From Rhodobacteraceae bacterium Alg238-R152 (GTDB lineage: Bacteria > Pseudomonadota > Alphaproteobacteria > Rhodobacterales > Rhodobacteraceae), in the NCBI GenBank assembly GCA_900537125.1, contig UNRJ01000003.1:372001-436000 (forward strand): 64,000 nt of DNA, written 5' to 3'. Position numbers and translations under genes: made by a program. Of the stretch, positions 1-64,000 are shown in pieces; positions within the stretch are counted from its first letter, which is position 1, and every line of letters begins with the position of its first letter. The notes under the pieces were generated by a model that was given only the letters and a program-made list of their open reading frames with translations, was not told the origin of the DNA and ran no database searches.

Positions 1-552
1 GTTGGCGGCGTAGGCGGCGCGTCGCATGTCCATGGTGAAGTATCCGCCGCAAGACAGTAGGCCGATTTCGGGGCTGTGAAGGTCGTTGAAGACTTCCATG
101 TCTGCCATCACATCCGTGTCACCGCTGACATAGATGGTTTTGCCTTCGCCTGAGATCATAAAGCCCGTTTCGGTCCCGATGTATCGCCGCTGTTCATTGT
201 GGGTCAAAGAGGATGAATGGGTCGCATTGACCAGCGTAACGGCGACATTTCCTAGGTGAATGGTGCCGCCTTTGCCAAACCCAATTCCGGTGAGCCCATG
301 AGATTTTTCCATCCACTCGGCCAGTTCATAGACACCAGCCACCGGCGCGCCTGTGGCAGAGGCTATGGCGGGAATGTCTTCGATGTGGTCCGAGTGGCCA
401 TGCGTCAAAAGGATTGCGGTAGCTCCTTGAATGGCGCGCTCACGCTCTGCATCTGGAAACGACGGGTTGTTTGCGAGCCAAGGGTCGATCAACAACACTT
501 GGTCTTCGATTTCGAGGCGAAACCCTGAGTGGCCGAGCCAGATAATCTTCAT
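1..552 (-). CDS. UPF0173-type metal-dependent hydrolase (MBL fold), 3' end cut by the window edge
   Basis: The gene reads leftwards from an ATG at 552 and runs off the window, so only about the N-terminal 184 residues are visible. It opens MKIIWLGHSGFRLE and carries the metallo-beta-lactamase signature THGHSDHIED near residue 60. Further on it shows the GDTDV strand typical of the fold. The family is annotated as UPF0173 metal-dependent hydrolase: zinc-binding, probably cytoplasmic, substrate unknown. It is divergent from gatC across a 190-bp gap. Family membership is clear; function is not. Confidence 0.85.
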   Translation of the reverse strand, partial: MKIIWLGHSGFRLEIEDQVLLIDPWLANNPSFPDAERERAIQGATAILLTHGHSDHIEDIPAIASATGAPVAGVYELAEWMEKSHGLTGIGFGKGGTIHLGNVAVTLVNATHSSSLTHNEQRRYIGTETGFMISGEGKTIYVSGDTDVMADMEVFNDLHSPEIGLLSCGGYFTMDMRRAAYAAN

Positions 553-598
553 GATCGATCTCCTATTGCAATGGACGTGATCCTAAAGAGACGGTCAG

Positions 599-618
599 GT
601 TTGGTAAATGCACCAAAC
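599..618. promoter_or_regulatory. Inverted repeat in the gatC / MBL divergent gap
   Basis: GTTTGGT and ACCAAAC form perfect 7-bp arms around a 6-nt centre, followed at 639-650 by a second small hairpin (CGGC-AAAA-GCCG). The position between two divergent genes suits either an operator or leader structure for gatC. Nothing in the sequence identifies a binding protein. Confidence 0.3.
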
Positions 619-741
619 GAACCAACCTTTTTGATAGGCGGCAAAAGCCGTTGGGGCTGGAAAGCACGTCGCGTGGCTTGCACCATATTCCCGTGCGCGC
701 TAAAGGCTGAGGGCACGTCCGCAACGAGAGAGTCTTGCCCC

Positions 742-1029
742 ATGTCGATTGACGAAAGCACCGCCGCCAAAGTGGCCAAACTGGCCCGTATCAAGGTTGA
801 AGAAGAGGCCCTGCCTGCGCTGGCGCAGGAATTCAACGCTGTGCTGGGGTTCATTGAGCAACTGAATGAAGTTGATGTTGAAGGTGTTGAGCCAATGGTG
901 TCTGTGACTCCGATGCGTCTGAAACGTCGTGTGGACGTGGTGACCGATGGTGACCAGCAGGACAAAATTCTGAGCAACGCGCCAGATGCGCGCGAAGGCT
1001 TCTTTGCCGTTCCCAAAGTGGTGGAGTGA
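742..1029 (+). CDS. gatC: Asp-tRNA(Asn)/Glu-tRNA(Gln) amidotransferase subunit C
   Basis: A 95-residue protein starting MSIDESTAAKVAKLARI, the usual GatC opening, with the conserved ARI helix and the VEPMVSVTPM segment. GatC bridges GatA and GatB in the heterotrimer that transamidates mischarged Glu-tRNA(Gln) and Asp-tRNA(Asn). The reading frame is open further upstream, but the start at 742 matches the family length. gatA follows after 62 nt in the same direction; gatB is not in this window, as is common in this order. Confidence 0.95.
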   Translation: MSIDESTAAKVAKLARIKVEEEALPALAQEFNAVLGFIEQLNEVDVEGVEPMVSVTPMRLKRRVDVVTDGDQQDKILSNAPDAREGFFAVPKVVE

Positions 1030-1091
1030 TCCGGCCCGTTTGCCGTTGATCCCCTGACAATAGATTTTGCCCCACATAGAGAGGCGCCGAT

Positions 1092-2579
1092 ATGACCGAT
1101 CTGACCAAACTCACTCTGGCCGAAGCCCGTGATAAGCTGCGCGCCGGTGATGTGACTTCCGTTGAACTGACCGAAACCTTTCTGAAGGCGATTGATGAGG
1201 CCGACGCGCTGAACGCTTTTGTGCACAAGACGCCTGAGATTGCGCTGGAACGTGCCAAAGCAGCAGATGCGCGGATTGCGCAAGGTGACGCGCCGGACAT
1301 GTGTGGCTTGCCAATTGGCATCAAAGATTTGTTCTGCACCAAGGGTGTCCCGAGCCAAGCTGCCAGTGCTATTCTGGAGGGCTTTAAGCCGGAGTATGAG
1401 AGCACGATTTCTCAGAAACTGGAGGACTCGGGTGCAGTAATGCTTGGCAAGCTCAACATGGATGAGTTTGCGATGGGCTCCTCCAACGAGACCTCTGTCT
1501 ATGGCAATGCTATCAACCCGTGGCGCCGGGGCAATGACGATGCGGCGCTGACACCAGGTGGGTCTTCTGGTGGATCTGCCTCGGCAGTGGCAGCGGATCT
1601 GTGCCTTGCGGCAACTGGTACCGATACTGGTGGTTCGATCCGTCAGCCCGCAGCATTCACTGGCATCACCGGCATCAAGCCGACCTATGGCCGGTGTTCG
1701 CGTTGGGGCGTTGTGGCTTTTGCCTCTTCACTGGATCAGGCAGGCCCAATGACCAAAAACGTGCGCGACGCAGCGATCATGCTGGAAGCGATGTGTGGTC
1801 ACGACGAAAAAGACAGCACCAGCGTTGATCTGCCAGTGCCAAACTTTGAGGCCATGCTGACCGGCGACATTCGCGGTAAGAAGATTGGTATCCCAAAAGA
1901 GTACCGTATGGACGGTATGCCTGCAGAGATCGAGAAGCTCTGGGCAGAGGGCACCGAGATGCTGAAAGCGGCCGGGGCGGAGATTGTTGATATCTCCCTG
2001 CCACACACCAAATACGCGCTGCCAGCTTACTATGTGATTGCACCTGCGGAGGCGTCTTCGAACCTCGCGCGGTATGACGGTGTGCGTTACGGACACCGTG
2101 CGACTTTGGCAGCAGGTGACGGCATCACTGAGATGTATGAAAAGACCCGTGCTGAGGGCTTTGGTCACGAGGTGCAGCGCCGTGTGATGGTGGGAACCTA
2201 TGTGCTGTCGGCCGGATTCTACGATGCCTACTACAATCGTGCGCGTCGTGTGCGGACGTTGATCAAGCAAGACTTCGAAAACGTCTTTGCCCAAGGCATT
2301 GATGCGATCCTGACGCCTGCGACACCGTCGGCGGCCTTTGGTCTAGGTGAAATGACTGATGCCGACCCGATCCAAATGTACTTGAACGACGTCTTCACCG
2401 TGACTGTAAACCTTGCTGGCCTGCCAGGTATTTCGGTACCAACGGGTGTGGATACGCAGGGTCTGCCACTTGGTCTGCAGCTGATTGGCCGTCCTTGGGA
2501 AGAGGGTGATTTGCTGAACACCGCCTACGCTTTGGAACAAGCTGCAGGTTTTGTGGCCAAACCCGGCAAATGGTGGTAA
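1092..2579 (+). CDS. gatA: Asp-tRNA(Asn)/Glu-tRNA(Gln) amidotransferase subunit A
   Basis: A 495-residue amidase-signature protein that releases ammonia from glutamine for tRNA-dependent transamidation. The Ser-cisSer-Lys triad is visible: Lys near 78 (GIKDLF), cis-Ser near 158 in GGSSGGSA, and the nucleophilic Ser near 182 in [12 protein letters not shown]. Length and both ends match GatA. It sits 62 nt behind gatC and is probably cotranscribed with it. Confidence 0.97.
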
Positions 2580-2614
2580 AGCTGCTGTAAAACTAAGAGC
2601 AGTTAAGGCAGATC

Positions 2615-3439
2615 ATGAAACGTAGCATTGGGGCCATTTGTGCGCTGGTAGCGCTTAGCGCGTGCCAGCCGCCCGTACCGGACAGCGCCGCGGGCGTATT
2701 TTATGATGAGGTAACGGGGGAGCATCGAAATACCGCGTTGCCTCCGGCAAACGCCGTGTCGCAGGAAACCATACCGGACGCGCCGCAAGTGGCGACGATC
2801 CAACCTGCGGCCCCTGTGCAAACAGCGGCCGCCGCGCCACTGACCACCACAACAACTGCAATACCCCAGCCCGTCTCCGCAGCGCCGAGCACGGTGCCGT
2901 CTGCTGGCTCCGTGCCACCAACAAACAGTGACGCAGCCAACATTGCCAGTGAAACCACAGCTGCACTGGCCGCGGCATCAGTAAATTCTGGTGTGCAGCC
3001 GCTGGACGCAAGTCCAAGCAACCCTGCGCCGCAGGTGTTTTCCAACCCGGGCATTTCGGACGAGAATGACTTTGCTGCTGTAGATGGCCGTCGGTCGATT
3101 GAAGCGGATGCAGCAAGGCGCGCGCAAAACAAAGCCAACTATACGGTGATTCAGCCAACTGCGGTTCCCGTGCGCACGGGAGACGTTGGGCCAAATATCG
3201 TGGCGTACGCGTTGGAAACCAAACACCCACGTGGGACCAAGATGTACAGCCGTCTGAAAATTGGCGGTGCGTCACGTTATGACAAGGCATGCGCCAAATT
3301 TTCCAGCGACGAAGCCGCGCAGCGGGCGTTTCTGGAAAAAGGTGGGCCAAAGAAAGATCGACTTGGTGTGGATCCGGATGGCGACGGCTATGCCTGCAAA
3401 TGGGATCCCAGCCCGTTCCGTGTGGCGGCTGGCAACTAA
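2615..3439 (+). CDS. Lipoprotein with C-terminal Excalibur calcium-binding domain
   Basis: A 274-residue exported protein. The N-terminus MKRSIGAICALVALSAC is a lipoprotein signal with an LSAC lipobox, so Cys17 should be lipidated. Residues about 30-150 are a low-complexity Ala/Thr/Pro/Ser linker. The C-terminus carries an Excalibur motif (DPDGDGYACKWDPSPF), a minimal DxDxDG calcium site with paired Cys. It is only 3 nt upstream of a cell-wall amidase, which suggests an envelope or peptidoglycan role. No enzymatic activity is evident. Confidence 0.85.
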   Translation: MKRSIGAICALVALSACQPPVPDSAAGVFYDEVTGEHRNTALPPANAVSQETIPDAPQVATIQPAAPVQTAAAAPLTTTTTAIPQPVSAAPSTVPSAGSVPPTNSDAANIASETTAALAAASVNSGVQPLDASPSNPAPQVFSNPGISDENDFAAVDGRRSIEADAARRAQNKANYTVIQPTAVPVRTGDVGPNIVAYALETKHPRGTKMYSRLKIGGASRYDKACAKFSSDEAAQRAFLEKGGPKKDRLGVDPDGDGYACKWDPSPFRVAAGN

Positions 3440-3442
3440 TCG

Positions 3443-4108
3443 ATGCCCCCAAAATTGGACATTTTGCATCAGCCCTCGCCGAACTTTGGCGAGCGGCGGG
3501 ATGGCCAGCGGCCTGAGCTGATTGTGATCCACTACACTGCTATGGAAAGTGCGCAGGCAGCAATAGATTGGCTGTGCAATCCTGAGGCGGAAGTGTCGGC
3601 GCACTACGTGATCGCGCCGGACGGGCAGGTGACCCAGCTTGTGGCGGAAGAGATGCGGGCCTGGCACGGGGGTGTTGGCAGCTGGCAAGGGTTCGACGAT
3701 GTGAACTCGCGCAGCATTGGCATTGAGTTGTCCAACAAGGGCGATCATCCGTTTTCGGCCAAGCAAATGGAGGCTCTGGAGGGGTTACTCAGAGGCATCA
3801 AGACGCGCTGGGACATTGGCCCAGACGGTGTGATTGGTCATTCTGACATGTCTCCGGGCCGCAAAATTGATCCCGGCCCAAGGTTCGACTGGCTGCGGCT
3901 GGCGCGTCAGGGGCTGGCGGTTTGGCCGGATCACGAGGCGGCGCAGGCGGATTGGGAGATCTGCGCGGCCAGATTTGGCTATGATCTTAAGAACCCCAAT
4001 TGTTTTGCTGCGTTTCGGGCGCGCTTCCGGCCTTGGGCTGAGGGGCCTTGTGACGCTGAGGACGCGCGTATCGCGGCGCGGTTGGTTCAAGCTTCACGCA
4101 GAGATTGA
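3443..4108 (+). CDS. N-acetylmuramoyl-L-alanine amidase (Amidase_2, AmiD-like)
   Basis: A 221-residue zinc amidase of the T7-lysozyme/AmpD/AmiD type that cuts the lactyl-amide bond between MurNAc and the stem peptide. Zinc ligands are recognisable in VIHYTAM near residue 30, in WHGG near 75, and in the GHSDMSPGRKIDPGP segment near 133. There is no obvious signal peptide, so a recycling (cytoplasmic) or non-classically exported role is possible. Its stop codon lies inside the -35 element of the downstream RNase P RNA promoter. Confidence 0.88.
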   Translation: MPPKLDILHQPSPNFGERRDGQRPELIVIHYTAMESAQAAIDWLCNPEAEVSAHYVIAPDGQVTQLVAEEMRAWHGGVGSWQGFDDVNSRSIGIELSNKGDHPFSAKQMEALEGLLRGIKTRWDIGPDGVIGHSDMSPGRKIDPGPRFDWLRLARQGLAVWPDHEAAQADWEICAARFGYDLKNPNCFAAFRARFRPWAEGPCDAEDARIAARLVQASRRD

Positions 4109-4133
4109 CGCCATAGCGCCAAAGCCCTATTGC
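4105..4133 (+). promoter_or_regulatory. Sigma-70 promoter of rnpB
   Basis: TTGACG at 4105-4110, a 17-nt spacer, and TATTGC at 4128-4133. Transcription would begin about 6-7 nt later, which is exactly the first base of helix P1 of the RNase P RNA (4139). The -35 box overlaps the stop codon of the amidase gene. Confidence 0.7.
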
Positions 4134-4138
4134 GGGGG

Positions 4139-4516
4139 CGCGCAGAGAGCTGGATGGCCGTGGGGGCGTAAGCCCGCGAGGAAAGTCCGGACTCCACAAG
4201 GCAACGGTGCCGGGTAACGCCCGGCCGGGGAAACCCGAGGGAAAGCGCCACAGAGAACAGACCGCTCTCGCTTGCGGGAGTAAGGGTGAAACGGTGGGGT
4301 AAGAGCCCACCGCGCGGCTGGCAACAGCGGCGGCACGGCAAGCCCCACCGGGAGCAATGCCAAATAGGGACCGCGTGTGCGCAAGCACAGGAGCGCTTTG
4401 CTCCGAGCAGGTCCGGGTTGGCAGCTTGAGGTGTCTGGTAACAGGCACCCTAGATGAATGGTCATTGAACCGGCTTCGGCCGGGGAACAGAATCCGGCTT
4501 ATAGGTTCTCTGCGCG
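4139..4516 (+). ncRNA. rnpB: RNase P RNA (bacterial class A)
   Basis: The catalytic RNA that matures tRNA 5' ends. Signature segments are present in order: GAGGAAAGTCCGGACTCC at about 4178-4195, the AGATGAATGGTCATTGA region at about 4452-4468, and ACAGAATCCGGCTTAT at about 4487-4502. The ends are set by the P1 helix, where 4139-4148 pairs with 4507-4516 over 10 bp. The length of about 378 nt is normal for alphaproteobacteria. Confidence 0.96.
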
Positions 4517-4588
4517 TCACCTTCCCATTTTGCACAAGACAAACAGGGGTTTGCGGCCATAGGGTGTCCACAAACAAATGAGGCCGCC

Positions 4589-5263
4589 ATGAGTATTGTC
4601 GAAGAAATTGCCCTGCGTCAGAGCATTCGCTTGGGATTGCTTGTGGTCGGGCTGTTGGCGGCAGTAATTTATGCGGTGGCCTTCTGTCATCGCCCACCAA
4701 GCATTTGGAAGACGGTGATAAAGACCATCCCAATGCCGGCCTTTGCGGCGGCCGTGGCGGTGAGCTTTGGGTCTTGGGCGGTGGTGGTGGCACTGTTGCT
4801 GTCGGCGGTTGGAGATCTGGCGTTGTCGCGGGATGGCGAGAAAGCGTTTCTGGTTGGCTTGGTTTCTTTCGCGGCGGCGCATGTGGCCTATGTTTTTTAC
4901 TTCTGGGACATTGGCGCCGGACCGCTTGCTATGCCTGCAGTGTTGGGCGCACTGGTGCTGTTTGCTCTATCGACAGAGCGTTGGTTAAGCCCTTTTGCAG
5001 GAGATCTGCGTTGGCCTGTTAGAGCTTATGTGGTGATCATTTGTGCCATGGGGGCATCGGCGTTTGGGCTGGTGGATCGTGCGCTGGCGGTGGCTGGTGC
5101 CGTGGCCTTTATGGCGTCCGATACGCTGTTGGCGATTCAGTTGTTCCGTATGAAACCGGATGCGGCCCTGCAACGCATGGTGTCGGTTGCCCTATGGGTG
5201 CTTTATGCGGGCGGACAGTTTTTGATTGTGGCAGGCGTGGGGTGGGCGACCCCGCTCTTTTAA
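4589..5263 (+). CDS. YhhN family membrane protein (lysoplasmalogenase-like)
   Basis: A 224-residue polytopic inner-membrane protein with about eight hydrophobic segments. The YhhN/TMEM86 hallmark SAVGDLALSR is visible near residue 74. Characterised relatives hydrolyse the vinyl-ether bond of lysoplasmalogens, but most bacterial members are untested and plasmalogens are unusual in aerobic alphaproteobacteria, so the substrate is open. It lies between rnpB and ftsY, all on the plus strand, with a TGAGG ribosome-binding site. Confidence 0.82.
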   Translation: MSIVEEIALRQSIRLGLLVVGLLAAVIYAVAFCHRPPSIWKTVIKTIPMPAFAAAVAVSFGSWAVVVALLLSAVGDLALSRDGEKAFLVGLVSFAAAHVAYVFYFWDIGAGPLAMPAVLGALVLFALSTERWLSPFAGDLRWPVRAYVVIICAMGASAFGLVDRALAVAGAVAFMASDTLLAIQLFRMKPDAALQRMVSVALWVLYAGGQFLIVAGVGWATPLF

Positions 5264-5311
5264 ATCCCGCAAAATCAGACTAACTGGAAGCAAGCAGTTC
5301 CGGAGACCACC

Positions 5312-6403
5312 ATGGCGTTTTTCTCAAAGCTCAAAGACAAGCTGTTCAAATCGTCGTCCAAGTTGGACGAGGGGCTTGAGGCGATTGTCGAAGATGGCGG
5401 CGAAGAGACCGCAGAGGTTACCTCTGTTGAGGCATCTACTGAGCAGACTGCGCCTGTCGCTGTGGAGGCGGGGCCTGCGTCGGTCGTGGAAGACAAAGCG
5501 CCTGTTGAGGAGCCCAAGTCTGGCATCCTTGCGCGCCTGACTGGGCAAAGCCAGAGCGGTCCGGTGGTAAAACGTGTGCTGGACGACGACATGCTGGAGC
5601 AGTTGGAAGAGCTGCTGATTGCTTCGGATATGGGCGTGGACACCGCGCTGCGTGTGACAGCGAATGTCGCGGAGGGTCGCTTGGGGCGGCGCGTCTCCAC
5701 GCAAGAGATCAAGGATATTCTGGCCACTGAAGTGGCCCGCATCATGGAGACCGTGGCGCGTCCAATGCCGCTTTACCCGTCCAAGCCACAGGTTGTGCTG
5801 GTTGTGGGCGTTAATGGTTCCGGTAAAACCACCACCATTGGCAAGCTGGCCAGCCAGTTCCGGTCGGCAGGAAAATCCGTTGTGATTGCGGCTGGTGATA
5901 CATTTCGTGCGGCAGCGGTAGAACAGCTGCAAGTTTGGGGCGAGCGGGCTGGCGTGCCGGTTTTGACGGCGCCTGAAGGCTCTGATCCGGCAAGCCTGGC
6001 TTATGATGCGATGACCAAGGCCGAGGCTGAAGGTGCGGACCTGTTGATGATCGACACTGCTGGACGTTTGCAAAATCGTCAGGACTTAATGGAAGAGCTG
6101 TCCAAAATTGTGCGGGTGATCCGCAAGAAAAATCCGGATGCGCCGCACAACACTTTGTTAGTGTTGGATGCGACCACTGGGCAGAATGCGATCAGTCAAG
6201 TGGAAACTTTCCAGAAGCTGGCGAATGTGTCCGGCCTTGTGATGACCAAGCTTGATGGCACCGCGAAGGGCGGCATTCTTGTAAGTCTGGCGGACAAATT
6301 CGGCTTGCCAATCCACGCGATTGGTGTGGGGGAGCAGATTGATGATCTGCAACCGTTTGATCCCGAAGAGTTTGCTGCGGCCTTGATCGGCTTGGAGCAA
6401 TAG
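5312..6403 (+). CDS. ftsY: Signal recognition particle receptor FtsY
   Basis: A 363-residue SRP GTPase that docks ribosome-Ffh complexes at the inner membrane for co-translational insertion. Residues 1-80 form the acidic A domain; the NG domain follows. Visible motifs are the P-loop GVNGSGKTTT (about 166), the insertion-box DTFRAAAVEQL, DTAGR (about 250) and TKLDGTAKGG (about 310). Length and motif order are typical. A DMT exporter starts 31 nt downstream. Confidence 0.97.
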   Translation: MAFFSKLKDKLFKSSSKLDEGLEAIVEDGGEETAEVTSVEASTEQTAPVAVEAGPASVVEDKAPVEEPKSGILARLTGQSQSGPVVKRVLDDDMLEQLEELLIASDMGVDTALRVTANVAEGRLGRRVSTQEIKDILATEVARIMETVARPMPLYPSKPQVVLVVGVNGSGKTTTIGKLASQFRSAGKSVVIAAGDTFRAAAVEQLQVWGERAGVPVLTAPEGSDPASLAYDAMTKAEAEGADLLMIDTAGRLQNRQDLMEELSKIVRVIRKKNPDAPHNTLLVLDATTGQNAISQVETFQKLANVSGLVMTKLDGTAKGGILVSLADKFGLPIHAIGVGEQIDDLQPFDPEEFAAALIGLEQ

Positions 6404-6434
6404 TGAGCTTGAACCGCTCTCTTGAGGCCATAAC

Positions 6435-7340
6435 ATGAGCGCGTGGCTGGTGTCATTGGAGGGCACAGCCTCTGGTCAACAACTGGCCCTTACACTGGCC
6501 TTGCTTGCCGCTTTCTTACATGCGGTGTTTGGCGCGCTTCAAAAAGGACGGCATGATCCCTGGCTGACGCGTGGCGCGATCGACTTCAGCTATGCTGCCA
6601 TGGCGGCGCCGTTTGCGTTGTTTGTGGTGCCGTGGCCCGAGCCCCATATGTGGCTGATTTTCCTGGGCGCCTTTGTCATTCATACAGCCTATAAACTCTT
6701 GCAAAGCTGGGCCTACACCAAAGGCGCGTTCACCGTTGTCTATCCTGTGGTACGCGGGGTTGGACCGTTTTTTACGGTCATTGGCGCCTATCTGATTTTT
6801 GGAGAAACCTTCAGCGGGTTGCAGTGGTTTGGCGTGGCGGTGTTGATGGCGGGTATTCTTGGACTGGCCGTCTACAACATGGTGTTCATGACCGATGGGC
6901 GTGACACCTTGGTGGCTGCGATGGTGATTGCGGTGTTCACTGGCTTTTTTGTCGCGCTCTACACCACCTATGATGCTTACGGCATTCGCGCGACAGCGGA
7001 CCCGTTTACTTTCCTCGCGTGGTTTTTCCTAATCGACGGGCTGGTTTTCCCGGTTTTAGCAGCACTGCGGTATCGCGCGATTGTGACACCGCCAACGCTC
7101 GGTCCGTTGATGGTTCGCGGGTTTGTTGGAGGTTTGGTTGCTTTTGCGAGCTTTGGCTCGGTGATGTTGGCAACACGGTTAGACAATGTTGGCGAGGCGG
7201 CAGTGTTGCGGGAAACCTCGCCGGTGTTTGCCGCACTGATTGGCTGGCTGGTGCTAAAAGAGACCGTTGGGCCGCGCAGGATTGCCTTGATGGCATTGAT
7301 TGCGCTGGGCGCTGTGATAGTGGAAGTGGGCAGGCAATAG
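6435..7340 (+). CDS. DMT-superfamily transporter (EamA domains)
   Basis: A 301-residue protein with ten predicted hydrophobic helices in two EamA repeats, the drug/metabolite transporter architecture. It probably exports small metabolites across the inner membrane; the substrate cannot be read from the sequence. The second half ends in the typical ALIGWLVLKETVGPRRIALMALI helix pair. It stops 6 nt before yciB, so cotranscription is likely. Confidence 0.85.
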   Translation: MSAWLVSLEGTASGQQLALTLALLAAFLHAVFGALQKGRHDPWLTRGAIDFSYAAMAAPFALFVVPWPEPHMWLIFLGAFVIHTAYKLLQSWAYTKGAFTVVYPVVRGVGPFFTVIGAYLIFGETFSGLQWFGVAVLMAGILGLAVYNMVFMTDGRDTLVAAMVIAVFTGFFVALYTTYDAYGIRATADPFTFLAWFFLIDGLVFPVLAALRYRAIVTPPTLGPLMVRGFVGGLVAFASFGSVMLATRLDNVGEAAVLRETSPVFAALIGWLVLKETVGPRRIALMALIALGAVIVEVGRQ

Positions 7341-7346
7341 GAACGC

Positions 7347-7979
7347 ATGATGGCTGACAAGACTTCTGAGAAAAAGATCAATCCGATGCTGAAGATGGGG
7401 TTGGAATTAGGCCCAATTGTGGTGTTTTTCATCGCCTACCTCCGGCTGCGAGAGAAAACCATTGAAATTGGCGGCACGGCTTATGACGGGTTCATTGTTG
7501 CCACCGCCGGGTTTATCCCGCTTCTGATTCTGACCACGCTGATCTTGTGGAAGTTGACGGGCAAGCTATCCAAAATGCAGGTGGCCACTTTGGTGTTGGT
7601 GATCGTTTTTGGCGGATTGTCGGTGTGGCTCAATGACGAGCGGTTTTTCAAGATGAAGCCCACCATGATTTATCTGTTGTTTGGCGGCGCGCTTGGCGTG
7701 GGCTTGCTGCGTGGGCAAAGCTATTTGAAGATAGTCATGGAAGAGATGATGCCTTTGAAAGAAGAGGGATGGCTGCTTTTGACCAAGCGGTTGACAGCGT
7801 TTTTCATCGGGCTTGCGGTGCTCAACGAAGTCATTTGGCGCACGCAGAGCACGGACACCTGGGTGTATTTTAAAACCTTTGGGCTGACCGCTGCTGTGTT
7901 TGTTTTCTTTATGACGCAAGGCAAAATCTTTCAGGATTATGCCTTGGACGAAGAGACAGAAGAGACACAAGAGAGTTAG
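7347..7979 (+). CDS. yciB: Inner-membrane septation protein YciB/IspZ
   Basis: A 210-residue membrane protein with the family's opening LKMGLELGPIVVFFIAY and the conserved segment FFIGLAVLNEVIWRTQSTDTWVYFKTFG. Homologues (YciB, IspZ, IspA) act in envelope integrity and septation. Two adjacent ATGs (7347 and 7350) are possible starts behind AGGAA; the first is used here. Downstream is a convergent GST gene. Confidence 0.93.
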   Translation: MMADKTSEKKINPMLKMGLELGPIVVFFIAYLRLREKTIEIGGTAYDGFIVATAGFIPLLILTTLILWKLTGKLSKMQVATLVLVIVFGGLSVWLNDERFFKMKPTMIYLLFGGALGVGLLRGQSYLKIVMEEMMPLKEEGWLLLTKRLTAFFIGLAVLNEVIWRTQSTDTWVYFKTFGLTAAVFVFFMTQGKIFQDYALDEETEETQES

Positions 7980-8023
7980 GTGGCTTTTGCCCGGTTCCAG
8001 AGGCGGCGTTCCTCGGGATGCCC

Positions 8024-8734
8024 TTAAGGTGAGATTGTTTGCGTTTGGGTTTCTGCACCCATGAGGTCTTGTTGGACCCAAGTATCGGACCGATCTGCAC
8101 GTAAGTCCGCGTGCAGTGCGCGACCACGGCGCAGCGCTGGGCGGTTCCAAAGTGTTTTGAGCCAACGGGCCATGTGTGGCTTGTCATCCAAGGTTTGCTC
8201 TTGGCCTTGCCAAAGAGACGCCCAGCCCCAAGCCGCCATGTCGGCAACGGAATAGAAGCTCCCTGCGAGAAATTCGGTCTTGGCCAGGCGGCGATCAAGT
8301 ACCCCATATAGCCGTGTAGTTTCATCTCGATACCGGGCTTTGGCGTAGGCGATGTCTTCAGGCGCGTATTTCAAAAAATGATGGGTTTGCCCCGCCATCG
8401 GCCCCAATCCGCCCATTTGCCACATCAGCCATTCTTCTACGGCAATGCGGTCACGCTCCGAGGATCCCATAAACAGACCGGTTTTGCGGGCAAGATAGAG
8501 TAGGATTGCGCCGCTTTCAAAAACGGAGACAGGGTCGCCATCTGGTCCGTTTGGGTCGACAATTGCTGGCATCCGGTTATTGGGCGCGAAACGCAAGAAG
8601 TCTTCGGCAAATTGGTCACCCCTGCCGATGTTGATGAGGTGGCTGGAGTAAGGCAGGGCCATCTCTTCCAAGGCGATAGAAATTTTCCAGCCGTTGGGGG
8701 TGGGCCAATAATAGAGATCGATGGGCTGTGGCAT
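8024..8734 (-). CDS. Glutathione S-transferase, YghU/Ure2-like
   Basis: A 236-residue two-domain GST: a thioredoxin fold opening DLYYWPTPNGWKISIALEEM, with the glutathione-binding turn FESGAILLYLARKTG near residue 75, followed by an all-helical domain. The N-terminal pattern (TPNGWK, NRMPAIVDPNGPDG) is that of YghU-type disulfide-bond reductases rather than detoxifying GSTs. It is cytoplasmic. It converges with yciB, and an alpha/beta hydrolase lies 37 nt upstream on the same strand. Confidence 0.87.
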   Translation of the reverse strand: MPQPIDLYYWPTPNGWKISIALEEMALPYSSHLINIGRGDQFAEDFLRFAPNNRMPAIVDPNGPDGDPVSVFESGAILLYLARKTGLFMGSSERDRIAVEEWLMWQMGGLGPMAGQTHHFLKYAPEDIAYAKARYRDETTRLYGVLDRRLAKTEFLAGSFYSVADMAAWGWASLWQGQEQTLDDKPHMARWLKTLWNRPALRRGRALHADLRADRSDTWVQQDLMGAETQTQTISP

Positions 8735-8771
8735 GTCCGGTCCTCAGAATGTGACCGTTATGATGCCGGTT

Positions 8772-9683
8772 TCAAGCCGTGCTGCAAGAGGGCGCGTTGA
8801 GGTTAGGGCGCACGGCAGCCAGATACGTTCGTGGTGTCAACTGTGCCTGAAGCGTGTGCAATGGTAGTGATGTGGGGTTCCGCAACAGTGCCGAGTAAAA
8901 CGCCATGGCCCCGGGCCGTAGATAAGGGGACCAATGACAGAGCCAATGTGCAGGCGGATCAATGGTGTGCCCAAGGGCTGCGAGCCGTTTGAGACCTGGT
9001 TTGTCATCCAGACGAATGGTCAGCGCATTTGGCGCGTCAAAGCCACGCCCGATTGAGCGATCATGTGCGCGGCTACGGCCCAGAAGCTGCTCAAAGAGAA
9101 CATCATAGAATGCATTTTCGCCACTGACCACGTTGAAGAGTTCTGCGCCCTGGCCAGCATTTGTGCGCAAGGCGGCAGCAGCAGATGGGCGGAAGACCGC
9201 ACCGTTTAACAGTATAATACGGCCAACGTCGCCCAGTGATAGACGATGTAGGGCCTGAAGCGTCACATAGGCGCCCATAGAGTGGGCCACCAAGTTTACG
9301 GGGCGGTGCGGATCATGCATGCGGATCTGTTGAACCAGAACCGCAAGCGCATGGGATGCGCGAATGGCGGAGCGGAGCGCTTGTTTCAGAGAGCCCCGGG
9401 CATTCCAACCAAAGGCAACACCAACGCCGCTGTGCGGAGTTGGTGAGAGGTAACCAAGGCGCTTAGGCCAACTCACGACTTTGGAACTGGCAACATCCAG
9501 GGGCGCAAAGATGTGCGCATGCGGGCAGCGACCGCGAACATAAGGGCGAAATTTGTACCCATGCAGCATAATGGTAATGGGGCCAGTGGTATCAAGGGTG
9601 CGTTTGAGCACTGGCAGTAGCGGGGCGTCTGTCCCGTGGAGTACTGGTTTTCGTCCTTCTGCATTTATTCGAATGAGTGCCAT
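8772..9683 (-). CDS. Alpha/beta-hydrolase fold protein
   Basis: A 303-residue protein with an early oxyanion-type segment ITIMLHGYKFRPY and the nucleophile elbow AHSMGAY, the alpha/beta-hydrolase serine motif with Ala in place of the first Gly. The probable start is ATG 9683, about 9 nt behind AAGGGGA, rather than the in-frame GTG at 9701. The middle resembles lipase-like DUF900-type esterases, but the substrate is unknown. No signal peptide is seen. Confidence 0.75.
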   Translation of the reverse strand: MALIRINAEGRKPVLHGTDAPLLPVLKRTLDTTGPITIMLHGYKFRPYVRGRCPHAHIFAPLDVASSKVVSWPKRLGYLSPTPHSGVGVAFGWNARGSLKQALRSAIRASHALAVLVQQIRMHDPHRPVNLVAHSMGAYVTLQALHRLSLGDVGRIILLNGAVFRPSAAAALRTNAGQGAELFNVVSGENAFYDVLFEQLLGRSRAHDRSIGRGFDAPNALTIRLDDKPGLKRLAALGHTIDPPAHWLCHWSPYLRPGAMAFYSALLRNPTSLPLHTLQAQLTPRTYLAAVRPNLNAPSCSTA

Positions 9684-9777
9684 CTCTGCTGTCCCCTTCA
9701 CCTAAGAACAGTGTTGCGTGAAAGTGTGCAGATTGCGTAAATCCGGCGTAACGGAGCGCTGAATGGACCTGTGTGGC

Positions 9778-9806
9778 TTGACGTTTGCGGCATTGCGGCG
9801 TAGTTC
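9778..9806 (+). promoter_or_regulatory. Promoter of the metZ transcript
   Basis: TTGACG at 9778-9783, a 17-nt spacer, and TAGTTC at 9801-9806. The predicted transcription start falls at about 9812-9813, the first base of the riboswitch P1 helix. It has the same box pattern and spacing as the rnpB promoter. Confidence 0.65.
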
Positions 9807-9811
9807 GCCTG

Positions 9812-9866
9812 TGTGGCGATTTGTTACCGGATTGCGGGCCACGTTAAAGATGCCGCTAAAGAGGTC
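9812..9866 (+). promoter_or_regulatory. SAM-II riboswitch
   Basis: Helix P1 is GTGGC (9813-9817) with GCCAC (9838-9842). The loop between them follows the SAM-II consensus (GATTTGTTACCGGATTGCGG). The 3' segment GTTAAAGATGCCGCTAAAGAGG matches the SAM-II tail with its GCTAAA core, which folds back as a pseudoknot. SAM-II riboswitches are known upstream of methionine genes in alphaproteobacteria; binding of S-adenosylmethionine should shut off metZ. The spacing to promoter and terminator fits a leader RNA. Confidence 0.85.
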
Positions 9867-9876
9867 AGGACGAAGG

Positions 9877-9913
9877 AGCCCCTTCCGCTTGGCCGGAACG
9901 GGGCTTTTTATTT
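9877..9913 (+). terminator. Intrinsic terminator in the metZ leader
   Basis: AGCCCCTTCCG pairs with CGGAACGGGGCT (one bulged C), with a 6-nt loop and then TTTTTATTT. It sits 10 nt after the riboswitch and about 35 nt before the metZ start codon, so readthrough rather than initiation is probably the controlled step. Confidence 0.85.
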
Positions 9914-9944
9914 GGGTCGGTCTTAGGGACCCGGGAGAGATGAC

Positions 9945-11132
9945 ATGAGCGATTGGAACAAACGCACAAAGCTGGTGCATGGCGGGACGCGCCGTAGCCA
10001 ATACAACGAGGTGAGCGAAGCGATTTTCCTCACCCAAGGGTTTGTCTACGACAGCGCGGAGCAGGCCGAGGCCCGTTTTGTCGAGATTGGCGAAGATGAG
10101 TTTATCTATGCACGCTACGGCAACCCAACGGTGGCAATGTTCGAAGAGCGGATTGCGGCGCTGGAAGGTGCTGAGGATGCCTTTGCCACAGCCAGTGGCA
10201 TGGCGGCGGTCAGCGGTGCGTTGACTTCAATGCTGAAGGCTGGCGACCATGTGGTTTCTGCCAAAGCGCTGTTTGGTTCCTGTATCTATGTGTTGCAGGA
10301 CATTCTGGGCCGCTATGGCGTGGAAGTGACCTTTGTGGATGGCACGGATCTGGCGGCCTGGAAGGCAGCGATGCGCCCGGACACCAAAGCGGTGTTCTTT
10401 GAAAGCATGTCCAACCCAACGCTGGAGGTGATTAACATCACTGCCGTGGCGCAGATTGCCCATGAGGTTGGCGCGACGGTTGTGGTCGACAACGTGTTTT
10501 CCACCCCTGTGTTTAGCCAAGCAATTGAGCAGGGTGCAGATGTGGTGATCTACTCGGCCACCAAGCACATCGATGGTCAAGGCCGCGCGCTTGGCGGTGT
10601 AGTACTTGGCACCAAAGACTTTATCCGTGGCACGCTGGAGCCCTACATGAAACACACGGGCGGTAGCATGAGCCCGTTTAACGCCTGGGTGATGTTGAAA
10701 GGTCTGGAAACCATTGACCTTCGGGTGCGGGCACAGGCGGAAAGCGCGTTGGCGATCGCTTCGGCTTTGGAAGGGCATCCAGCTTTGATGCGCACTATTT
10801 ATCCTGGAATGGAAAGCCATGCGCAGGCAGCATTGGTGAAAAAGCAACTGGGCGGCAAAGGCGGTACCGTACTGTCTTTGGATATCAAAGGTGGTCGTGA
10901 AGCAGCGTTTAAATTTTTGAACGCGTTGGAGATTGCTGTGATTTCCAACAATCTTGGTGATGCGAAGTCGATTGCGACTCATCCGGCAACAACAACACAC
11001 CAGCGGCTGCCTGATGAGGTGAAAGTCGACCTTGGCATCACACCGGGCTTGGTACGGTTCTCTGTTGGTTTGGAAGATACCGACGACTTGATCGCGGATA
11101 TCAAACAGGCGGTTGAGGCCTCTCAAACCTAG
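9945..11132 (+). CDS. metZ: O-succinylhomoserine sulfhydrylase
   Basis: A 395-residue PLP enzyme of the Cys/Met-metabolism family that makes homocysteine directly from O-succinylhomoserine and sulfide. The opening TKLVHGGTRRSQYNEVSEAIFLTQGFVYDSAEQAEARF is MetZ-like. The PLP lysine is in YSATKHIDGQGRALGG near residue 207. The SAM-II riboswitch upstream independently supports a methionine role. MetY (acetylhomoserine) is the main alternative. Confidence 0.93.
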   Translation: MSDWNKRTKLVHGGTRRSQYNEVSEAIFLTQGFVYDSAEQAEARFVEIGEDEFIYARYGNPTVAMFEERIAALEGAEDAFATASGMAAVSGALTSMLKAGDHVVSAKALFGSCIYVLQDILGRYGVEVTFVDGTDLAAWKAAMRPDTKAVFFESMSNPTLEVINITAVAQIAHEVGATVVVDNVFSTPVFSQAIEQGADVVIYSATKHIDGQGRALGGVVLGTKDFIRGTLEPYMKHTGGSMSPFNAWVMLKGLETIDLRVRAQAESALAIASALEGHPALMRTIYPGMESHAQAALVKKQLGGKGGTVLSLDIKGGREAAFKFLNALEIAVISNNLGDAKSIATHPATTTHQRLPDEVKVDLGITPGLVRFSVGLEDTDDLIADIKQAVEASQT

Positions 11133-11160
11133 GCGAATGGCGATTGTAGTACAGTTTCAA

Positions 11161-11192
11161 AGGCGCGCGGCAGACGGTCGGGCGCCTTTTGT
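11161..11192 (+). terminator. Terminator after metZ
   Basis: GGCGC (11162-11166) pairs with GCGCC (11182-11186), followed by TTTTGTGT. The loop is long and partly self-complementary. It is placed 30 nt after the metZ stop. Confidence 0.6.
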
Positions 11193-11268
11193 GTCTCACG
11201 CTCGTACTGTGATCCAAGATGTCGTTTTTTGCGTAAGAGTTAACGAAATTAGCATTTTGTCGTCAGAC

Positions 11269-11283
11269 TGACTAAGTTAGTTA
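11269..11283. promoter_or_regulatory. Imperfect palindrome upstream of folE2 (Iron-Rhodo-box-like)
   Basis: TGACTAAGTTAGTTA is a 15-bp palindrome with one mismatch. It resembles the TGA-N9-TCA box bound by RirA/IscR-type iron regulators in alphaproteobacteria, with TTA in place of TCA. It lies 28 bp upstream of the folE2 start. The regulatory assignment is inference only. Confidence 0.3.
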
Positions 11284-11311
11284 AGCGACAGCAGGGAAAA
11301 GGCGCTTGGCT

Positions 11312-12412
11312 ATGAATGTTCAGACTTCCAAGACCCAAACTCATACGACACGAGAAGAGGCCGTGGAGGCGCTTGAACGCTTGCGGGCATGGGCACAACA
11401 GGCCTCCGTGACTGAAATTGCTGAGCTCGACCCAGTTGTGGCGCGTTTGTTGCCAGATCAGCCGCTTGCGAATTATCCAGAGCTATCGCGCCAATATCCT
11501 GAAGGCTTTGAGGCAACGCCGGAGTACCGGGCCACTTTGCCAGATCTGCAAAACGGTCCTGAGAGCTTGATCAAAGGCGAAAAACAGCAGATCCAGCATG
11601 TTGGGATTTCAAATTTCCGTCTTCCAATCCGGTTCCATAGCCGGGACAATGGGGACATTATGCTCGAAACCAGCGTGACCGGAACCGTGAGTCTTGAGGC
11701 TGATAAGAAGGGCATCAACATGTCCCGGATTATGCGATCGTTCTATAAGCATGCCGAAAAAACATTTAGTTTCAGCGTGATGGAAGCCGCGCTGGCGGAT
11801 TACATCACCGATCTGGAAAGCTTTGATGCGCGTTTACAGATGCGGTTCTCTTACCCCATGAAGATCAAATCATTGCGGTCTGGTTTGGAAGGGTATCAGT
11901 ACTACGATATCGCGCTTGAGAAGGTTCAGCACGGTGGGAAGACACACAAGATCATGCATTTGGATTATGTGTATTCCTCGACTTGCCCCTGCTCATTGGA
12001 ACTCAGCGAACACGCGCGGATGTCGCGTGCACAGTTGGCAACCCCGCACTCCCAGAGGTCAGTAGCGCGTATCTCGGTGGAAATTGTGGATCGCCCCCGG
12101 GTTTGGTTTGAGGACCTTATTGACCTGGCGCGCGACGCCGTTCCTACAGAAACCCAAGTGATGGTGAAGCGTGAAGATGAGCAGGCATTTGCTGAGTTGA
12201 ATGCTGCGAATCCGATTTTTGTGGAGGACGCTGCACGGCTATTTTGTGAGAAGTTGAAAGCTGACCTCCGCATAGGGGATTTTCGCGTGATCGCCAGCCA
12301 TCAGGAAAGCCTGCATAGCCACGACGCAGTGTCGGTTCTAACGGATGGCCCTTTGTTTGCCTCTGAAAGCATTGATCCCAAACAGTTCACCACATTGTTT
12401 CACGTTGGGTAA
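11312..12412 (+). CDS. folE2: GTP cyclohydrolase IB (FolE2)
   Basis: A 366-residue protein of the FolE2/COG1469 family. It converts GTP to 7,8-dihydroneopterin triphosphate, the first step to folate and a source for queuosine. FolE2 uses several divalent metals in place of the strict zinc need of FolE. The metal/active-site motif SSTCPCSLELSEHARMS is visible near residue 225. ATG 11312 is preferred over TTG 11306 because it follows GGGAAAAGG at a normal distance. Confidence 0.95.
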   Translation: MNVQTSKTQTHTTREEAVEALERLRAWAQQASVTEIAELDPVVARLLPDQPLANYPELSRQYPEGFEATPEYRATLPDLQNGPESLIKGEKQQIQHVGISNFRLPIRFHSRDNGDIMLETSVTGTVSLEADKKGINMSRIMRSFYKHAEKTFSFSVMEAALADYITDLESFDARLQMRFSYPMKIKSLRSGLEGYQYYDIALEKVQHGGKTHKIMHLDYVYSSTCPCSLELSEHARMSRAQLATPHSQRSVARISVEIVDRPRVWFEDLIDLARDAVPTETQVMVKREDEQAFAELNAANPIFVEDAARLFCEKLKADLRIGDFRVIASHQESLHSHDAVSVLTDGPLFASESIDPKQFTTLFHVG

Positions 12413-12539
12413 CTGTTGGCTGCACCTTTCTCTGGTTTGCCGTTTTCTCTGTAGATCAGAGGGTTAGCCCAAGTCTGTAGTGTGTGGAACGTGGTGAAGC
12501 CGCTTGACAGATTGTGGCGCAACCGCCAACCCTGCGCCC

Positions 12540-13988
12540 ATGCTGGACTTACGACCTGTTGGATATGTGATTGGCCTTTTGGTCGCTATGCTTGGTGCCG
12601 CAATGCTGGTGCCAATGGTTGTCGACCTATTGGATGGGAGCCAGCACTGGGAAGCATTTTTTGTCAGCTCTGTTCTCACCTGTCTTGGTGGCGGTATGGT
12701 CGCGCTGTCCTGTCACAATGGACGCGGTGATGGGCTGACTCTGCAACAAACCTTTTTGCTCACAACAACGGTATGGGTGGCCTTGCCAATGTTTGGGGCG
12801 CTGCCTTTTATGTTGGGTGCCACTGAAGCACGGGTTGTGGATGCGTTCTTTGAAGCGATGAGTGGCTTGACCACCACTGGGTCGACGGTGTTCTCCAGTC
12901 TTGAGGAGATGCCGCGCGGAATGCTTCTATGGCGCGGGCTGCTGCAATGGCTTGGGGGCATTGGTATCATTGTTGTCGCTATGGTGTTTTTACCGGAGCT
13001 GCGCGTTGGGGGTATGCAAATCTTCCGCAGTGAAGGTTTTGACACTTTTGGTAAAATTCTCCCACGCGCCACAGAAATTAGTAGTAGAATATCAGTGATT
13101 TACGTCACGCTGACTGTGTGCTGTGCGCTGGCATATGTCATCACTGGGATGAGCCCTTTTGATGCAGCGGTGCATGCGATGACAACCATCGCAACGGGTG
13201 GTTTTGCCAACTACGATTCTTCTTTTGGCGCCTTTGCAGTTGGCACCGAGTACGTTGCGGTAATTTTTATGATTTTAGCAGCGCTGCCATTTGTGCGCTT
13301 TGTTCAGCTCACCGCAGGCAGCGCCCAACCGATTTTGAAAGACACCCAAATCCGAGCCTTTCTGGTAACCGTTGCGGTGATAGTGGTCATGTTGACGGGT
13401 TGGCAGGTCCTCAACAATGGATTGGGCAGTGAGGCAGGTTTCCGCAAGGTGTTGTTTAACACCACCTCCATTGTGACAGGGACTGGGTATGCCAGTGCCG
13501 ACTACATGCAGTGGGGCGGGTTCCCGGTATCGGTATTGTTTTTTGCTGGGCTGATAGGCGGGTGCGCTGGATCGACGGCCTGTTCGATCAAAGTATTCCG
13601 CTACCAACTTTTGTTTGCGACAATTAGGTCCCAAATCCGCAAAATTCAGCACCCAAGTGGAGTGTTCACGCCCACCTATCAAGGGCGCAAAATTGCCGAT
13701 GATGTGTTGAATTCGGTTATGAGCTTTTTTGTATTTTTCACGGTGACGCTTGGCGCGTTGGCGGTGCTATTGGGCATGACGGGCCTCGACTTCACAACGG
13801 CGCTTTCTGGCGCGGCTGCGGCCCTAGCAAATATTGGCCCCGGACTGGGGGACACCATAGGGCCTGCAGGGAATTTCGCGACACTGAACGATACCGCAAA
13901 ATGGCTTTTGGCGGCAGGCATGTTGATTGGCCGGCTGGAGCTTCTGGCGGTCTACGTACTCTTTACGGTTCAATTCTGGAGGGCTTGA
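12540..13988 (+). CDS. TrkH family potassium uptake protein
   Basis: A 482-residue TrkH/KtrB-type potassium transporter. Four pore-loop glycine filters can be read: GLTTTGSTVF, TIATGGFANYDSS, SIVTGTGYASADY and ALANIGPGLGDTIG, each behind a membrane helix. It works in the inner membrane with a cytoplasmic TrkA/KtrA NAD-binding partner, which is not in this window. ATG 12540 gives the usual start (MLDLRPVGYVIGLL). The stop overlaps the next ATG by one base. Confidence 0.93.
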   Translation: MLDLRPVGYVIGLLVAMLGAAMLVPMVVDLLDGSQHWEAFFVSSVLTCLGGGMVALSCHNGRGDGLTLQQTFLLTTTVWVALPMFGALPFMLGATEARVVDAFFEAMSGLTTTGSTVFSSLEEMPRGMLLWRGLLQWLGGIGIIVVAMVFLPELRVGGMQIFRSEGFDTFGKILPRATEISSRISVIYVTLTVCCALAYVITGMSPFDAAVHAMTTIATGGFANYDSSFGAFAVGTEYVAVIFMILAALPFVRFVQLTAGSAQPILKDTQIRAFLVTVAVIVVMLTGWQVLNNGLGSEAGFRKVLFNTTSIVTGTGYASADYMQWGGFPVSVLFFAGLIGGCAGSTACSIKVFRYQLLFATIRSQIRKIQHPSGVFTPTYQGRKIADDVLNSVMSFFVFFTVTLGALAVLLGMTGLDFTTALSGAAAALANIGPGLGDTIGPAGNFATLNDTAKWLLAAGMLIGRLELLAVYVLFTVQFWRA

Positions 13989-15628
13989 TGACGGCAATGG
14001 ATCAAGAAATGCGTCCTTTGGGTGCACAGATCTCACATATGTTAAAAGCCCGGGGCGTAGATGTCATTTTTGGCATTCCCGGTGTGCATAATGTGGAGAT
14101 GTATCGGGGCATCGAAGAAGCAGGCATCACCCACGTGTTGGCCCGTCATGAACAAGGTGCAGGCTTCATGGCGGATGGCTATGCGCGTGCCTGTGGCAAA
14201 CCCGGGGTGGCCTATGTCATTACCGGGCCTGGCGTGTGCAATATCCTGACGCCGCTGGGGCAAGCCTATTCTGATAGCGTGTCCGTGCTGACGCTGGCGA
14301 GTTGTTTGGATGAGCATGCTAGTCATCGCGGGCAGTTGCATCAAATGGGGGACCAACGCGCTGCTGCGGCGACGGTGTGTGATTGGGCCGAAGAGGCTCG
14401 CAGTGCGCAGGCGGCGTTTGATTTGATCGATCGTGCGTTGCTGGAATTTCGGCACCAAAGGCAACGGTCTAAATATATTCAGGTACCCATTGAGTTGCTT
14501 GGAAGTCTGGCGCCAGAAGCGGCGGAAAAAACACCCGGTGATCATGCCAGCAGTGGCGGACAGCGTGTGCCAGTTTCCTTAGGCGGTCTTGAACAGACGC
14601 TTGCTGATGCGCAAAAACCGCTGTTTGTGTTTGGTGGTGGACTTGTTCAAAATGGCGACCGCGCGGACCAAGCCGCAATCGAAATTCTTGTGCGGGATTT
14701 GATCCGCCGCAGCGGTGCGGCTGCCTTTATGACCTATGCCGGGTGTGGGCTATTAAGTGCGGAGGAGCCGCTGAGCTTTGGCACATATTTGGGTCGCGGT
14801 GATAGCAAGCGCATTATTGGCGAAGCCGATGTTGTTGTCGTGATTGGATCAGAGTTATCTGAATGCGACCTTTGGCGCGATAAGCTTGGCCACACCGGAA
14901 CCCTGGTACGTGTTGATATCGATGCAGAAGTTTTGGCAGACCGGCATCGCGCGGATGTGACCTTTCATTGCGAGGGGCGCGCCTTTGTTGAAGCTTTGCT
15001 GGCGGCGTTGCCGGTGGAAACTGCACAGCCCCGTTGGAATACCTCGGATATTGCGGCGACTAAGAAACGGTTTCGCGCAGAAGTTGATGCGGAAAGACCG
15101 GGTATCGTCCAGATTTGCGATTCATTGTCTGAAGTAATGCCGGATGGTGCAATGATCTATTCGGACATGACGCAGTTTGCCTATGTTGCCAAAGAGGTAT
15201 GGGAGATGTCGCGGCCCGGCCAGTGGCACCATCCAAGTGGCTTTGGTACACTGGGATATGCGTTGCCTGCGTCGATAGGGGGCGCGATGGCGCGGCCGGG
15301 AAAACCAACCGTTTGTGTCGCCGGCGACTACGGTTTTCAATATACGGTGCAGGAATTGGGGGCTGCGGTGGAATTGAAGCTGCCAATCCCAATCTTGCTC
15401 TGGGATAATCACAAGCTGAAAGAGATTGAAGACAGTATGGTAGCGAGCCAAATCGCGCCCAACGCGGTTGTCGCGGCGAATCCTGATTTCTGCAAGCTGG
15501 CTGAGAGTTACGGCTGTTTGGCGACCGAACCCAATACCGTAGAAGAATTACAAGAGGCTTTGACGCAAGCTTTTGACGCGGACCGTCCAACTCTGATCCG
15601 AATGACTGCTGTACTTTCAACGCCTTAA
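13988..15628 (+). CDS. ThDP-dependent decarboxylase/acetolactate synthase-like protein (AruI-like)
   Basis: A 546-residue ThDP enzyme with the three POX-type domains. The N-terminus reads IFGIPGVHNVEMYRGIEEAGITHVLARHEQGAGFMADGYARA, including the catalytic Glu region, and the C-terminal ThDP motif is CVAGDYGFQYTVQELGAAVELKLPIPILLWDNH. This pattern is closest to 5-guanidino-2-oxopentanoate decarboxylases (AruI) of arginine transamination, but other 2-oxoacid decarboxylases are possible. ATG 13988 follows GGAGG and overlaps the trkH stop, so the two are translationally coupled. Confidence 0.8.
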   Translation: MTAMDQEMRPLGAQISHMLKARGVDVIFGIPGVHNVEMYRGIEEAGITHVLARHEQGAGFMADGYARACGKPGVAYVITGPGVCNILTPLGQAYSDSVSVLTLASCLDEHASHRGQLHQMGDQRAAAATVCDWAEEARSAQAAFDLIDRALLEFRHQRQRSKYIQVPIELLGSLAPEAAEKTPGDHASSGGQRVPVSLGGLEQTLADAQKPLFVFGGGLVQNGDRADQAAIEILVRDLIRRSGAAAFMTYAGCGLLSAEEPLSFGTYLGRGDSKRIIGEADVVVVIGSELSECDLWRDKLGHTGTLVRVDIDAEVLADRHRADVTFHCEGRAFVEALLAALPVETAQPRWNTSDIAATKKRFRAEVDAERPGIVQICDSLSEVMPDGAMIYSDMTQFAYVAKEVWEMSRPGQWHHPSGFGTLGYALPASIGGAMARPGKPTVCVAGDYGFQYTVQELGAAVELKLPIPILLWDNHKLKEIEDSMVASQIAPNAVVAANPDFCKLAESYGCLATEPNTVEELQEALTQAFDADRPTLIRMTAVLSTP

Positions 15629-15649
15629 GTCGCCAGTTTCCTGGAACAT

Positions 15650-15688
15650 AAAGGGCGGCTTCAATTGAGCCGCCCTTAGTGATTTTTT
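15650..15688. terminator. Bidirectional terminator between the convergent ThDP-enzyme and pseudoprotease genes
   Basis: AAGGGCGGCT (15651-15660) pairs perfectly with AGCCGCCCTT (15668-15677) around a 7-nt loop. On the plus strand GATTTTTTG follows; on the minus strand a shorter T-rich stretch follows. Confidence 0.75.
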
Positions 15689-15698
15689 GAAGATCTGG

Positions 15699-17468
15699 TT
15701 ACCAACAACTGACCAATACGGTCATATCGCTGGCTTGTTTGCTGAGGTCTTCCGGAGCCATTGTTGCGCCATTTGAGGATAGGCTTGCCTGAATGCCTTC
15801 CTGCGCCAAGAGCGCCCGGATGGCGTCGCTGTTGACCGCAAAGTTTACCTCGTCGGGGAGTTGCTGCCCGGATTGTGTGTCTCGGGGTAACAGCATGCCA
15901 AACACGGATCCGCCAGCGTCAAAAACAGGGCCGCCCCAGTCTCCCGGCTGAGCGTTGAGGGCCAATCGCGTGAGTTCCTGCTCACCACGTAAGCCTTTGA
16001 CATCTTCCAGTTGACCAAAGGTGAGGGTCGGAGCGCCCAAAGCGCCTTCATAAGAGTAGCCTGCGACGGCCACCTCAGACTGAATGCGCGGTGCGCCGTC
16101 GCGCAGCGTTGCCACGTCAATCGGTGCAAGCGAAGAAGTCGGGCTCAGGATTGCGATGCCTAGCGCTTCGTCGATGACAGACACCTGAACGTCGTAGTCT
16201 TCTTCGATGGTGACTTTGGTACAGTTTTGAACCGCCTCCGCGGTGGTCACAACATGGCCTTTGCGGTCGATGAAGAAACCAGAGCGAGACTGTTTTGGTT
16301 TGCGCACCTGCAGGCCTGAGATGAGGTCGATATCCTGTGCGGTGTCATCGCCGGCGGCCGGATCTAGCAGGCCGCCAATACGACTGAAACTGGCCTGCAT
16401 CTCGCCAAGAATGCGGGTGCGACGTTCTTCGTCGCCCGCGGGCCAAACTAAGGTGAAGCCTTTGATCTGCCCCTCTTTTAGGGAGACTTCGGTGTGGCTT
16501 ACAACGCTGTTGTTTTCGCCAGTCAAAACAAAGCTGGCGTTTTTACGCTCGCGTGGACCGTCCAGCGGCACAATATCCAACGTCTGCATAATGTCATACA
16601 GTCCAAACAAGGTATTTTGGTCGCCACCTTGGCTGATCAAAAGGACCTTGGCGGGGGTATCGCCGGTAGCTTCGTACTGTACAAAAGGGTATGCGGTGGA
16701 AGCTTTTTGCACGGCCCCTAGGGGCACAATTATTTCGATACCTGCGTCCAAATCACTGACCAACTGCAAGTTCATGCCTTCGAGAACAGCAAAAAACTGC
16801 CTGCGTAGGGTTTCGCGCTGCAAGGTCGTAAGAACACCCGTCACCTCAAATCCATTGTCCGCTTGCCAGTTGGACATGGAAGCTCGCGTACCACGGCCAA
16901 AGGAGCCGTCAATGGCAGAATTGTAATAGCCAGCCCACTTCAACCATTCTTGCAATGTCTTTTTCTCGGCGCGCGGGAGAGCAGCTTCGCTAGCGCGTGC
17001 TTCGCGCACAGTTTCGTCTGGTTGCTGCGGAGCAGGAACAATCTGGGGTTCGGCGGGTGTTTCAACAATCACAACGTCTGTAGTTTGAGTTTGTTGGCCA
17101 CTTGGTGCGATGGACTGAGGGTCGGTAAGCTGATTGGCTCCAACGGGCCAGAATTGGCTGCGGTACTCGCGGGCCGTTGCGAGGTATGCATCCACTGGAA
17201 TCACACCTTCAGACCGATAGACACGCAGAACGTTTTCAGCGTCTTCGCGACGATACGGGCCGAGAGCGACGGCATACCAGCCTCCGCCCAACGAAAATCC
17301 ATTCACGTCATCCATGCGTTGAGCATAGGCCCGAATGTTCTCGCTGGCTTGAGACAGGCTGGGTTGGGCCTCGAGTTGCACCCAAACGATATCGTCGGGG
17401 GATTGGGCGAGAGCGGTTGTGACACTGAAAATCAGTGCCGCGAAAAGCGACAGAAAAGTGCGCAGCAT
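15699..17468 (-). CDS. Exported trypsin-fold protein with lost catalytic triad, plus SPOR-like and peptidoglycan-binding regions
   Basis: A 589-residue secreted protein. Residues 1-22 are a signal peptide (MLRTFLSLFAALIFSVTTALA). About 30-90 resemble a SPOR repeat (GGGWYAVALGPYRREDAENVL). About 160-215 form a peptidoglycan-binding helix bundle (AIDGSFGRGTRASMSNWQ). From about 390 there is an HtrA/trypsin-like fold. The serine motif reads GDWGGPVFD (Trp511 where GDSGG is expected), the histidine motif TTAEAV (Glu411 for His), and the Asp motif ALGIAIL. It is therefore probably a non-catalytic wall-bound adaptor. ATG 17468 was chosen for its signal peptide over TTG 17498. Confidence 0.75.
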   Translation of the reverse strand: MLRTFLSLFAALIFSVTTALAQSPDDIVWVQLEAQPSLSQASENIRAYAQRMDDVNGFSLGGGWYAVALGPYRREDAENVLRVYRSEGVIPVDAYLATAREYRSQFWPVGANQLTDPQSIAPSGQQTQTTDVVIVETPAEPQIVPAPQQPDETVREARASEAALPRAEKKTLQEWLKWAGYYNSAIDGSFGRGTRASMSNWQADNGFEVTGVLTTLQRETLRRQFFAVLEGMNLQLVSDLDAGIEIIVPLGAVQKASTAYPFVQYEATGDTPAKVLLISQGGDQNTLFGLYDIMQTLDIVPLDGPRERKNASFVLTGENNSVVSHTEVSLKEGQIKGFTLVWPAGDEERRTRILGEMQASFSRIGGLLDPAAGDDTAQDIDLISGLQVRKPKQSRSGFFIDRKGHVVTTAEAVQNCTKVTIEEDYDVQVSVIDEALGIAILSPTSSLAPIDVATLRDGAPRIQSEVAVAGYSYEGALGAPTLTFGQLEDVKGLRGEQELTRLALNAQPGDWGGPVFDAGGSVFGMLLPRDTQSGQQLPDEVNFAVNSDAIRALLAQEGIQASLSSNGATMAPEDLSKQASDMTVLVSCW

Positions 17469-17575
17469 ATTGGTGGTAGTCCCTGAAACGCGTGACAAAT
17501 GTTAATTAGAGGCCTTTTATCAGGTTCGACGCCGCTTGCACTCATAATTTGCCGCACTTCAGCTTTGTCGCCATG

Positions 17576-17604
17576 TTGACCCCGTGCAAGCTTGCGCATA
17601 AGCA
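17576..17604 (+). promoter_or_regulatory. Candidate glyQ promoter
   Basis: TTGACC, a 17-nt spacer, then TAAGCA, ending 28 bp before the glyQ start codon. The -10 is weak, so this is only a candidate. Confidence 0.4.
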
Positions 17605-17632
17605 AGACCCGCGTTTGGAAAGGGCTTTCACC

Positions 17633-18562
17633 ATGGCACATAGCGACAGCAAACCGCGGAGTTTCCAGGAGATCATTCTGCGGCTCCAGAATTACTGGGC
17701 CGAAAAGGGCTGTGCAGTGTTGCAGCCTTATGACATGGAAGTGGGCGCTGGCACCTTTCACCCGGCAACAACATTGCGCTCGTTGGGCAACAAGTCCTGG
17801 GCGGCGGCCTATGTGCAACCGTCGCGTCGTCCGACCGATGGGCGTTATGGCGAGAACCCAAACCGGTTGCAGCACTACTACCAGTATCAAGTGCTGATCA
17901 AGCCAAGCCCGCCGAACCTGCAGGAGCTTTACCTCGGCTCATTGGCGGCGATTGGCATCGACATGGAAATGCACGACATCCGCTTTGTTGAGGATGACTG
18001 GGAAAGCCCAACGCTTGGTGCGTGGGGGCTTGGCTGGGAAGTTTGGTGTGATGGCATGGAAGTCAGTCAATTCACGTATTTCCAGCAGGTTGGCGGCCAC
18101 GACTGTCATCCTGTGTCTGGCGAGCTGACTTATGGTCTGGAACGTCTGGCGATGTATGTGCTGGGCGTCGATCATGTGATGGATATGCCGTACAACGATC
18201 CGCAGACCGAGATTGCGCTGACCTATGGTGACGTGTTTAAGCAAACCGAGCAGGAATACAGCCGTTGGAACTTTGACGTGGCAAACACCGATGTGTTGCT
18301 CAAACAGTTTGAGGAAGCGGAAGCAGAGTGTGAGAAGATCCTCACACAAGCGCACGAGGATCCAAAAACTGGTCAACGTATCATTATGGTGCACCCTGCG
18401 TATGATCAATGTATCAAGGCATCCCACCTGTTTAACTTGCTTGATGCACGTGGTGTGATCTCCGTCACGGAGCGTCAAGCTTACATTGGGCGCGTGCGTG
18501 CGCTTTCAAAGCAGTGCGCAGACGCGTTTGTTCAGACAGAGGCGGGTGGCTACGCGGCGTGA
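17633..18562 (+). CDS. glyQ: Glycyl-tRNA synthetase alpha subunit
   Basis: A 309-residue catalytic subunit of the bacterial alpha2beta2 GlyRS that activates glycine and charges tRNA(Gly). It opens [19 protein letters not shown] and carries the class II motifs [12 protein letters not shown] and the [13 protein letters not shown] region, as in all GlyQ proteins. The ATG at 17633 gives the standard length even though the frame is open upstream. Unusually, glyS is 2.5 kb downstream with three genes in between. Confidence 0.97.
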
Positions 18563-18567
18563 GCCTG

Positions 18568-19206
18568 TTAGCTCAGTCCCGGCAACAAGACCTTGGCACC
18601 GTCGGCGACCATGCCGACGGCAATGGCAATCAAAACCATACCCATCAGGCGGGTCATGATGGTTCGCGCGGTGGCGCTAAGGTAGCGGCCAATGCTTCCT
18701 GCAAAGTAAAAAACAACGGCTATCATCAGCAAAACCAGGACCACACAACCTGCGTAAACTCCCCAGTCAGATGGCTGTTTGATCTGTTGGGCATAGAGGA
18801 TCAGGGTTGTGATCGTTCCGGGCCCCACCAGCATCGGGAAGGTCATCGGGTAGAACGCGATACTGTCGGCGTCCACTTTTTGCATAACCTCGCGTTCTCG
18901 TTCGGTGCCGTGGTGCGCCGTGCTGCGTCGGCCGTTGAGCATGACAAATCCGATCTGTACCAGCACCAAACCGCCCGCGACGCGAAACGCGTCGACCGAA
19001 ACACCGAAGAAAGTAAGAATTGCCGTGCCCGAAATGGCGATGATCACACAGGATACGGCGGTATATGTGATGATTTTTGTCGCGGCGCTGCGTTGCTCGG
19101 CTTGCTCCAGTTCTTCAGTCAGACCAAGAAAGACCGGCAGATTGATGAAGGGGTTCATAACGGCAAACAAGGCGCCAAACATGGCAATGGCAAAGCTTTC
19201 GGACAT
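18568..19206 (-). CDS. MarC family integral membrane protein
   Basis: A 212-residue protein with six hydrophobic helices and the MarC/UPF0056 signature, including the AVMNPFINLPVFLGLT opening and the ITFPMLVGPGTITTLI-type segment (here MTFPMLVGPGTITTL). The function of the family is unresolved; the old link to antibiotic resistance has not held up. It lies antisense within the glyQ-glyS region, 5 bp from the glyQ stop. Confidence 0.9.
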   Translation of the reverse strand: MSESFAIAMFGALFAVMNPFINLPVFLGLTEELEQAEQRSAATKIITYTAVSCVIIAISGTAILTFFGVSVDAFRVAGGLVLVQIGFVMLNGRRSTAHHGTEREREVMQKVDADSIAFYPMTFPMLVGPGTITTLILYAQQIKQPSDWGVYAGCVVLVLLMIAVVFYFAGSIGRYLSATARTIMTRLMGMVLIAIAVGMVADGAKVLLPGLS

Positions 19207-19313
19207 GTATACCCCTTTGAAGGTCTCGCAAAATCACTTAGATCAGCGCCAACTTTGCCGTGGTCTCGGACATCACGCAACAGAAACAATACCCGTTGGG
19301 GGAAGGTAAGAGC

Positions 19314-19841
19314 ATGACAGGGAAACTGTTTGGAGGGCTTATTGTGCTGACAGCTTTGGTTGGTGGTGTCGCGATGTACTGGCTGCAGGTCTACGGCTAC
19401 TATGACGCTGTGCCGGTTTCAGACGTGCAAGATGACGTGCAACTGACCCTGTTGGTGAACGGTCAGGCGGAGCCGATCCTCTATGATGATTTTCAGGCGA
19501 TTGACAGCGACAGCTCACCGATTCGGTACCGCGCATGTTTTACCACTAACATGAGCACAGGCCTGCTGACCGAAACATATGAAATGCTAGAACACGCTGA
19601 ACCGCGAAATGCCCCGAAGTGGTTTGAGTGTTTTGATGCCCAAGAGATCGGGAAATCCTTGGAGGACGGTGAGGCATTAGCGTTTTTGGGAGAGAAAGAC
19701 GTGATGTATGGCATTGATCGTATTGTTGCGATTCTGCCGGACGGACGCGGATTTGCTTGGAATGAAATCAACGCCTGTGGCGAGATTGCTTTTGACGGTA
19801 AACGTCTGCCCGCGCATTGTCCTCCACGACCAGCGGAGTAA
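19314..19841 (+). CDS. DUF6446-like membrane-anchored protein
   Basis: A 175-residue protein with one N-terminal membrane anchor (LFGGLIVLTALVGGVAMYWL) and a periplasmic domain with four cysteines (CFTTNM, FECFD, NACGE, HCPPR). It looks like the protein found beside the glycyl-tRNA synthetase genes in many Rhodobacteraceae and annotated there as DUF6446; that name is from memory, not a search. Its function is unknown. gltS starts 5 nt downstream. Confidence 0.65.
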   Translation: MTGKLFGGLIVLTALVGGVAMYWLQVYGYYDAVPVSDVQDDVQLTLLVNGQAEPILYDDFQAIDSDSSPIRYRACFTTNMSTGLLTETYEMLEHAEPRNAPKWFECFDAQEIGKSLEDGEALAFLGEKDVMYGIDRIVAILPDGRGFAWNEINACGEIAFDGKRLPAHCPPRPAE

Positions 19842-19846
19842 TATTG

Positions 19847-21058
19847 ATGTCACAGGTGCTTGTTGTCCCGGAAATGATCACAGCAACTTTGGGGTTTGCT
19901 GTATTTCTATTGGGCGCGCGCCTGACGCGCAAAGTAGCCTTCTTGCGGGAATTCAATATTCCTGAGCCGGTCACAGGCGGCCTGATCGCAGCAGCGGTTT
20001 TCGCGGCTTTCACGGCGGCGTCCGGAATTGGCTTGAGCTTTGAGACTGCCGCGCGGGACTATTTTCTTGTCGTATTCTTTGCAGGCATCGGATTAAACGC
20101 GCGGCTGTCTGACTTGTTGTCGGGCGGGAAGATATTGGCGCTGCTTCTTGTTCTGACGCTTGGTACAATTGTTGTGCAGAATGTGGTGGGTATTGCTGGG
20201 GCTACGATGTTTGGGCTTCCTGCACAGTCAGGTGTTCTATTTGGGTCAGCAGCTTTGATTGGTGGACACGGCACAGCTATTGCTTGGGCACCAAATGTGG
20301 CAACGGCCACCGGTTTGAACAGTGCCCCCGAGTTGGGCGTCGCTATGGCGACATTGGGATTGATAGCGGCCTCCCTAGTGGGCGGGCCAATCGCCAAGTA
20401 TTTAGTTGGACACTACAATTTGAAATCCACCCATGAAGGTGAGGGCGATGTGGTTGGGGTGTCGTTCGCCGAGGAAAACGATGCGACGGAAATCAGCCAT
20501 GTGACGTTAATGCGGGTGATGCTGTCACTGCACGTGGCCATCATTCTAGGATATGTGTTGCACGAGGTGCTCGAAGAACTGGGGCTGATGTTGCCGCTGT
20601 TTGTGCCGTGCCTGATAGTTGGGATTATCCTTGGCAACCTGCGCCTGTTGCTAGCTCCGAAGGCTCCCGCCGTGGCGCGCACTCCAACATTGGCCGTGAT
20701 CTCAGAATTTGCGCTTGGCGTGTTTCTGGCAATCTCCCTGATGACGCTAGATTTTTCTACGTTGAGTGGTGCGGGTATGGCCATCATGGCAACTGTAGGG
20801 TTGCAAACGCTGCTGACCGTAATCTTGGTGATTGTTGTTTTGTTCCCAATCCTCGGGCGCAACTACGATGCAGCGGTTTTGGCCTCGGGATTTGCCGGAT
20901 TTTCACTTGGTGCAACTCCCACGGCCATTGCCAATATGACCGCTGTGACCAAACGCTACGGACCTGCGCCCATTGCGTTTGTCGTTTTGCCCTTGGTTTC
21001 AGCCTTTTTTGTCGATATCGCGAACGCGGTTGTCATCCAATACATCGTGAACTTCTAA
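19847..21058 (+). CDS. gltS: Sodium/glutamate symporter (GltS)
   Basis: A 403-residue membrane carrier of the ESS family, which couples glutamate uptake to sodium. Conserved reentrant-loop segments GLPAQSGVLFGSAALIGGHGTAIAWAPN and FAGFSLGATPTAIANMTAVTKRYGPAPIAFVVLPLVSAFF are both present, and total length fits. The start follows GGAG and lies 5 nt behind the preceding gene; glyS follows after 9 nt, so it is embedded in the glyS transcription unit. Confidence 0.9.
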   Translation: MSQVLVVPEMITATLGFAVFLLGARLTRKVAFLREFNIPEPVTGGLIAAAVFAAFTAASGIGLSFETAARDYFLVVFFAGIGLNARLSDLLSGGKILALLLVLTLGTIVVQNVVGIAGATMFGLPAQSGVLFGSAALIGGHGTAIAWAPNVATATGLNSAPELGVAMATLGLIAASLVGGPIAKYLVGHYNLKSTHEGEGDVVGVSFAEENDATEISHVTLMRVMLSLHVAIILGYVLHEVLEELGLMLPLFVPCLIVGIILGNLRLLLAPKAPAVARTPTLAVISEFALGVFLAISLMTLDFSTLSGAGMAIMATVGLQTLLTVILVIVVLFPILGRNYDAAVLASGFAGFSLGATPTAIANMTAVTKRYGPAPIAFVVLPLVSAFFVDIANAVVIQYIVNF

Positions 21059-21067
21059 GGACCCGTC

Positions 21068-23293
21068 ATGCCAGATCTGCTGATCGAACTTTTCTCCGAA
21101 GAAATTCCCGCGCGCATGCAGGCGCGGGCTGCTGAAGATCTTAAGAAAAAAGTCACGGATGGTTTGGTCGACGGTGGTTTGACCTATGCACACGCGCGCG
21201 CTTATTCGACACCGCGCCGTTTGACGCTGGCGATTGAAGGTCTGTTGGCGGAAAGCCCAACAGTAAAGGAAGAACGTAAAGGTCCAAAGGTTGGTGCCCC
21301 GGACAAGGCCATCGAAGGTTTCCTGCGCGGTGCTGGTGTATCCCATGAAGACTTGGAAGAGCGCGACACGCCTAAAGGCGCGGTATATTTCGCAAGCATC
21401 ACAAAGCCTGGTCGTCCGGCGGCTGGCATCGTGGCCGAAGTACTTGAAGACGCCATTCGCAATTTCCCATGGCCCAAATCTATGCGCTGGGGCACAGGCA
21501 GTTTGCGGTGGGTGCGTCCATTGCACTCCATCCTGTGTATTCTGAGCGCGGAAGATGGGCACGCTGTGGTGCCAGTTGATATCGACGGCATCAAAGCAGG
21601 CGATACCACAGAAGGTCACCGTTTTATGGGAAGTGGGCGCTTCACCGTCCATGGGTTTGAGGACTATGAGGTCAAGCTTAAGCGCGACCGCGTGATCTTG
21701 AACGCAGACGAGCGCCGAGAAACCATCTGGAACGACGCAACCAATATGGCGTTTGCACAAGGCCTGGAGTTGGTTGAAGACAAAGGGCTTCTTGATGAGG
21801 TGGCCGGGCTAGTGGAATGGCCGGTTGTTTTGATGGGTGACATTGCCGAAGATTTTCTTGGGCTGCCGCCGGAGGTGCTGCAAACCTCGATGAAAGAGCA
21901 TCAAAAATTCTTTTCGGTGAAGAACCCAAAGACGGGGCGTATCGAAAAGTTTGTGACCGTGGCCAACCGAGAGACCAAAGACAACGGCGAAACTATTCTC
22001 GCGGGGAACCAAAAGGTTCTATTTGCACGGCTGTCCGATGCGAAGTTCTTTTGGGAAAACGATATTCGTGTGGCCTCTGCGGGTGCCGATGCGTGGTTGG
22101 AGAGTCTCAGCAATGTAACCTTCCACAATAAGCTGGGCAGCCAAAGCGATCGGATTGCCCGCATTGCTGCGTTGGCGGGTGAAATCGCGCCCGTAACAGG
22201 CGCCTCTTTTGGTGAGGCGGATAAAGCCGCGCGTTGGGCCAAGGCCGATCTAAGTTCTGAAATGGTCTATGAGTTCCCAGAGTTGCAAGGCCTGATGGGC
22301 CGTTACTACGGTGAAGCGGCGGGTCACTCCGCGGCTGTGTCTGCGGCGGCGGAAGAGCATTACTCGCCGCTTGGCCCGTCTGATGATGTGCCAACTGCCC
22401 CCGTCTCTGTGGCGGTTGCCATGGCCGACAAACTCGACACGCTGACCGGGTTTTGGGCGATTGATGAAAAGCCAACCGGCTCCAAAGACCCGTTTGCGCT
22501 GCGCAGGGCAGCATTGGGCGTGATCCGTCTGGTATTGGAAAACAATCTGCGCCTGTCTCTGGATGCCCCTTTTGATCGTCAACTGTTGCGTCACAAAGCG
22601 CATGAGACACAGGACGATAAGTTGGCAGCAGCGCTGGCAAAGGATTTGGAGCAGGAAATCGCGGAACATGGCGTTCTTGGCGCTGTGGTGCGCACTGTGA
22701 AAGCGGCCATTGATGGCGACCTGCCCAACCATATCGAGGCATTGCGCCAGACTCTGCCAGATACGTCCGCTGATCTTTTGTCGTTTTTCCACGACCGCCT
22801 GAAAGTTTACCTGCGCGATCAGGGCATTCGCCACGATGTAATCGATGCTTGTATCGCAATGCCGGGCAATGATGACTTGGCCTTGCTGGTGGCGCGCGCG
22901 CGTGCGTTGCAGGACTTTGTTGGAACCGAAGACGGTGAAAACCTGTTGCAAGGATTTAAGCGGGCCAACAACATTTTGAGCCAGGCAGAAGAAAAAGATG
23001 GCGTTGAGTATTCCTTTGGAGCTGACGTGAAGTTTGCAGAAGACGAGAGCGAAAAAGCGCTCTTTGCGGCGCTTGATAACGCGGAAATTGCTATTGCTTC
23101 CGCGTTAAAGGCCGAAGATTTTGCGTCAGCCATGGGCATAATGGCCACGCTTCGGGCGCCGACTGACGCGTTCTTTGAGGCGGTGCAAGTGAACAGCGAC
23201 AACGACATTGTGCGCCGAAATCGCCTCAACCTGCTGTCGCGCATTCGCGTGATCTGTCTTCAGGCGGCGGACTTGACCCGCGTCGAAGGCTAA
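21068..23293 (+). CDS. glyS: Glycyl-tRNA synthetase beta subunit
   Basis: A 741-residue beta subunit needed for tRNA(Gly) recognition. It opens MPDLLIELFSEEIPARMQARA, the standard GlyS N-terminus, and carries DSMKEHQKFF-type (here QTSMKEHQKFFSV) and ALADKLDTLTGFW-like (MADKLDTLTGFWAI) segments. The C-terminal anticodon-binding-like domain ends RRNRLNLLSRIR. It follows gltS by 9 nt; a PEP-utilising-like gene follows. Confidence 0.97.
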   Translation: MPDLLIELFSEEIPARMQARAAEDLKKKVTDGLVDGGLTYAHARAYSTPRRLTLAIEGLLAESPTVKEERKGPKVGAPDKAIEGFLRGAGVSHEDLEERDTPKGAVYFASITKPGRPAAGIVAEVLEDAIRNFPWPKSMRWGTGSLRWVRPLHSILCILSAEDGHAVVPVDIDGIKAGDTTEGHRFMGSGRFTVHGFEDYEVKLKRDRVILNADERRETIWNDATNMAFAQGLELVEDKGLLDEVAGLVEWPVVLMGDIAEDFLGLPPEVLQTSMKEHQKFFSVKNPKTGRIEKFVTVANRETKDNGETILAGNQKVLFARLSDAKFFWENDIRVASAGADAWLESLSNVTFHNKLGSQSDRIARIAALAGEIAPVTGASFGEADKAARWAKADLSSEMVYEFPELQGLMGRYYGEAAGHSAAVSAAAEEHYSPLGPSDDVPTAPVSVAVAMADKLDTLTGFWAIDEKPTGSKDPFALRRAALGVIRLVLENNLRLSLDAPFDRQLLRHKAHETQDDKLAAALAKDLEQEIAEHGVLGAVVRTVKAAIDGDLPNHIEALRQTLPDTSADLLSFFHDRLKVYLRDQGIRHDVIDACIAMPGNDDLALLVARARALQDFVGTEDGENLLQGFKRANNILSQAEEKDGVEYSFGADVKFAEDESEKALFAALDNAEIAIASALKAEDFASAMGIMATLRAPTDAFFEAVQVNSDNDIVRRNRLNLLSRIRVICLQAADLTRVEG

Positions 23294-23380
23294 CTTTCAA
23301 AATCGTCGCGGTGGAACAGCAAAGGCTTGTTTCGCCGCGACGTCGGTCTATGCTGCAATGCACAACAAATAGGTGCCGCA

Positions 23381-25921
23381 GTGCAGCAGAACGACCCACA
23401 CATCACCCTAATCACCCCCGACGCGCCAATGGGTGCCGCAACTCATGGTGGGCGGGCCAAGTGTTTGCAACGGCTTGCACGGTTGGACCTCCCGGTTCCC
23501 GCAACGGTGGCGCTTTCATTTGATGCGGTGCACGGGCTTGCCGCAGGAGATGTGCCGGATATGGGGCATATCTTGGCCCCATTCGGCGAAGATCAACTTT
23601 TGTGTGTCCGGCCAAGTTCTGAAGATCCGGATTGGGGAGGCCCTGGGGCCATTCTGAACATCGGTATGAATGATAAGCTGTTGTCCAAGCTCAGTGACAG
23701 AATTGGGTTGGAGGCGGCGACGAAACTCTATTTGAAGTTTATCCAGTCTTATTCGACCCATGTTGCGCGGCTTGACCCGGATATCTTTGATGACCTCGAC
23801 AGCGGCTCTTCAGGGGCAGTGTCGGACTACTTGTCGGCCTATGAAGATGAGGCAGAAGAAGCCTTTCCACAAAACTTGGGCACCCAACTTGTCGGCGTTT
23901 TGCGGTCTATGGCTCGGGCATGGGAAGGCACCACTGCGCGATTGCTTCGTCAGGCCAAAGGGGCACCTGCAGATGCTGGTCTGGGACTGGTCATTCAGGC
24001 GATGGCGCTTGGAGTCGGTAAAGGGGAGAGTGGCAGTGGTGTTCTCCAACTGGTGAATAGCGACACAGGGCTGCCGCAAATTACGGGGCGCTATATGAGC
24101 CAATCGCAGGGCCGCGATGCACTGCAGTCGGGCGCTGCAGCGTTGTTTCTCCAAAAAGATGATCGTGGACCGTCCTTGGAGGAAAAAGTCCCCGAGACGT
24201 TTGCCAAGTTGACAGCGCACGCAGCATTGATGCGTCAAAAGCTGCGAGAAGAGATGCAATGCGAATTCACTCTTGAAGATGGTGAAATCAGTATCTTGGA
24301 CGGTGTGCGGGTGCAGCGTAGTGCGCGGGCCGCCGTGCGCATTGCCGTATCGCTGGCTGAGGATAAGATTATTCCTAAAGAGGAAGCGGTTATGCGAGTA
24401 GAGCCGCGTGCGCTCAATGAGCTGTTGCACCGGCAAGTGGACCCAGAAGCAGCGCGTGATGTGTTGGGTACTGGTATTGCGGCCAGTCCCGGTGCTGCGA
24501 CAGGAAAAATCGTTTTTACAGCTGCCGAAGCACAGGCCAGTGCTGCCCGTGAAGAAGCCTGTGTTCTGGTGCGGCGGGAAACCAATCCTGAGGATATACG
24601 TGGCATGCATGCCGCCAGTGCAGCCCTGACGGAGCGTGGTGGAGTGACCAGCCATGCGGCGGTGATCGGGCGTGGCTTGGGCTTGCCCTGCGTGGTTGGC
24701 GCAACCTCCATGCGGTTTCAGATCCGAAAAAAACGGATCATTGCCGCAGATGGCCGGATTTTCACCGAAGGGGATGTGATCACCGTTGATGGAACCAATG
24801 GGCAAATTCTGGCAGGTGAACCCAGGATGCTTGAGGCTGCTCCAGATGGCTCGTTTCAAACGTTGATGGAATGGGCCGATGAAAATCGCGACATTGGTGT
24901 GCGTGCCAATGCGGATACGCCGGCAGATGCCAAAACGGCGTTGATGTTTCAGGCCGAGGGCATTGGTTTGTGTCGTACAGAGCACATGTTTTTTGAGGCC
25001 GATCAGTTGATCGCCATGCGAGAAGTCATTTTTGCAAACGCACCTGCAGATCGCAGTGTGGCACTTCAGGCATTGTTGCCGATGCAGCGAGAGATGTTTG
25101 TCGAGTTGTTTGAGCTGATGGATGGGCGTCCGTTGTGCATCCGCCTATTTGATCCGCCATTACACGAATTTCTGCCAACCGATCGCGCAGGATTACGGGA
25201 TTTGGCAGAAGCGCTGAATCTGCCGTTGTCCGACGTGACACGACGTGTGGAAGCGATGGGGGAATACAACCCGATGCTTGGAATGCGCGGAGTTCGGTTG
25301 GGGATAACAGTTCCGGAAATTCTCGACATGCAGGCGCGCGCCATTTTTGAAGCCATACTGGATGCTTGCGGCGAAAATGAGCCTGTTGTTCCAGAAATTA
25401 TGATCCCACTTGTGTCGGCCAAGCGAGAAGTTGAACTGGTAAAGACGCGCATTGATGCTGTTGCTGCGGCGGTGAAAACAGAGCGTGGTCGCGATTTTGA
25501 TTACCGCTTGGGGGTCATGGTCGAAACCCCAAGGGCGGCGTTGCGCGCCGAGGATATCGCTCCGCATTGCGAATTCTTTAGCTTTGGCACAAATGACTTG
25601 ACCCAAATGACATATGGCTTGTCACGCGATGACGCGGGTCGCTTTATGAGCCCCTATGTGCAGCAAGGGGTCTTCCCCGAAGATCCATTCCACACTCTAG
25701 ACCAAGAAGGTGTGGGGGAACTCTTGCGATTGGGGGCGGAGCGTGGTCGTCGTGCCAAGCCAGAATTAACACTTTCGGTGTGTGGCGAGCATGGTGGCAG
25801 CCCCGAATCAATCGCCTTTTGTCGGGAGATTGGATTGGACTATGTGTCGTGTTCCCCATTCCGGGTTCCTGTAGCGCGGCTGGCTGCAGCTCAATTGGCA
25901 ATTTCAGATAAGCTTATATAA
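23381..25921 (+). CDS. PEP-synthase/PPDK-like enzyme with degraded ATP-grasp signature
   Basis: An 846-residue protein with the pyruvate phosphate dikinase layout: an N-terminal nucleotide-binding-like domain (1-300), a swivelling phosphohistidine domain (TERGGVTSHAAVIG, His about 425) and a C-terminal PEP/pyruvate barrel ending SVCGEHGGSPESI (Cys about 801). The C-terminal two thirds look catalytically intact. In the N-terminal part the expected TRNPSTGE-type motif reads LVNSDTGLP, so ATP use is doubtful. GTG 23381 behind AGGTG is the chosen start; TTG 23327 would add 18 residues. Confidence 0.75.
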   Translation: MQQNDPHITLITPDAPMGAATHGGRAKCLQRLARLDLPVPATVALSFDAVHGLAAGDVPDMGHILAPFGEDQLLCVRPSSEDPDWGGPGAILNIGMNDKLLSKLSDRIGLEAATKLYLKFIQSYSTHVARLDPDIFDDLDSGSSGAVSDYLSAYEDEAEEAFPQNLGTQLVGVLRSMARAWEGTTARLLRQAKGAPADAGLGLVIQAMALGVGKGESGSGVLQLVNSDTGLPQITGRYMSQSQGRDALQSGAAALFLQKDDRGPSLEEKVPETFAKLTAHAALMRQKLREEMQCEFTLEDGEISILDGVRVQRSARAAVRIAVSLAEDKIIPKEEAVMRVEPRALNELLHRQVDPEAARDVLGTGIAASPGAATGKIVFTAAEAQASAAREEACVLVRRETNPEDIRGMHAASAALTERGGVTSHAAVIGRGLGLPCVVGATSMRFQIRKKRIIAADGRIFTEGDVITVDGTNGQILAGEPRMLEAAPDGSFQTLMEWADENRDIGVRANADTPADAKTALMFQAEGIGLCRTEHMFFEADQLIAMREVIFANAPADRSVALQALLPMQREMFVELFELMDGRPLCIRLFDPPLHEFLPTDRAGLRDLAEALNLPLSDVTRRVEAMGEYNPMLGMRGVRLGITVPEILDMQARAIFEAILDACGENEPVVPEIMIPLVSAKREVELVKTRIDAVAAAVKTERGRDFDYRLGVMVETPRAALRAEDIAPHCEFFSFGTNDLTQMTYGLSRDDAGRFMSPYVQQGVFPEDPFHTLDQEGVGELLRLGAERGRRAKPELTLSVCGEHGGSPESIAFCREIGLDYVSCSPFRVPVARLAAAQLAISDKLI

Positions 25922-26068
25922 AATATAGAAAAATATCTCAGAATTTGGCTTGGCCTTGACGGCCTGTTGGGTGCGACATGGTGTGTTGGTGGACCATTTG
26001 GGCGTTTTCCTTTAAAAGACCGCTCGTTGAAAGCTGCCAGGGGGGCGTTCCCCCGACATGAGGTTAAG

Positions 26069-26710
26069 ATGCGCCATCTGATTGTTAGTGTTATTGTATT
26101 TGCATTGACGGCCGGAATGGGAGTCGCAGAAGCCACTCCCTCTAACGTCAAAAACAAAGCAAAGCCGCGCCAGTTGGTGTTGTTTGATGGCAAGACGCTG
26201 CGTGACATTTTTGGTGCAAAGAAGAAAAAACCGACTGAAATTAGCTATAGTCGCAGCTTCATCGACACGCTTCCAAAGGTGTCCAGTGACCTCCGTACCA
26301 ACGAGTGGCAATGTCTGTCTGAGGCGTTGTATTTTGAAGCACGTGGTGAGAGCGTGAAGGGGCAATTTGCCGTGGCCGAAGTGATTATGAATCGCGCAGG
26401 GCACGCTTCGTTTCCAAACAGTGTGTGTGGTGTGATCAATCAAGGCACCGCAAGCGGACGCAAATACCAATGCCAGTTCACCTACAACTGTGATGGCGTG
26501 AGCAACAAAATCCGCGAGCAAGCAGCATATGAGCGCGTGGGCAAAGTGGCGAGTTTGCTTTTGGATGGTGCACCAAAACAGCTGACGGATGGAGCGACCC
26601 ATTATCACACCAAGGCGGTCAATCCGCGGTGGTCTCGCACATTTGCTCGCACCACCACGATAGGCGTGCATCATTTCTACCGGATGCCCACTCGTCTCTC
26701 TCAAAATTAA
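26069..26710 (+). CDS. Exported cell-wall hydrolase, SleB family
   Basis: A 213-residue protein with an N-terminal signal peptide (MRHLIVSVIVFALTAGMGVAEA) and a Hydrolase_2/SleB domain from about residue 85. The active-site segment CLSEALYFEARGESVKGQFAVAEVIMNR includes the catalytic Glu, and the tail is THYHTKAVNPRWSRTFARTTTIGVHHFYR. Relatives are lytic transglycosylases that open peptidoglycan glycan strands. A small GGGGG/CCCCC hairpin lies just before its AGG ribosome-binding site. Confidence 0.9.
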   Translation: MRHLIVSVIVFALTAGMGVAEATPSNVKNKAKPRQLVLFDGKTLRDIFGAKKKKPTEISYSRSFIDTLPKVSSDLRTNEWQCLSEALYFEARGESVKGQFAVAEVIMNRAGHASFPNSVCGVINQGTASGRKYQCQFTYNCDGVSNKIREQAAYERVGKVASLLLDGAPKQLTDGATHYHTKAVNPRWSRTFARTTTIGVHHFYRMPTRLSQN

Positions 26711-26735
26711 CGGATCTGACGAAACGTGGCGCTCT

Positions 26736-26758
26736 GGCGGCCTAACTTGCCGCCTTTA
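26736..26758 (+). terminator. Weak hairpin after the SleB-family gene
   Basis: GGCGGC (26736-26741) pairs with GCCGCC (26749-26754), followed by TTTAC. The stem is strong but the T-run is short. Confidence 0.4.
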
Positions 26759-26841
26759 CACTATGGTCTGAAAGGCAAGGGGCTGATAAAGGCTGCGCAC
26801 CCAACTACCGGGTGGAGCTAACTTGTGCACGGACCTAGATC

Positions 26842-27768
26842 ATGAGCAACGAAATTCGACTGGCTTTTGCCCATCCCTCAGAGCGAGCTGAGGCGACGGC
26901 GCAGGGAGACCCGCTTGATAGGATCTCGCTGCGAGATCATATTGTCGAAGTTGAGATTGGTGCTTTTCAAGCTGAGCGCGGTGCGACGCAACGTGTGTGC
27001 TTCAATGTTGTTGTCGAAGTACTGCCGATTGGATCAGCTGTGGCTGATGATGATGTGGATCGCATTTTATCCTACGACAAAGTGACTGATGCTATTGCAT
27101 TCGAGTTGGCAGCCGAGCGGCTCAATTTGCTTGAGACATTGGCGGTGCGTGTGGCGGATCGAGTGCTTCTGGAACCTCAGGCGCAACGTGTTTTTGTCCG
27201 TATAGAGAAACTGGACCGGGGGCCCGGGGCCTTAGGGGTGGAGATGGTGCGGTCGCGCAAGGCACATTTGGCACCGATTGAAACCGTTGCTGAGGAAGAA
27301 CCACCCAGACCACGTGTTGTTTTCATGACCAACGAAGCGAGGCAGTCGGAAAACCTGTTGGGTTGGATCGATCAGTTGGAAACTGCGGACCAGCCATTGA
27401 TCCTGTGTGTGGGCGCGCCAGAAGGTGGCGTGCCTCAAACGGGTCAGGACTTGACCCAGCGACGTGTGGATTTACTGGCCATTGAGCAAAACGCGTGGAT
27501 GCTTGCTGTTTGTGACAAGAGATGTGTGGTGGTTGACACCCGCACTGAGCTGGAATGGGCCATGAAAAACGGCCAAATCTGTGTTTGGGCCCCTTCCAAA
27601 ATTGTATTGGACGCTGTCGACGGTCCAAGTTCGCCCCCAAGTGATGCCTTGGCGCTTTCGGCGTGGTTTGCCAGTCAAATGCAAGCTAAGGAGTTTTGGG
27701 TCATAGGGGAAGCGACACGAGCGGTGAATGTTGACCGATGTGTCGCCATCGATCAAAAAAACCTTTGA
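26842..27768 (+). CDS. Dihydroneopterin aldolase with a C-terminal extension
   Basis: A 308-residue protein. Residues about 25-145 are a FolB-type aldolase (RISLRDHIVEVEIGAFQAERG, DDDVDRILSYDKVTDAI, LNLLETLAVRVADRVL, VFVRIEKLD), which splits dihydroneopterin to hydroxymethyldihydropterin. Standalone FolB is about 120 residues, so roughly 155 more C-terminal residues form a separate unassigned domain with several conserved-looking hydrophobic strands. folP follows after 39 nt and glmM overlaps folP, giving a folate/aminosugar operon. Confidence 0.88.
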   Translation: MSNEIRLAFAHPSERAEATAQGDPLDRISLRDHIVEVEIGAFQAERGATQRVCFNVVVEVLPIGSAVADDDVDRILSYDKVTDAIAFELAAERLNLLETLAVRVADRVLLEPQAQRVFVRIEKLDRGPGALGVEMVRSRKAHLAPIETVAEEEPPRPRVVFMTNEARQSENLLGWIDQLETADQPLILCVGAPEGGVPQTGQDLTQRRVDLLAIEQNAWMLAVCDKRCVVVDTRTELEWAMKNGQICVWAPSKIVLDAVDGPSSPPSDALALSAWFASQMQAKEFWVIGEATRAVNVDRCVAIDQKNL

Positions 27769-27807
27769 GTTCTTGCTTTTTGAGGTCCGTTTGCGCAACC
27801 AACCAAC

Positions 27808-28827
27808 ATGAAATCTTATTACCGCCCCCTTGCCCAAACTGATGTTGCGCGGCCGCTCGACGCCAAAACTCTAGCTGGAGGATGGTGCTGGTTCACTCAT
27901 GTCGAAATCCTGCAACGAGGTCAGCCCTCTCAGGTGCGCTCTGTGGTGGAGGTGCCATCGGACGTGATGGCCAGGCTGTGTACACCGCGTAAACCTGTGT
28001 GCGGATTGGATTTGTCTGCTCCGGAACTCATGGGTATACTGAATGTCACGCCAGACAGCTTTTCCGATGGTGGGCAGTTCGAAGGCCGCGATGAATCCCT
28101 CCAGCAAGCTCAAATGATGATAGAGGCTGGTGCCGGGCTGATTGATGTCGGAGGGGAAAGTACGCGCCCAGGAGCCAGGGTGGTCCCGATAGCGGAAGAA
28201 ATTGAGAGAACGCAGCCCGTAGTTCGAGAGATTGCAAAGCGGCTGAATGTGGTCATGAGCATCGACACCCGAAAGGCGGAAGTGGCACGGGCGGCTTTGA
28301 CAGCTGGAGCATCTCTTGTGAATGACGTTTCCGGTTTCACATTTGATAAAAAACTGGCAACGGTCGCCGTAGAAGCTGGCGTGCCCGTGTGCGTAATGCA
28401 TACGCAGGGTGACCCGGCCACGATGCAGCAAAACCCTATCTATGACGATGTTTTGCTTGATGTTTATGACTTCCTTGAAACACAAGTTGAGTATCTTTCG
28501 GCCTTGGGCATTTCGCGTGAAAATATCGTCATCGATCCGGGGATTGGATTTGGCAAAACATTGTCAGATAACCTTATCCTATTGGCCCGATTGAGCCTAT
28601 TTCATGGGTTGGGGTGCCCTCTTCTTTTGGGGGCGTCGCGGAAGAAATTTATCGGAACCATCGGCAAGGCTCCGCTTGCTCAGGACCGCATGCCGGGTTC
28701 TGTGGCGGTTGCGCTTGAAGGCGTTGCACAGGGCGCGCAGATTATCCGAGTACATGACGTGGCTCAGACCCGTCAGGCTTTGAACATGTGGCAGGCAGTG
28801 ACGACAGGAGACTACAATGGCGCGTAA
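27808..28827 (+). CDS. folP: Dihydropteroate synthase
   Basis: A 339-residue TIM-barrel enzyme that joins p-aminobenzoate to hydroxymethyldihydropterin pyrophosphate. Motifs are [17 protein letters not shown] (about 75), GGESTRPGA (about 115), [11 protein letters not shown] (about 150), the GIGFGKT loop and GASRKKFIG. About 70 residues precede the barrel, longer than in E. coli FolP. Its last codons overlap the glmM start by 11 nt, so the two are translationally coupled. Confidence 0.97.
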
Positions 28828-30163
28828 ATTTTTCGGAACCGACGGGGTTCGAGGAACTGCCAATATCTATCCAATGACTGCGGAAATGGCGCTGCGTATT
28901 GGGGCGGCTGTCGGTCGTTACTTCCGTAACGACGGGACCAATCAGCACAGAGTGGTGATTGGTAAGGACACACGACTGTCAGGTTACATGTTTGAAAATG
29001 CACTGACCGCAGGTTTGACTTCGACCGGGATGAACGTCTTTCTGCTTGGTCCAGTACCAACTCCTGCAGTGGGATTGCTGACAACCTCAATGCGCGCAGA
29101 TTTGGGTGTGATGATTTCCGCAAGCCACAACCCCGCCGACGATAACGGCATCAAGTTTTTCGGGCCAGACGGGTTTAAGCTGTCTGATGAAGTTGAGCTG
29201 GAACTTGAAAAGCTGATCGAAAGCGGCGTAGAGCCTGCACAGGCGCAGAATATCGGACGTGCGCAGCGAATTGATGATGGTCGGTTTCGCTACATTGAAC
29301 GTGTCAAAAGCTCGTTGCCAAGGGATTTGCCGCTGCGCGGCGTAAAGGTTGTGATCGATTGTGCGAATGGCGCTGCGTATCGCGCGGCCCCAGAGGCCCT
29401 TTGGGAATTGGGGGCTGAGGTGATCACCGTTGGCGTCACGCCAAACGGCTACAACATCAACGAAAACTGTGGGTCGACCAGCCCACGTACCGCGCAGGAG
29501 ACTGTTGTCGCCCACGGCGCAGATGTTGGGATCTGTCTGGATGGGGATGCCGATCGGGTGATGATCATCGACGAGAAAGGCAAAGTTGCCGACGGCGATC
29601 AGATCATGGGGCTGTTTGCAAGCCAATGGGCGGAACAGGGCCGTCTGAAAGGTGGTGCATTGGTTGCTACCGTTATGTCAAACCTCGGCCTTGAGCGTTT
29701 CTTGGAAACCAAGGGGCTAAGGTTAGAGCGGGCAGCGGTTGGAGACAGGTATGTCGTCGAAGCCATGCGTAAAGGCGGTTATAATTTGGGCGGCGAGCAG
29801 TCTGGCCACATTGTGATGACGGACTATGCCACAACTGGTGACGGTTTGATGGCTGGCCTGCAGTTCCTTGCGGCGATGGTTGAAACCGGCAAAAGGGCCT
29901 CGGAGTTGGCACAGGTGTTTAACACAGTGCCGCAGATGCTCAAAAACGTACGCTACGGCGATGGGCAGGCACCGCTGGATGAAATCTCTGTGAAAACCGC
30001 AATAGCAGACGCTGAGGCCGCGCTTGTGGGGCAAGGACGTTTGCTCATTCGTAAATCGGGAACCGAACCTCTGGTGCGTGTCATGGTGGAATGTGAGGAT
30101 GCTCAGCTGTTGGAGCGCACTGTCGACAGTGTAGTCGATGCGGTTCAGTCAGCTGTTGCCTGA
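28817..30163 (+). CDS. glmM: Phosphoglucosamine mutase
   Basis: A 448-residue phosphohexomutase that interconverts glucosamine-6-phosphate and glucosamine-1-phosphate for UDP-GlcNAc, and hence wall and LPS synthesis. The phosphoserine loop [20 protein letters not shown] (about 100), the magnesium loop DGDADR (about 242) and the sugar loop GGEQSGH (about 325) are all present. It begins inside the end of folP and ends 4 nt before a convergent transporter gene. Confidence 0.97.
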
Positions 30164-30167
30164 AGCC

Positions 30168-31088
30168 CTATGCGCCCCTTGAGCCAAACAGTCGCTGCAA
30201 AGCACCAAATTGGCTCAATGCAACTCCAGACAAGATCAGAAGCGTTGCCCATACCAAGGATCCGGGCAGTGGTTCTCCCATCAATGTGACGCCAAACACT
30301 ACCGACCAGAGTGGCACCTGATAGTTGGTGAGACTCATAAATACCGGTCCGGCGCTGCGGATTACAACGATGCGCAACAGGGTTGCACCTGCGGTGGGCA
30401 CAAGGCCAAGCAAGGCTACCAACGCAAGCCCTTCAAACGGAGGCATCGGAGGGAGACCATGCTGTATAAACGCCAACGGGATGACCACGCCGCTTCCAAA
30501 AATCAGGGTTGCGGCAGCCAGTCCAACGGGATCCAATGGCGGTAGTTTGCGCAGGACAATAGAGGATACGCCGTAGCAACTTGCCGCTGCGAGGCAGGCG
30601 ATCTGGCCTCCGGTTTCCAAGGGGCTGCCGCTGGAGGCAAAGGCCGCAGGTCCAATCAAGACAAGCACGCCCGCAAAGCCAATCAGAAAGCCAATGGTGC
30701 GCCGTAGGGTCATACGCTCGCCAGGCACTAGAAAATGCGCAAGCGGCAGTACAATCAATGCCACAGCGGCCATAGAGACGCCTGTGAAGGCAGAGGTGAC
30801 GTATTGTTGCGCCCACGCGAGCAGCATGAACGGAACGGCGGCACTAAAGACTGAGACAAATCCCAATCTTGTCCAATCGGTTGCCTGCGTGGTGAACATT
30901 TGCCCCCCACGCAGCTGCCAAATGGCAATGGTGATCACAGCAGCAAAACCGATCCGGCCTGCCGCAACCCAAAAGGGCGGCATATGTCCGAGTGCGAGTT
31001 TTTGGACCATGAAGGTGCCGCCCCAGATCAGCCCGAGCAATGCGACCATAATCCAGCTTTTGAGGGAGACCTCGGGTGCAGAGGTCAT
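30168..31088 (-). CDS. DMT-superfamily transporter (EamA domains)
   Basis: A 306-residue membrane protein with ten helices in two EamA repeats (LLGLIWGGTFMVQKLALGHMPPFWVAAGR opening). Substrate is unknown. Its ATG overlaps the stop of the upstream small membrane-protein gene by 4 bp, so the two form one transcript reading left. Confidence 0.86.
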   Translation of the reverse strand: MTSAPEVSLKSWIMVALLGLIWGGTFMVQKLALGHMPPFWVAAGRIGFAAVITIAIWQLRGGQMFTTQATDWTRLGFVSVFSAAVPFMLLAWAQQYVTSAFTGVSMAAVALIVLPLAHFLVPGERMTLRRTIGFLIGFAGVLVLIGPAAFASSGSPLETGGQIACLAAASCYGVSSIVLRKLPPLDPVGLAAATLIFGSGVVIPLAFIQHGLPPMPPFEGLALVALLGLVPTAGATLLRIVVIRSAGPVFMSLTNYQVPLWSVVFGVTLMGEPLPGSLVWATLLILSGVALSQFGALQRLFGSRGA

Positions 31089-31438
31089 GCGCTACCCGCG
31101 AAGAGCGAGCGCGCCAAGGCCGCAAAAAGAGCCGCGTGCGCAAGGGTGATGCTGATGCCTGCAATCTTCCAGCCAATTGGTGTTGGCACCCCGGGTTGAG
31201 AGTGAGCAACGGCAACGGTCAAGAGCAATTGATAAAGGGCCAAGAACGCAGCCAAAATGCCTGGAATCGCTTCACTGACTGGCAAGACCAGCAGAAGCGC
31301 CAGTAGGGGTTGGTGAAACAAGGCCGTCCCGTAGTTGCCGACCCAAAAGGTTTCGCCGGTTGGACGTGCCCCGCGCAGTACGGCACTCAGCCATTTAGGA
31401 GTAAACAGCGTCAGTTTCTCGTTAGTTTCTTCTGCCAT
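31085..31438 (-). CDS. Small membrane protein of unknown function
   Basis: A 117-residue protein with three hydrophobic segments after a charged N-terminus (MAEETNEKLTLFTPKW). ATG 31438 follows GGAG; an upstream in-frame extension lacks a ribosome-binding site. I do not recognise the family. The 4-bp overlap with the EamA transporter suggests a functional or at least translational link. Confidence 0.7.
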   Translation of the reverse strand: MAEETNEKLTLFTPKWLSAVLRGARPTGETFWVGNYGTALFHQPLLALLLVLPVSEAIPGILAAFLALYQLLLTVAVAHSQPGVPTPIGWKIAGISITLAHAALFAALARSLFAGSA

Positions 31439-31526
31439 ATAGAAGTCTCCAATATCTACGGGCGGGACCAGGCCTATGGTGGTTGGAAACGTCAAACCAG
31501 CGATCCGGGATTGGTCTGCTGTGAAA

Positions 31527-31557
31527 CAAAAAAGGGGAGCCGAAGCTCCCCTTTTCC
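31527..31557 (-). terminator. Terminator of ilvC
   Basis: AAAAGGGGAGC pairs with GCTCCCCTTTT across a short loop, 16 nt beyond the ilvC stop, with T-runs on both strands. It is a strong intrinsic terminator. Confidence 0.85.
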
Positions 31558-31572
31558 TAAGCAGAGAGCCAC

Positions 31573-32725
<1,153 letters not shown>

Positions 32726-32726
32726 C

Positions 32727-33182
32727 ATGTTGGATGATCTCGACCGTCGCATTTTGCGATACATGCAAGCAGACCCGACTCAATCTGTACCCGATCTTGC
32801 GGATCAGCTGTCGCTGACCACGTCACGTCTGACCCGACGGGTGGAAAAGCTAAAAGAGGCTGGTGTGCTGCGCGGGCAGAGGGCAGTGATTGACTGGCAA
32901 GCGTTGGGGTATGCGGTCGAAGTCTCGTTGCGGGTGACATTGGACAAGACACAAGAGCGGGCGTTTGATGAGTTTATTGAAGCCGCACGAGACATTCCGG
33001 AAGTCACCGAAATCCAGACGTTTCTTGGGCGTGTGGATGTGCGTTTGTCGGTGATCGCCAAAGACATGGGGCATTATCAGGAGGTGTATCGCAGCCGTAT
33101 TCTAACCTTGCCGCATATCGCCGATATTGAATCATTGATGCATGTGGCACGGATTAAGTCGGACGAAAGCCTGCCGATATGA
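32727..33182 (+). CDS. Lrp/AsnC family transcriptional regulator (first of a pair)
   Basis: A 151-residue protein: an N-terminal winged helix (DPTQSVPDLADQLSLTTSRLTRRVEKLKEAGVL), then a RAM ligand/oligomerisation domain. Lrp/AsnC proteins respond to amino acids. It is divergent from ilvC, which makes branched-chain amino acids, so ilvC control is plausible. Its last four bases (ATGA) are shared with the start of the second regulator. Confidence 0.9.
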   Translation: MLDDLDRRILRYMQADPTQSVPDLADQLSLTTSRLTRRVEKLKEAGVLRGQRAVIDWQALGYAVEVSLRVTLDKTQERAFDEFIEAARDIPEVTEIQTFLGRVDVRLSVIAKDMGHYQEVYRSRILTLPHIADIESLMHVARIKSDESLPI

Positions 33183-33634
33183 TTGAACTGGACGAAATAG
33201 ATCGCGGTCTTCTCAAAGCGTTAGCTGAAGATGCGACCCAGAACGCCGGCGCGTTGGGGCGGCGGTTTGGCCTGTCGCAGCCGGCGACGTGGCGGCGGAT
33301 CAAGCGGTTGCAGGACAGTGGGGCGATTGCGGGGCGGAAGCTGGATCTGGATTATGAAAAGCTGGGCTTTGGCGTGACGGTGTTTTTGGGCGTGAAGCTG
33401 GCCACCAAGGGACGGGTGAGTTTGGACGACTTTGAGCGGGCGGTTTCAGCCATTCCAGAGGTGCAGACGGTGGAACATGTGTTGGGTCTTTATGACTACC
33501 GGTTGCGGGTCACGGCGCGCGATATATCTGATTTTGAACGGGTTTTACGGCGCCGGGTGATGACTTTGCCGGGAGTGGGCAATGTGGAAGCCAATGTGTT
33601 GCTCAGCGAAGAGCGGCGGCCCGGCCCGCTGTAA
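33179..33634 (+). CDS. Lrp/AsnC family transcriptional regulator (second of a pair)
   Basis: A 151-residue paralogue with the same layout (HTH: NAGALGRRFGLSQPATWRRIKRLQDSGAIAG; RAM domain after about residue 60). The 4-bp overlap with its partner implies coupled translation and possibly mixed octamers. A class V aminotransferase follows on the same strand after a structured 99-nt gap. Confidence 0.9.
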   Translation: MIELDEIDRGLLKALAEDATQNAGALGRRFGLSQPATWRRIKRLQDSGAIAGRKLDLDYEKLGFGVTVFLGVKLATKGRVSLDDFERAVSAIPEVQTVEHVLGLYDYRLRVTARDISDFERVLRRRVMTLPGVGNVEANVLLSEERRPGPL

Positions 33635-33654
33635 GCGCTTGATGGAAATGACGA

Positions 33655-33708
33655 AGGGTCTTGAAGGCTTTGGGTGATTGGTGGACGCGCCACTTTGCGT
33701 TAGACCCT
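33655..33708 (+). promoter_or_regulatory. Possible structured leader of the aminotransferase gene
   Basis: AGGGTCT (33655-33661) and AGACCCT (33702-33708) form a perfect 7-bp closing helix. Between them, 33681-33700 can form either GTGG/CCAC or ACGC/GCGT hairpins. An AAGGAG ribosome-binding site follows at about 33721. There is no T-run. No known RNA family was recognised. Confidence 0.25.
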
Positions 33709-33733
33709 AGGTAACATGATAAGGAGTTTCCCG

Positions 33734-34852
33734 ATGGCACATGACATCGACCCCGGTGGGTTGAGCGAGTTTTCCGTGGTGTTCACGGACCGGTCTTTGA
33801 ACCATATGTCCAAGGCTTTTCAGCAGGTTATGCGGGACATCTCCGACCTGTTGAAAGAGGTTTATAACGCAGACGCTGTGGCCTTGGTGCCGGGTGGTGG
33901 CACCTACGGTATGGAAGCAGTGGTGCGGCAGTTTGCGGCGGGGCAGAAAACGTTGGTGGTGCGCAACGGGTGGTTCTCTTACCGTTGGAGCCAGATTTTT
34001 GAGGCTGGCGGGTTTGCTGCAGAGAGCACAGTGATGAAGGCGCGGCAGACTGGGAACGGGGTCACAGCGCCGTTTGCGCCAGCGCCGATTGCGGATGTGG
34101 TTGCGGAAATTCATAAGCAAAAACCACAAGTTGTCTTTGCGCCACATGTGGAAACCAGCGCTGGTGTGATCTTGCCGGATGACTATATCAAAGCCATGGC
34201 TGAGGCTGCGCATGAGGTTGGGGCTCTGATGGTTCTGGACTGCATTGCTTCGGGCTGTGTCTGGATCGACATGGAAGCGCTGGGTGTGGATGTGCTGTGC
34301 TCTGCACCGCAAAAGGGGTGGAGCGCGTCGCCGTCGGCAGGGCTGGTGATGATGTCGGATAAGGCTTTGGCACGGTTGGAAAATACCACGTCTGATAGCT
34401 TTGCGCTCGACCTGAAAAAGTGGCGTGACATTATGGCGGCCTATGAAAACGGCGGCCACGCCTATCACGCGACCATGCCAACAGATGCGCTGCGGGCGTT
34501 CCGCGATACGATGCTGGAAACCAAAGAATACGGCTTTGACAAGCTGCGTTTGGCGCAGTGGGCGCTGGGTGATTGTGTGCGTAACATGCTGAAAGACAAG
34601 GGTATTCAGTCGGTTGCGGCCGAAGGTTTTGGTGCGCCGGGTGTGGTGGTGAGCTACACCAGTGATCCGGGGGTTCAGAACGGCAGCAAGTTTGCGGCAG
34701 AAGGCATGCAGATTGCCGCCGGTGTGCCGCTGGCCTGTGATGAGCCTGAAGGCTTCATGACCTTCCGGTTGGGGCTGTTTGGATTGGACAAATTGTACGA
34801 CGTGGACGCGACAATAAATCGTTTACGAAATGTCCTTGATACGGTGATTTAG
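33734..34852 (+). CDS. Class V aminotransferase (alanine-glyoxylate/serine-glyoxylate type)
   Basis: A 372-residue fold-type I PLP enzyme. The N-terminal phosphate-cup segment VPGGGTYGMEAVVRQ (about 55), the Asp of the VLDCIASGCV segment and the PLP lysine in SAPQKGWSASPSAG (about 200) are visible. Family members move amino groups between alanine, serine or aspartate and glyoxylate or pyruvate; the exact pair cannot be read. AAGGAG precedes the start. Two Lrp regulators sit directly upstream. Confidence 0.85.
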   Translation: MAHDIDPGGLSEFSVVFTDRSLNHMSKAFQQVMRDISDLLKEVYNADAVALVPGGGTYGMEAVVRQFAAGQKTLVVRNGWFSYRWSQIFEAGGFAAESTVMKARQTGNGVTAPFAPAPIADVVAEIHKQKPQVVFAPHVETSAGVILPDDYIKAMAEAAHEVGALMVLDCIASGCVWIDMEALGVDVLCSAPQKGWSASPSAGLVMMSDKALARLENTTSDSFALDLKKWRDIMAAYENGGHAYHATMPTDALRAFRDTMLETKEYGFDKLRLAQWALGDCVRNMLKDKGIQSVAAEGFGAPGVVVSYTSDPGVQNGSKFAAEGMQIAAGVPLACDEPEGFMTFRLGLFGLDKLYDVDATINRLRNVLDTVI

Positions 34853-34853
34853 C

Positions 34854-34895
34854 ACGTCGGTATCGCGTCTGTATTACGACTGTTTTACGGAGGTG
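34854..34895. repeat. 42-bp dispersed repeat, copy 1
   Basis: It begins ACGTCGGTATCGCGTCTGTA two bases after the aminotransferase stop. It matches 37 of 42 bases with 55677-55718 in the same orientation. Four of the five differences are A/G or C/T changes at neighbouring positions of the second half. Neither copy is coding. Confidence 0.6.
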
Positions 34896-34925
34896 GCGTT
34901 TTTGGCGCTTCCTCCGTTTCATTTT
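34887..34925 (+). terminator. Hairpin after the aminotransferase
   Basis: ACGGAGG (34887-34893, the end of the repeat) pairs with CCTCCGT (34911-34917), followed by TTTCATTTT. It is a plausible terminator whose left arm is supplied by the dispersed repeat. Confidence 0.5.
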
Positions 34926-34958
34926 GGTGTTTGCTTTGCAGAAATAGCCGAATGGGGG

Positions 34959-35657
34959 CTAAATCGCCTTTGCGCGGCGCAGCGCAATGTTGCTGTTTTG
35001 AGGCAATCCGTAGCGTAAGGTCAGGGCAATCATTGCGAGGCTGATCGCTAACCAAAGGCCGCCCCAAAGAAGTGTGGATCCGCCAACTTGTTCCGCCAGG
35101 ATGCGGGCGTCAGAGCGCAAATGGGCGCGGCGGATGGTGTCGTCAAATATGTCGAGCGGCGCGTAGATCATGCTGCTGATGCCAATGGTGCGCAGGATCA
35201 TGTCGTTGATTTCGAGGCTCATGTATCGGCTTGCCGCCAGCATGGCTACACCTGTCGCCAGTGTGAAGCCCAAGGCAAAGAGGTCGCGGACGTAGAAGGC
35301 AGTCACGGCGAGGGTGATTATGCCAAATCCTGCAAGGATTACGCGGTCCCAATGGGTGCGCAGCGCCAGGAGAAAAAGTGCGGCACCAATCAGCAGAGAC
35401 CCGAGGTATCCGGCAGAGGCAATCCAAAACGGGCTGCCACCCAGCGCAGTGACAAGGCCGCCTTCGTTGGCCTTTATGGTGAGGCTGAGAACCTCGCCGC
35501 CGGTTACGATCGCGGCAAGCGCATGGGACAGCTCGTGCAGGAACACTGTGAGGATGCGCAGGGGCAATAACACATCGGTGTTCCAGAGGAGCGTGATCAG
35601 CAACGTCAGGGTTAGAAGCTGCCAATGGTTGGTGACAAACGTGTGGAGGGCGCGCAT
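34959..35657 (-). CDS. M50-type membrane metallopeptidase
   Basis: A 232-residue polytopic protein with a zinc HExxH motif (HELSH, residues 41-45) inside the second hydrophobic segment, as in M50B-like peptidases. The second metal ligand is not obvious, though the DIFDDTI segment near 172 is a candidate. It has six or so helices and no PDZ domain. It may cleave transmembrane substrates; none can be named. The upstream ubiH-like gene is on the same strand, 3 bp away. Confidence 0.75.
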   Translation of the reverse strand: MRALHTFVTNHWQLLTLTLLITLLWNTDVLLPLRILTVFLHELSHALAAIVTGGEVLSLTIKANEGGLVTALGGSPFWIASAGYLGSLLIGAALFLLALRTHWDRVILAGFGIITLAVTAFYVRDLFALGFTLATGVAMLAASRYMSLEINDMILRTIGISSMIYAPLDIFDDTIRRAHLRSDARILAEQVGGSTLLWGGLWLAISLAMIALTLRYGLPQNSNIALRRAKAI

Positions 35658-35660
35658 CGA

Positions 35661-36863
35661 TTAGCGCACGCCCAGCCCCATTTGCATCAGCGTTTTGCGG
35701 ACAGGTCCAAGCGAATAAAGCGCGTTCAAACCAAGGGCGCGGGCGTTGCGCAGCGATTGGGCTTCGGCCATGGAGGCGCGATTGAGCAGGTCGATGCCTT
35801 TCACGCGCAGTTTGACTTCGGTGAAGCGTTTGCGGTGGTAGCGCGCCAACATGCTATCGCTGCCCAGATCAGATGGGTCGGCCTTGGCTAGTTCCAGCAG
35901 GACCCGCATGTCGCCCAAGCTCATGTTGAGACCCTGTGCACCGATGGGTGGCACCACATGGGCGGCTTCGGCCACCAGTGCGAGGCGTTGGCTGTAGAGC
36001 CGGTCGGCAGATTGCGAGATGATCGGCCAGATGGTGCGGTTGGAGGCCAGAGTGAGCGGGCCAAAGAGGGCACAGCTGCGCTCCGTCATTTCCGCCTCAA
36101 ATTCGGCCTTCTCTATGGCGAAGAGTTCTTGGGCACGGGGGCCGCGTTCCATCCAGACCAGCGCAGAAGAGGGCATGCCGTTGTGGTCTGGCAGCGGCAC
36201 CAATGTGAATGGGCCGCCGGAGCGGTGGATTTCGGTGGAGACATTGGCGTGCGGGATGGGATGGGACACCGCCAGCGCCAGGGCTTTTTGCCCGTAACGC
36301 GTGGTTTTGGTGCCGATGCCAGCGGCCTCCCTCATAGGCGAGTTGCGGCCATCAGCGGCAATCACCAGACGCGCGCGGGTTTGACTGCCATCGGACAGGC
36401 CAACGCGGGCTTCATGTGTGCGGGTGAACAGCGTGGTGGTACCACAGCCCATGCGCAGATCGACATTGGGCAACTCTTCCAAACGGGCGATCATTTCGCG
36501 GCGCAGCAGCCAGTTTGGCAGGTTCCATCCAAACGGTTGTTCGGAGATGTCGGAGGCGTCGAAATCTTTGACAATGCGGGGTTCGGCCACTTCGCCACCG
36601 GCATCAACAATGCGCATGATTTGCAGCGGGGCGGCGTGGGCGTCGAGACGTTGCCACAGGCCAGCTTCCTCCAGAAGCGTGCGGGCGGGTTGCAGGAAGG
36701 CGGTGGTGCGCATGTCTGCGCCCTTGGCCTCGCGTTCCGTGATGGCTGGCGCGGGGTCGACGCACTGCACGGAAAATCCGGCAGCGCCAAAAGCGGCGGC
36801 GGCAGTCAATCCGGCGATGCCGCCGCCGGAAATCAGGATGTCCACTTGGGTTGTCTCAGTCAT
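35661..36863 (-). CDS. UbiH/UbiF-family FAD-dependent hydroxylase
   Basis: A 400-residue flavoprotein monooxygenase with the dinucleotide motif ISGGGIAGLTAAAAFGAAG and the mid-protein LVIAADGRNSPMREAAG. The usual GDAAH flavin motif reads AEAAHVVPPIGAQGLNMSLGD, with AE for GD. Family members hydroxylate the ubiquinone ring; which position (C5, C6 or C1) is not decidable here. Confidence 0.87.
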   Translation of the reverse strand: MTETTQVDILISGGGIAGLTAAAAFGAAGFSVQCVDPAPAITEREAKGADMRTTAFLQPARTLLEEAGLWQRLDAHAAPLQIMRIVDAGGEVAEPRIVKDFDASDISEQPFGWNLPNWLLRREMIARLEELPNVDLRMGCGTTTLFTRTHEARVGLSDGSQTRARLVIAADGRNSPMREAAGIGTKTTRYGQKALALAVSHPIPHANVSTEIHRSGGPFTLVPLPDHNGMPSSALVWMERGPRAQELFAIEKAEFEAEMTERSCALFGPLTLASNRTIWPIISQSADRLYSQRLALVAEAAHVVPPIGAQGLNMSLGDMRVLLELAKADPSDLGSDSMLARYHRKRFTEVKLRVKGIDLLNRASMAEAQSLRNARALGLNALYSLGPVRKTLMQMGLGVR

Positions 36864-36925
36864 GGCAAAGGCCTCCTGCGCGGCACCTTACGCCCGGCTC
36901 AAACCAGTTCCAAGGGGATGAAATG

Positions 36926-37132
36926 TCACCCGCGTGAAATCAGGATTAGGGCGACATAAACCACGGGAACCAAAGCCACAGCCGGGAGGTAGAGGCCGGG
37001 GACGCCAAACATCACAATCGAGGTGCCCCAGAGGGCGACAAGCAGGGCAATGCCGGCCCAAACCCAGATGGCCGGGTCCAGTTTGGTTTTGGTTTTTGGC
37101 GCGGAAATGTCAGAGGCAGAGGCAAGGCTCAT
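36926..37132 (-). CDS. Small two-helix membrane protein
   Basis: A 68-residue protein with a polar N-terminus (MSLASASDISAPKTKTKLD) and two hydrophobic helices ending ILISRG. AAAGGACTG before the ATG can serve as ribosome-binding site. The family is not recognised. It has about 60 bp to the ubiH-like gene downstream and may be cotranscribed. Confidence 0.6.
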   Translation of the reverse strand: MSLASASDISAPKTKTKLDPAIWVWAGIALLVALWGTSIVMFGVPGLYLPAVALVPVVYVALILISRG

Positions 37133-37347
37133 AATGGCAGTCCTTTACAGGGCCCGCGCCGGGGAGGGGGCGGGGAACAGGGAGGATAACGCTAAAAGAT
37201 AGCACTGTGGGACACGACACTGCCGCGCTCTCCCGATCCCTCAGACCTGTCAGAAAGGCTCTCCTGCCGCATGCGTTAGATATTCATCTGGGCTGCATGT
37301 TTAAACTGGCACCTTGTCGCACTGCGACCAGATGACCGACCCGACTT
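37133..37347. other. Gap between the HAD nucleotidase and the small membrane protein
   Basis: These 215 bp contain no credible reading frame. The only visible structure is a small hairpin GTCGC-ACT-GCGAC near 37316-37328, too short to call a terminator. It probably holds the 3' end of the nucleotidase mRNA and the promoter of the membrane-protein gene. Confidence 0.4.
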
Positions 37348-37992
37348 TTAGCGTAGTTTTGACAGAAAGGCGGTGAGATCGTCGGTGTGGAAGTGGATGT
37401 GATCGTGGTCCAGCGCATCCGGGGCGACGTGCACGGTGCGCATGCCCATGTCGTGAGGCGCTTGCAGGTTGCGCGGATCGTCTTCGAACATGGCGGCGGT
37501 TTGGGTGTCCACGCCGTCTTTCTCAAAGATGGTTTCAAAGGCGGCGCGTTCCGGTTTGGGCAGGAAATTGGCGTGTTCGACGCCGTAGATGGCGTCAAAC
37601 AGGCCGTCCAAGCCGCGAGAGGCCAGCACTCGTTCGGCATAAGGCGCGGTGCCGTTGGTGTAGACAATGCGGCGGCCGGGCAGCTCTTTGATGTATTGTG
37701 CCAGCAGGTGATCGGCCTGCATGTGATCCAGCGAGATGTCGTGCACGTCAATCAGGTAGGGTGCGGGGTCAACATCATGCTCGCGCATCAAGCCGGTGAG
37801 CGTGGTGCCGTAGCGCGCCCAGTAATCTTGACGCAATTGGTTCGCCTTGGGGCGATCCACGCCAAGTGCAGCCATCACATAGTTGGTCATCCGCACCTCG
37901 ATCTGATCAAACAGACGGGCTTCGGGCGGATAGAGGGTGTTGTCGAGATCAAACACCCAGGTGGTCACATGTGAGAAAGACTGCTTTGGCAT
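37348..37992 (-). CDS. Pyrimidine 5'-nucleotidase, HAD superfamily
   Basis: A 214-residue HAD hydrolase. Motif I is FDLDNTLYPPEA (nucleophile Asp about 16), motif II VYTNGT (about 110), motif III Lys in FLPKPERAAF, and motif IV FEDDPRNL. The DLDNTLYP form is that of SDT1/PHM8-like pyrimidine nucleotidases, which dephosphorylate UMP or CMP. It is divergent from a GntR regulator. Confidence 0.85.
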   Translation of the reverse strand: MPKQSFSHVTTWVFDLDNTLYPPEARLFDQIEVRMTNYVMAALGVDRPKANQLRQDYWARYGTTLTGLMREHDVDPAPYLIDVHDISLDHMQADHLLAQYIKELPGRRIVYTNGTAPYAERVLASRGLDGLFDAIYGVEHANFLPKPERAAFETIFEKDGVDTQTAAMFEDDPRNLQAPHDMGMRTVHVAPDALDHDHIHFHTDDLTAFLSKLR

Positions 37993-38061
37993 AGGCGCGT
38001 GATACGCGGGGCGGTGGTCTGGCGCAACGGGGAAAGGGTTTTTTCAATGTGCTGTTGGGGT

Positions 38062-38077
38062 TGCATCAATTGGTGCA
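38062..38077. promoter_or_regulatory. Palindromic operator candidate upstream of gntR
   Basis: TGCATCAATTGGTGCA is a 16-bp palindrome broken only at one symmetric pair. It is centred 49 bp upstream of the GntR start codon and in the divergent gap with the HAD nucleotidase. GntR-family dimers bind sites of this size, so autoregulation is a reasonable inference. Confidence 0.4.
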
Positions 38078-38118
38078 GCGCGTAGTCTGGCCTGCAAGAC
38101 AATAAAGGACCGCGCCAC

Positions 38119-38757
38119 ATGTCGCAGACGACACGCCCGAACAAAGATGCCTATACACTGATCTTGGAAGCGATTGATGTGGGGGTGTACAAGCCGGGGG
38201 ACCGGTTGGTGGAGAGCGACTTGGCTGAGAAATTTGGCATGTCGCGCACTCCCATCCGAGAGGCGTTGCAGCGGCTGGAAACCCAATCGTTGCTGGCGCG
38301 GGATGGGCGCAGCCTGATTGTGAACTCACTGGATCACAACCAGATGGCTGAGCTGTATGTGGTGCGTGGGGAGCTTGAGGGATTGGCGGCGCGACTGGCC
38401 GCGCATCATGCGACGGCCGAAGAGGTTCAGGTGTTGCAGGACATGGTGACCGCCGACCAAGAGCGGGTGGATGATCCGTCAGCTTTGGCGCGTTCCAACC
38501 GCCGGTTTCACAAGCAGATCCATCTGGCGAGCCACAACCGGTATCTGGTGCAGCAGCTGGACTTGGTGCACCGTTCTATGGCGTTGATGGCAACCACCTC
38601 GATTGCGGTGGAGGGACGCGGCGAGGACACGCTGGTGGAGCATCAGGCGATTGTGGATGCGATTACAGCGCGGAATGGAGATGCAGCGGATGCGGCCCTA
38701 CGTGCACATATTTCAACCGCGTTTGTGACCCGTTTGAAACAGGAAAACTCAGACTGA
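38119..38757 (+). CDS. GntR family regulator (FadR/FCD subfamily)
   Basis: A 212-residue protein: winged helix (VYKPGDRLVESDLAEKFGMSRTPIREALQRLETQSLL) followed by an all-helical FCD ligand domain with candidate metal ligands Asp and His (RRFHKQIHLASHNRYL, ALRAHISTAF). FCD regulators sense organic acids. The target is probably itself or the divergent nucleotidase; no catabolic operon adjoins it. It ends 1 bp from the convergent glycosyltransferase. Confidence 0.9.
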   Translation: MSQTTRPNKDAYTLILEAIDVGVYKPGDRLVESDLAEKFGMSRTPIREALQRLETQSLLARDGRSLIVNSLDHNQMAELYVVRGELEGLAARLAAHHATAEEVQVLQDMVTADQERVDDPSALARSNRRFHKQIHLASHNRYLVQQLDLVHRSMALMATTSIAVEGRGEDTLVEHQAIVDAITARNGDAADAALRAHISTAFVTRLKQENSD

Positions 38758-38758
38758 T

Positions 38759-40726
38759 TTAGGTTTTGGGGTGCTCGGTTTCTGCTGGTGCGGACAGGGA
38801 GGGGTCCGTGGCCTCGGCTGTTTTGCCGTGGCTGGTTTTGTCCCAATAAAAGGGGGCCACCAACATTTCGATGAGCCCTTTGTAGGCGGCAATGGTGGCC
38901 AGCGGGAAGTAGAACACCATTGACAGTATCCACGGGTAAAGTCGGGGGCGGTTGCTGTTGTGTACAGCGGCAATCCAGATTGCCCCGTTGGTGGTTCCTG
39001 CCAGTATCAGAGCTGCCGCCATCACATAGAAAGCGTCGCGGCCAATCGCCTCCGTCAAGGGGTGAGGCATTCCCAAAGCAGCCCCCCACAGTAACCAAAG
39101 AAATGGTGCCAGAAGGAACTGGCTTAGCGTGCATAGGAACAACAACTGAAAGCCAAAAAATTGCCGGGGGCCGAGGTCGTGTAATAGCCGACGAGGATTG
39201 CGCATGTGCACGAGGTAGGTGGCCATGTAGCCCTTGAGCCAGCGGGACCGTTGGCGCACCCAAGCGATGGGACGACAGTTGGCTTCTTCTTGTGTGATGG
39301 TGTTGATCAACTCCGTTCGATACCCCCGCCGCGCCAGACGGATGCCAAGGTCGGCATCTTCCGTGACATTGTGGCTGTCCCAGCCGCCGACCTCCTCAAT
39401 CACATCTCGGCGGAGGAACAGGGTTGTGCCACCAAGCGGTATCGCGAATCCAAGTTGGTTGAGCGCGGGCAGCACAAAACGGAACCAAGCAGCGTATTCA
39501 ATGGCAAAGCAACGGGATAGCCAATTGGTGTAAGGGTTGTAGTAATCCAACACCCCTTGCAGGCAGGCCACGTCCGGTATGGCATGTGCAAAATGGTAGG
39601 CAACATGTTCAAGTTGGTCAGAGGCGGGGGCGTCTTCAGCGTCCCAGATGCCAATGATCTCTCCCTGGCAAAACGGAAGCGCGTAATTGAGGGCGCGTGG
39701 TTTGGTTGTCAGACCTGAGCCTGTTGGTACTTCGACCACACGCATCCAACGCGGCAGGCGAGTTTGGGCGATGGTTTGTTGGGTTAGTCGGTCTTTTTCC
39801 TCTAAGACAAGGGTCACATCAAGCAGGGCGCGTGGATAGGTGAGCCGGGTCAGGCGCGCGATAAGGGCAGAGGTAATTTCTGTTTCACGATAGAGCGGAA
39901 CCAGCATGGAGATGCGGGGCAAGCGCACGCGGCGCCCCCTTTGTGTCAGATGCGCAGGTAGAACAAATGGGGCAGGGGAGGACCAGTTCAGTGATGGGGT
40001 GGATGCTTTTTTGATCTTTTTCAGAGCGTGAAAATACAGGGCTGCGACTCGCAAACCAGTGGTTGCCAGTAATGTGATGATGGTCCAGTAGGTTATTATG
40101 AGCAGGCTCAGGTTGGGGTTTGGAAACACCAACAGCGCAAAGGTGAAGGCGAGACTGATCAATAAGCAGCTGTGCAGTGCGGTGCCATGGGAAAAGCTGC
40201 GGCAGCTCTCGGCCGCGTCAACGGTGCATTCCGCAGCTTCGGTTAATGCGCGCCGGTGATGCAGCCTGATGTGTTCTTGCAATTGTGTCTCGTCGGTGAG
40301 CGCGAATTGCGCGTCGCGCAACGGCTCAGGTAAGGCAGCGCGCAACTCTTCCAGGCGATGTGCGCGTCCGGTCGCAAGAATGGCCAAGTTTCCGAGCTGC
40401 GCCCACGGTATAACATTGTATTTCAGGCAAAAATTCAGTGGCAGAAGGTAGGCCGACTCCTTCGCTGGAGGCGTGCGAGTAAGGTCGACCTGTCGCAATT
40501 GTTCCGTTTGTGCTGTCAGGGCGCGCAGGTGATGCTCCGAGATCCAGCCGCGTGCGGTCAGGATTTCTGCAAGAGAGACATTCCAGAAAGACTGGCAGCG
40601 CAGCGCATAAAACATCTGCCAGGGTGCCACGAGGCCGCGCTCGATCAGGAGGCGCGCAAAAGGCAGGCGCGCGCCTTGGCGTGCAGGGGCTTGTTTTTGA
40701 GGGTCGTGCAGTCTTGTGGTGCCCAT
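38759..40726 (-). CDS. GT2 glycosyltransferase with N-terminal MshEN-like domain
   Basis: A 655-residue membrane glycosyltransferase. Residues about 20-120 resemble the MshEN/GspE-N module: two helix motifs at 20-45 (RLPFARLLIERGLVAPWQMF) and 51-73 (SLAEILTARGWISEHHLRAL), then a strand-rich part (YNVIPWAQLGNLAILATG). After two helices comes a GT-A domain with IWDAEDAP, TEDADLGIRLARRG and QRSRWLKGY (QxxRW), as in processive synthases, then four C-terminal helices. It may polymerise an exopolysaccharide; no PilZ domain is present. ATG 40726 is used rather than GTG 40735. Confidence 0.8.
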   Translation of the reverse strand: MGTTRLHDPQKQAPARQGARLPFARLLIERGLVAPWQMFYALRCQSFWNVSLAEILTARGWISEHHLRALTAQTEQLRQVDLTRTPPAKESAYLLPLNFCLKYNVIPWAQLGNLAILATGRAHRLEELRAALPEPLRDAQFALTDETQLQEHIRLHHRRALTEAAECTVDAAESCRSFSHGTALHSCLLISLAFTFALLVFPNPNLSLLIITYWTIITLLATTGLRVAALYFHALKKIKKASTPSLNWSSPAPFVLPAHLTQRGRRVRLPRISMLVPLYRETEITSALIARLTRLTYPRALLDVTLVLEEKDRLTQQTIAQTRLPRWMRVVEVPTGSGLTTKPRALNYALPFCQGEIIGIWDAEDAPASDQLEHVAYHFAHAIPDVACLQGVLDYYNPYTNWLSRCFAIEYAAWFRFVLPALNQLGFAIPLGGTTLFLRRDVIEEVGGWDSHNVTEDADLGIRLARRGYRTELINTITQEEANCRPIAWVRQRSRWLKGYMATYLVHMRNPRRLLHDLGPRQFFGFQLLFLCTLSQFLLAPFLWLLWGAALGMPHPLTEAIGRDAFYVMAAALILAGTTNGAIWIAAVHNSNRPRLYPWILSMVFYFPLATIAAYKGLIEMLVAPFYWDKTSHGKTAEATDPSLSAPAETEHPKT

Positions 40727-40790
40727 ACCGCACACCTACTCGCTAAAAACTAGAGTTTAAGCCTGTGTGTGTATGGTTAACGCAAAGTTA

Positions 40791-40818
40791 ACGTATGGCG
40801 GGAAAGCCGCCATACGTC
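40791..40818 (-). terminator. Terminator of carA
   Basis: ACGTATGGCGG and CCGCCATACGT form an 11-bp perfect stem around a 5-nt loop, 21 nt beyond the carA stop. On the minus strand TAACTTTG follows, so the T-run is weak. Confidence 0.55.
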
Positions 40819-40838
40819 AGGATTTCCAGACCTGTGGA

Positions 40839-41993
40839 TCAGGCGCGTGCGGCCATGGCGGCGGCAAAGTTCTCAAACAGGTAGAAGCTGTCCTGTGGAC
40901 CCGGGGAGGCTTCCGGGTGATGCTGCACGGAGAATACCGGGCGATCGGCCATACGGATGCCGCAGTTGGAGCCGTCGAACAGAGACACATGCGATTCCAC
41001 CACTCCCTCTGGCAGGGACTGGCCGTCGACCGCAAAGCCGTGGTTCATCGAGGTGATTTCCACTTTACCGGTGTCGTGGTCTTTCACCGGGTGGTTTGCG
41101 CCATGGTGGCCGTGGTTCATCTTGATGGTTTTGCCACCCAGCGCCAGAGCCAGCATTTGGTGACCGAGGCAGATGCCAAACACCGGAATGTCAGCTTTCA
41201 GAACTTCTTGGATCATTGGTACTGCGTATTCACCGGTGGCCGCAGGGTCACCCGGGCCGTTGGACAGGAATACGCCATCAGGATTGTGCGCGAGCACTTC
41301 TTCGGCAGTAGCCGTCGCTGGCAGAACGGTGACGTCACAACCCACAGAGGCCAGACAGCGCAGGATGTTGCGTTTTGCGCCAAAATCGATGGCCACAACC
41401 TTGTGTTTTGGATCGGTCAGCTTTGGATAGCCATCCGGCCATGCCCAGCGCATTTCGTTCCAGTGATAGCTTTGCGCGCAGGTGACTTCTTTGGCCAGAT
41501 CCAAACCTTCGAGGCCGGAGAAGGCGCGGGCTTTTGCGACCAGCGCTTCGGTGTCAAAGTTGCCATCCGGGTTGTGGGCCAGTGCCACATGCGGTGCGCC
41601 TTGCTGACGGATCGCGCGGGTCAGGCGGCGGGTGTCGACGCCGCCAATGGCGATGCGGCCACGAGAGGCCAGCCACTCAGATAGGGTGTTCACGGAGCGC
41701 CAGCTCGAAGGCGTGGTTGGATCCCATTTCACCACCATGCCTGCGGCGACAGGATCGGCGGTTTCATCATCTTCTGGTGTCACGCCGGTGTTGCCGATGT
41801 GCGGGAAGGTAAAGGTTACAACTTGGCCGGCATAAGACGGGTCGGTCATGATTTCCTGATAACCGGTCATGGCGGTGTTAAAGCAGAGCTCCGCCACTGT
41901 CTCGCCGGTGGCACCAAAGCCTCGTCCGTAGAACAGGGTGCCATCAGCAAGAGCGAGGCAGGCGGTCGGGTGATCAGGGGTCGAGGCGGTCAT
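40839..41993 (-). CDS. carA: Carbamoyl-phosphate synthase small subunit
   Basis: A 384-residue glutaminase subunit that supplies ammonia to CarB for arginine and pyrimidine synthesis. The N-terminal half has the CarA fold (CLALADGTLFYGRGFGA). The class I amidotransferase domain carries the catalytic Cys in GICLGHQML and the His-Glu pair in QHHPEASPGP. ATG 41993 is the family start; an upstream ATG would add 7 residues. carB is not in the window. Confidence 0.97.
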   Translation of the reverse strand: MTASTPDHPTACLALADGTLFYGRGFGATGETVAELCFNTAMTGYQEIMTDPSYAGQVVTFTFPHIGNTGVTPEDDETADPVAAGMVVKWDPTTPSSWRSVNTLSEWLASRGRIAIGGVDTRRLTRAIRQQGAPHVALAHNPDGNFDTEALVAKARAFSGLEGLDLAKEVTCAQSYHWNEMRWAWPDGYPKLTDPKHKVVAIDFGAKRNILRCLASVGCDVTVLPATATAEEVLAHNPDGVFLSNGPGDPAATGEYAVPMIQEVLKADIPVFGICLGHQMLALALGGKTIKMNHGHHGANHPVKDHDTGKVEITSMNHGFAVDGQSLPEGVVESHVSLFDGSNCGIRMADRPVFSVQHHPEASPGPQDSFYLFENFAAAMAARA

Positions 41994-42175
41994 GGGCGAG
42001 TCTCCGGCTGGCAAATTGGCCGATGCATATGTCGGCGGGCAACGGGCGTCAAGCAGATGTGTGATCTCAGTGACCCCTTATTTTAAAGGGTTTCACCAAA
42101 AAATGCGAAGGTTGCGAGTCGCTGGGCGTTTATATAAGGTCTCATGCTTATGTTTGACAGCAATTGGCAAGAAGA

Positions 42176-42643
42176 ATGGCACTCAGAGAAGACATCAACA
42201 GCGCGCTGAAACAAGCGATGCGTGACCGCGCGGCGGATCGGCTCTCCACATTGCGCCTGATCATGGCCGCAATCAAGGACCGCGACATTGCTGCGCGTGG
42301 TGAAGGCGAAGAAGGTGGCGGTGTGTCCGATGCGGATATCCTGTCGATTCTCGCCAAGATGGTGAAGCAGCGTCAGGAAAGTGCGCGCACCTACGAAGAA
42401 GGGGGGCGGTTGGACCTCGCGGAGCGTGAGTTGGGCGAGATCACCATCATCGAAGAATTCCTGCCCAAACAGTTGAGCGACGATGAAGTTGTCGAAGCTG
42501 TGAAAGCTGCGGTGGCGGAAGTTGGCGCCGAGTCGATCCGTGACATGGGTAAAGTCATGGGCGCACTGAAAGCGAAGTACACTGGCCAAATGGATTTTGG
42601 CAAAGTGGGCCCGATGGTGAAAGACCAATTGGCAAACGGGTAA
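42176..42643 (+). CDS. GatB/YqeY domain protein
   Basis: A 155-residue helical protein homologous to the tRNA-binding tail domain of GatB (ALREDINSALKQAMRDRAADRLSTLRLIMAAIKDRD opening; DMGKVMGALKAKYTGQMDFGKVGPMVK end). Standalone YqeY is widespread; a role in tRNA-linked or editing processes is suspected but untested. It is divergent from carA, with a -10-like TATATAAG near 42132. Confidence 0.92.
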   Translation: MALREDINSALKQAMRDRAADRLSTLRLIMAAIKDRDIAARGEGEEGGGVSDADILSILAKMVKQRQESARTYEEGGRLDLAERELGEITIIEEFLPKQLSDDEVVEAVKAAVAEVGAESIRDMGKVMGALKAKYTGQMDFGKVGPMVKDQLANG

Positions 42644-42663
42644 GAGCCACATCAGAATTCTGA

Positions 42664-42700
42664 AACGGCCTCGCCTGAAATGGCGGGGCCGTTTTGTTTT
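42664..42700 (+). terminator. Terminator of the yqeY-like gene
   Basis: AACGGCCTCGCC pairs with GGCGGGGCCGTT around TGAAAT (one mismatch), followed by TTGTTTT. It is a typical strong rho-independent terminator and also faces the convergent secreted-protein gene. Confidence 0.85.
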
Positions 42701-42705
42701 AGGGG

Positions 42706-43242
42706 TTACAAAACGCCGGTACTGGAGTGACCACATTCATCCATGGCTTTCACATAAGCCGCAGTAAAGCCGCGTAGGTCGACATGGATGAAGGGGGCAC
42801 CGTCGATATAGACCGACATCGTATCGCCTTGGCGCATGGCCCGCATGGCGTAGAGGCTATCGGGGTGACCCACACCGGCGTAGGCTTGCAAGATGCCTTC
42901 GTTGTCATAATAGCTGTGGGCCTGTGTGTAGTAGTCCCAGTAATTGTCGACCACCAAAGCCACCTTTTGGCCCTGACGCATGGCGGTGGCATAGCCGCGT
43001 GGGGCGTGTTCTTGCACATACAATGCCGGATAGTTGGCAGGTGGCCCAACTTCGGAGCTGGTGATGGAGATGCGCACAAGCGGGTCGCCATCGCCGCCGG
43101 TGTAAGCGGTGCAGTTCTCCTGCAGATAGTTCCCCGCGTTTACGGTTTCGGTATAGACCTGCCACGCACCGTAGGTCCAATAACCTTCGGCCGAGACCGG
43201 TGCGGCAAGTAAGGCCAGCAGGCCTGCTGTGAGCGTCTTCAA
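42706..43242 (-). CDS. Secreted protein of unknown function, tandem paralogue B
   Basis: A 178-residue exported protein with a cleavable signal (MKTLTAGLLALLAAPVSA). The mature part shares a core with the next gene: W-YG-W-V--ET, CTAYTGGDGDP, EHAPRGY-T-M--GQ, HPDS---RAMR and GFTAAYVKAMDECG. Two conserved cysteines (44 and 170) bracket the domain and probably form a disulfide in the periplasm. I do not recognise the family. A 45-bp gap separates the two copies. Confidence 0.75.
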   Translation of the reverse strand: MKTLTAGLLALLAAPVSAEGYWTYGAWQVYTETVNAGNYLQENCTAYTGGDGDPLVRISITSSEVGPPANYPALYVQEHAPRGYATAMRQGQKVALVVDNYWDYYTQAHSYYDNEGILQAYAGVGHPDSLYAMRAMRQGDTMSVYIDGAPFIHVDLRGFTAAYVKAMDECGHSSTGVL

Positions 43243-43287
43243 GTTACGCGTCTCCAGAATGATGTTTGAAAATAAGGCGATGGTGGA

Positions 43288-43878
43288 TCAGTCCACAACG
43301 CCCGCGCCGGAGAAGCCACACTCATCCATGGCTTTCACATAGGCGGCGGTGAAGCCATCTAAAAAGAAACTGGAAAACACATGCCCCCCCACAACCGCGT
43401 CGAGTTGGTGGTTTTTGCGCATGGCGCGCAGCACCCATTGGCTGTCGGGATGATCAAAGCGGAAAAAGGCGTGGGCAAAGCCGTCCTCGTCAAAATATCC
43501 GCTGACAACGGCGTCCATGCTGTCTTCGTCATCAAAGCGGATGTAAACGGCTTGCCCGTCCTGCATCACGGTGGGGTAGCCCCGGATGGCGTGCTCGCTG
43601 ATTGAAACACCCGGAAAATAATGCGGAGGACCGCCGTCTCCGTTGCTGATTTCGATGCTCAGGGACGGCTCACCGTCACCGCCGGTAAGGGCCGTACACG
43701 TGCGCCGCAGGTCTTCGCTGGTGTCGATGGTTTCGGCAAACACGCGCCAGGAGCCGTATTCCCAAAAGCCACTGTCAATTGGGGTGGGGGCTGGCGGTGG
43801 TGCGCTGTTGGATGGCGCTTGGGCCGGGGCGGTGGTGTTGGCGGTGAAGGCCAAAAGGCCAACGGCAAAAAGCTTCAT
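43288..43878 (-). CDS. Secreted protein of unknown function, tandem paralogue A
   Basis: A 196-residue exported protein with a signal peptide followed by an Ala/Pro linker (about 20-35). Its core aligns with paralogue B without large gaps, including cysteines 61 and 187 and the closing DGFTAAYVKAMDECG. It is more acidic than its neighbour (DDEDSMDAVV). Both are on the minus strand and probably cotranscribed, this one first. The function is unknown. Confidence 0.75.
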   Translation of the reverse strand: MKLFAVGLLAFTANTTAPAQAPSNSAPPPAPTPIDSGFWEYGSWRVFAETIDTSEDLRRTCTALTGGDGEPSLSIEISNGDGGPPHYFPGVSISEHAIRGYPTVMQDGQAVYIRFDDEDSMDAVVSGYFDEDGFAHAFFRFDHPDSQWVLRAMRKNHQLDAVVGGHVFSSFFLDGFTAAYVKAMDECGFSGAGVVD

Positions 43879-43966
43879 AAAAATGTGTCCCTGTTCTGTC
43901 TGGCGGCAGGGTTTCAGAAAAACCCTGACAAACCTTTGACGAGAATAGAGCTTTAGAGCGCTTTTC

Positions 43967-44773
43967 CTAGGATTGATTTGAGGAGGCTGACCACAACTTT
44001 GGGAACCAATCCTCGCGCAGCTTTTGGCCTTTGGTCATGTTGTGGCCGGGGAAAGGCGGCGAGGTGGGGCCGGGGCGTTCGACATAGCGGGCATCATCGC
44101 CAAGCAGACGCAGAGAAAAGGCACGGCGGCGGCGGGTCGCGGTGTTGCCTCGGGCGCCATGTAAAATGTGATAGTTGAAGGCCACCGCGTCGCCAGGCTC
44201 CATTTCCCATTCCAACACGCGCATGCCCTCTGCGTCCGGATCAGGGATCGGCATGTAAGTGTCTTCGTCTGGGAAGAAGCTTTCCTCAGAGACCCAGCGG
44301 GTGGGAAGCACAGGTTTTTCCCATTTGTGGCTGCCCGCGACCATGCGCAGAGTAGCGTCTTTCACCGGATCAAGCGGCGACCAGAAGCTGATGGTTTGCT
44401 GACCTTCGACAAAATAATACGGCCCGTCGGTGTGCCACGGCGTGGCCATAGAAGTGCCGGGCTCTTTCACCAGCACATGATCGTGGAACATTTGCACGGT
44501 TTTCGATTGCATGAGCTGGGCCGCGACTTCGGCGGCGGCGGAGGTTTCGATGACCTGCTGAAATTCCGGGATGCGTTGCCAGTTGCAGTAGTCGTCAAAG
44601 AAACGGCCGGTTTGGCCCGCCTTTTCATTGTTGGAGGCATAGGGGCCGGGATCAGCCATGTTGCGTTCCACCCCTTTGCGCAGGGTGTCGACATGATCCG
44701 CAAACAGACCACGGATCAGGACAACGCCGTCCTGCTGATAGGTGTCGATGTCTTTGGCTGTGACCGTGACCAT
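43967..44773 (-). CDS. PhyH-family Fe(II)/2-oxoglutarate dioxygenase
   Basis: A 268-residue phytanoyl-CoA dioxygenase-like enzyme. The iron ligands are His114 and Asp116 (TPWHTDGPYY) and His205 (NYHILHGARGN); the 2-oxoglutarate Arg is in the TRRRRAFSLRL segment (about 216). The family hydroxylates next to a carboxyl or CoA ester, or various small molecules. It lies 64 bp downstream of the iclR gene on the same strand, beside beta-oxidation genes, so an acyl-CoA substrate is plausible. Confidence 0.87.
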   Translation of the reverse strand: MVTVTAKDIDTYQQDGVVLIRGLFADHVDTLRKGVERNMADPGPYASNNEKAGQTGRFFDDYCNWQRIPEFQQVIETSAAAEVAAQLMQSKTVQMFHDHVLVKEPGTSMATPWHTDGPYYFVEGQQTISFWSPLDPVKDATLRMVAGSHKWEKPVLPTRWVSEESFFPDEDTYMPIPDPDAEGMRVLEWEMEPGDAVAFNYHILHGARGNTATRRRRAFSLRLLGDDARYVERPGPTSPPFPGHNMTKGQKLREDWFPKLWSASSNQS

Positions 44774-44837
44774 GATGTTGTCTCCCCAAAAGTGCGACGC
44801 TCACGGTGGGGTGGGACAAGAAAAGCGTCAAGTGGTT

Positions 44838-45662
44838 TTAGACTTGGGTGGCGTGCAGACGTAGCGACTTAGCGATTTCGAGCAAGCGCGGGCCAAGGTC
44901 GTTTTCCATGCGGTCTTTGGTCAGGAAGGGGGCAGGGCCGCCGAGATTGAGAGCCATGTCTGGAGCGGCGTCGCTTGCCAAGGGAAAGGGCACCGCAAGC
45001 GAGTGCACACCTTCGTGCCAGTCGCCGTAGTTCACGTAGAAGCCTTTTTCAGCGATCTGTGCAGCGGCGGCATTGATGCCATCGAGAATTCCGGGCCAGC
45101 GCTCTGGGCCGTGGTGCGCGGCCAAAGCCTCTAGGATTTCGGTGCGCTCGTCTGGTTTGCAGCCTGCGATATAGGCGCGGCCCATGGCAGAGCGGGCGAG
45201 AGAAATGCGGGAGCCAACGCCCAGTTGTAGGGACATCATGCCTTGGTCCGCACGGGCGCAGGCGAGGTAGGTCACGGTGTGATCATCCCGCGCGCCAAGG
45301 GCCACTTGCACGCCATCCCCTGCGTAGTCGGCAAGGCGCTGCATGTGGTCTTTGGCGGCGTCGCGGATGGGTAAGGAGCCCAAGCAGGCAAAGCCGAGGC
45401 TCAGCGCGGGCACGCCAATGCGGTAGCGGCCGGTTTGCTCATCATAGAGCAGGTAGCCGGTTTGCAGCAGGGTGTAGGTCAGACGTGAAATGGTCGAGTT
45501 GGGCAGGCCAGTGCGCTCGGCAATGTCGCGGTTGGACAGGCCCGCGCGGTCGCGGGGGCGGAAGCAGCGCAGCACATCAAGACCGCGCGATAGGGCGGTG
45601 ACAAACTGGCGGTCTGTTTCGGGGGCTGGGGCGTCGCTGGCGACGGGCGTGCGTTTTCTCAT
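44838..45662 (-). CDS. IclR family transcriptional regulator
   Basis: A 274-residue regulator: winged helix (GLSNRDIAERTGLPNSTISRLTYTLLQTGYL, about 40-75) and a C-terminal GAF-like effector domain ending near LGPRLLEIAKSLRLH. IclR proteins bind acyl or aromatic acids and act as repressors or activators on palindromic boxes of about 15 bp. A box of this type sits 15 bp upstream of this gene, and two more lie upstream of maoC. It is adjacent to and probably controls the CoA-ligase/beta-oxidation locus. Confidence 0.9.
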   Translation of the reverse strand: MRKRTPVASDAPAPETDRQFVTALSRGLDVLRCFRPRDRAGLSNRDIAERTGLPNSTISRLTYTLLQTGYLLYDEQTGRYRIGVPALSLGFACLGSLPIRDAAKDHMQRLADYAGDGVQVALGARDDHTVTYLACARADQGMMSLQLGVGSRISLARSAMGRAYIAGCKPDERTEILEALAAHHGPERWPGILDGINAAAAQIAEKGFYVNYGDWHEGVHSLAVPFPLASDAAPDMALNLGGPAPFLTKDRMENDLGPRLLEIAKSLRLHATQV

Positions 45663-45676
45663 TGGGTTGTGTCTAT

Positions 45677-45691
45677 TTCCGCATGGTGGAA
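45677..45691. promoter_or_regulatory. IclR-type box A (TTCCGC-N3-GTGGAA)
   Basis: A 15-bp palindrome with one mismatch between the CoA-ligase stop (45703) and the iclR start (45662). It shares its half-sites and 3-nt spacer with boxes B and C. Its location suggests autoregulation. Confidence 0.55.
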
Positions 45692-45702
45692 TTTTCTATG
45701 CG

Positions 45703-47355
45703 TCATGAGAGCTCTTTCCACAAGACCTTGCCAACGCCGGATTTGGGCAAAGCATCGATGAACTCCACAATTGTGGGACATTTGTAGGCGCTCATTTGGG
45801 TTTTGCACCATTGGATGATGGCGTCTTGTGTGAGTGTGTCGCGTGCCTCGGCCTGAGGCACCACAAAGGCTTTCACACATTCGCCACGTCGCGGGTCTTT
45901 GGCACCCACGACGCAACATTCGGCAATCTCCGAATGGTGCAGCATTAGCATTTCAATTTCGGCGGGCCAGACTTTGAACCCCGCGGCGTTGACCATGCGT
46001 TTCACGCGGTCGACCATGAAGAAGTAGCCGTCTGCGTCGCGATACCCGATGTCGCCGGAGCGGAAGAACGGCACGCCGTCGATTTCGACAAAGGCCTCGG
46101 TTGTGGCTTCGGGGCGTTGCCAGTAGCCAGTGAAATTTTGCGGCGCGTGCATGACAATCTCACCGACTTCGCCGTGCGGCAGTTCGGTGTCGCCGCCAAT
46201 TTCCAGCACGCGGCTGTCGACCTCATAGATCGGTTGGCCCAGGCATTGGCGTTTGGGGGCCTCGATCGAGTTGATATGGGTGGCGGCCATGGTTTCCGAC
46301 AGGCCGTAACCTTCGATGTAGTCCAGCCCGGTCATGTCTTTGAGACGTTTGGCAATGGCATCGGGCATAGCCGCGCCACCGCCACCAATCATCTCCAGTG
46401 TGGAGAGGTCGTAGGTGTCAAAAGCGGGGTCGTTCACCAGATCAATCGCCATGGTGGCAATCGAGCGCCAGCGGGAGATTTTGTAGCGTTTGATCAGGCC
46501 AGCGGCCAGTTTTGAAGACCAGCGAGGTAAGATCACATTGCGTCCGCCGGTGAGGATTGGGCCGCACATGCCGCCTACCATACCGGTGACATGGAAAAAC
46601 GGCAGCGCGGCGAGGTGCACAGTGTCCTCATGCGGCGGGTTCCATAGCGAGCTGGCATGGAGGGACGCCAGAAACGTGCGGTGGGTGTGCATGCAGCCTT
46701 TGGGCTGGCCGGTGGTGCCGGAGCTGTAAGGAATGACGGCGAGGTCGTCGCTTGTTGTCTCGCGCGGGGCGGGCAAATGGCCTGCGTCCAGTGCAGATTG
46801 GAAGCCGGTGATGCCAAAGGCTGCGGCGTCCTGTTCGGACATGGTCTGCGCCAGATTGGGCGGGATCAGGTCAAAGTCATCTTGGCCCATGTCGGTCATG
46901 CGGGTGCCAATCAGGCTGGTGAGGTCGCCACGCTTGAGGGCTGGTAGGATGTGATCAGAGAGCTCAAGGGCGCAGATCGCGATTTTGGCACCGGTGTCTT
47001 CGACGAGATAGTCGATCTCCGCCTGTTTGTTCATCGGGTTCACAGGCACAACCGCGCCGCCCGCGCGTAGGATCGCAAAGAAGCTGATGATGTATTGCGG
47101 GCAATTCTGGGTGTAGAGCAGCACGCGGTCACCTTTGGAGAGGCCGACGTGTTGCAGATAGCCTGCCAGTGCGGTCACGCGGGCGGCGATTTCACGGTAA
47201 GTGTAATCGACACCGTTGTAGGTGACTGCAATACGGTTGCCCCACTTGACCACGGCCTCATCCATGCTGACATCAATCGGCTGGTCTGGCCGCGCAAAGG
47301 TCCAGTCTTTGTCGGTGGGCCAGAAATCCGGGATGCGGGCGTTTGGGTGGGGCAT
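45703..47355 (-). CDS. Acyl-CoA ligase (AMP-forming)
   Basis: A 550-residue ANL-superfamily ligase that activates a carboxylic acid to its CoA thioester via an adenylate. Motifs: the phosphate loop PYSSGTTGQPKGCMHTH, GGGGAAMPD, GYGLSETMAATH, the hinge SGDIGYRDADGYFFMVDRVKRM, and the catalytic lysine in PKSGVGKVLWKEL. The sequence suits medium/long-chain or dicarboxylic acids. ATG 47355 behind AAAGGA is the start. It is divergent from the multifunctional beta-oxidation gene. Confidence 0.9.
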   Translation of the reverse strand: MPHPNARIPDFWPTDKDWTFARPDQPIDVSMDEAVVKWGNRIAVTYNGVDYTYREIAARVTALAGYLQHVGLSKGDRVLLYTQNCPQYIISFFAILRAGGAVVPVNPMNKQAEIDYLVEDTGAKIAICALELSDHILPALKRGDLTSLIGTRMTDMGQDDFDLIPPNLAQTMSEQDAAAFGITGFQSALDAGHLPAPRETTSDDLAVIPYSSGTTGQPKGCMHTHRTFLASLHASSLWNPPHEDTVHLAALPFFHVTGMVGGMCGPILTGGRNVILPRWSSKLAAGLIKRYKISRWRSIATMAIDLVNDPAFDTYDLSTLEMIGGGGAAMPDAIAKRLKDMTGLDYIEGYGLSETMAATHINSIEAPKRQCLGQPIYEVDSRVLEIGGDTELPHGEVGEIVMHAPQNFTGYWQRPEATTEAFVEIDGVPFFRSGDIGYRDADGYFFMVDRVKRMVNAAGFKVWPAEIEMLMLHHSEIAECCVVGAKDPRRGECVKAFVVPQAEARDTLTQDAIIQWCKTQMSAYKCPTIVEFIDALPKSGVGKVLWKELS

Positions 47356-47547
47356 GGGGCCGTCCTTTGATCTTGCCTTTTGCGCGCGGAGCGTAGGCCA
47401 GCCTAGCGCGGCTTTGCGGGATTTCAGCGGGAAATTTTGCGCAAGTGTCGTGGCGTCGTTTTTTGCCGCAAGGGCGCGAAACAGATGTTCGCGTGACCGA
47501 AGCCGCCGTAGACTATCGGCAACATATGTATGCGAGGGAGGCTCACG

Positions 47548-49632
47548 ATGGGCGAGAACAAGGTCACCGTGGAATTTGTGGAAGATGTGGCGCTGATCTG
47601 CATCGACAACCCGCCAGTGAACGCCAGCGGCGTGGCCGTGCGTCAGGGCATTGTCGATGCGTTGGGTGAGATCAAGGCGGCGGGCAGTGCCAAGGCGATT
47701 GGTCTTTATTGCGCTGGCCGGACCTTCATTGCCGGTGCGGACATCACCGAATTTGGCAAGCCGCCCTTGGAGCCGGGCCTGCCAGAAGTGTGCAACATCC
47801 TTGAGGATAACGAAACGCCGATTGTGGCGGTGATCCATGGCACCGCGCTGGGCGGTGGGTTGGAAACCGCGATGGGCTGTCATGCGCGGGTGGCAGTACC
47901 AACCGCGAAAGTAGGCCTGCCCGAGGTGCTGTTGGGTATTCTACCGGGCGCAGGTGGCACGCAACGGGCGCCACGTTTGGCGGGGATTTCCAACGCGCTG
48001 GATCTGATCCTGTCTGGCCGTCATGTGCCTGCTAAAGACGCGCTTGAGATGGGTCTAGTAGATCGCATTGACGACGGTGAACCGCGTGAGGTGGCTTTGG
48101 CGGCGGCGAAAGATGTCGTGGCGGGCACGCTGGCGACACGTCGGACCGGTGAATTGACCACCACGCCCGATGACGCGGCAATTGAGGCCAAGATGGCCGC
48201 GGTGCAGAAGAAGCATCCGCATCTGATTTCCCCCCAGAAATGCGTGGAGTGCGTGGCGGCCTCGACCGGGGATTTCAAAGAGGGTCTGGCATTTGAGCGG
48301 GCGCGGTTCATGGAGTGTTTGCCCTCGCCGCAGTCCAAAGGCTTGATCCACGCGTTCTTTGGTGAGCGGGCTGTGGCCAATATCCCGGAGAGGAAAGCGC
48401 AGGCGCGCGACATCGCGAGCGTTGGCGTGATTGGCGGCGGGACCATGGGGTCTGGTATTTCCACATCAGCGTTGATGGCGGGGCTGCCGGTCACGTTGAT
48501 TGAGGTGACTCAAGAGGCGTTGGACCGGGGTGTGGCGACAATCACCGGCAATCTCGATGGCGCGGTGAAGCGTGGCAAGATGAGTGCAGCCAAGCGCGAT
48601 GCGGCGCTGGTGCACCTATCGGCCTCGATGAATATGGAAGCGCTGGCCGAGGTCGATGTGGTGATCGAAGCCGTGTTCGAAAGCATGGACGTCAAGAAAG
48701 AGATATTCTCCGCGCTGGATGTAATCTGCAAAGACGGCGCGGTGCTGGCGTCCAACACGTCTTATCTTGATGTGAACGAAATTGCGGCAATGACCAAGCG
48801 CCCTCAGGATGTGCTCGGGCTGCATTTTTTCTCCCCGGCGCACATTATGAAACTGCTTGAAGTGGTTGTGGGCGAAAAGACCGCGCCGGAAGTTGTGGCA
48901 ACCGGTTTTGCGTTGGCCAAGAAGATGCGCAAAGTGGCTGTGCGCGCGGGTGTGTGTGATGGGTTCATCGGCAACCGCATTCTGGGCCACTACCTAAAAA
49001 CCGCGAGCTATCTGGTGCTCGACGGCGCACATCCCGATCAGGTGGACAAGGCGCTGGAAGGCTTTGGCTTTGCCATGGGGCCGCACCGTGTGGGTGACCT
49101 TGCTGGGCTAGATATTGGTTACATGACCCGCAAGCGGTTGGCGGCAACTCGTCCAGCGGAAGAGCGCTATGGTGGGGCGATTGCTGATCGGCTGAGCGAA
49201 AATGGCTGGAACGGACGTAAAACCAGCAAAGGATATTACGTCTATGAAGGCCGTGACACGCTGGAGAACCCGGACCTGAACGCCATCATCCATGAGGAAC
49301 GTGCCAAAGCAGGCATCACGCCGAGGGCGTTCAGCGATGAGGACATTGTTGAGCGCTACATGACGGCGATGATTTCCGAGGCTACGCGAGTGGTCGAAGA
49401 TGGCATTGCGCTGCGGCCGGTGGATGTTGATGTGGTGTTTCTGTCTGGCTACGGCTTCCCGCGCTTCCGGGGTGGGCCGCTGCATTATGCTGACACCATT
49501 GGCGCAGAGGAGCTGGTGAAGCGGATTGAGGCCTATGCACAAGAGGATGCGCATTACTGGCAAGTGCCTGCGTTGCTTCGGAAAATGGCCGAAGATGGCA
49601 GCACGTTTGCGGATTTGAACAAAGGAAAGTGA
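47548..49632 (+). CDS. Bifunctional enoyl-CoA hydratase / 3-hydroxyacyl-CoA dehydrogenase (PimF/FadJ-like)
   Basis: A 694-residue fusion. Residues 1-200 are a crotonase domain with oxyanion motifs ([29 protein letters not shown]) and the catalytic Glu region ([19 protein letters not shown]). From about 295 there is an NAD domain ([13 protein letters not shown]), catalytic His in [17 protein letters not shown], and two C-terminal dehydrogenase domains. It performs beta-oxidation steps two and three. The length is close to PimF of the pimelate operon. AGGGAG precedes ATG 47548; two acyl-CoA dehydrogenase genes follow at 4 and 1 nt. Confidence 0.92.
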
Positions 49633-49636
49633 TGCC

Positions 49637-50824
49637 ATGGACCTGAGTTATTCCAAAGAAGACCTGGCGTTTCGAGATGAGGTGCGGGCGTTTTTGGCTG
49701 AGCAGCTGCCGGAAGAGATTTCCAGCGCGGTGCGGGCCGGGGGCGAGCTGACCAAAGCGATGATGGAAGAGTGGCATGCCATTCTGAACACGCGCGGTTG
49801 GCTGGCGACGATCTGGCCGAAAGCGTTTGGCGGACCGGGGTGGTCGCCGGTGCAGAAGCACATCTTTGAGGAAGAATGTTGTCGGGCTTATGCGCCGCGC
49901 ATTGTGCCGTTTGGCCTCAATATGTTGGGGCCGGTGCTGATCAAATTTGGCTCCAAAGAACAGCAGGACCATTACCTGCCGCGTATTCTGGATGGCACGG
50001 ATTGGTGGTGTCAGGGGTACTCTGAACCCGGCGCAGGGTCAGATTTGGCGTCGCTCAAGACCAAGGCTGTGCGCGATGGCGATGAATGGGTCATCAATGG
50101 GCAAAAGACCTGGACCACTTTAGGGCAGCACGCCGATTGGATTTTCTGCCTGTGCCGGACTGATCCCGATGTCAAGCAGCAGGCGGGTATCAGCTTTATT
50201 CTTGTGGATATGGCAACGCCTGGCATCGAGGTGCGCCCGATCAAGCTGATCGAAGGCGGGCACGAGGTGAACGAAGTGTTCTTCACGGATGTGCGGGTGC
50301 CGATTGGCAACCTTGTGGGCGAGGAGAACAAAGGCTGGACCATTGCCAAGTTCCTGCTGACCCATGAGCGCACCGGCATTGCTGGTGTGGGCTTCTCCAT
50401 GCAGGCGTTGGAAGAGGTGAAGGCGATTGCCCGTCAAACCCTGCGGGGCGGTAAGCCGTTGATTGAAGATCCGTTGTTTGCTGCGCGGATTGCCCAGGCG
50501 GAGATTGATCTTGAGGCAATGAAGATCACCAACCTGCGGATGTTGTTCAAGGCACAGGAACAAGGTGCGCCGGGGCCGGAGACATCCTTGCTCAAGATTA
50601 AGGGCACGGTGATCAATCAGGAGCTCAAAGACCTTGCGCGGCGGGCCTTGGGGCCGGCGGCGGCACCTTTCCCGGGACATATCACGGAGGGCAATCTGAT
50701 GTTTGGACCTGCCGATACCGAGCACAATGCGGCGCGGTATTTCAACAACCGTAAGACGTCGATTTTTGGTGGGTCAAATGAAATCCAGCGCAATATCGTG
50801 ACCAAAACCATGCTGGAGCTTTGA
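49637..50824 (+). CDS. Acyl-CoA dehydrogenase, large-subunit type (PimC-like)
   Basis: A 395-residue FAD enzyme for the first beta-oxidation step (MDLSYSKEDLAFRDEVRAFL). It has the flavin/substrate segments GYSEPGAGSDLASLKT and NGQKTWTTLGQHADW and a C-terminal IFGGSNEIQRN. The usual EGT catalytic Glu of MCAD reads GGS here. It lies 1 nt upstream of a second, shorter dehydrogenase, the arrangement of heteromeric pairs such as PimC/PimD. Confidence 0.9.
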   Translation: MDLSYSKEDLAFRDEVRAFLAEQLPEEISSAVRAGGELTKAMMEEWHAILNTRGWLATIWPKAFGGPGWSPVQKHIFEEECCRAYAPRIVPFGLNMLGPVLIKFGSKEQQDHYLPRILDGTDWWCQGYSEPGAGSDLASLKTKAVRDGDEWVINGQKTWTTLGQHADWIFCLCRTDPDVKQQAGISFILVDMATPGIEVRPIKLIEGGHEVNEVFFTDVRVPIGNLVGEENKGWTIAKFLLTHERTGIAGVGFSMQALEEVKAIARQTLRGGKPLIEDPLFAARIAQAEIDLEAMKITNLRMLFKAQEQGAPGPETSLLKIKGTVINQELKDLARRALGPAAAPFPGHITEGNLMFGPADTEHNAARYFNNRKTSIFGGSNEIQRNIVTKTMLEL

Positions 50825-50825
50825 G

Positions 50826-51896
50826 ATGGATTTTAATCTGACCGAAGATCGCCAGATGTTGGCGGATACATTGACCCGGTTTCTAGGTGAGAGATACCCG
50901 GTCGAGCACCGGATCAATGTGGCCTATGACGCGCCGTATCACGATCCCGCGCTGTGGGATCAGTTGGTGGAGCTTGGTGCATTATATGCGCTGGCACCTG
51001 AAAACGCTGGTGGCATGGGCGGCAGCGGTTTTGATATTTCCGTGGTGTTTGAAGCGCTAGGCAAAGCGCTGTGTCCGGAGCCTGTTTTGGGTACGTTGAT
51101 GGCCTCGCGGATTTTGGCGGCGGCCGGGGTGGGGCAGGAAGAGTTGCTGACCGGGGCCACGAAATACGCAGTCGGCATCACTGAGATTGATGCGCCGTAT
51201 GAGTTGGACCAGATCGCCACCGTGGCCACGGCCAAGGGGGACGGATTTGCCCTATCGGGGCGCAAGTCTACGGTTTATGGCGGGCAGGTGGCAGACGTGA
51301 TCCTTGTGGCGGCAAAACAGGGTGACGGTTTGGGTGTGTTTGCGGTCAATGTGAACGACGCCAACGTGACCAGCTACGGTATGATGGATGGCGGCGGTGC
51401 GGTGGAAGTGCTGCTTGATGACACGCCAGCGACTTTGGTCTTGGCGGATGCCGCTGCGGCGCTAGAAGACGCTGTAAATGCAGGGATCGTTGCCTTGTGT
51501 GCGGAGGCTGTCGGCGCCATGGATGTGACCCATGCGACGACGGTGGACTACCTCAAGCAGCGCAAGCAGTTTGGTATTCCGATTGGCAAGTTTCAGGTGT
51601 TGCAACACCGCGCCGTGGACATGATGACCGAAATTGAGCAAGCGCGCTCGATCACGATCAAAGCGGCGGCGGAACTGGGAGGCAAAGAAGCCAGCCGGTA
51701 CGCGTCGATGGCCAAAAACATGATTGGTCGCGCGGCGCGTTTGGTGGCGGAAGAGAGCATCCAGATGCACGGTGGGATTGCCATGACCTGGGAGTATGCG
51801 GTGAGCCACTATGCCAAGCGATTGATTATGCTCGATGCTCAGCTGGGCGACACGGATTATCACCTGAGCCAAGTGATGAAAGGATATGCGGCTTAA
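50826..51896 (+). CDS. Acyl-CoA dehydrogenase, small-subunit type (PimD-like)
   Basis: A 356-residue acyl-CoA dehydrogenase homologue, shorter and more diverged than its partner (MDFNLTEDRQMLADTLTRFL). It keeps the helical C-terminus (RKQFGIPIGKFQVLQHRAVDM, QMHGGIAMTWEYAVSHYAKRL) but the N-terminal flavin segment is weaker (YELDQIATVATAKGDGFALSGRK). It probably forms a heteromer with the preceding gene product, by analogy to PimCD and steroid side-chain dehydrogenases. A strong terminator follows. Confidence 0.87.
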   Translation: MDFNLTEDRQMLADTLTRFLGERYPVEHRINVAYDAPYHDPALWDQLVELGALYALAPENAGGMGGSGFDISVVFEALGKALCPEPVLGTLMASRILAAAGVGQEELLTGATKYAVGITEIDAPYELDQIATVATAKGDGFALSGRKSTVYGGQVADVILVAAKQGDGLGVFAVNVNDANVTSYGMMDGGGAVEVLLDDTPATLVLADAAAALEDAVNAGIVALCAEAVGAMDVTHATTVDYLKQRKQFGIPIGKFQVLQHRAVDMMTEIEQARSITIKAAAELGGKEASRYASMAKNMIGRAARLVAEESIQMHGGIAMTWEYAVSHYAKRLIMLDAQLGDTDYHLSQVMKGYAA

Positions 51897-51913
51897 GTCG
51901 TTGACCAAAAACT

Positions 51914-51952
51914 GAGAAAACGCCCCGCAATGTCGGGGCGTTTTCTGTTTTT
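51914..51952. terminator. Bidirectional terminator after the acyl-CoA dehydrogenase pair
   Basis: GAAAACGCCCC and GGGGCGTTTTC form an 11-bp stem around an 8-nt loop, with TGTTTTT on the plus strand. It serves the + operon and the convergent membrane-protein gene. Confidence 0.85.
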
Positions 51953-52400
51953 AAACTGCGGCGCGACGTCGTTTGCCTGCGGTAAGCTTGCGGCCGTCGC
52001 GCATGTTTAGGCCCAGCAAGGTCAGGTTGGCGGCTCCGACGAGTAATTCGAAGACCTGCACAACATAGAATGTAGTGTCGAAGCTGCCTGCCTGTGCTTT
52101 GGTTGCGAGGTAGAGTGCGGCGGGGATCAGGACCAGGATGCCGTTGGCAGCGACAATTGGCATGCGTTTGGATTTTGCGCTCAACACGCCACCCACGCGG
52201 CCTTTTGCCAATTTGGCGCCCGATACTCCGGCGGTCGCCATCGCGGGGATCAGGACAAAAAAGCCGTAGGGTATCGCGGTTTTTACAGCTGTGATAGCGG
52301 TGTGATCCAGAAAGATTTCGGAAATCATTGTGGAAATCCAAAAGGTTGCAATGGTTGCAGTGGCCAGGGCGGCGGCGGCTTTGTGTACTGTGGATAGCAT
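51951..52400 (-). CDS. Four-helix membrane protein next to marR
   Basis: A 149-residue inner-membrane protein with four hydrophobic helices and a basic C-terminus (DGRKLTAGKRRRAAV). ATG 52400 follows GGAG at a normal distance, better than the ATG at 52412. I do not recognise the family. It is divergent from a MarR gene, and two identical-form operators lie between them, so it is very likely the MarR target. Confidence 0.75.
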   Translation of the reverse strand: MLSTVHKAAAALATATIATFWISTMISEIFLDHTAITAVKTAIPYGFFVLIPAMATAGVSGAKLAKGRVGGVLSAKSKRMPIVAANGILVLIPAALYLATKAQAGSFDTTFYVVQVFELLVGAANLTLLGLNMRDGRKLTAGKRRRAAV

Positions 52401-52416
52401 GGGAATCTCCATTTAC

Positions 52417-52428
52417 ATAGCTTGCTAT
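52417..52428. promoter_or_regulatory. MarR operator 1 (ATAGC-TT-GCTAT)
   Basis: A perfect 5-bp-arm palindrome in the 69-bp gap between the divergent membrane-protein and marR genes. It lies 22 bp (two helical turns) from operator 2, with the AT-rich promoter core between them. Confidence 0.65.
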
Positions 52429-52438
52429 ATTATATTGT

Positions 52439-52450
52439 ATAGCGTGCTAT
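52439..52450. promoter_or_regulatory. MarR operator 2 (ATAGC-GT-GCTAT)
   Basis: Same arms as operator 1, differing only in the two central bases; 20 bp upstream of the marR start. A TATATTGTAT stretch between the operators probably contains the -10 elements. Confidence 0.65.
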
Positions 52451-52469
52451 GTAATGCAAGGGTGTTGGT

Positions 52470-52913
52470 ATGGATTTTCGAACTGAGACCTCATTGGGCT
52501 ATGTGGTGAACCATTTTGCGCGGCTTATGGCGCGTGATTTGGAAGCACGGATTAAGCCGCATGGAATAGCGCTGGGCGCGTTTCCGGCATTGTTGCATTT
52601 GTGGGAAAAAGACGGGCTCACTCAAAAGGAGCTGGTCGCCAAGTTGGGCATTGAGCAGCCGACTTTGGCGGCGACTTTGACCCGTATGGAGCGGGACGGG
52701 CTGGTTACACGCCAACGCGACGCGGGCGACGGGCGGGTGCAACGTATTAGATTGACAGGGAAAGCCCGCGCGTTGCGTGAGCTGGCCTATGCCGAGGCAA
52801 CGACGGTGAATACGAGGGCGGTGTCTGATCTAACGGGCGCAGAGCAACAGCAGCTACTGGCGCTGATGGGGCGGGTGATCTCCACATTGGAGACCACACC
52901 GGCGAGTGATTAA
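52470..52913 (+). CDS. MarR family transcriptional regulator
   Basis: A 147-residue winged-helix regulator (KDGLTQKELVAKLGIEQPTLAATLTRMERDGLVTRQRDAGDGRVQRIRLT, about 48-97), the whole of which fits MarR. Such dimers repress themselves and a divergent gene until a small phenolic or oxidised ligand binds. The paired ATAGC palindromes upstream support this. It overlaps the convergent YHS gene by 4 bp at the 3' end. Confidence 0.92.
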   Translation: MDFRTETSLGYVVNHFARLMARDLEARIKPHGIALGAFPALLHLWEKDGLTQKELVAKLGIEQPTLAATLTRMERDGLVTRQRDAGDGRVQRIRLTGKARALRELAYAEATTVNTRAVSDLTGAEQQQLLALMGRVISTLETTPASD

Positions 52914-53365
52914 CCGAGGACGCCTGGCCAGTTGCCGAGGCCCTTCTTGATGTTGCCGGGAATGTCTTGACGCCAGAGTTCCTGAGCACGCAGGTTGGCG
53001 TTGAGAAAGAGCACATCTTTGTGGATGGTCCAGGCTTCGGGGATGGTCGGCGCGAGGTAACCTTTGGAGGCGGCATAGGCGCAGTAACCGCCAAAACGTG
53101 GCGCGTAAGTCTCTGGATTGGCTTGGAACTTCGCCGCGTTTTGGGCGGAAGCAAAGCGCCAGGTGGCGCCGTTCCAATCGACAAGGTTTGCTGCAGAACC
53201 TTCGACGGGTTTTTGGTCGCTAAAATAGGCAACCGGGTCGTAGCCGTTGATCGCGAGGGGGTTTTGAAACACTTCCGGTTCGCGGGCCAAGGCGCGTTGC
53301 GACGTGAATGCGTAGGCAAGTGGGGCCGTGGCAAAAAGGCCAAGGGCAGCGCGGCGTGTGAGCAT
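52910..53365 (-). CDS. Exported YHS-domain protein
   Basis: A 151-residue protein with an RR-containing signal peptide (MLTRRAALGLFATAPLAYA), possibly Tat-dependent, followed by a YHS domain (NGYDPVAYFSDQKPVEG, ATWRFASAQNAAKF, PRFGGYCAYAASKGYLAP). YHS domains bind metals, often copper, in transport and redox proteins. The start at 53365 has a very strong AGGAGG site. The tail GLGNWPGVLG is typical of this small exported family. The ligand is not shown by the sequence. Confidence 0.87.
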   Translation of the reverse strand: MLTRRAALGLFATAPLAYAFTSQRALAREPEVFQNPLAINGYDPVAYFSDQKPVEGSAANLVDWNGATWRFASAQNAAKFQANPETYAPRFGGYCAYAASKGYLAPTIPEAWTIHKDVLFLNANLRAQELWRQDIPGNIKKGLGNWPGVLG

Positions 53366-53618
53366 GTGTGTTCCTCCTATGTTAGAGGCAATATACGGCC
53401 AAAGTGGGATTTGGGGAGGAGGGCTCACCTGGCTGTGATTGCCTGTGAGAGAACGGTTTGTCAGGCGTCGCCTGGATCAAGCCAGAATCATCCGTATTTG
53501 TAATGAGTCCAAACCGAGATCCTGTATGGATCCAAATCCAGAAATAAACATCAATTTAACCCGCTCAGCCGAGCGTCTTGGCCAGCTTTGAAACGCTTTC
53601 ACATCTGGAGGAATTGAA
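53366..53618. other. Gap between the YHS gene and the solute-binding-protein gene
   Basis: These 253 bp have no credible reading frame. They must hold the divergent promoters. GGAGG at 53607-53611 is the ribosome-binding site of the downstream gene. No clear palindrome was found. Confidence 0.4.
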
Positions 53619-54383
53619 TTGTTGAAACGTGTTATTTATGCCGCCTCTTTGGCTTGCATGACTGCTGCGACGACGGTGTCTGCTGCCCCTATCAAGCTGG
53701 TTCAAGATGAGGCTTACGCGCCTTACATGGGGCTGGAAAACGGACAACCTACGGGAATTTGGGCTGAATTTATCAATGAAGCCTTGTCGCGCGTCGGAGG
53801 GGAGTACGACGTGGTGTTGGAGGCGGTGCCTTGGTCGCGCGCTGTGAAGTTGGTGGAGTCCGGGCAAGCACACGGCTTGATTGGAACCTACTACCGTCCA
53901 GACTCCCGCCCGTGGATTGGCACGTATTCGACCTCTCCGGTGACCGAGAAAGTATCCGTGTATTGCCGAGAAGGTGTGGCGCAGTCGGATTGGGCTTATC
54001 CGGCGGACTTTGCAGGCCTAACCTTTGGCAACAACGCCGGGTTTGGCACACCGGGTAAGGCCTTTTTTGAAATGGTGGATGCCGGGACGATCACTTTACA
54101 GGAGGCCCAGACCACTGAGCAAAACCTGAAGAAGCTCGAGAAAGGGCGCATTGATTGTTATGTGCAGGAGCAGTTGGCTGCTGAAATGGTGATCAACGGC
54201 AACGGTCTAAAAGGCGTTGTGCGCGTTTTGGACGCCTCTGCAGAGACCGCACATATTGGGTTCCGTGCGGATTGGCAGGATGAAGACTCCAAGAAATTTA
54301 TCGCAGACTTCAATGCCGCACTGCAATCCATGATGGATGACGGCACCGTGGCGGAGATCGTGTCACGTACGGTTGGCGGCTGA
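53619..54383 (+). CDS. Periplasmic solute-binding protein (family 3), TTG start
   Basis: A 254-residue exported protein: signal peptide (MLKRVIYAASLACMTAATTVSAA, read with initiator Met) then an SBP_bac_3 domain (KLVQDEAYAPYMGLENGQPTGIWAEFINEAL; GLTFGNNAGFGTPGKAFFEMV). No permease or ATPase gene is near, so it may serve a distant transporter or act as a sensor. No ATG fits; GGAGG stands 7 nt before TTG 53619, and a second TTG follows directly. A terminator follows. Confidence 0.85.
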   Translation: MLKRVIYAASLACMTAATTVSAAPIKLVQDEAYAPYMGLENGQPTGIWAEFINEALSRVGGEYDVVLEAVPWSRAVKLVESGQAHGLIGTYYRPDSRPWIGTYSTSPVTEKVSVYCREGVAQSDWAYPADFAGLTFGNNAGFGTPGKAFFEMVDAGTITLQEAQTTEQNLKKLEKGRIDCYVQEQLAAEMVINGNGLKGVVRVLDASAETAHIGFRADWQDEDSKKFIADFNAALQSMMDDGTVAEIVSRTVGG

Positions 54384-54402
54384 TCTGGTTTTGCTAGATT
54401 TG

Positions 54403-54442
54403 GAGCGCAGTGCCCGACGAAGGTACTGCGCTTTTCTTTTGG
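54403..54442 (+). terminator. Terminator of the solute-binding-protein gene
   Basis: AGCGCAGTGCC pairs with GGTACTGCGCT (one mismatch), followed by TTTCTTTT. It also separates the convergent thiolase gene. Confidence 0.75.
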
Positions 54443-54452
54443 CATTAAGAAG

Positions 54453-55655
54453 TTACAGAACTTCGAACAAACCTGCCGCGCCCATGCCGCCGCCGACACA
54501 CATGGTGCAGACGACATACTTGGCACCACGGCGTTTGCCCTCGATCAGGGCGTGGCCAACCATGCGCGCTCCGGACATGCCGTAGGGGTGGCCGATGGAT
54601 ATGGCGCCACCATTCACGTTTAAGATCTCGCTTGGAATACCCAACACGCGGGCGGAGTGCAGCACCTGACAGGCGAAAGCCTCGTTGAGTTCCCAGAGGC
54701 CGATGTCGTCCATTTTGAGGCCGTTGGCCTTGAGGAGCTTTGGCACAGCGTGGATGGGGCCGATGCCCATTTCGTCTGGTTCTAGCCCTGCGGCCATCAC
54801 GCCAACGTAGCGACCAAGTGGCTCAAGGCCTTGTTTTTCCGCCATCTTGGCTTCCATGATCACTGAGGCAGAGGCGCCGTCAGACAGTTGACTGGCATTG
54901 CCTGCGGTGATGTGTTGGCCTTGTTTGACCTGCTGTCCGTCTTTGAAGACGGGGGGCAGGCCTTGCAGGTTTTCTAAAGTGGTGGACGGGCGGTTGCCTT
55001 CGTCTTTTGTGAGGGTAACCTCCTGAAAGGAAACCTCTTTGGTCTCTTTGTCCATCACACCTTTGGTGGAGGTCAAGGGCACAATCTCGTCGTCAAACTT
55101 GTCAGCCTCTTGTGCGGCGGCGGTGCGTTGTTGGGATTGAAGCGCGTAGGCGTCTTGATCCTCGCGGGTCACGCCGTAGCGCGCGGCGACGATTTCAGCG
55201 GTTTCTAACATGGACATGTAGAGCGCCGGTTTGTGGGACTTGATCCAAGGATCAACGCGGCGGTCCATGCGCATTTTTTCGTTTTGTACCAAGGAGACAG
55301 ACTCGACGCCGCCACCAATGGCCACGTCCATGCCGTCGTGCATGATTTGTTTCGCAGCCGTCGCGATGGCCATCAATCCGGAGGCGCATTGGCGGTCGAG
55401 CGACATGCCTGCGACTGTCACAGGCAGACCAGCGCGGATCACGGCCTGACGGGCGATGTTGCCACCGGTGGCGCCTTGCTGAAGCGCGGCGCCGATGATG
55501 CAGTCCTCAACCTCATGGCCTTCGAGACCGGCACGAGAGACAGCATGGGAGACCGCGTGGCCAATCAATTCCTGTGCTTGGGTGTTGTTGAAGGCGCCGC
55601 GGTAAGCCTTGCCAATCGGCGTGCGGGCGGTGGAGACAATGAGGGCGTCGCGCAT
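54453..55655 (-). CDS. Acetyl-CoA C-acyltransferase (thiolase)
   Basis: A 400-residue degradative-type thiolase that cleaves 3-ketoacyl-CoA. The acyl-enzyme cysteine is Cys90 ([11 protein letters not shown]). [11 protein letters not shown] and [10 protein letters not shown] hold the histidines, and the second catalytic cysteine is in [12 protein letters not shown] (about 386). ATG 55655 follows AGGAC; the long open frame upstream is not translated by family comparison. It is behind maoC on the same strand and supplies the last beta-oxidation step for this locus. Confidence 0.93.
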
Positions 55656-55676
55656 GTCTAAAAGTCCTGATTTTTT

Positions 55677-55718
55677 ACGTCGGTATTGCGTCTGTATCGC
55701 GGCTGTTTTGCGGAGGTG
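55677..55718. repeat. 42-bp dispersed repeat, copy 2
   Basis: It starts ACGTCGGTATTGCGTCTGTA and is 37/42 identical to 34854-34895. It lies in the 76-bp gap between thiolase and maoC, where it is transcribed in the opposite sense from copy 1. No hairpin forms here. Confidence 0.6.
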
Positions 55719-55731
55719 CGAATTGCGCGGC

Positions 55732-56214
55732 TTAGCTGGCCTGCGCGTAGGTTTCGACACCTTGTTCAAAACGTAGATTTTTCCACTGCGCGACCAGTGC
55801 GGGTTTGTCTTCACCTTTGATTTCGACGGTCACGTTCCACTGCATTTCGATCACACCTGGCTGTGGCTCGGAGTATTTGGCCAACGTGAAGCGGCCGCGA
55901 ATTTCCGCTCCTGCCTTGACTGGAGCGACAAAGCGCACACGGTCAAACCCATAGTTGATGCCGGTGCTTTCCGCTTCGGTGCGCGGCACGGCGTTGGCGA
56001 TCATCTGGCTGAGCAGGGAGAGCGTGAGAAAACCGGGGGCAACGGTACCGCCATATGGTGTGTCTTTGGCGGCATCTGGATCTGTGTGAATACTCTGAGC
56101 TTCGCCGGTGGCCAGGGCGAAGGCGTCGATCATGGCCTGATCAATTTTGACCCATTTGGAGAGGCCAAATTCGCAACCCACGCCGTCTTCGAGTTTGAGG
56201 ATTCTAGAAATCAT
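55732..56214 (-). CDS. MaoC-like (R)-specific enoyl-CoA hydratase
   Basis: A 160-residue single hot-dog protein with the hydratase 2 signature [46 protein letters not shown], including the catalytic Asp/His pair (about 38-43). It hydrates trans-2-enoyl-CoA to the (R)-3-hydroxy form. It precedes thiolase. Two IclR-type boxes and a TTGACA -35 lie in its upstream region, so maoC-thiolase is probably a separate arm of the IclR regulon. Confidence 0.9.
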
Positions 56215-56252
56215 ATCTTCGGCCTCCCAACCTATGTCCGCGCGTTAGCGCA

Positions 56253-56278
56253 TTTCGCTGTGCGGAAAGGGTTTCCGC
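56253..56278. promoter_or_regulatory. IclR-type box B with an extra half-site
   Basis: TTTCGC-TGT-GCGGAA (56253-56267, one mismatch), followed after 5 nt by another TTCCGC (56273-56278). It is placed close to or just downstream of the predicted maoC transcription start, a position typical of repression. Confidence 0.55.
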
Positions 56279-56319
56279 TCAGTTCCTAAGAGACGAGATT
56301 CGGCGCCATCTGTCAATAT

Positions 56320-56345
56320 GCGGAAAGTTATTCTGCACAGCGGAA
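56320..56345. promoter_or_regulatory. IclR-type box C with an extra half-site
   Basis: GCGGAA (56320-56325), 5 nt, then TTCTGC-ACA-GCGGAA (56331-56345, one mismatch). It sits directly upstream of TTGACA (minus strand, 56316-56311), the best -35 candidate for maoC. Such a site could recruit polymerase. Confidence 0.55.
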
Positions 56346-56409
56346 TTACTCACGTAGCGTCGCAAATTGTGCCCTCAAGAAGAGGGGCAGAGGTTCGGTG
56401 ATCAGATGG

Positions 56410-57423
56410 TCAGGTGCGTTTGCGCCTGCCGCGCATCACATGGACGAGGAACAACGCGCCGGCAGGCCAAATGACCCAAAAGAAGCCACTCCAAGAAAAC
56501 AGGTTGATCAAAACCAAGGCCGCAATAATGATGGCAGCGCGCACAAAGGGGAGGCTCCTGCGTTCAGTGACCCACAGCGGGGCCGCTTGTAAAAGCCAGA
56601 CCGTGAGCAGCACGAGGCCGGGCCAGTGTGCCCAAATTCCGCGATCAGAAATGATGTCGACCAAACACAAGCCAGCGAAGATCAGGCCAAATTGCTTGGC
56701 CCGGCGGCTGAGGCGCTCCTGAAGATCATCATTTGCAGCCGCGGATAAAGCGGATTCAGACCGCTTTTTGTTGAGCACCTCGTCAAACTCATCGTCCGGC
56801 CAGTCGCTGGCCTTGGGCTTGGCAGCGGATTGCGCTGGACTTTCACTTGGGTTGGCGCGGTTTGGTCGCTCCGGTTCAGGGATGTGCATTTTGGGTTGGG
56901 CCTGCGCCAAGTTGGCGACGCAATACACCTGTACGCCTTCGGAAAAGTTCTTGGGGCGGCGTTCTCCGATGTAGTCGAAGCCCACAGAGAGCTTGCTGCG
57001 CACTTGATCGTAGACCTGTTGGGACAACAAAATGCCGCCCGGTTCCGCCATACTTTGAAGTCGGGCGGCCAGGTTGACGCCCTCGCCAAGAAGGTCTTCG
57101 CCGTCCACCATCACATCCCCCAAGTGAATGCCGATGCGGAAATTCAGCGCGGTCTCGGGATCGTGTTGCAGGTCACCGAGTTCGCGTTGCACCTCAATTG
57201 CGCATTGCACAGCTTCAACCACGGAGGGGAATTCCGCGATCAGACCATCGCCAGCAGTATTCGCGACCCGGCCGTGATGGCGGGAGATGAATTTTTTAAA
57301 CACAGCGCGCGCTGCCTTGAGAGAGCGGAGGCCTTCCTCCTCATTCAATTCCATCACACGGCTGTAGCCAGCGGCATCTGCTGCAAGAATGGTTGTGAGC
57401 TTCCGTTGAATGTCGGAGGGCAT
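56410..57423 (-). CDS. Class III adenylate/guanylate cyclase with C-terminal membrane domain
   Basis: A 337-residue protein. Residues 1-170 are a class III cyclase domain with metal Asp16 (LAADAAGYSRVM) and Asp59 (NTAGDGLIAEF) and the transition-state Asn/Arg segment GEGVNLAARLQ. About 180-240 is a charged linker. The C-terminus has four hydrophobic segments and a basic tail (MRGRRKRT). The catalytic residues look complete. The order (cyclase first, membrane last) is the reverse of the better-known membrane-receptor cyclases. It probably makes cAMP. Confidence 0.87.
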   Translation of the reverse strand: MPSDIQRKLTTILAADAAGYSRVMELNEEEGLRSLKAARAVFKKFISRHHGRVANTAGDGLIAEFPSVVEAVQCAIEVQRELGDLQHDPETALNFRIGIHLGDVMVDGEDLLGEGVNLAARLQSMAEPGGILLSQQVYDQVRSKLSVGFDYIGERRPKNFSEGVQVYCVANLAQAQPKMHIPEPERPNRANPSESPAQSAAKPKASDWPDDEFDEVLNKKRSESALSAAANDDLQERLSRRAKQFGLIFAGLCLVDIISDRGIWAHWPGLVLLTVWLLQAAPLWVTERRSLPFVRAAIIIAALVLINLFSWSGFFWVIWPAGALFLVHVMRGRRKRT

Positions 57424-57460
57424 ATCAAAACTCTCATGTTAAAGCGATTAACTTTGTGGG

Positions 57461-57506
57461 TGTGTATATGGGGCTCGATCAAAACGGATCAAGCCCTGTA
57501 TACACA
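57461..57506. repeat. Long near-perfect inverted repeat (20-bp stem)
   Basis: The arms TGTGTATATGGGGCTCGATC and GATCAAGCCCTGTATACACA pair over 20 positions with one mismatch and two G-T pairs around a 6-nt loop. It lies between the divergent cyclase and CoxG-like genes. There is no T-run, so it is not an ordinary terminator. It could be an operator, an mRNA-stabilising element or a remnant palindromic element. Confidence 0.6.
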
Positions 57507-57637
57507 GGAATGCCCAGTATTTTCTAGGCAAGACCGCTTCGGAATGGCCTCGTGTCACGCGTACGACCTTGGTGCGCTTGCAGCGGTTTGCGCATGTGCC
57601 TAGGTTGGCGTCACACGCGGACAGGAGGAGAGCTGCC

Positions 57638-58162
57638 ATGCATATGAGTGATCAACGCGAAATTGCGGCCCCGGTGGCCGAAGTCTGGGCGGCTTTGTTG
57701 AGTGCGGACAGCCTGTTGCAATGTGTGCCAGGTGCCAAAGAGGTGACCGGCAACGCGGAGGAAGGTTTTGAAGCAACCGTGGTGCAGAAGGTTGGACCGG
57801 TTAAGGCAACGTTCAAAGGCAAGGTTGTTCTGTCCGATTTGGTTGAGGGCGAGAGCCTGACGTTGACTGGCGAAGGCAAAGGTGGCGCGGCTGGCTTTGC
57901 CAAAGGTGCGGCGGATGTGTCGCTGGTCGCCGGTGAAACAGGCACATTGCTTAGCTATGAAGTGGACGCCAAGGTCGGCGGCAAGCTGGCGCAGTTGGGC
58001 AGCCGGTTGATTGATGGATTTGCCAAGAAGATGGCAGATCAGTTTTTCACAAATTTGCAGACCTCACTGGAAGGGCCTGCGGAAGAGGCAGATGAAACTG
58101 CGGATGCGGGGGCCGAAGAGACACCCAAAAAGAGCCTGTTGAAGCGCATGACCGGCGGCTGA
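57638..58162 (+). CDS. CoxG-like SRPBCC protein (CO dehydrogenase subunit G family)
   Basis: A 174-residue protein with an SRPBCC lipid/ligand-binding fold, [34 protein letters not shown] opening and the family's [16 protein letters not shown] centre. CoxG in carbon-monoxide oxidisers recruits CO dehydrogenase to the membrane; here no cox genes adjoin it, so the partner is unknown. ATG 57638 and ATG 57644 are both possible behind AGGAGGAG. Confidence 0.85.
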
Positions 58163-58270
58163 TGCGGGGCCAGTATCGGAAGTTTCTCTAACAGATTGCG
58201 CCACCGGGCTTGTAGAGCGGTGCGGTGGTGCACATATCCCTCTGAAAATTTGCGCACTTGGCGCGGACTT

Positions 58271-58288
58271 GCCACCTGTTAGGGTGGC
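58271..58288 (+). promoter_or_regulatory. Hairpin upstream of the ABC exporter
   Basis: GCCACC-TGTTAG-GGTGGC is a perfect 6-bp stem 38 nt before the ATPase start; another 8-bp stem (one G-T) lies near 58198-58231. Neither has a T-run. They may delimit the coxG-like transcript or belong to the exporter leader. Confidence 0.3.
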
Positions 58289-58325
58289 GCGCTCAAAATG
58301 TGCAGCCCGGAAGAGGGAGCCGGCA

Positions 58326-59249
58326 GTGATAGTAGACATAAAAGATGTGCGCAAAACCTACAAAGGTGGGTTTGAGGCGCTCAAAGGTGTGACCTTGGGC
58401 ATCAAAGAAGGCGAGATTCTCGCGCTTTTAGGTCCCAATGGTGCGGGGAAAACCACACTGATTTCAACTATTTGCGGGATCACCAATCCGAGTTCCGGAT
58501 CGGTGACGGTAGGTGGTCATGATGTGGTGAAAGACTATCGCCCGGCGCGCTCAATGATTGGGCTGGTGCCGCAGGAGATCAACCTTGAACCGTTCAATAA
58601 AGTGATTGATGTGGTCACCTATTCGCGGGGGTTGTTTGGCAAAAAGGCCAACCCGGCGAAGATTGAGGAGATACTGAAACAGCTGTCTCTGTGGGACAAA
58701 AAGGATGCGCGGGTGATGATGCTGTCTGGCGGCATGAAGCGGCGTGTGCTGATTGCCAAAGCGCTAAGCCATGAGCCACGGGTGTTGTTCTTGGACGAAC
58801 CGACTGCGGGCGTGGACGTGGAGCTGCGCAAGGACATGTGGGATGTGGTGGCCAAGCTCAAAGAACAGGGCGTGACCATTATTCTGACAACCCACTACAT
58901 CGAAGAGGCTGAGGCGATTGCGGATCGCGTTGGCGTGATCAACGGCGGCGAGCTGCTGTTGGTTGAGGAAAAGGCCGCGTTGATGCAGCGCTTGGGGCAG
59001 AAGACACTGCAAGTGGACCTGCAGGCGCCAGTGGAGAGCGTGCCGGAGAGTCTGGCGGGCTACGAGCTTGAGCTTGCAGAGGACGGCCATGCGCTGCGCT
59101 ACCACTACGACACCACGGGCGAGAGCACGGGCATTACGCGGCTCTTGGGTGATATCAGCGCAGCGGGATTGCAGCTGAAAGATTTACAGACAGAGCAGTC
59201 GAGCCTTGAGGACATCTTTGTTGGTCTGGTGAAGGAGGACGCGGCATGA
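58326..59249 (+). CDS. ABC transporter ATP-binding protein (ABC-2 exporter, YadG-like)
   Basis: A 307-residue ATPase: Walker A GPNGAGKT (36-43), Q-loop near 83, signature LSGGMKRR (133-140), Walker B VLFLDEPT (153-160), switch His in [10 protein letters not shown]. The C-terminal 80 residues are the usual ABC-2 extension. GTG 58326 behind GAGGGAG is the likely start. The permease starts 4 bp inside its end, so the pair is coupled. Substrate is unknown. Confidence 0.92.
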
Positions 59250-60007
59250 ACTATACGGCTGTATGGGCAATTTACTCGTCGGAAATGGTTCGATTTTTCC
59301 GAACCATCGCCCAGAGTTTCATTTCGCCGGTGATCTCCACATCGCTGTACTTCGTCGTGTTTGGTGCCGCCATTGGCAGTCGGATCGACCAAGTGGAAGG
59401 TGTGAGCTACGGCGCGTTTATTGTGCCAGGGCTGATCATGCTGTCGGTGATGACGCAGGCGCTGTCCAATGCGTCTTTTGGCATCTACTTTCCCAAATTC
59501 ATTGGCACGGTGTACGAGCTTTTGAGCGCCCCCATCAGTTTCTTTGAGATTGTGCTGGGGTTTGTAGGGGCTGCGGCCACCAAGGCGCTGTTCATTGGCG
59601 TGGTGATCCTTGTCACAGCGTCGCTGTTTGTGGATGTGCCGATCACTCATCCCTGGGCGATGGTGTTGTTTTTGGTGCTGACCTGTGTCAGCTTCTCGCT
59701 GTTTGGCTTCATCATTGGGGTTTGGGCTGGGAATTTTGAACAATTGCAGCTCATCCCATTGCTGGTGGTGACACCGCTCGTATTTCTTGGCGGATCGTTT
59801 TACTCGATCTCCATGCTGCCGGCGATCTGGCAGAAAATCACCTTGTTTAACCCGGTGGTGTACCTGATTTCGGGCTTCCGTTGGTCGTTCTTTGGCACTG
59901 CGGATGTGCCAGTGGGATTGAGCCTGTTGGCGATCTTTGGCTTCACGTCGCTGTGCATGGTGATCATCTGGTGGATCTTCAAGACCGGTTGGCGCATTCG
60001 GGCGTAA
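59246..60007 (+). CDS. ABC-2 type transporter permease (YadH-like)
   Basis: A 253-residue permease with six hydrophobic helices and the ABC-2 signature region ([38 protein letters not shown]). It partners the preceding ATPase by a 4-bp ATGA overlap. The YadGH type is an exporter family without an assigned substrate, distantly like nodulation NodIJ exporters. Confidence 0.92.
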
Positions 60008-60121
60008 AGACAACTTGTGACGCGGGGTGACTCGCGTCGCCTCAGGCTTTTTGATCACAAAAAACTCTTTCCTGATGTGCTTGCCTTGTGAAACGCCCAT
60101 GCGCATTCTAAATGCCATGGG

Positions 60122-60919
60122 ATGAAACGCTTAAACCCTTTCGCAAAAAAAGCCCCAACGGTGGCAGTTGTACGCCTGCAAGGCATGATTGCTGCCGGTG
60201 GCCGTGGGCAATTGAACGATGCCACTTTGGCGCCGTTGCTTGAGAAAGCCTTTGCCAAAGGCAAGCCCGCTGCGGTGGCATTGGAAATCAACTCTCCCGG
60301 TGGCAGCCCGGTGCAAAGCGCGTTGATTGGCAGCCGCATTCGGCGATTGGCCGAAGAAAAAGACATTCCCGTAATTGCGTTTGTTGAGGATGTGGCCGCG
60401 TCTGGCGGCTATTGGCTCGCGGCAGCAGCGGATGAGATTTACGCCGATGAAAGTTCGGTTGTGGGCTCGATTGGGGTGATTTCAGCCGGATTTGGCGCCA
60501 ATGTGTTCCTGTCGCGCCAAGGCATTGAGCGGCGCGTGTACACCGCCGGCAAAAGCAAATCGATGCTCGACCCGTTTAAGCCGGAAAGCGCCGAGGATGT
60601 GGCGCGGCTGACGCGGATGTTGGAACAAATTCACCAAAATTTCATTGCCCATGTGCAATCTCGGCGGGACGGCAAGCTTGCCGACAATGATGATCTGTTC
60701 ACCGGTGAAATCTGGATTGGGTCACAAGCCAAAGAGGTTGGCCTGATTGATGAGGTTGGCCATTTGGTGCCGGTGCTGAAGGCACGCTTTGGGGACAAGG
60801 TGAAGCTGCGCCGCTATGGCGTCAAACGCTCGATGTGGCAGCGTTTTGGGGCGTCACTCGCCCAGGACGCTGTGGCTGGCATTGAGGAACGCGCGCAGTT
60901 TGCGCGGTTTGGTCTCTGA
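60122..60919 (+). CDS. S49 (SppA/SohB-type) serine peptidase
   Basis: A 265-residue peptidase of the signal-peptide-peptidase family with Ser-Lys dyad: Ser94 (EDVAASGGYWLA) and a Lys in TAGKSKSMLDPF (144 or 146). No clear N-terminal membrane helix is present, so it may be cytoplasmic like the short bacterial SppA. It probably clears signal-peptide fragments or membrane-protein debris. A zinc-ribbon microprotein gene starts just after its stop. Confidence 0.9.
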   Translation: MKRLNPFAKKAPTVAVVRLQGMIAAGGRGQLNDATLAPLLEKAFAKGKPAAVALEINSPGGSPVQSALIGSRIRRLAEEKDIPVIAFVEDVAASGGYWLAAAADEIYADESSVVGSIGVISAGFGANVFLSRQGIERRVYTAGKSKSMLDPFKPESAEDVARLTRMLEQIHQNFIAHVQSRRDGKLADNDDLFTGEIWIGSQAKEVGLIDEVGHLVPVLKARFGDKVKLRRYGVKRSMWQRFGASLAQDAVAGIEERAQFARFGL

Positions 60920-60920
60920 C

Positions 60921-61088
60921 GTGCTGGTAAAGATTGTCACTCTGTTTCTGGTTGGCATGGCAGTGCTCGCTATGTTTGGCAAACTCCGGTTTCCTGGACA
61001 GAAACAGCTGCAATCTAAGAAATGCTCCAGCTGCGGGCGCTTTAAAATTGGCAAGGGCCCATGCCCCTGTCGGAAGGACATGGGGTAG
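60921..61088 (+). CDS. Zinc-ribbon microprotein with one membrane helix
   Basis: A 55-residue protein starting at GTG 60921. An N-terminal hydrophobic helix (VLVKIVTLFLVGMAVLAMFG) is followed by a basic stretch and a four-Cys cluster: C35-x2-C38 (KCSSCGRFKIG) and C48-x-C50 (PCPCRK). That spacing can hold one zinc. I do not know its function; it is wedged with no gap between the S49 peptidase and the antiporter gene, hence cotranslated. Small size leaves some doubt. Confidence 0.65.
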   Translation: MLVKIVTLFLVGMAVLAMFGKLRFPGQKQLQSKKCSSCGRFKIGKGPCPCRKDMG

Positions 61089-61091
61089 AGA

Positions 61092-62042
61092 ATGGAATGG
61101 TTGCTGGTATCGCTGGGATTGGTGATCCTGCTTCTGGCTGGGGACGCGCTGGTACGTGGCGCTGTGAACCTGTCGTTGCGGATTGGGATCCCGGCTTTGA
61201 TCGTCTCACTGACGATTGTGGCCTTTGGTACTTCTGCACCTGAACTTCTGATTTCGCTGCAAGCGGCGCTGAAAAACGCGCCTGGCATTGCGATAGGTAA
61301 TGTTGTTGGCTCCAACATCGCCAACATCCTGCTTGTCTTGGGTATTCCGGCCATTTTGGCGCCGATCCACACCAGTCACTGCAACTCCAAGCGCAATTTC
61401 ATCATGATGATTGCAGCCACTTTACTGTTCATCGCGTTGGCGGCGGACGGATTCTTCCGCATGGGCAATGGCTTTGTGCTGTTGGGCGCGCTGGCTTTGG
61501 TGTTGAGCAGTGCTTTCTATCAGGCGCGCTGTCACAAGAAGGCGGAAGCCGCCGCAGTGATGGACGAAGACGAGGTTGAGGGCGCGGACCCGGACATGCC
61601 GTGGTGGCGCATCATTGTCTTCCTTCTGTTGGGGCTGATCGGCCTGCCGTTGGGCGCTGACCTGATGGTGGACAACGCCGAGATCATCGCCCGTCGCTAC
61701 GGTGTGAGCGACACGGTGATTGGCCTGACCTTGATTGCGCTGGGCACCTCACTTCCAGAGCTGGCAACCACTGTGATGGCGGCGCTGCGGCGTCAGGCGG
61801 ATGTGGCGCTGGGCAACGTGATTGGGTCCAACATGTTCAACTTGTTGGCCATCATTGGCATCACCTCAATTGTTCATCCGATCCGCGTGGACCCGGACTT
61901 CTTTGACTTCGATTTCTGGGTGATGCTTGGCGCTTCGCTGCTCCTAATCCCGTTTGTTTTCCTGAAACGGGATATCACACGCGTTTGGGGTGTTGTTCTC
62001 ACCGCGCTCTATCTAGCCTATATACTGATTACCCTGACCTGA
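61092..62042 (+). CDS. Calcium/sodium antiporter (YrbG family)
   Basis: A 316-residue inner-membrane cation exchanger of the CaCA superfamily. Both alpha repeats are intact: LTIVAFGTSAPELLISLQAALKNAPGIAIGNVVGSNIANI and LTLIALGTSLPELATTVMAALRRQADVALGNVIGSNMFNLLAI. There are ten helices. It exchanges Ca2+ for Na+. It begins 4 nt after the zinc-ribbon gene. Confidence 0.94.
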   Translation: MEWLLVSLGLVILLLAGDALVRGAVNLSLRIGIPALIVSLTIVAFGTSAPELLISLQAALKNAPGIAIGNVVGSNIANILLVLGIPAILAPIHTSHCNSKRNFIMMIAATLLFIALAADGFFRMGNGFVLLGALALVLSSAFYQARCHKKAEAAAVMDEDEVEGADPDMPWWRIIVFLLLGLIGLPLGADLMVDNAEIIARRYGVSDTVIGLTLIALGTSLPELATTVMAALRRQADVALGNVIGSNMFNLLAIIGITSIVHPIRVDPDFFDFDFWVMLGASLLLIPFVFLKRDITRVWGVVLTALYLAYILITLT

Positions 62043-62059
62043 CTTAAACGGAGGCTGAC

Positions 62060-62812
62060 ATGGTGCGGGCATTGGTGACTGGCGCCGGACAGCGGCTTGG
62101 GCAAGCAATGGCGATTGCGCTGGCGCAGCGTGGCTATGACGTTGCGGTGCACTATGCGTCTTCTGAAGTGGGGGCGGCAGACACTGTGGCAGCGATAGAA
62201 GCGTTGGGGCAGGTTGCGGTGCCACTGCAGGCGGATCTCTTGGACGAAGGGCAAACGGAAGCATTGTTTGCTCAAAGTGTTGCGGCGCTGGGTGGGCCTA
62301 TTACCTGTTTGATCAACAATGCCTCCATATTTGAGGATGACCGCCTTCAATCCTCAACCAGAGAGAGTTGGGACCGACATATGGGTAGCAATCTACGCGC
62401 GCCCTATGTGCTGATGCAGGCCATGGCGCGGCAGGGGCTTGAGGCCTCTGCAGATGAGCAGGGAGAGCCCTTGGCCGCTGGCTTTGTTGTGAACATGCTT
62501 GATCAGCGTATTCGCAACCTGACTCCAGAATTTTCGACATACACCGTGGCGAAGATGGCGCTTTGGGCACTGACGCAAACAGCGGCACAGGAATTGGCTC
62601 CGCATGTGCGCGTCAATGGCATCGCGCCAGGGCCAACATTGCAGGGCGCACATCAGAGTGCCAATGACTTCAATGTAGAACGGCAAAACACGGTGTTGAA
62701 GCGCGGGGTTAGCGCCGACGATATTGTTGCGACCCTTGGGTATTTGCTCGATGCAAATGGGGTGACGGGACAGGCGATTTGTGTCGATGGCGGGCAGCAT
62801 TTGAGGTGGTGA
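62060..62812 (+). CDS. SDR-family oxidoreductase, pteridine-reductase/FolM-like
   Basis: A 250-residue short-chain dehydrogenase: cofactor motif TGAGQRLG (the Arg in the loop is typical of pteridine reductases), NNASIFEDD near 92, catalytic Tyr-x3-Lys in STYTVAKMAL (about 161), and APGPTL. This pattern is that of FolM/PTR1-type enzymes that reduce dihydromonapterin or dihydrofolate. It is 17 nt behind the antiporter. Other SDR activities cannot be ruled out. Confidence 0.82.
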   Translation: MVRALVTGAGQRLGQAMAIALAQRGYDVAVHYASSEVGAADTVAAIEALGQVAVPLQADLLDEGQTEALFAQSVAALGGPITCLINNASIFEDDRLQSSTRESWDRHMGSNLRAPYVLMQAMARQGLEASADEQGEPLAAGFVVNMLDQRIRNLTPEFSTYTVAKMALWALTQTAAQELAPHVRVNGIAPGPTLQGAHQSANDFNVERQNTVLKRGVSADDIVATLGYLLDANGVTGQAICVDGGQHLRW

Positions 62813-63163
62813 CGCTCTGCCATTGGGACATCCTGCGCTGTATGTGACACTGTGCAATCCAACCCCAAAAAACGTATGTCAGAGATAAGTTTTGCACCGG
62901 TCACACTCCTGTCATCTTAACGTTACTTTTTCTTAATGATTTCAATAATTTGAGACGCGTACAAAAAAGTATCGTTCAAAAACAACGAGTTAAAAATACG
63001 CCTAATTTTTAGGCAGTGCGTCGAAAGCGGCCAAAAACAAGGGAAATCTGTACGAGGGCAAAAGATATCATCAGACTTATCCACAGTTTCGGTGGATTTG
63101 TTTACCCTTGCGTCCGGACCGTCAAGATTGCAGGCACGCCAAAAGAATCATATTTGAGATGAC
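62813..63163. other. AT-rich 351-bp gap upstream of uvrC
   Basis: There is no credible reading frame. Visible features are a perfect palindrome GCCTAA-TTT-TTAGGC at 63000-63014, a TTATCCACA sequence (consensus DnaA box) at 63078-63086, and a small TCCAC/GTGGA hairpin overlapping it followed by TTTGTTT. The region is much more AT-rich than its neighbours. It most likely holds the uvrC promoter and the end of the upstream transcript. Confidence 0.5.
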
Positions 63164-64000
63164 ATGACCACAGACAGCGACGCAGTCCCGGACAGCCCGA
63201 TGGGACACAAATGTATACAAAGCTACCTTAAAACGTTGGACGGCTCGCCCGGCGTGTATCGCATGCTCGATGCGCAGGCGCGGATTCTCTACGTGGGAAA
63301 GGCGCGCAATTTGCGGGCGCGGGTCTCCAATTACGCGCGGCCCTCGGGGCATTCTGGTCGGATCGCGCGGATGATCTCCGAAACCGCGTCGATGATGTTT
63401 CTGACCACCAAGACGGAAACCGAGGCGCTGTTGCTTGAACAAAACCTGATCAAGCAGTTGAAACCGAAGTACAACGTGCTGCTGCGGGACGACAAAAGCT
63501 TCCCGAATATTCTGGTCAGCCGTGCGCATGGGTTTCCGCAAATCAAGAAACACCGCGGGGCGAAGAAGGAAAAAGGCAGCTATTATGGGCCGTTTGCCAA
63601 TGCCGGGGCGGTCACCCGTACGTTGAGCCAGCTGCAAAAGGTGTTTTTGCTGCGCAATTGCTCAGACGCGCAGTTTGAGAGCCGGACGCGGCCGTGTCTG
63701 CTGTTCCAGATCAAGCGTTGTTCGGGGCCTTGTGTGGGGCGTATTTCGGAAGGGGACTACGCTGAAAGTGTGCGGGACGCGGAGCGGTTCCTGTCGGGGC
63801 GGTCGACGCAGATACAAGAGACCTTGGCCAAGCAGATGCAGGCAGCGTCTGAGGCGATGGAGTTTGAGAAAGCGGCGACGTTGCGCGATCGTATTCGGGC
63901 GCTGACCTCGGTGCAGCAAACGCAGGGTATCAACCCGCGTGGCGTGGCGGAGGCGGATGTGATTGCGCTGCATCTGGAGAAGGGGCAGGCTTGTGTGCAG
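63164..64000 (+). CDS. uvrC: Excinuclease ABC subunit C (5' part, cut by the window edge)
   Basis: The first 279 codons of UvrC, the nuclease that cuts both sides of a lesion in nucleotide-excision repair. The GIY-YIG domain is clear: [31 protein letters not shown] (about 25-55), [32 protein letters not shown], and the Cys cluster [31 protein letters not shown] motif ([13 protein letters not shown]) comes near the end. ATG 63164 is the only credible start; its ribosome-binding site is weak. Confidence 0.95.

Follow-up and report, generated by a model that had tools for sequence, protein, structure and literature searches.

A candidate SAM-II transcription attenuator upstream of metZ in a Rhodobacteraceae bacterium

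Our analysis indicates that metZ of Rhodobacteraceae bacterium Alg238-R152 is very probably governed by a SAM-II riboswitch that works by transcription attenuation, as an OFF switch in the leader of the gene (Table 1). This reading is based on the parts of the leader, on their conservation and on two folds that compete in silico, from which we infer that the RNA binds SAM, where its transcription begins and that it is terminated in vivo. The window, by which we mean the whole stretch of 64,000 nucleotides that was analysed, had been the subject of an earlier note placing a promoter, a SAM-II aptamer and a terminator in front of this gene; the coordinates and spacings that it gave for the three all proved correct on re-inspection. 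Promoter, SAM-II, terminator and metZ follow one another in order, the transcriptional control that the note read into them is the best-supported interpretation, and a competing antiterminator can be drawn in the modelled folds. The metZ leader is a standard arrangement, most likely working by the mechanism proposed for it. It offers a clean and testable instance of this known switch within the Rhodobacteraceae, and a modest gain is that an antiterminator for SAM-II control of transcription can be proposed with its coordinates.

The proposed mechanism would operate as follows. RNA polymerase would start at about position 9812, where P1 begins. At low SAM, the 3' strand of P2 (GGUCAGG) would be free to pair with the loop and 5' arm of the nascent terminator, forming the antiterminator and allowing metZ to be transcribed. 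When SAM is plentiful, the P1/P2 pseudoknot would be locked, the P2 3' strand would be occupied, and the terminator hairpin (9876-9906) could form. Termination would then take place at about 9910 and release an RNA of roughly 100 nt.

Table 1. Features of the metZ leader and gene, in positions of the window
Feature	Position	Strand	Details and basis
Sigma-70-like promoter	9778-9806	+	-35 TTGACG 9778-9783; 17-nt spacer; -10 TAGTTC 9801-9806
SAM-II aptamer	9803-9880	+	RF00521 (cmscan); conserved GCUAAAGAGG at 9855-9864
P1 arms	9812-9817 / 9838-9843	+	Outer pair U-G; five inner pairs located
Predicted antiterminator	9863-9894	+	GGUCAGG 9863-9869 with CUUGGCC 9888-9894; GAAGG 9872-9876 with CCUUC 9881-9885; loop AGCC
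Intrinsic terminator	9876-9913	+	Stem 9876-9887 with 9894-9906; loop 9888-9893; T-rich tract ends at 9913
Likely ribosome-binding site GGGAGAG	9933-9939	+	By eye, shortly before the metZ ATG
metZ, putative O-succinylhomoserine sulfhydrylase, 395 aa	9945-11132	+	ORF; TIGR01325, 549.6 bits (cut-off 510)

Parts of the metZ leader

The SAM-II call of the earlier note was borne out by the Rfam search, which matched the aptamer to SAM-II (SAM_alpha, RF00521) at 61.5 bits (gathering score 36) and with an E-value of 2.2e-11 when the whole window was searched. All 79 of the 79 model positions are aligned, the GAUUUG and GCUAAA(G)AGG elements are both kept, and P1 is free of marked non-standard pairs. 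At E <= 0.001 the metZ leader is the sole RF00521 match in the 4.27-Mb genome. Rfam models searched between 9500 and 11500 at E up to 1 gave neither a second riboswitch nor SAM-V near metZ; the one other match in this interval was to a microRNA family, far below cut-off. Judged by these features, the aptamer is of an ordinary, well-conserved SAM-II type and SAM sensing is predicted.

The intrinsic terminator that the note had seen right after the aptamer has a stem of 12 pairs with a single bulged C at 9899 and a predicted energy of -18.8 kcal/mol, and is followed by TTTATTT. A simple promoter/terminator scan listed neither this element nor the metZ promoter. It passed over the promoter because its -10 rule requires a T at position 6, and over the terminator, we think, because of the bulge, as the scanner takes plain stems. 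The terminator-like sites that it did list numbered three, when 3.2 were expected by chance, i.e., there was no excess.

The gene that follows the aptamer belongs to methionine biosynthesis, as expected of the SAM-II class. Three further models for O-succinylhomoserine sulfhydrylase have higher cut-offs, which its product does not reach, and from its sequence this enzyme is still the best name for it. Among the named matches listed, the closest relatives of MetZ are two proteins with 96% identity each, one from a MAG of Shimia and the other from a Rhodobacteraceae MAG, so a Shimia-like member of the Rhodobacteraceae, probably marine, is the likely source of the window. Downstream of metZ, the region 11306-12412 (+) encodes a GTP cyclohydrolase FolE2 (NF010200, 289.5 bits); its ORF as listed begins with TTG and the real start may differ. 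Elsewhere in the window, positions 4142-4517 (+) hold a full-length bacterial RNase P RNA of class A (304.8 bits).

Conservation of the leader in the family and the class

The promoter-aptamer-terminator-metZ leader is the norm for the family. SAM-II was matched at E <= 0.001 in 118 of 149 Rhodobacteraceae genomes, the source genome included, and over the cut-off in 117, and the DNA around the 119 places matched in this survey made up our set of leaders. A metZ homologue lies downstream of 118 of these 119 places. The exception (L118, in genome G077) is a second, weak SAM-II-like match of 30.7 bits, under the cut-off, where the gene that follows is no metZ homologue and the terminator search found no terminator. 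The promoter TTGACG-N17-TAGTTC, as given in the earlier note, is present in the window, and a like element (TTGA[ACT]-N16-18-TA) precedes 114 of the 119 matched aptamers, the window's included, compared with 0.7% in letter shuffles. The gap between the -10 box and P1 is 5-8 nt in 94 of the 114 promoter-bearing loci.

Terminators were searched as a hairpin with a T-run at most 100 nt downstream of a GCTAA anchor, which is missing from two of the 119 places (L063, where a letter is changed, and L119, where the aptamer is truncated). They were found in 102 of the 117 anchored leaders and in 27 of 117 controls, with one dinucleotide shuffle per leader. The difference extends to their stability, as 100 of the 102 have -12 kcal/mol or better, against 12 of the 27 shuffle hairpins (19 of which reach -8 kcal/mol or better). 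The search was negative in 15 of the 117 anchored leaders, of which at least one (L007) shows, by eye, a hairpin rich in GC whose T-run is poor. It might be thought that promoter, aptamer and terminator are unrelated sequences resembling such elements by chance, given that the simple scan shows nothing beyond chance in this region. This has a practically negligible probability, being refuted by the E-value of 2.2e-11 and by the frequency of the metZ homologue (118/119), the promoter (114/119) and the terminator (102/117).

One could also imagine a decayed riboswitch that would bind no SAM and would attenuate metZ at a fixed level. Decay does happen in the family: at L119 (genome G096, 303-334) a decayed SAM-II keeps P1 and the loop, with the GCUAAAGAGG tail and its GCUAAA absent and a metZ homologue still downstream. 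In the window, however, 79/79 model positions are aligned and GAUUUG and GCUAAAGAGG are intact. Moreover, the aptamer core and terminator are shared with a Shimia locus (L120). We therefore hold decay to be very improbable and retain a SAM-sensing switch as the preferred reading.

In the wider class, a SAM-II match was present in 90 of the 190 genomes searched, and in 78 it was over the cut-off. We sampled 30 high-scoring loci, all outside the Rhodobacteraceae and not chosen at random, of which two (L201 and L215) were unfit for the search pattern. Among the other 28, a terminator was found in 23 leaders, against 5 of 28 shuffles. A search of plasmids for copies of the leader gave one match of 52 nt, on a Pseudorhodobacter plasmid.

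A predicted antiterminator and the mode of control

The antiterminator model gives a double role to a single strand. GGUCAGG comprises the 3' strand of the aptamer pseudoknot P2 plus the bases that follow it, its partner CUUGGCC is in the terminator loop, and CCUUC sits within the terminator 5' arm. The minimum free energy folds computed with RNAfold for the whole leader and for the pre-terminator segment both contain the antiterminator, with -16.0 kcal/mol against -18.8 kcal/mol for the terminator, these energies excluding the pseudoknot and SAM. With P1 imposed and the sequence as far as 9867 blocked, to stand in for bound SAM, the best fold switched to the terminator. The whole-leader minimum free energy of the window is only 1.3 standard deviations below that of shuffles.

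Across the family, the best fold of the segment that ends before the terminator's 3' arm joins the 3' strand of P2 to the terminator by four or more pairs in 99 of 101 leaders (the 102 with a terminator minus L113, whose hairpin search spanned two hairpins), against 4188 of 6060 shuffles (69%) in which the downstream part was shuffled. The minimum free energy of the pre-terminator segment in these 101 leaders is on average 1.68 standard deviations below that of downstream-part shuffles. When the whole segment was shuffled, the mean z was -1.66 for all 101 leaders, -2.38 for the 48 of type A (the type of the window's leader) and -1.00 for the other 53. The wider class gave similar values, with pairing in 22 of the 23 terminator-bearing leaders, compared with 64% of shuffles, and a mean z of -1.60. 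A stricter test, in which duplexes of the 10-nt tail and the terminator half were scored directly, gave a weak signal, with 7 of 102 leaders in the best 5% of shuffles and a mean z of -0.45; in the window, for which the test ended one base before its GGCC, 186 of 200 shuffles were equal or better. When terminator halves were exchanged between leaders, pairing persisted in 1912 of 2020 combinations, so much of it comes from shared G-rich and C-rich sequence. Because 69% of the shuffles also pair, the support for the predicted antiterminator, competing with the aptamer in these models, is moderate.

Variation of the pairs themselves was assessed in the 49 type-A leaders. Their outer five pairs are GGTCA/TGACC in 27 leaders, GGTCA/TGGCC in 13, GGTCG with CGACC or CGGCC in three and GGTCG/TGACC in one, the other five having at least one mismatch. 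Since type A was picked by its terminator-loop motif, pairs of the G-G/C-C part are circular and the informative positions of the outer helix are only 3 and 5. This pair variation, in leaders that are related to one another and selected by a motif, is suggestive only. In a MAFFT alignment of 45 leaders (the 49 minus L024, L049, L083 and L113, which have a different layout), the columns of the antiterminator came out misaligned, and the alignment was left out of the pair counts.

The terminator might instead be constitutive and SAM act through translation or through the stability of the RNA, on the pattern of S. meliloti metA. In the available text of the study on that leader, no response of the terminator to the riboswitch was predicted, and changes with SAM are reported in the stability of the metA and metZ mRNAs (PMC9373788). 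The AAAGAGG tail of the window's aptamer also looks like a ribosome-binding site. Yet past this tail no ATG occurs before 9940, and the start codon of metZ, some 80 nt downstream, has a likely ribosome-binding site of its own. An ATG is found 4-14 nt past the GG of P2 in just 22 of 116 leaders, and in eight of these the frame is open and in phase with metZ. Furthermore, the P2 3' strand is complementary to the terminator loop, and the two predicted folds are mutually exclusive. We consider a constitutive terminator improbable, and SAM-dependent attenuation to be the better account of the leader. An upstream start codon was discarded as a shared feature of these leaders, the eight in-frame cases among 22 being close to the chance rate of one in three. 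The in-frame upstream ATG, with its frame open across the terminator, in these eight (L019, L043, L044, L055, L058, L084, L087 and L107) recalls the S. meliloti metA leader.

On balance, we think it somewhat more likely than not that alphaproteobacterial SAM-II transcriptional leaders share one design, in which the P2 3' strand of the aptamer itself serves as antiterminator strand and the loop and 5' arm of the terminator have been shaped to match it. If so, transcriptional SAM-II riboswitches would be switched by the very strand that, in the translational ones, hides the ribosome-binding site. We found no description of a class-wide SAM-II antiterminator in the available text of PMC9373788, PMC10907184, PMC2258182 and PMC4239095, and one may still be in print.

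Relation to known SAM-II systems

The SAM-II element was defined in 2005 by Corbino and colleagues, who described a near-consensus promoter just 5' of P1 and, for many members, an intrinsic terminator (PMC1273637). The main text of that paper contains neither 'antiterminat' nor 'anti-terminat' (PMC1273637). The class as first described, with the metA element of Agrobacterium tumefaciens, resembles the window's leader in its P1 and pseudoknot, the nearby promoter and, in many members, the terminator; in-line probing demonstrated SAM binding in that work, whereas it is predicted for the window (PMC1273637). In its available text, a 2007 study by Barrick and Breaker presents the way in which SAM-II controls expression as not experimentally established (PMC2258182). 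The earlier note had implied that a terminator after SAM-II was a surprise, which does not stand, as such terminators were reported to be common in 2005 (PMC1273637) and 2007 (PMC2258182). Its contrast with translation-blocking SAM-II reflects the best-studied example and not the commonest arrangement.

Sinorhizobium meliloti belongs to an order that differs from that of the Rhodobacteraceae. The study of this different bacterium, from outside the family, by Scheuer and colleagues in 2022 describes the effects of SAM-II on expression as unstudied before their work (PMC9373788). Its metZ leader has the same aptamer class, gene and predicted post-aptamer terminator as the window, and termination upon SAM binding was predicted for it (PMC9373788). 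At high SAM, an RNA whose length of about 100 nt is that of the terminated product went up and metZ mRNA went down, while metZ promoter activity fell and metZ mRNA was stabilised (PMC9373788). Because promoter activity and mRNA stability also shifted, termination is not isolated as the cause, and the reporter fusions with riboswitch mutations in the available text concern metA rather than metZ (PMC9373788).

Closer to the window, Leyn and colleagues recorded SAM_alpha in 14 of the 15 Rhodobacterales genomes they tabulated, with a single core target named metY (PMC4239095), which is probably the same gene as metZ here. Their work is a catalogue of targets, and its available text does not describe the SAM_alpha expression platform (PMC4239095). 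A small-RNA study of Ruegeria pomeroyi reported a cobalamin riboswitch, and SAM-II RNA was not found in its available text (PMC4809877).

Other SAM-II systems differ in their mode of control or in their architecture. The metX SAM-II from the Sargasso Sea has the same aptamer class as the window and is thought to be translational, with the ribosome-binding site hidden within P2 (PMC10907184, PMC9373788). The tandem SAM-II/SAM-V RNA of Pelagibacter has its SAM-II part before a predicted intrinsic terminator, as in the window, but contains two aptamers where the window's leader has one (PMC11508383). With the linker included, which carries the predicted terminator hairpin, its SAM-II domain was unresponsive to SAM (PMC11508383). 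This fits a linker that competes with the aptamer, but it is also a warning that SAM binding has to precede synthesis of the linker.

Tandem arrangements were also seen among our loci; we dismissed them as a novelty, since 44 examples of tandem SAM-II are already published (PMC9481103). Two loci carry tandem pairs of sub-threshold matches (29.6-33.8 bits, cut-off 36): L230 (485-562 and 598-672, +), before a metZ-like gene, and L231 (1162-1241 and 1006-1079, -), before a gene for a related PLP enzyme, both genes being named by eye. A terminator-like hairpin, again by eye, follows the first match of each pair.
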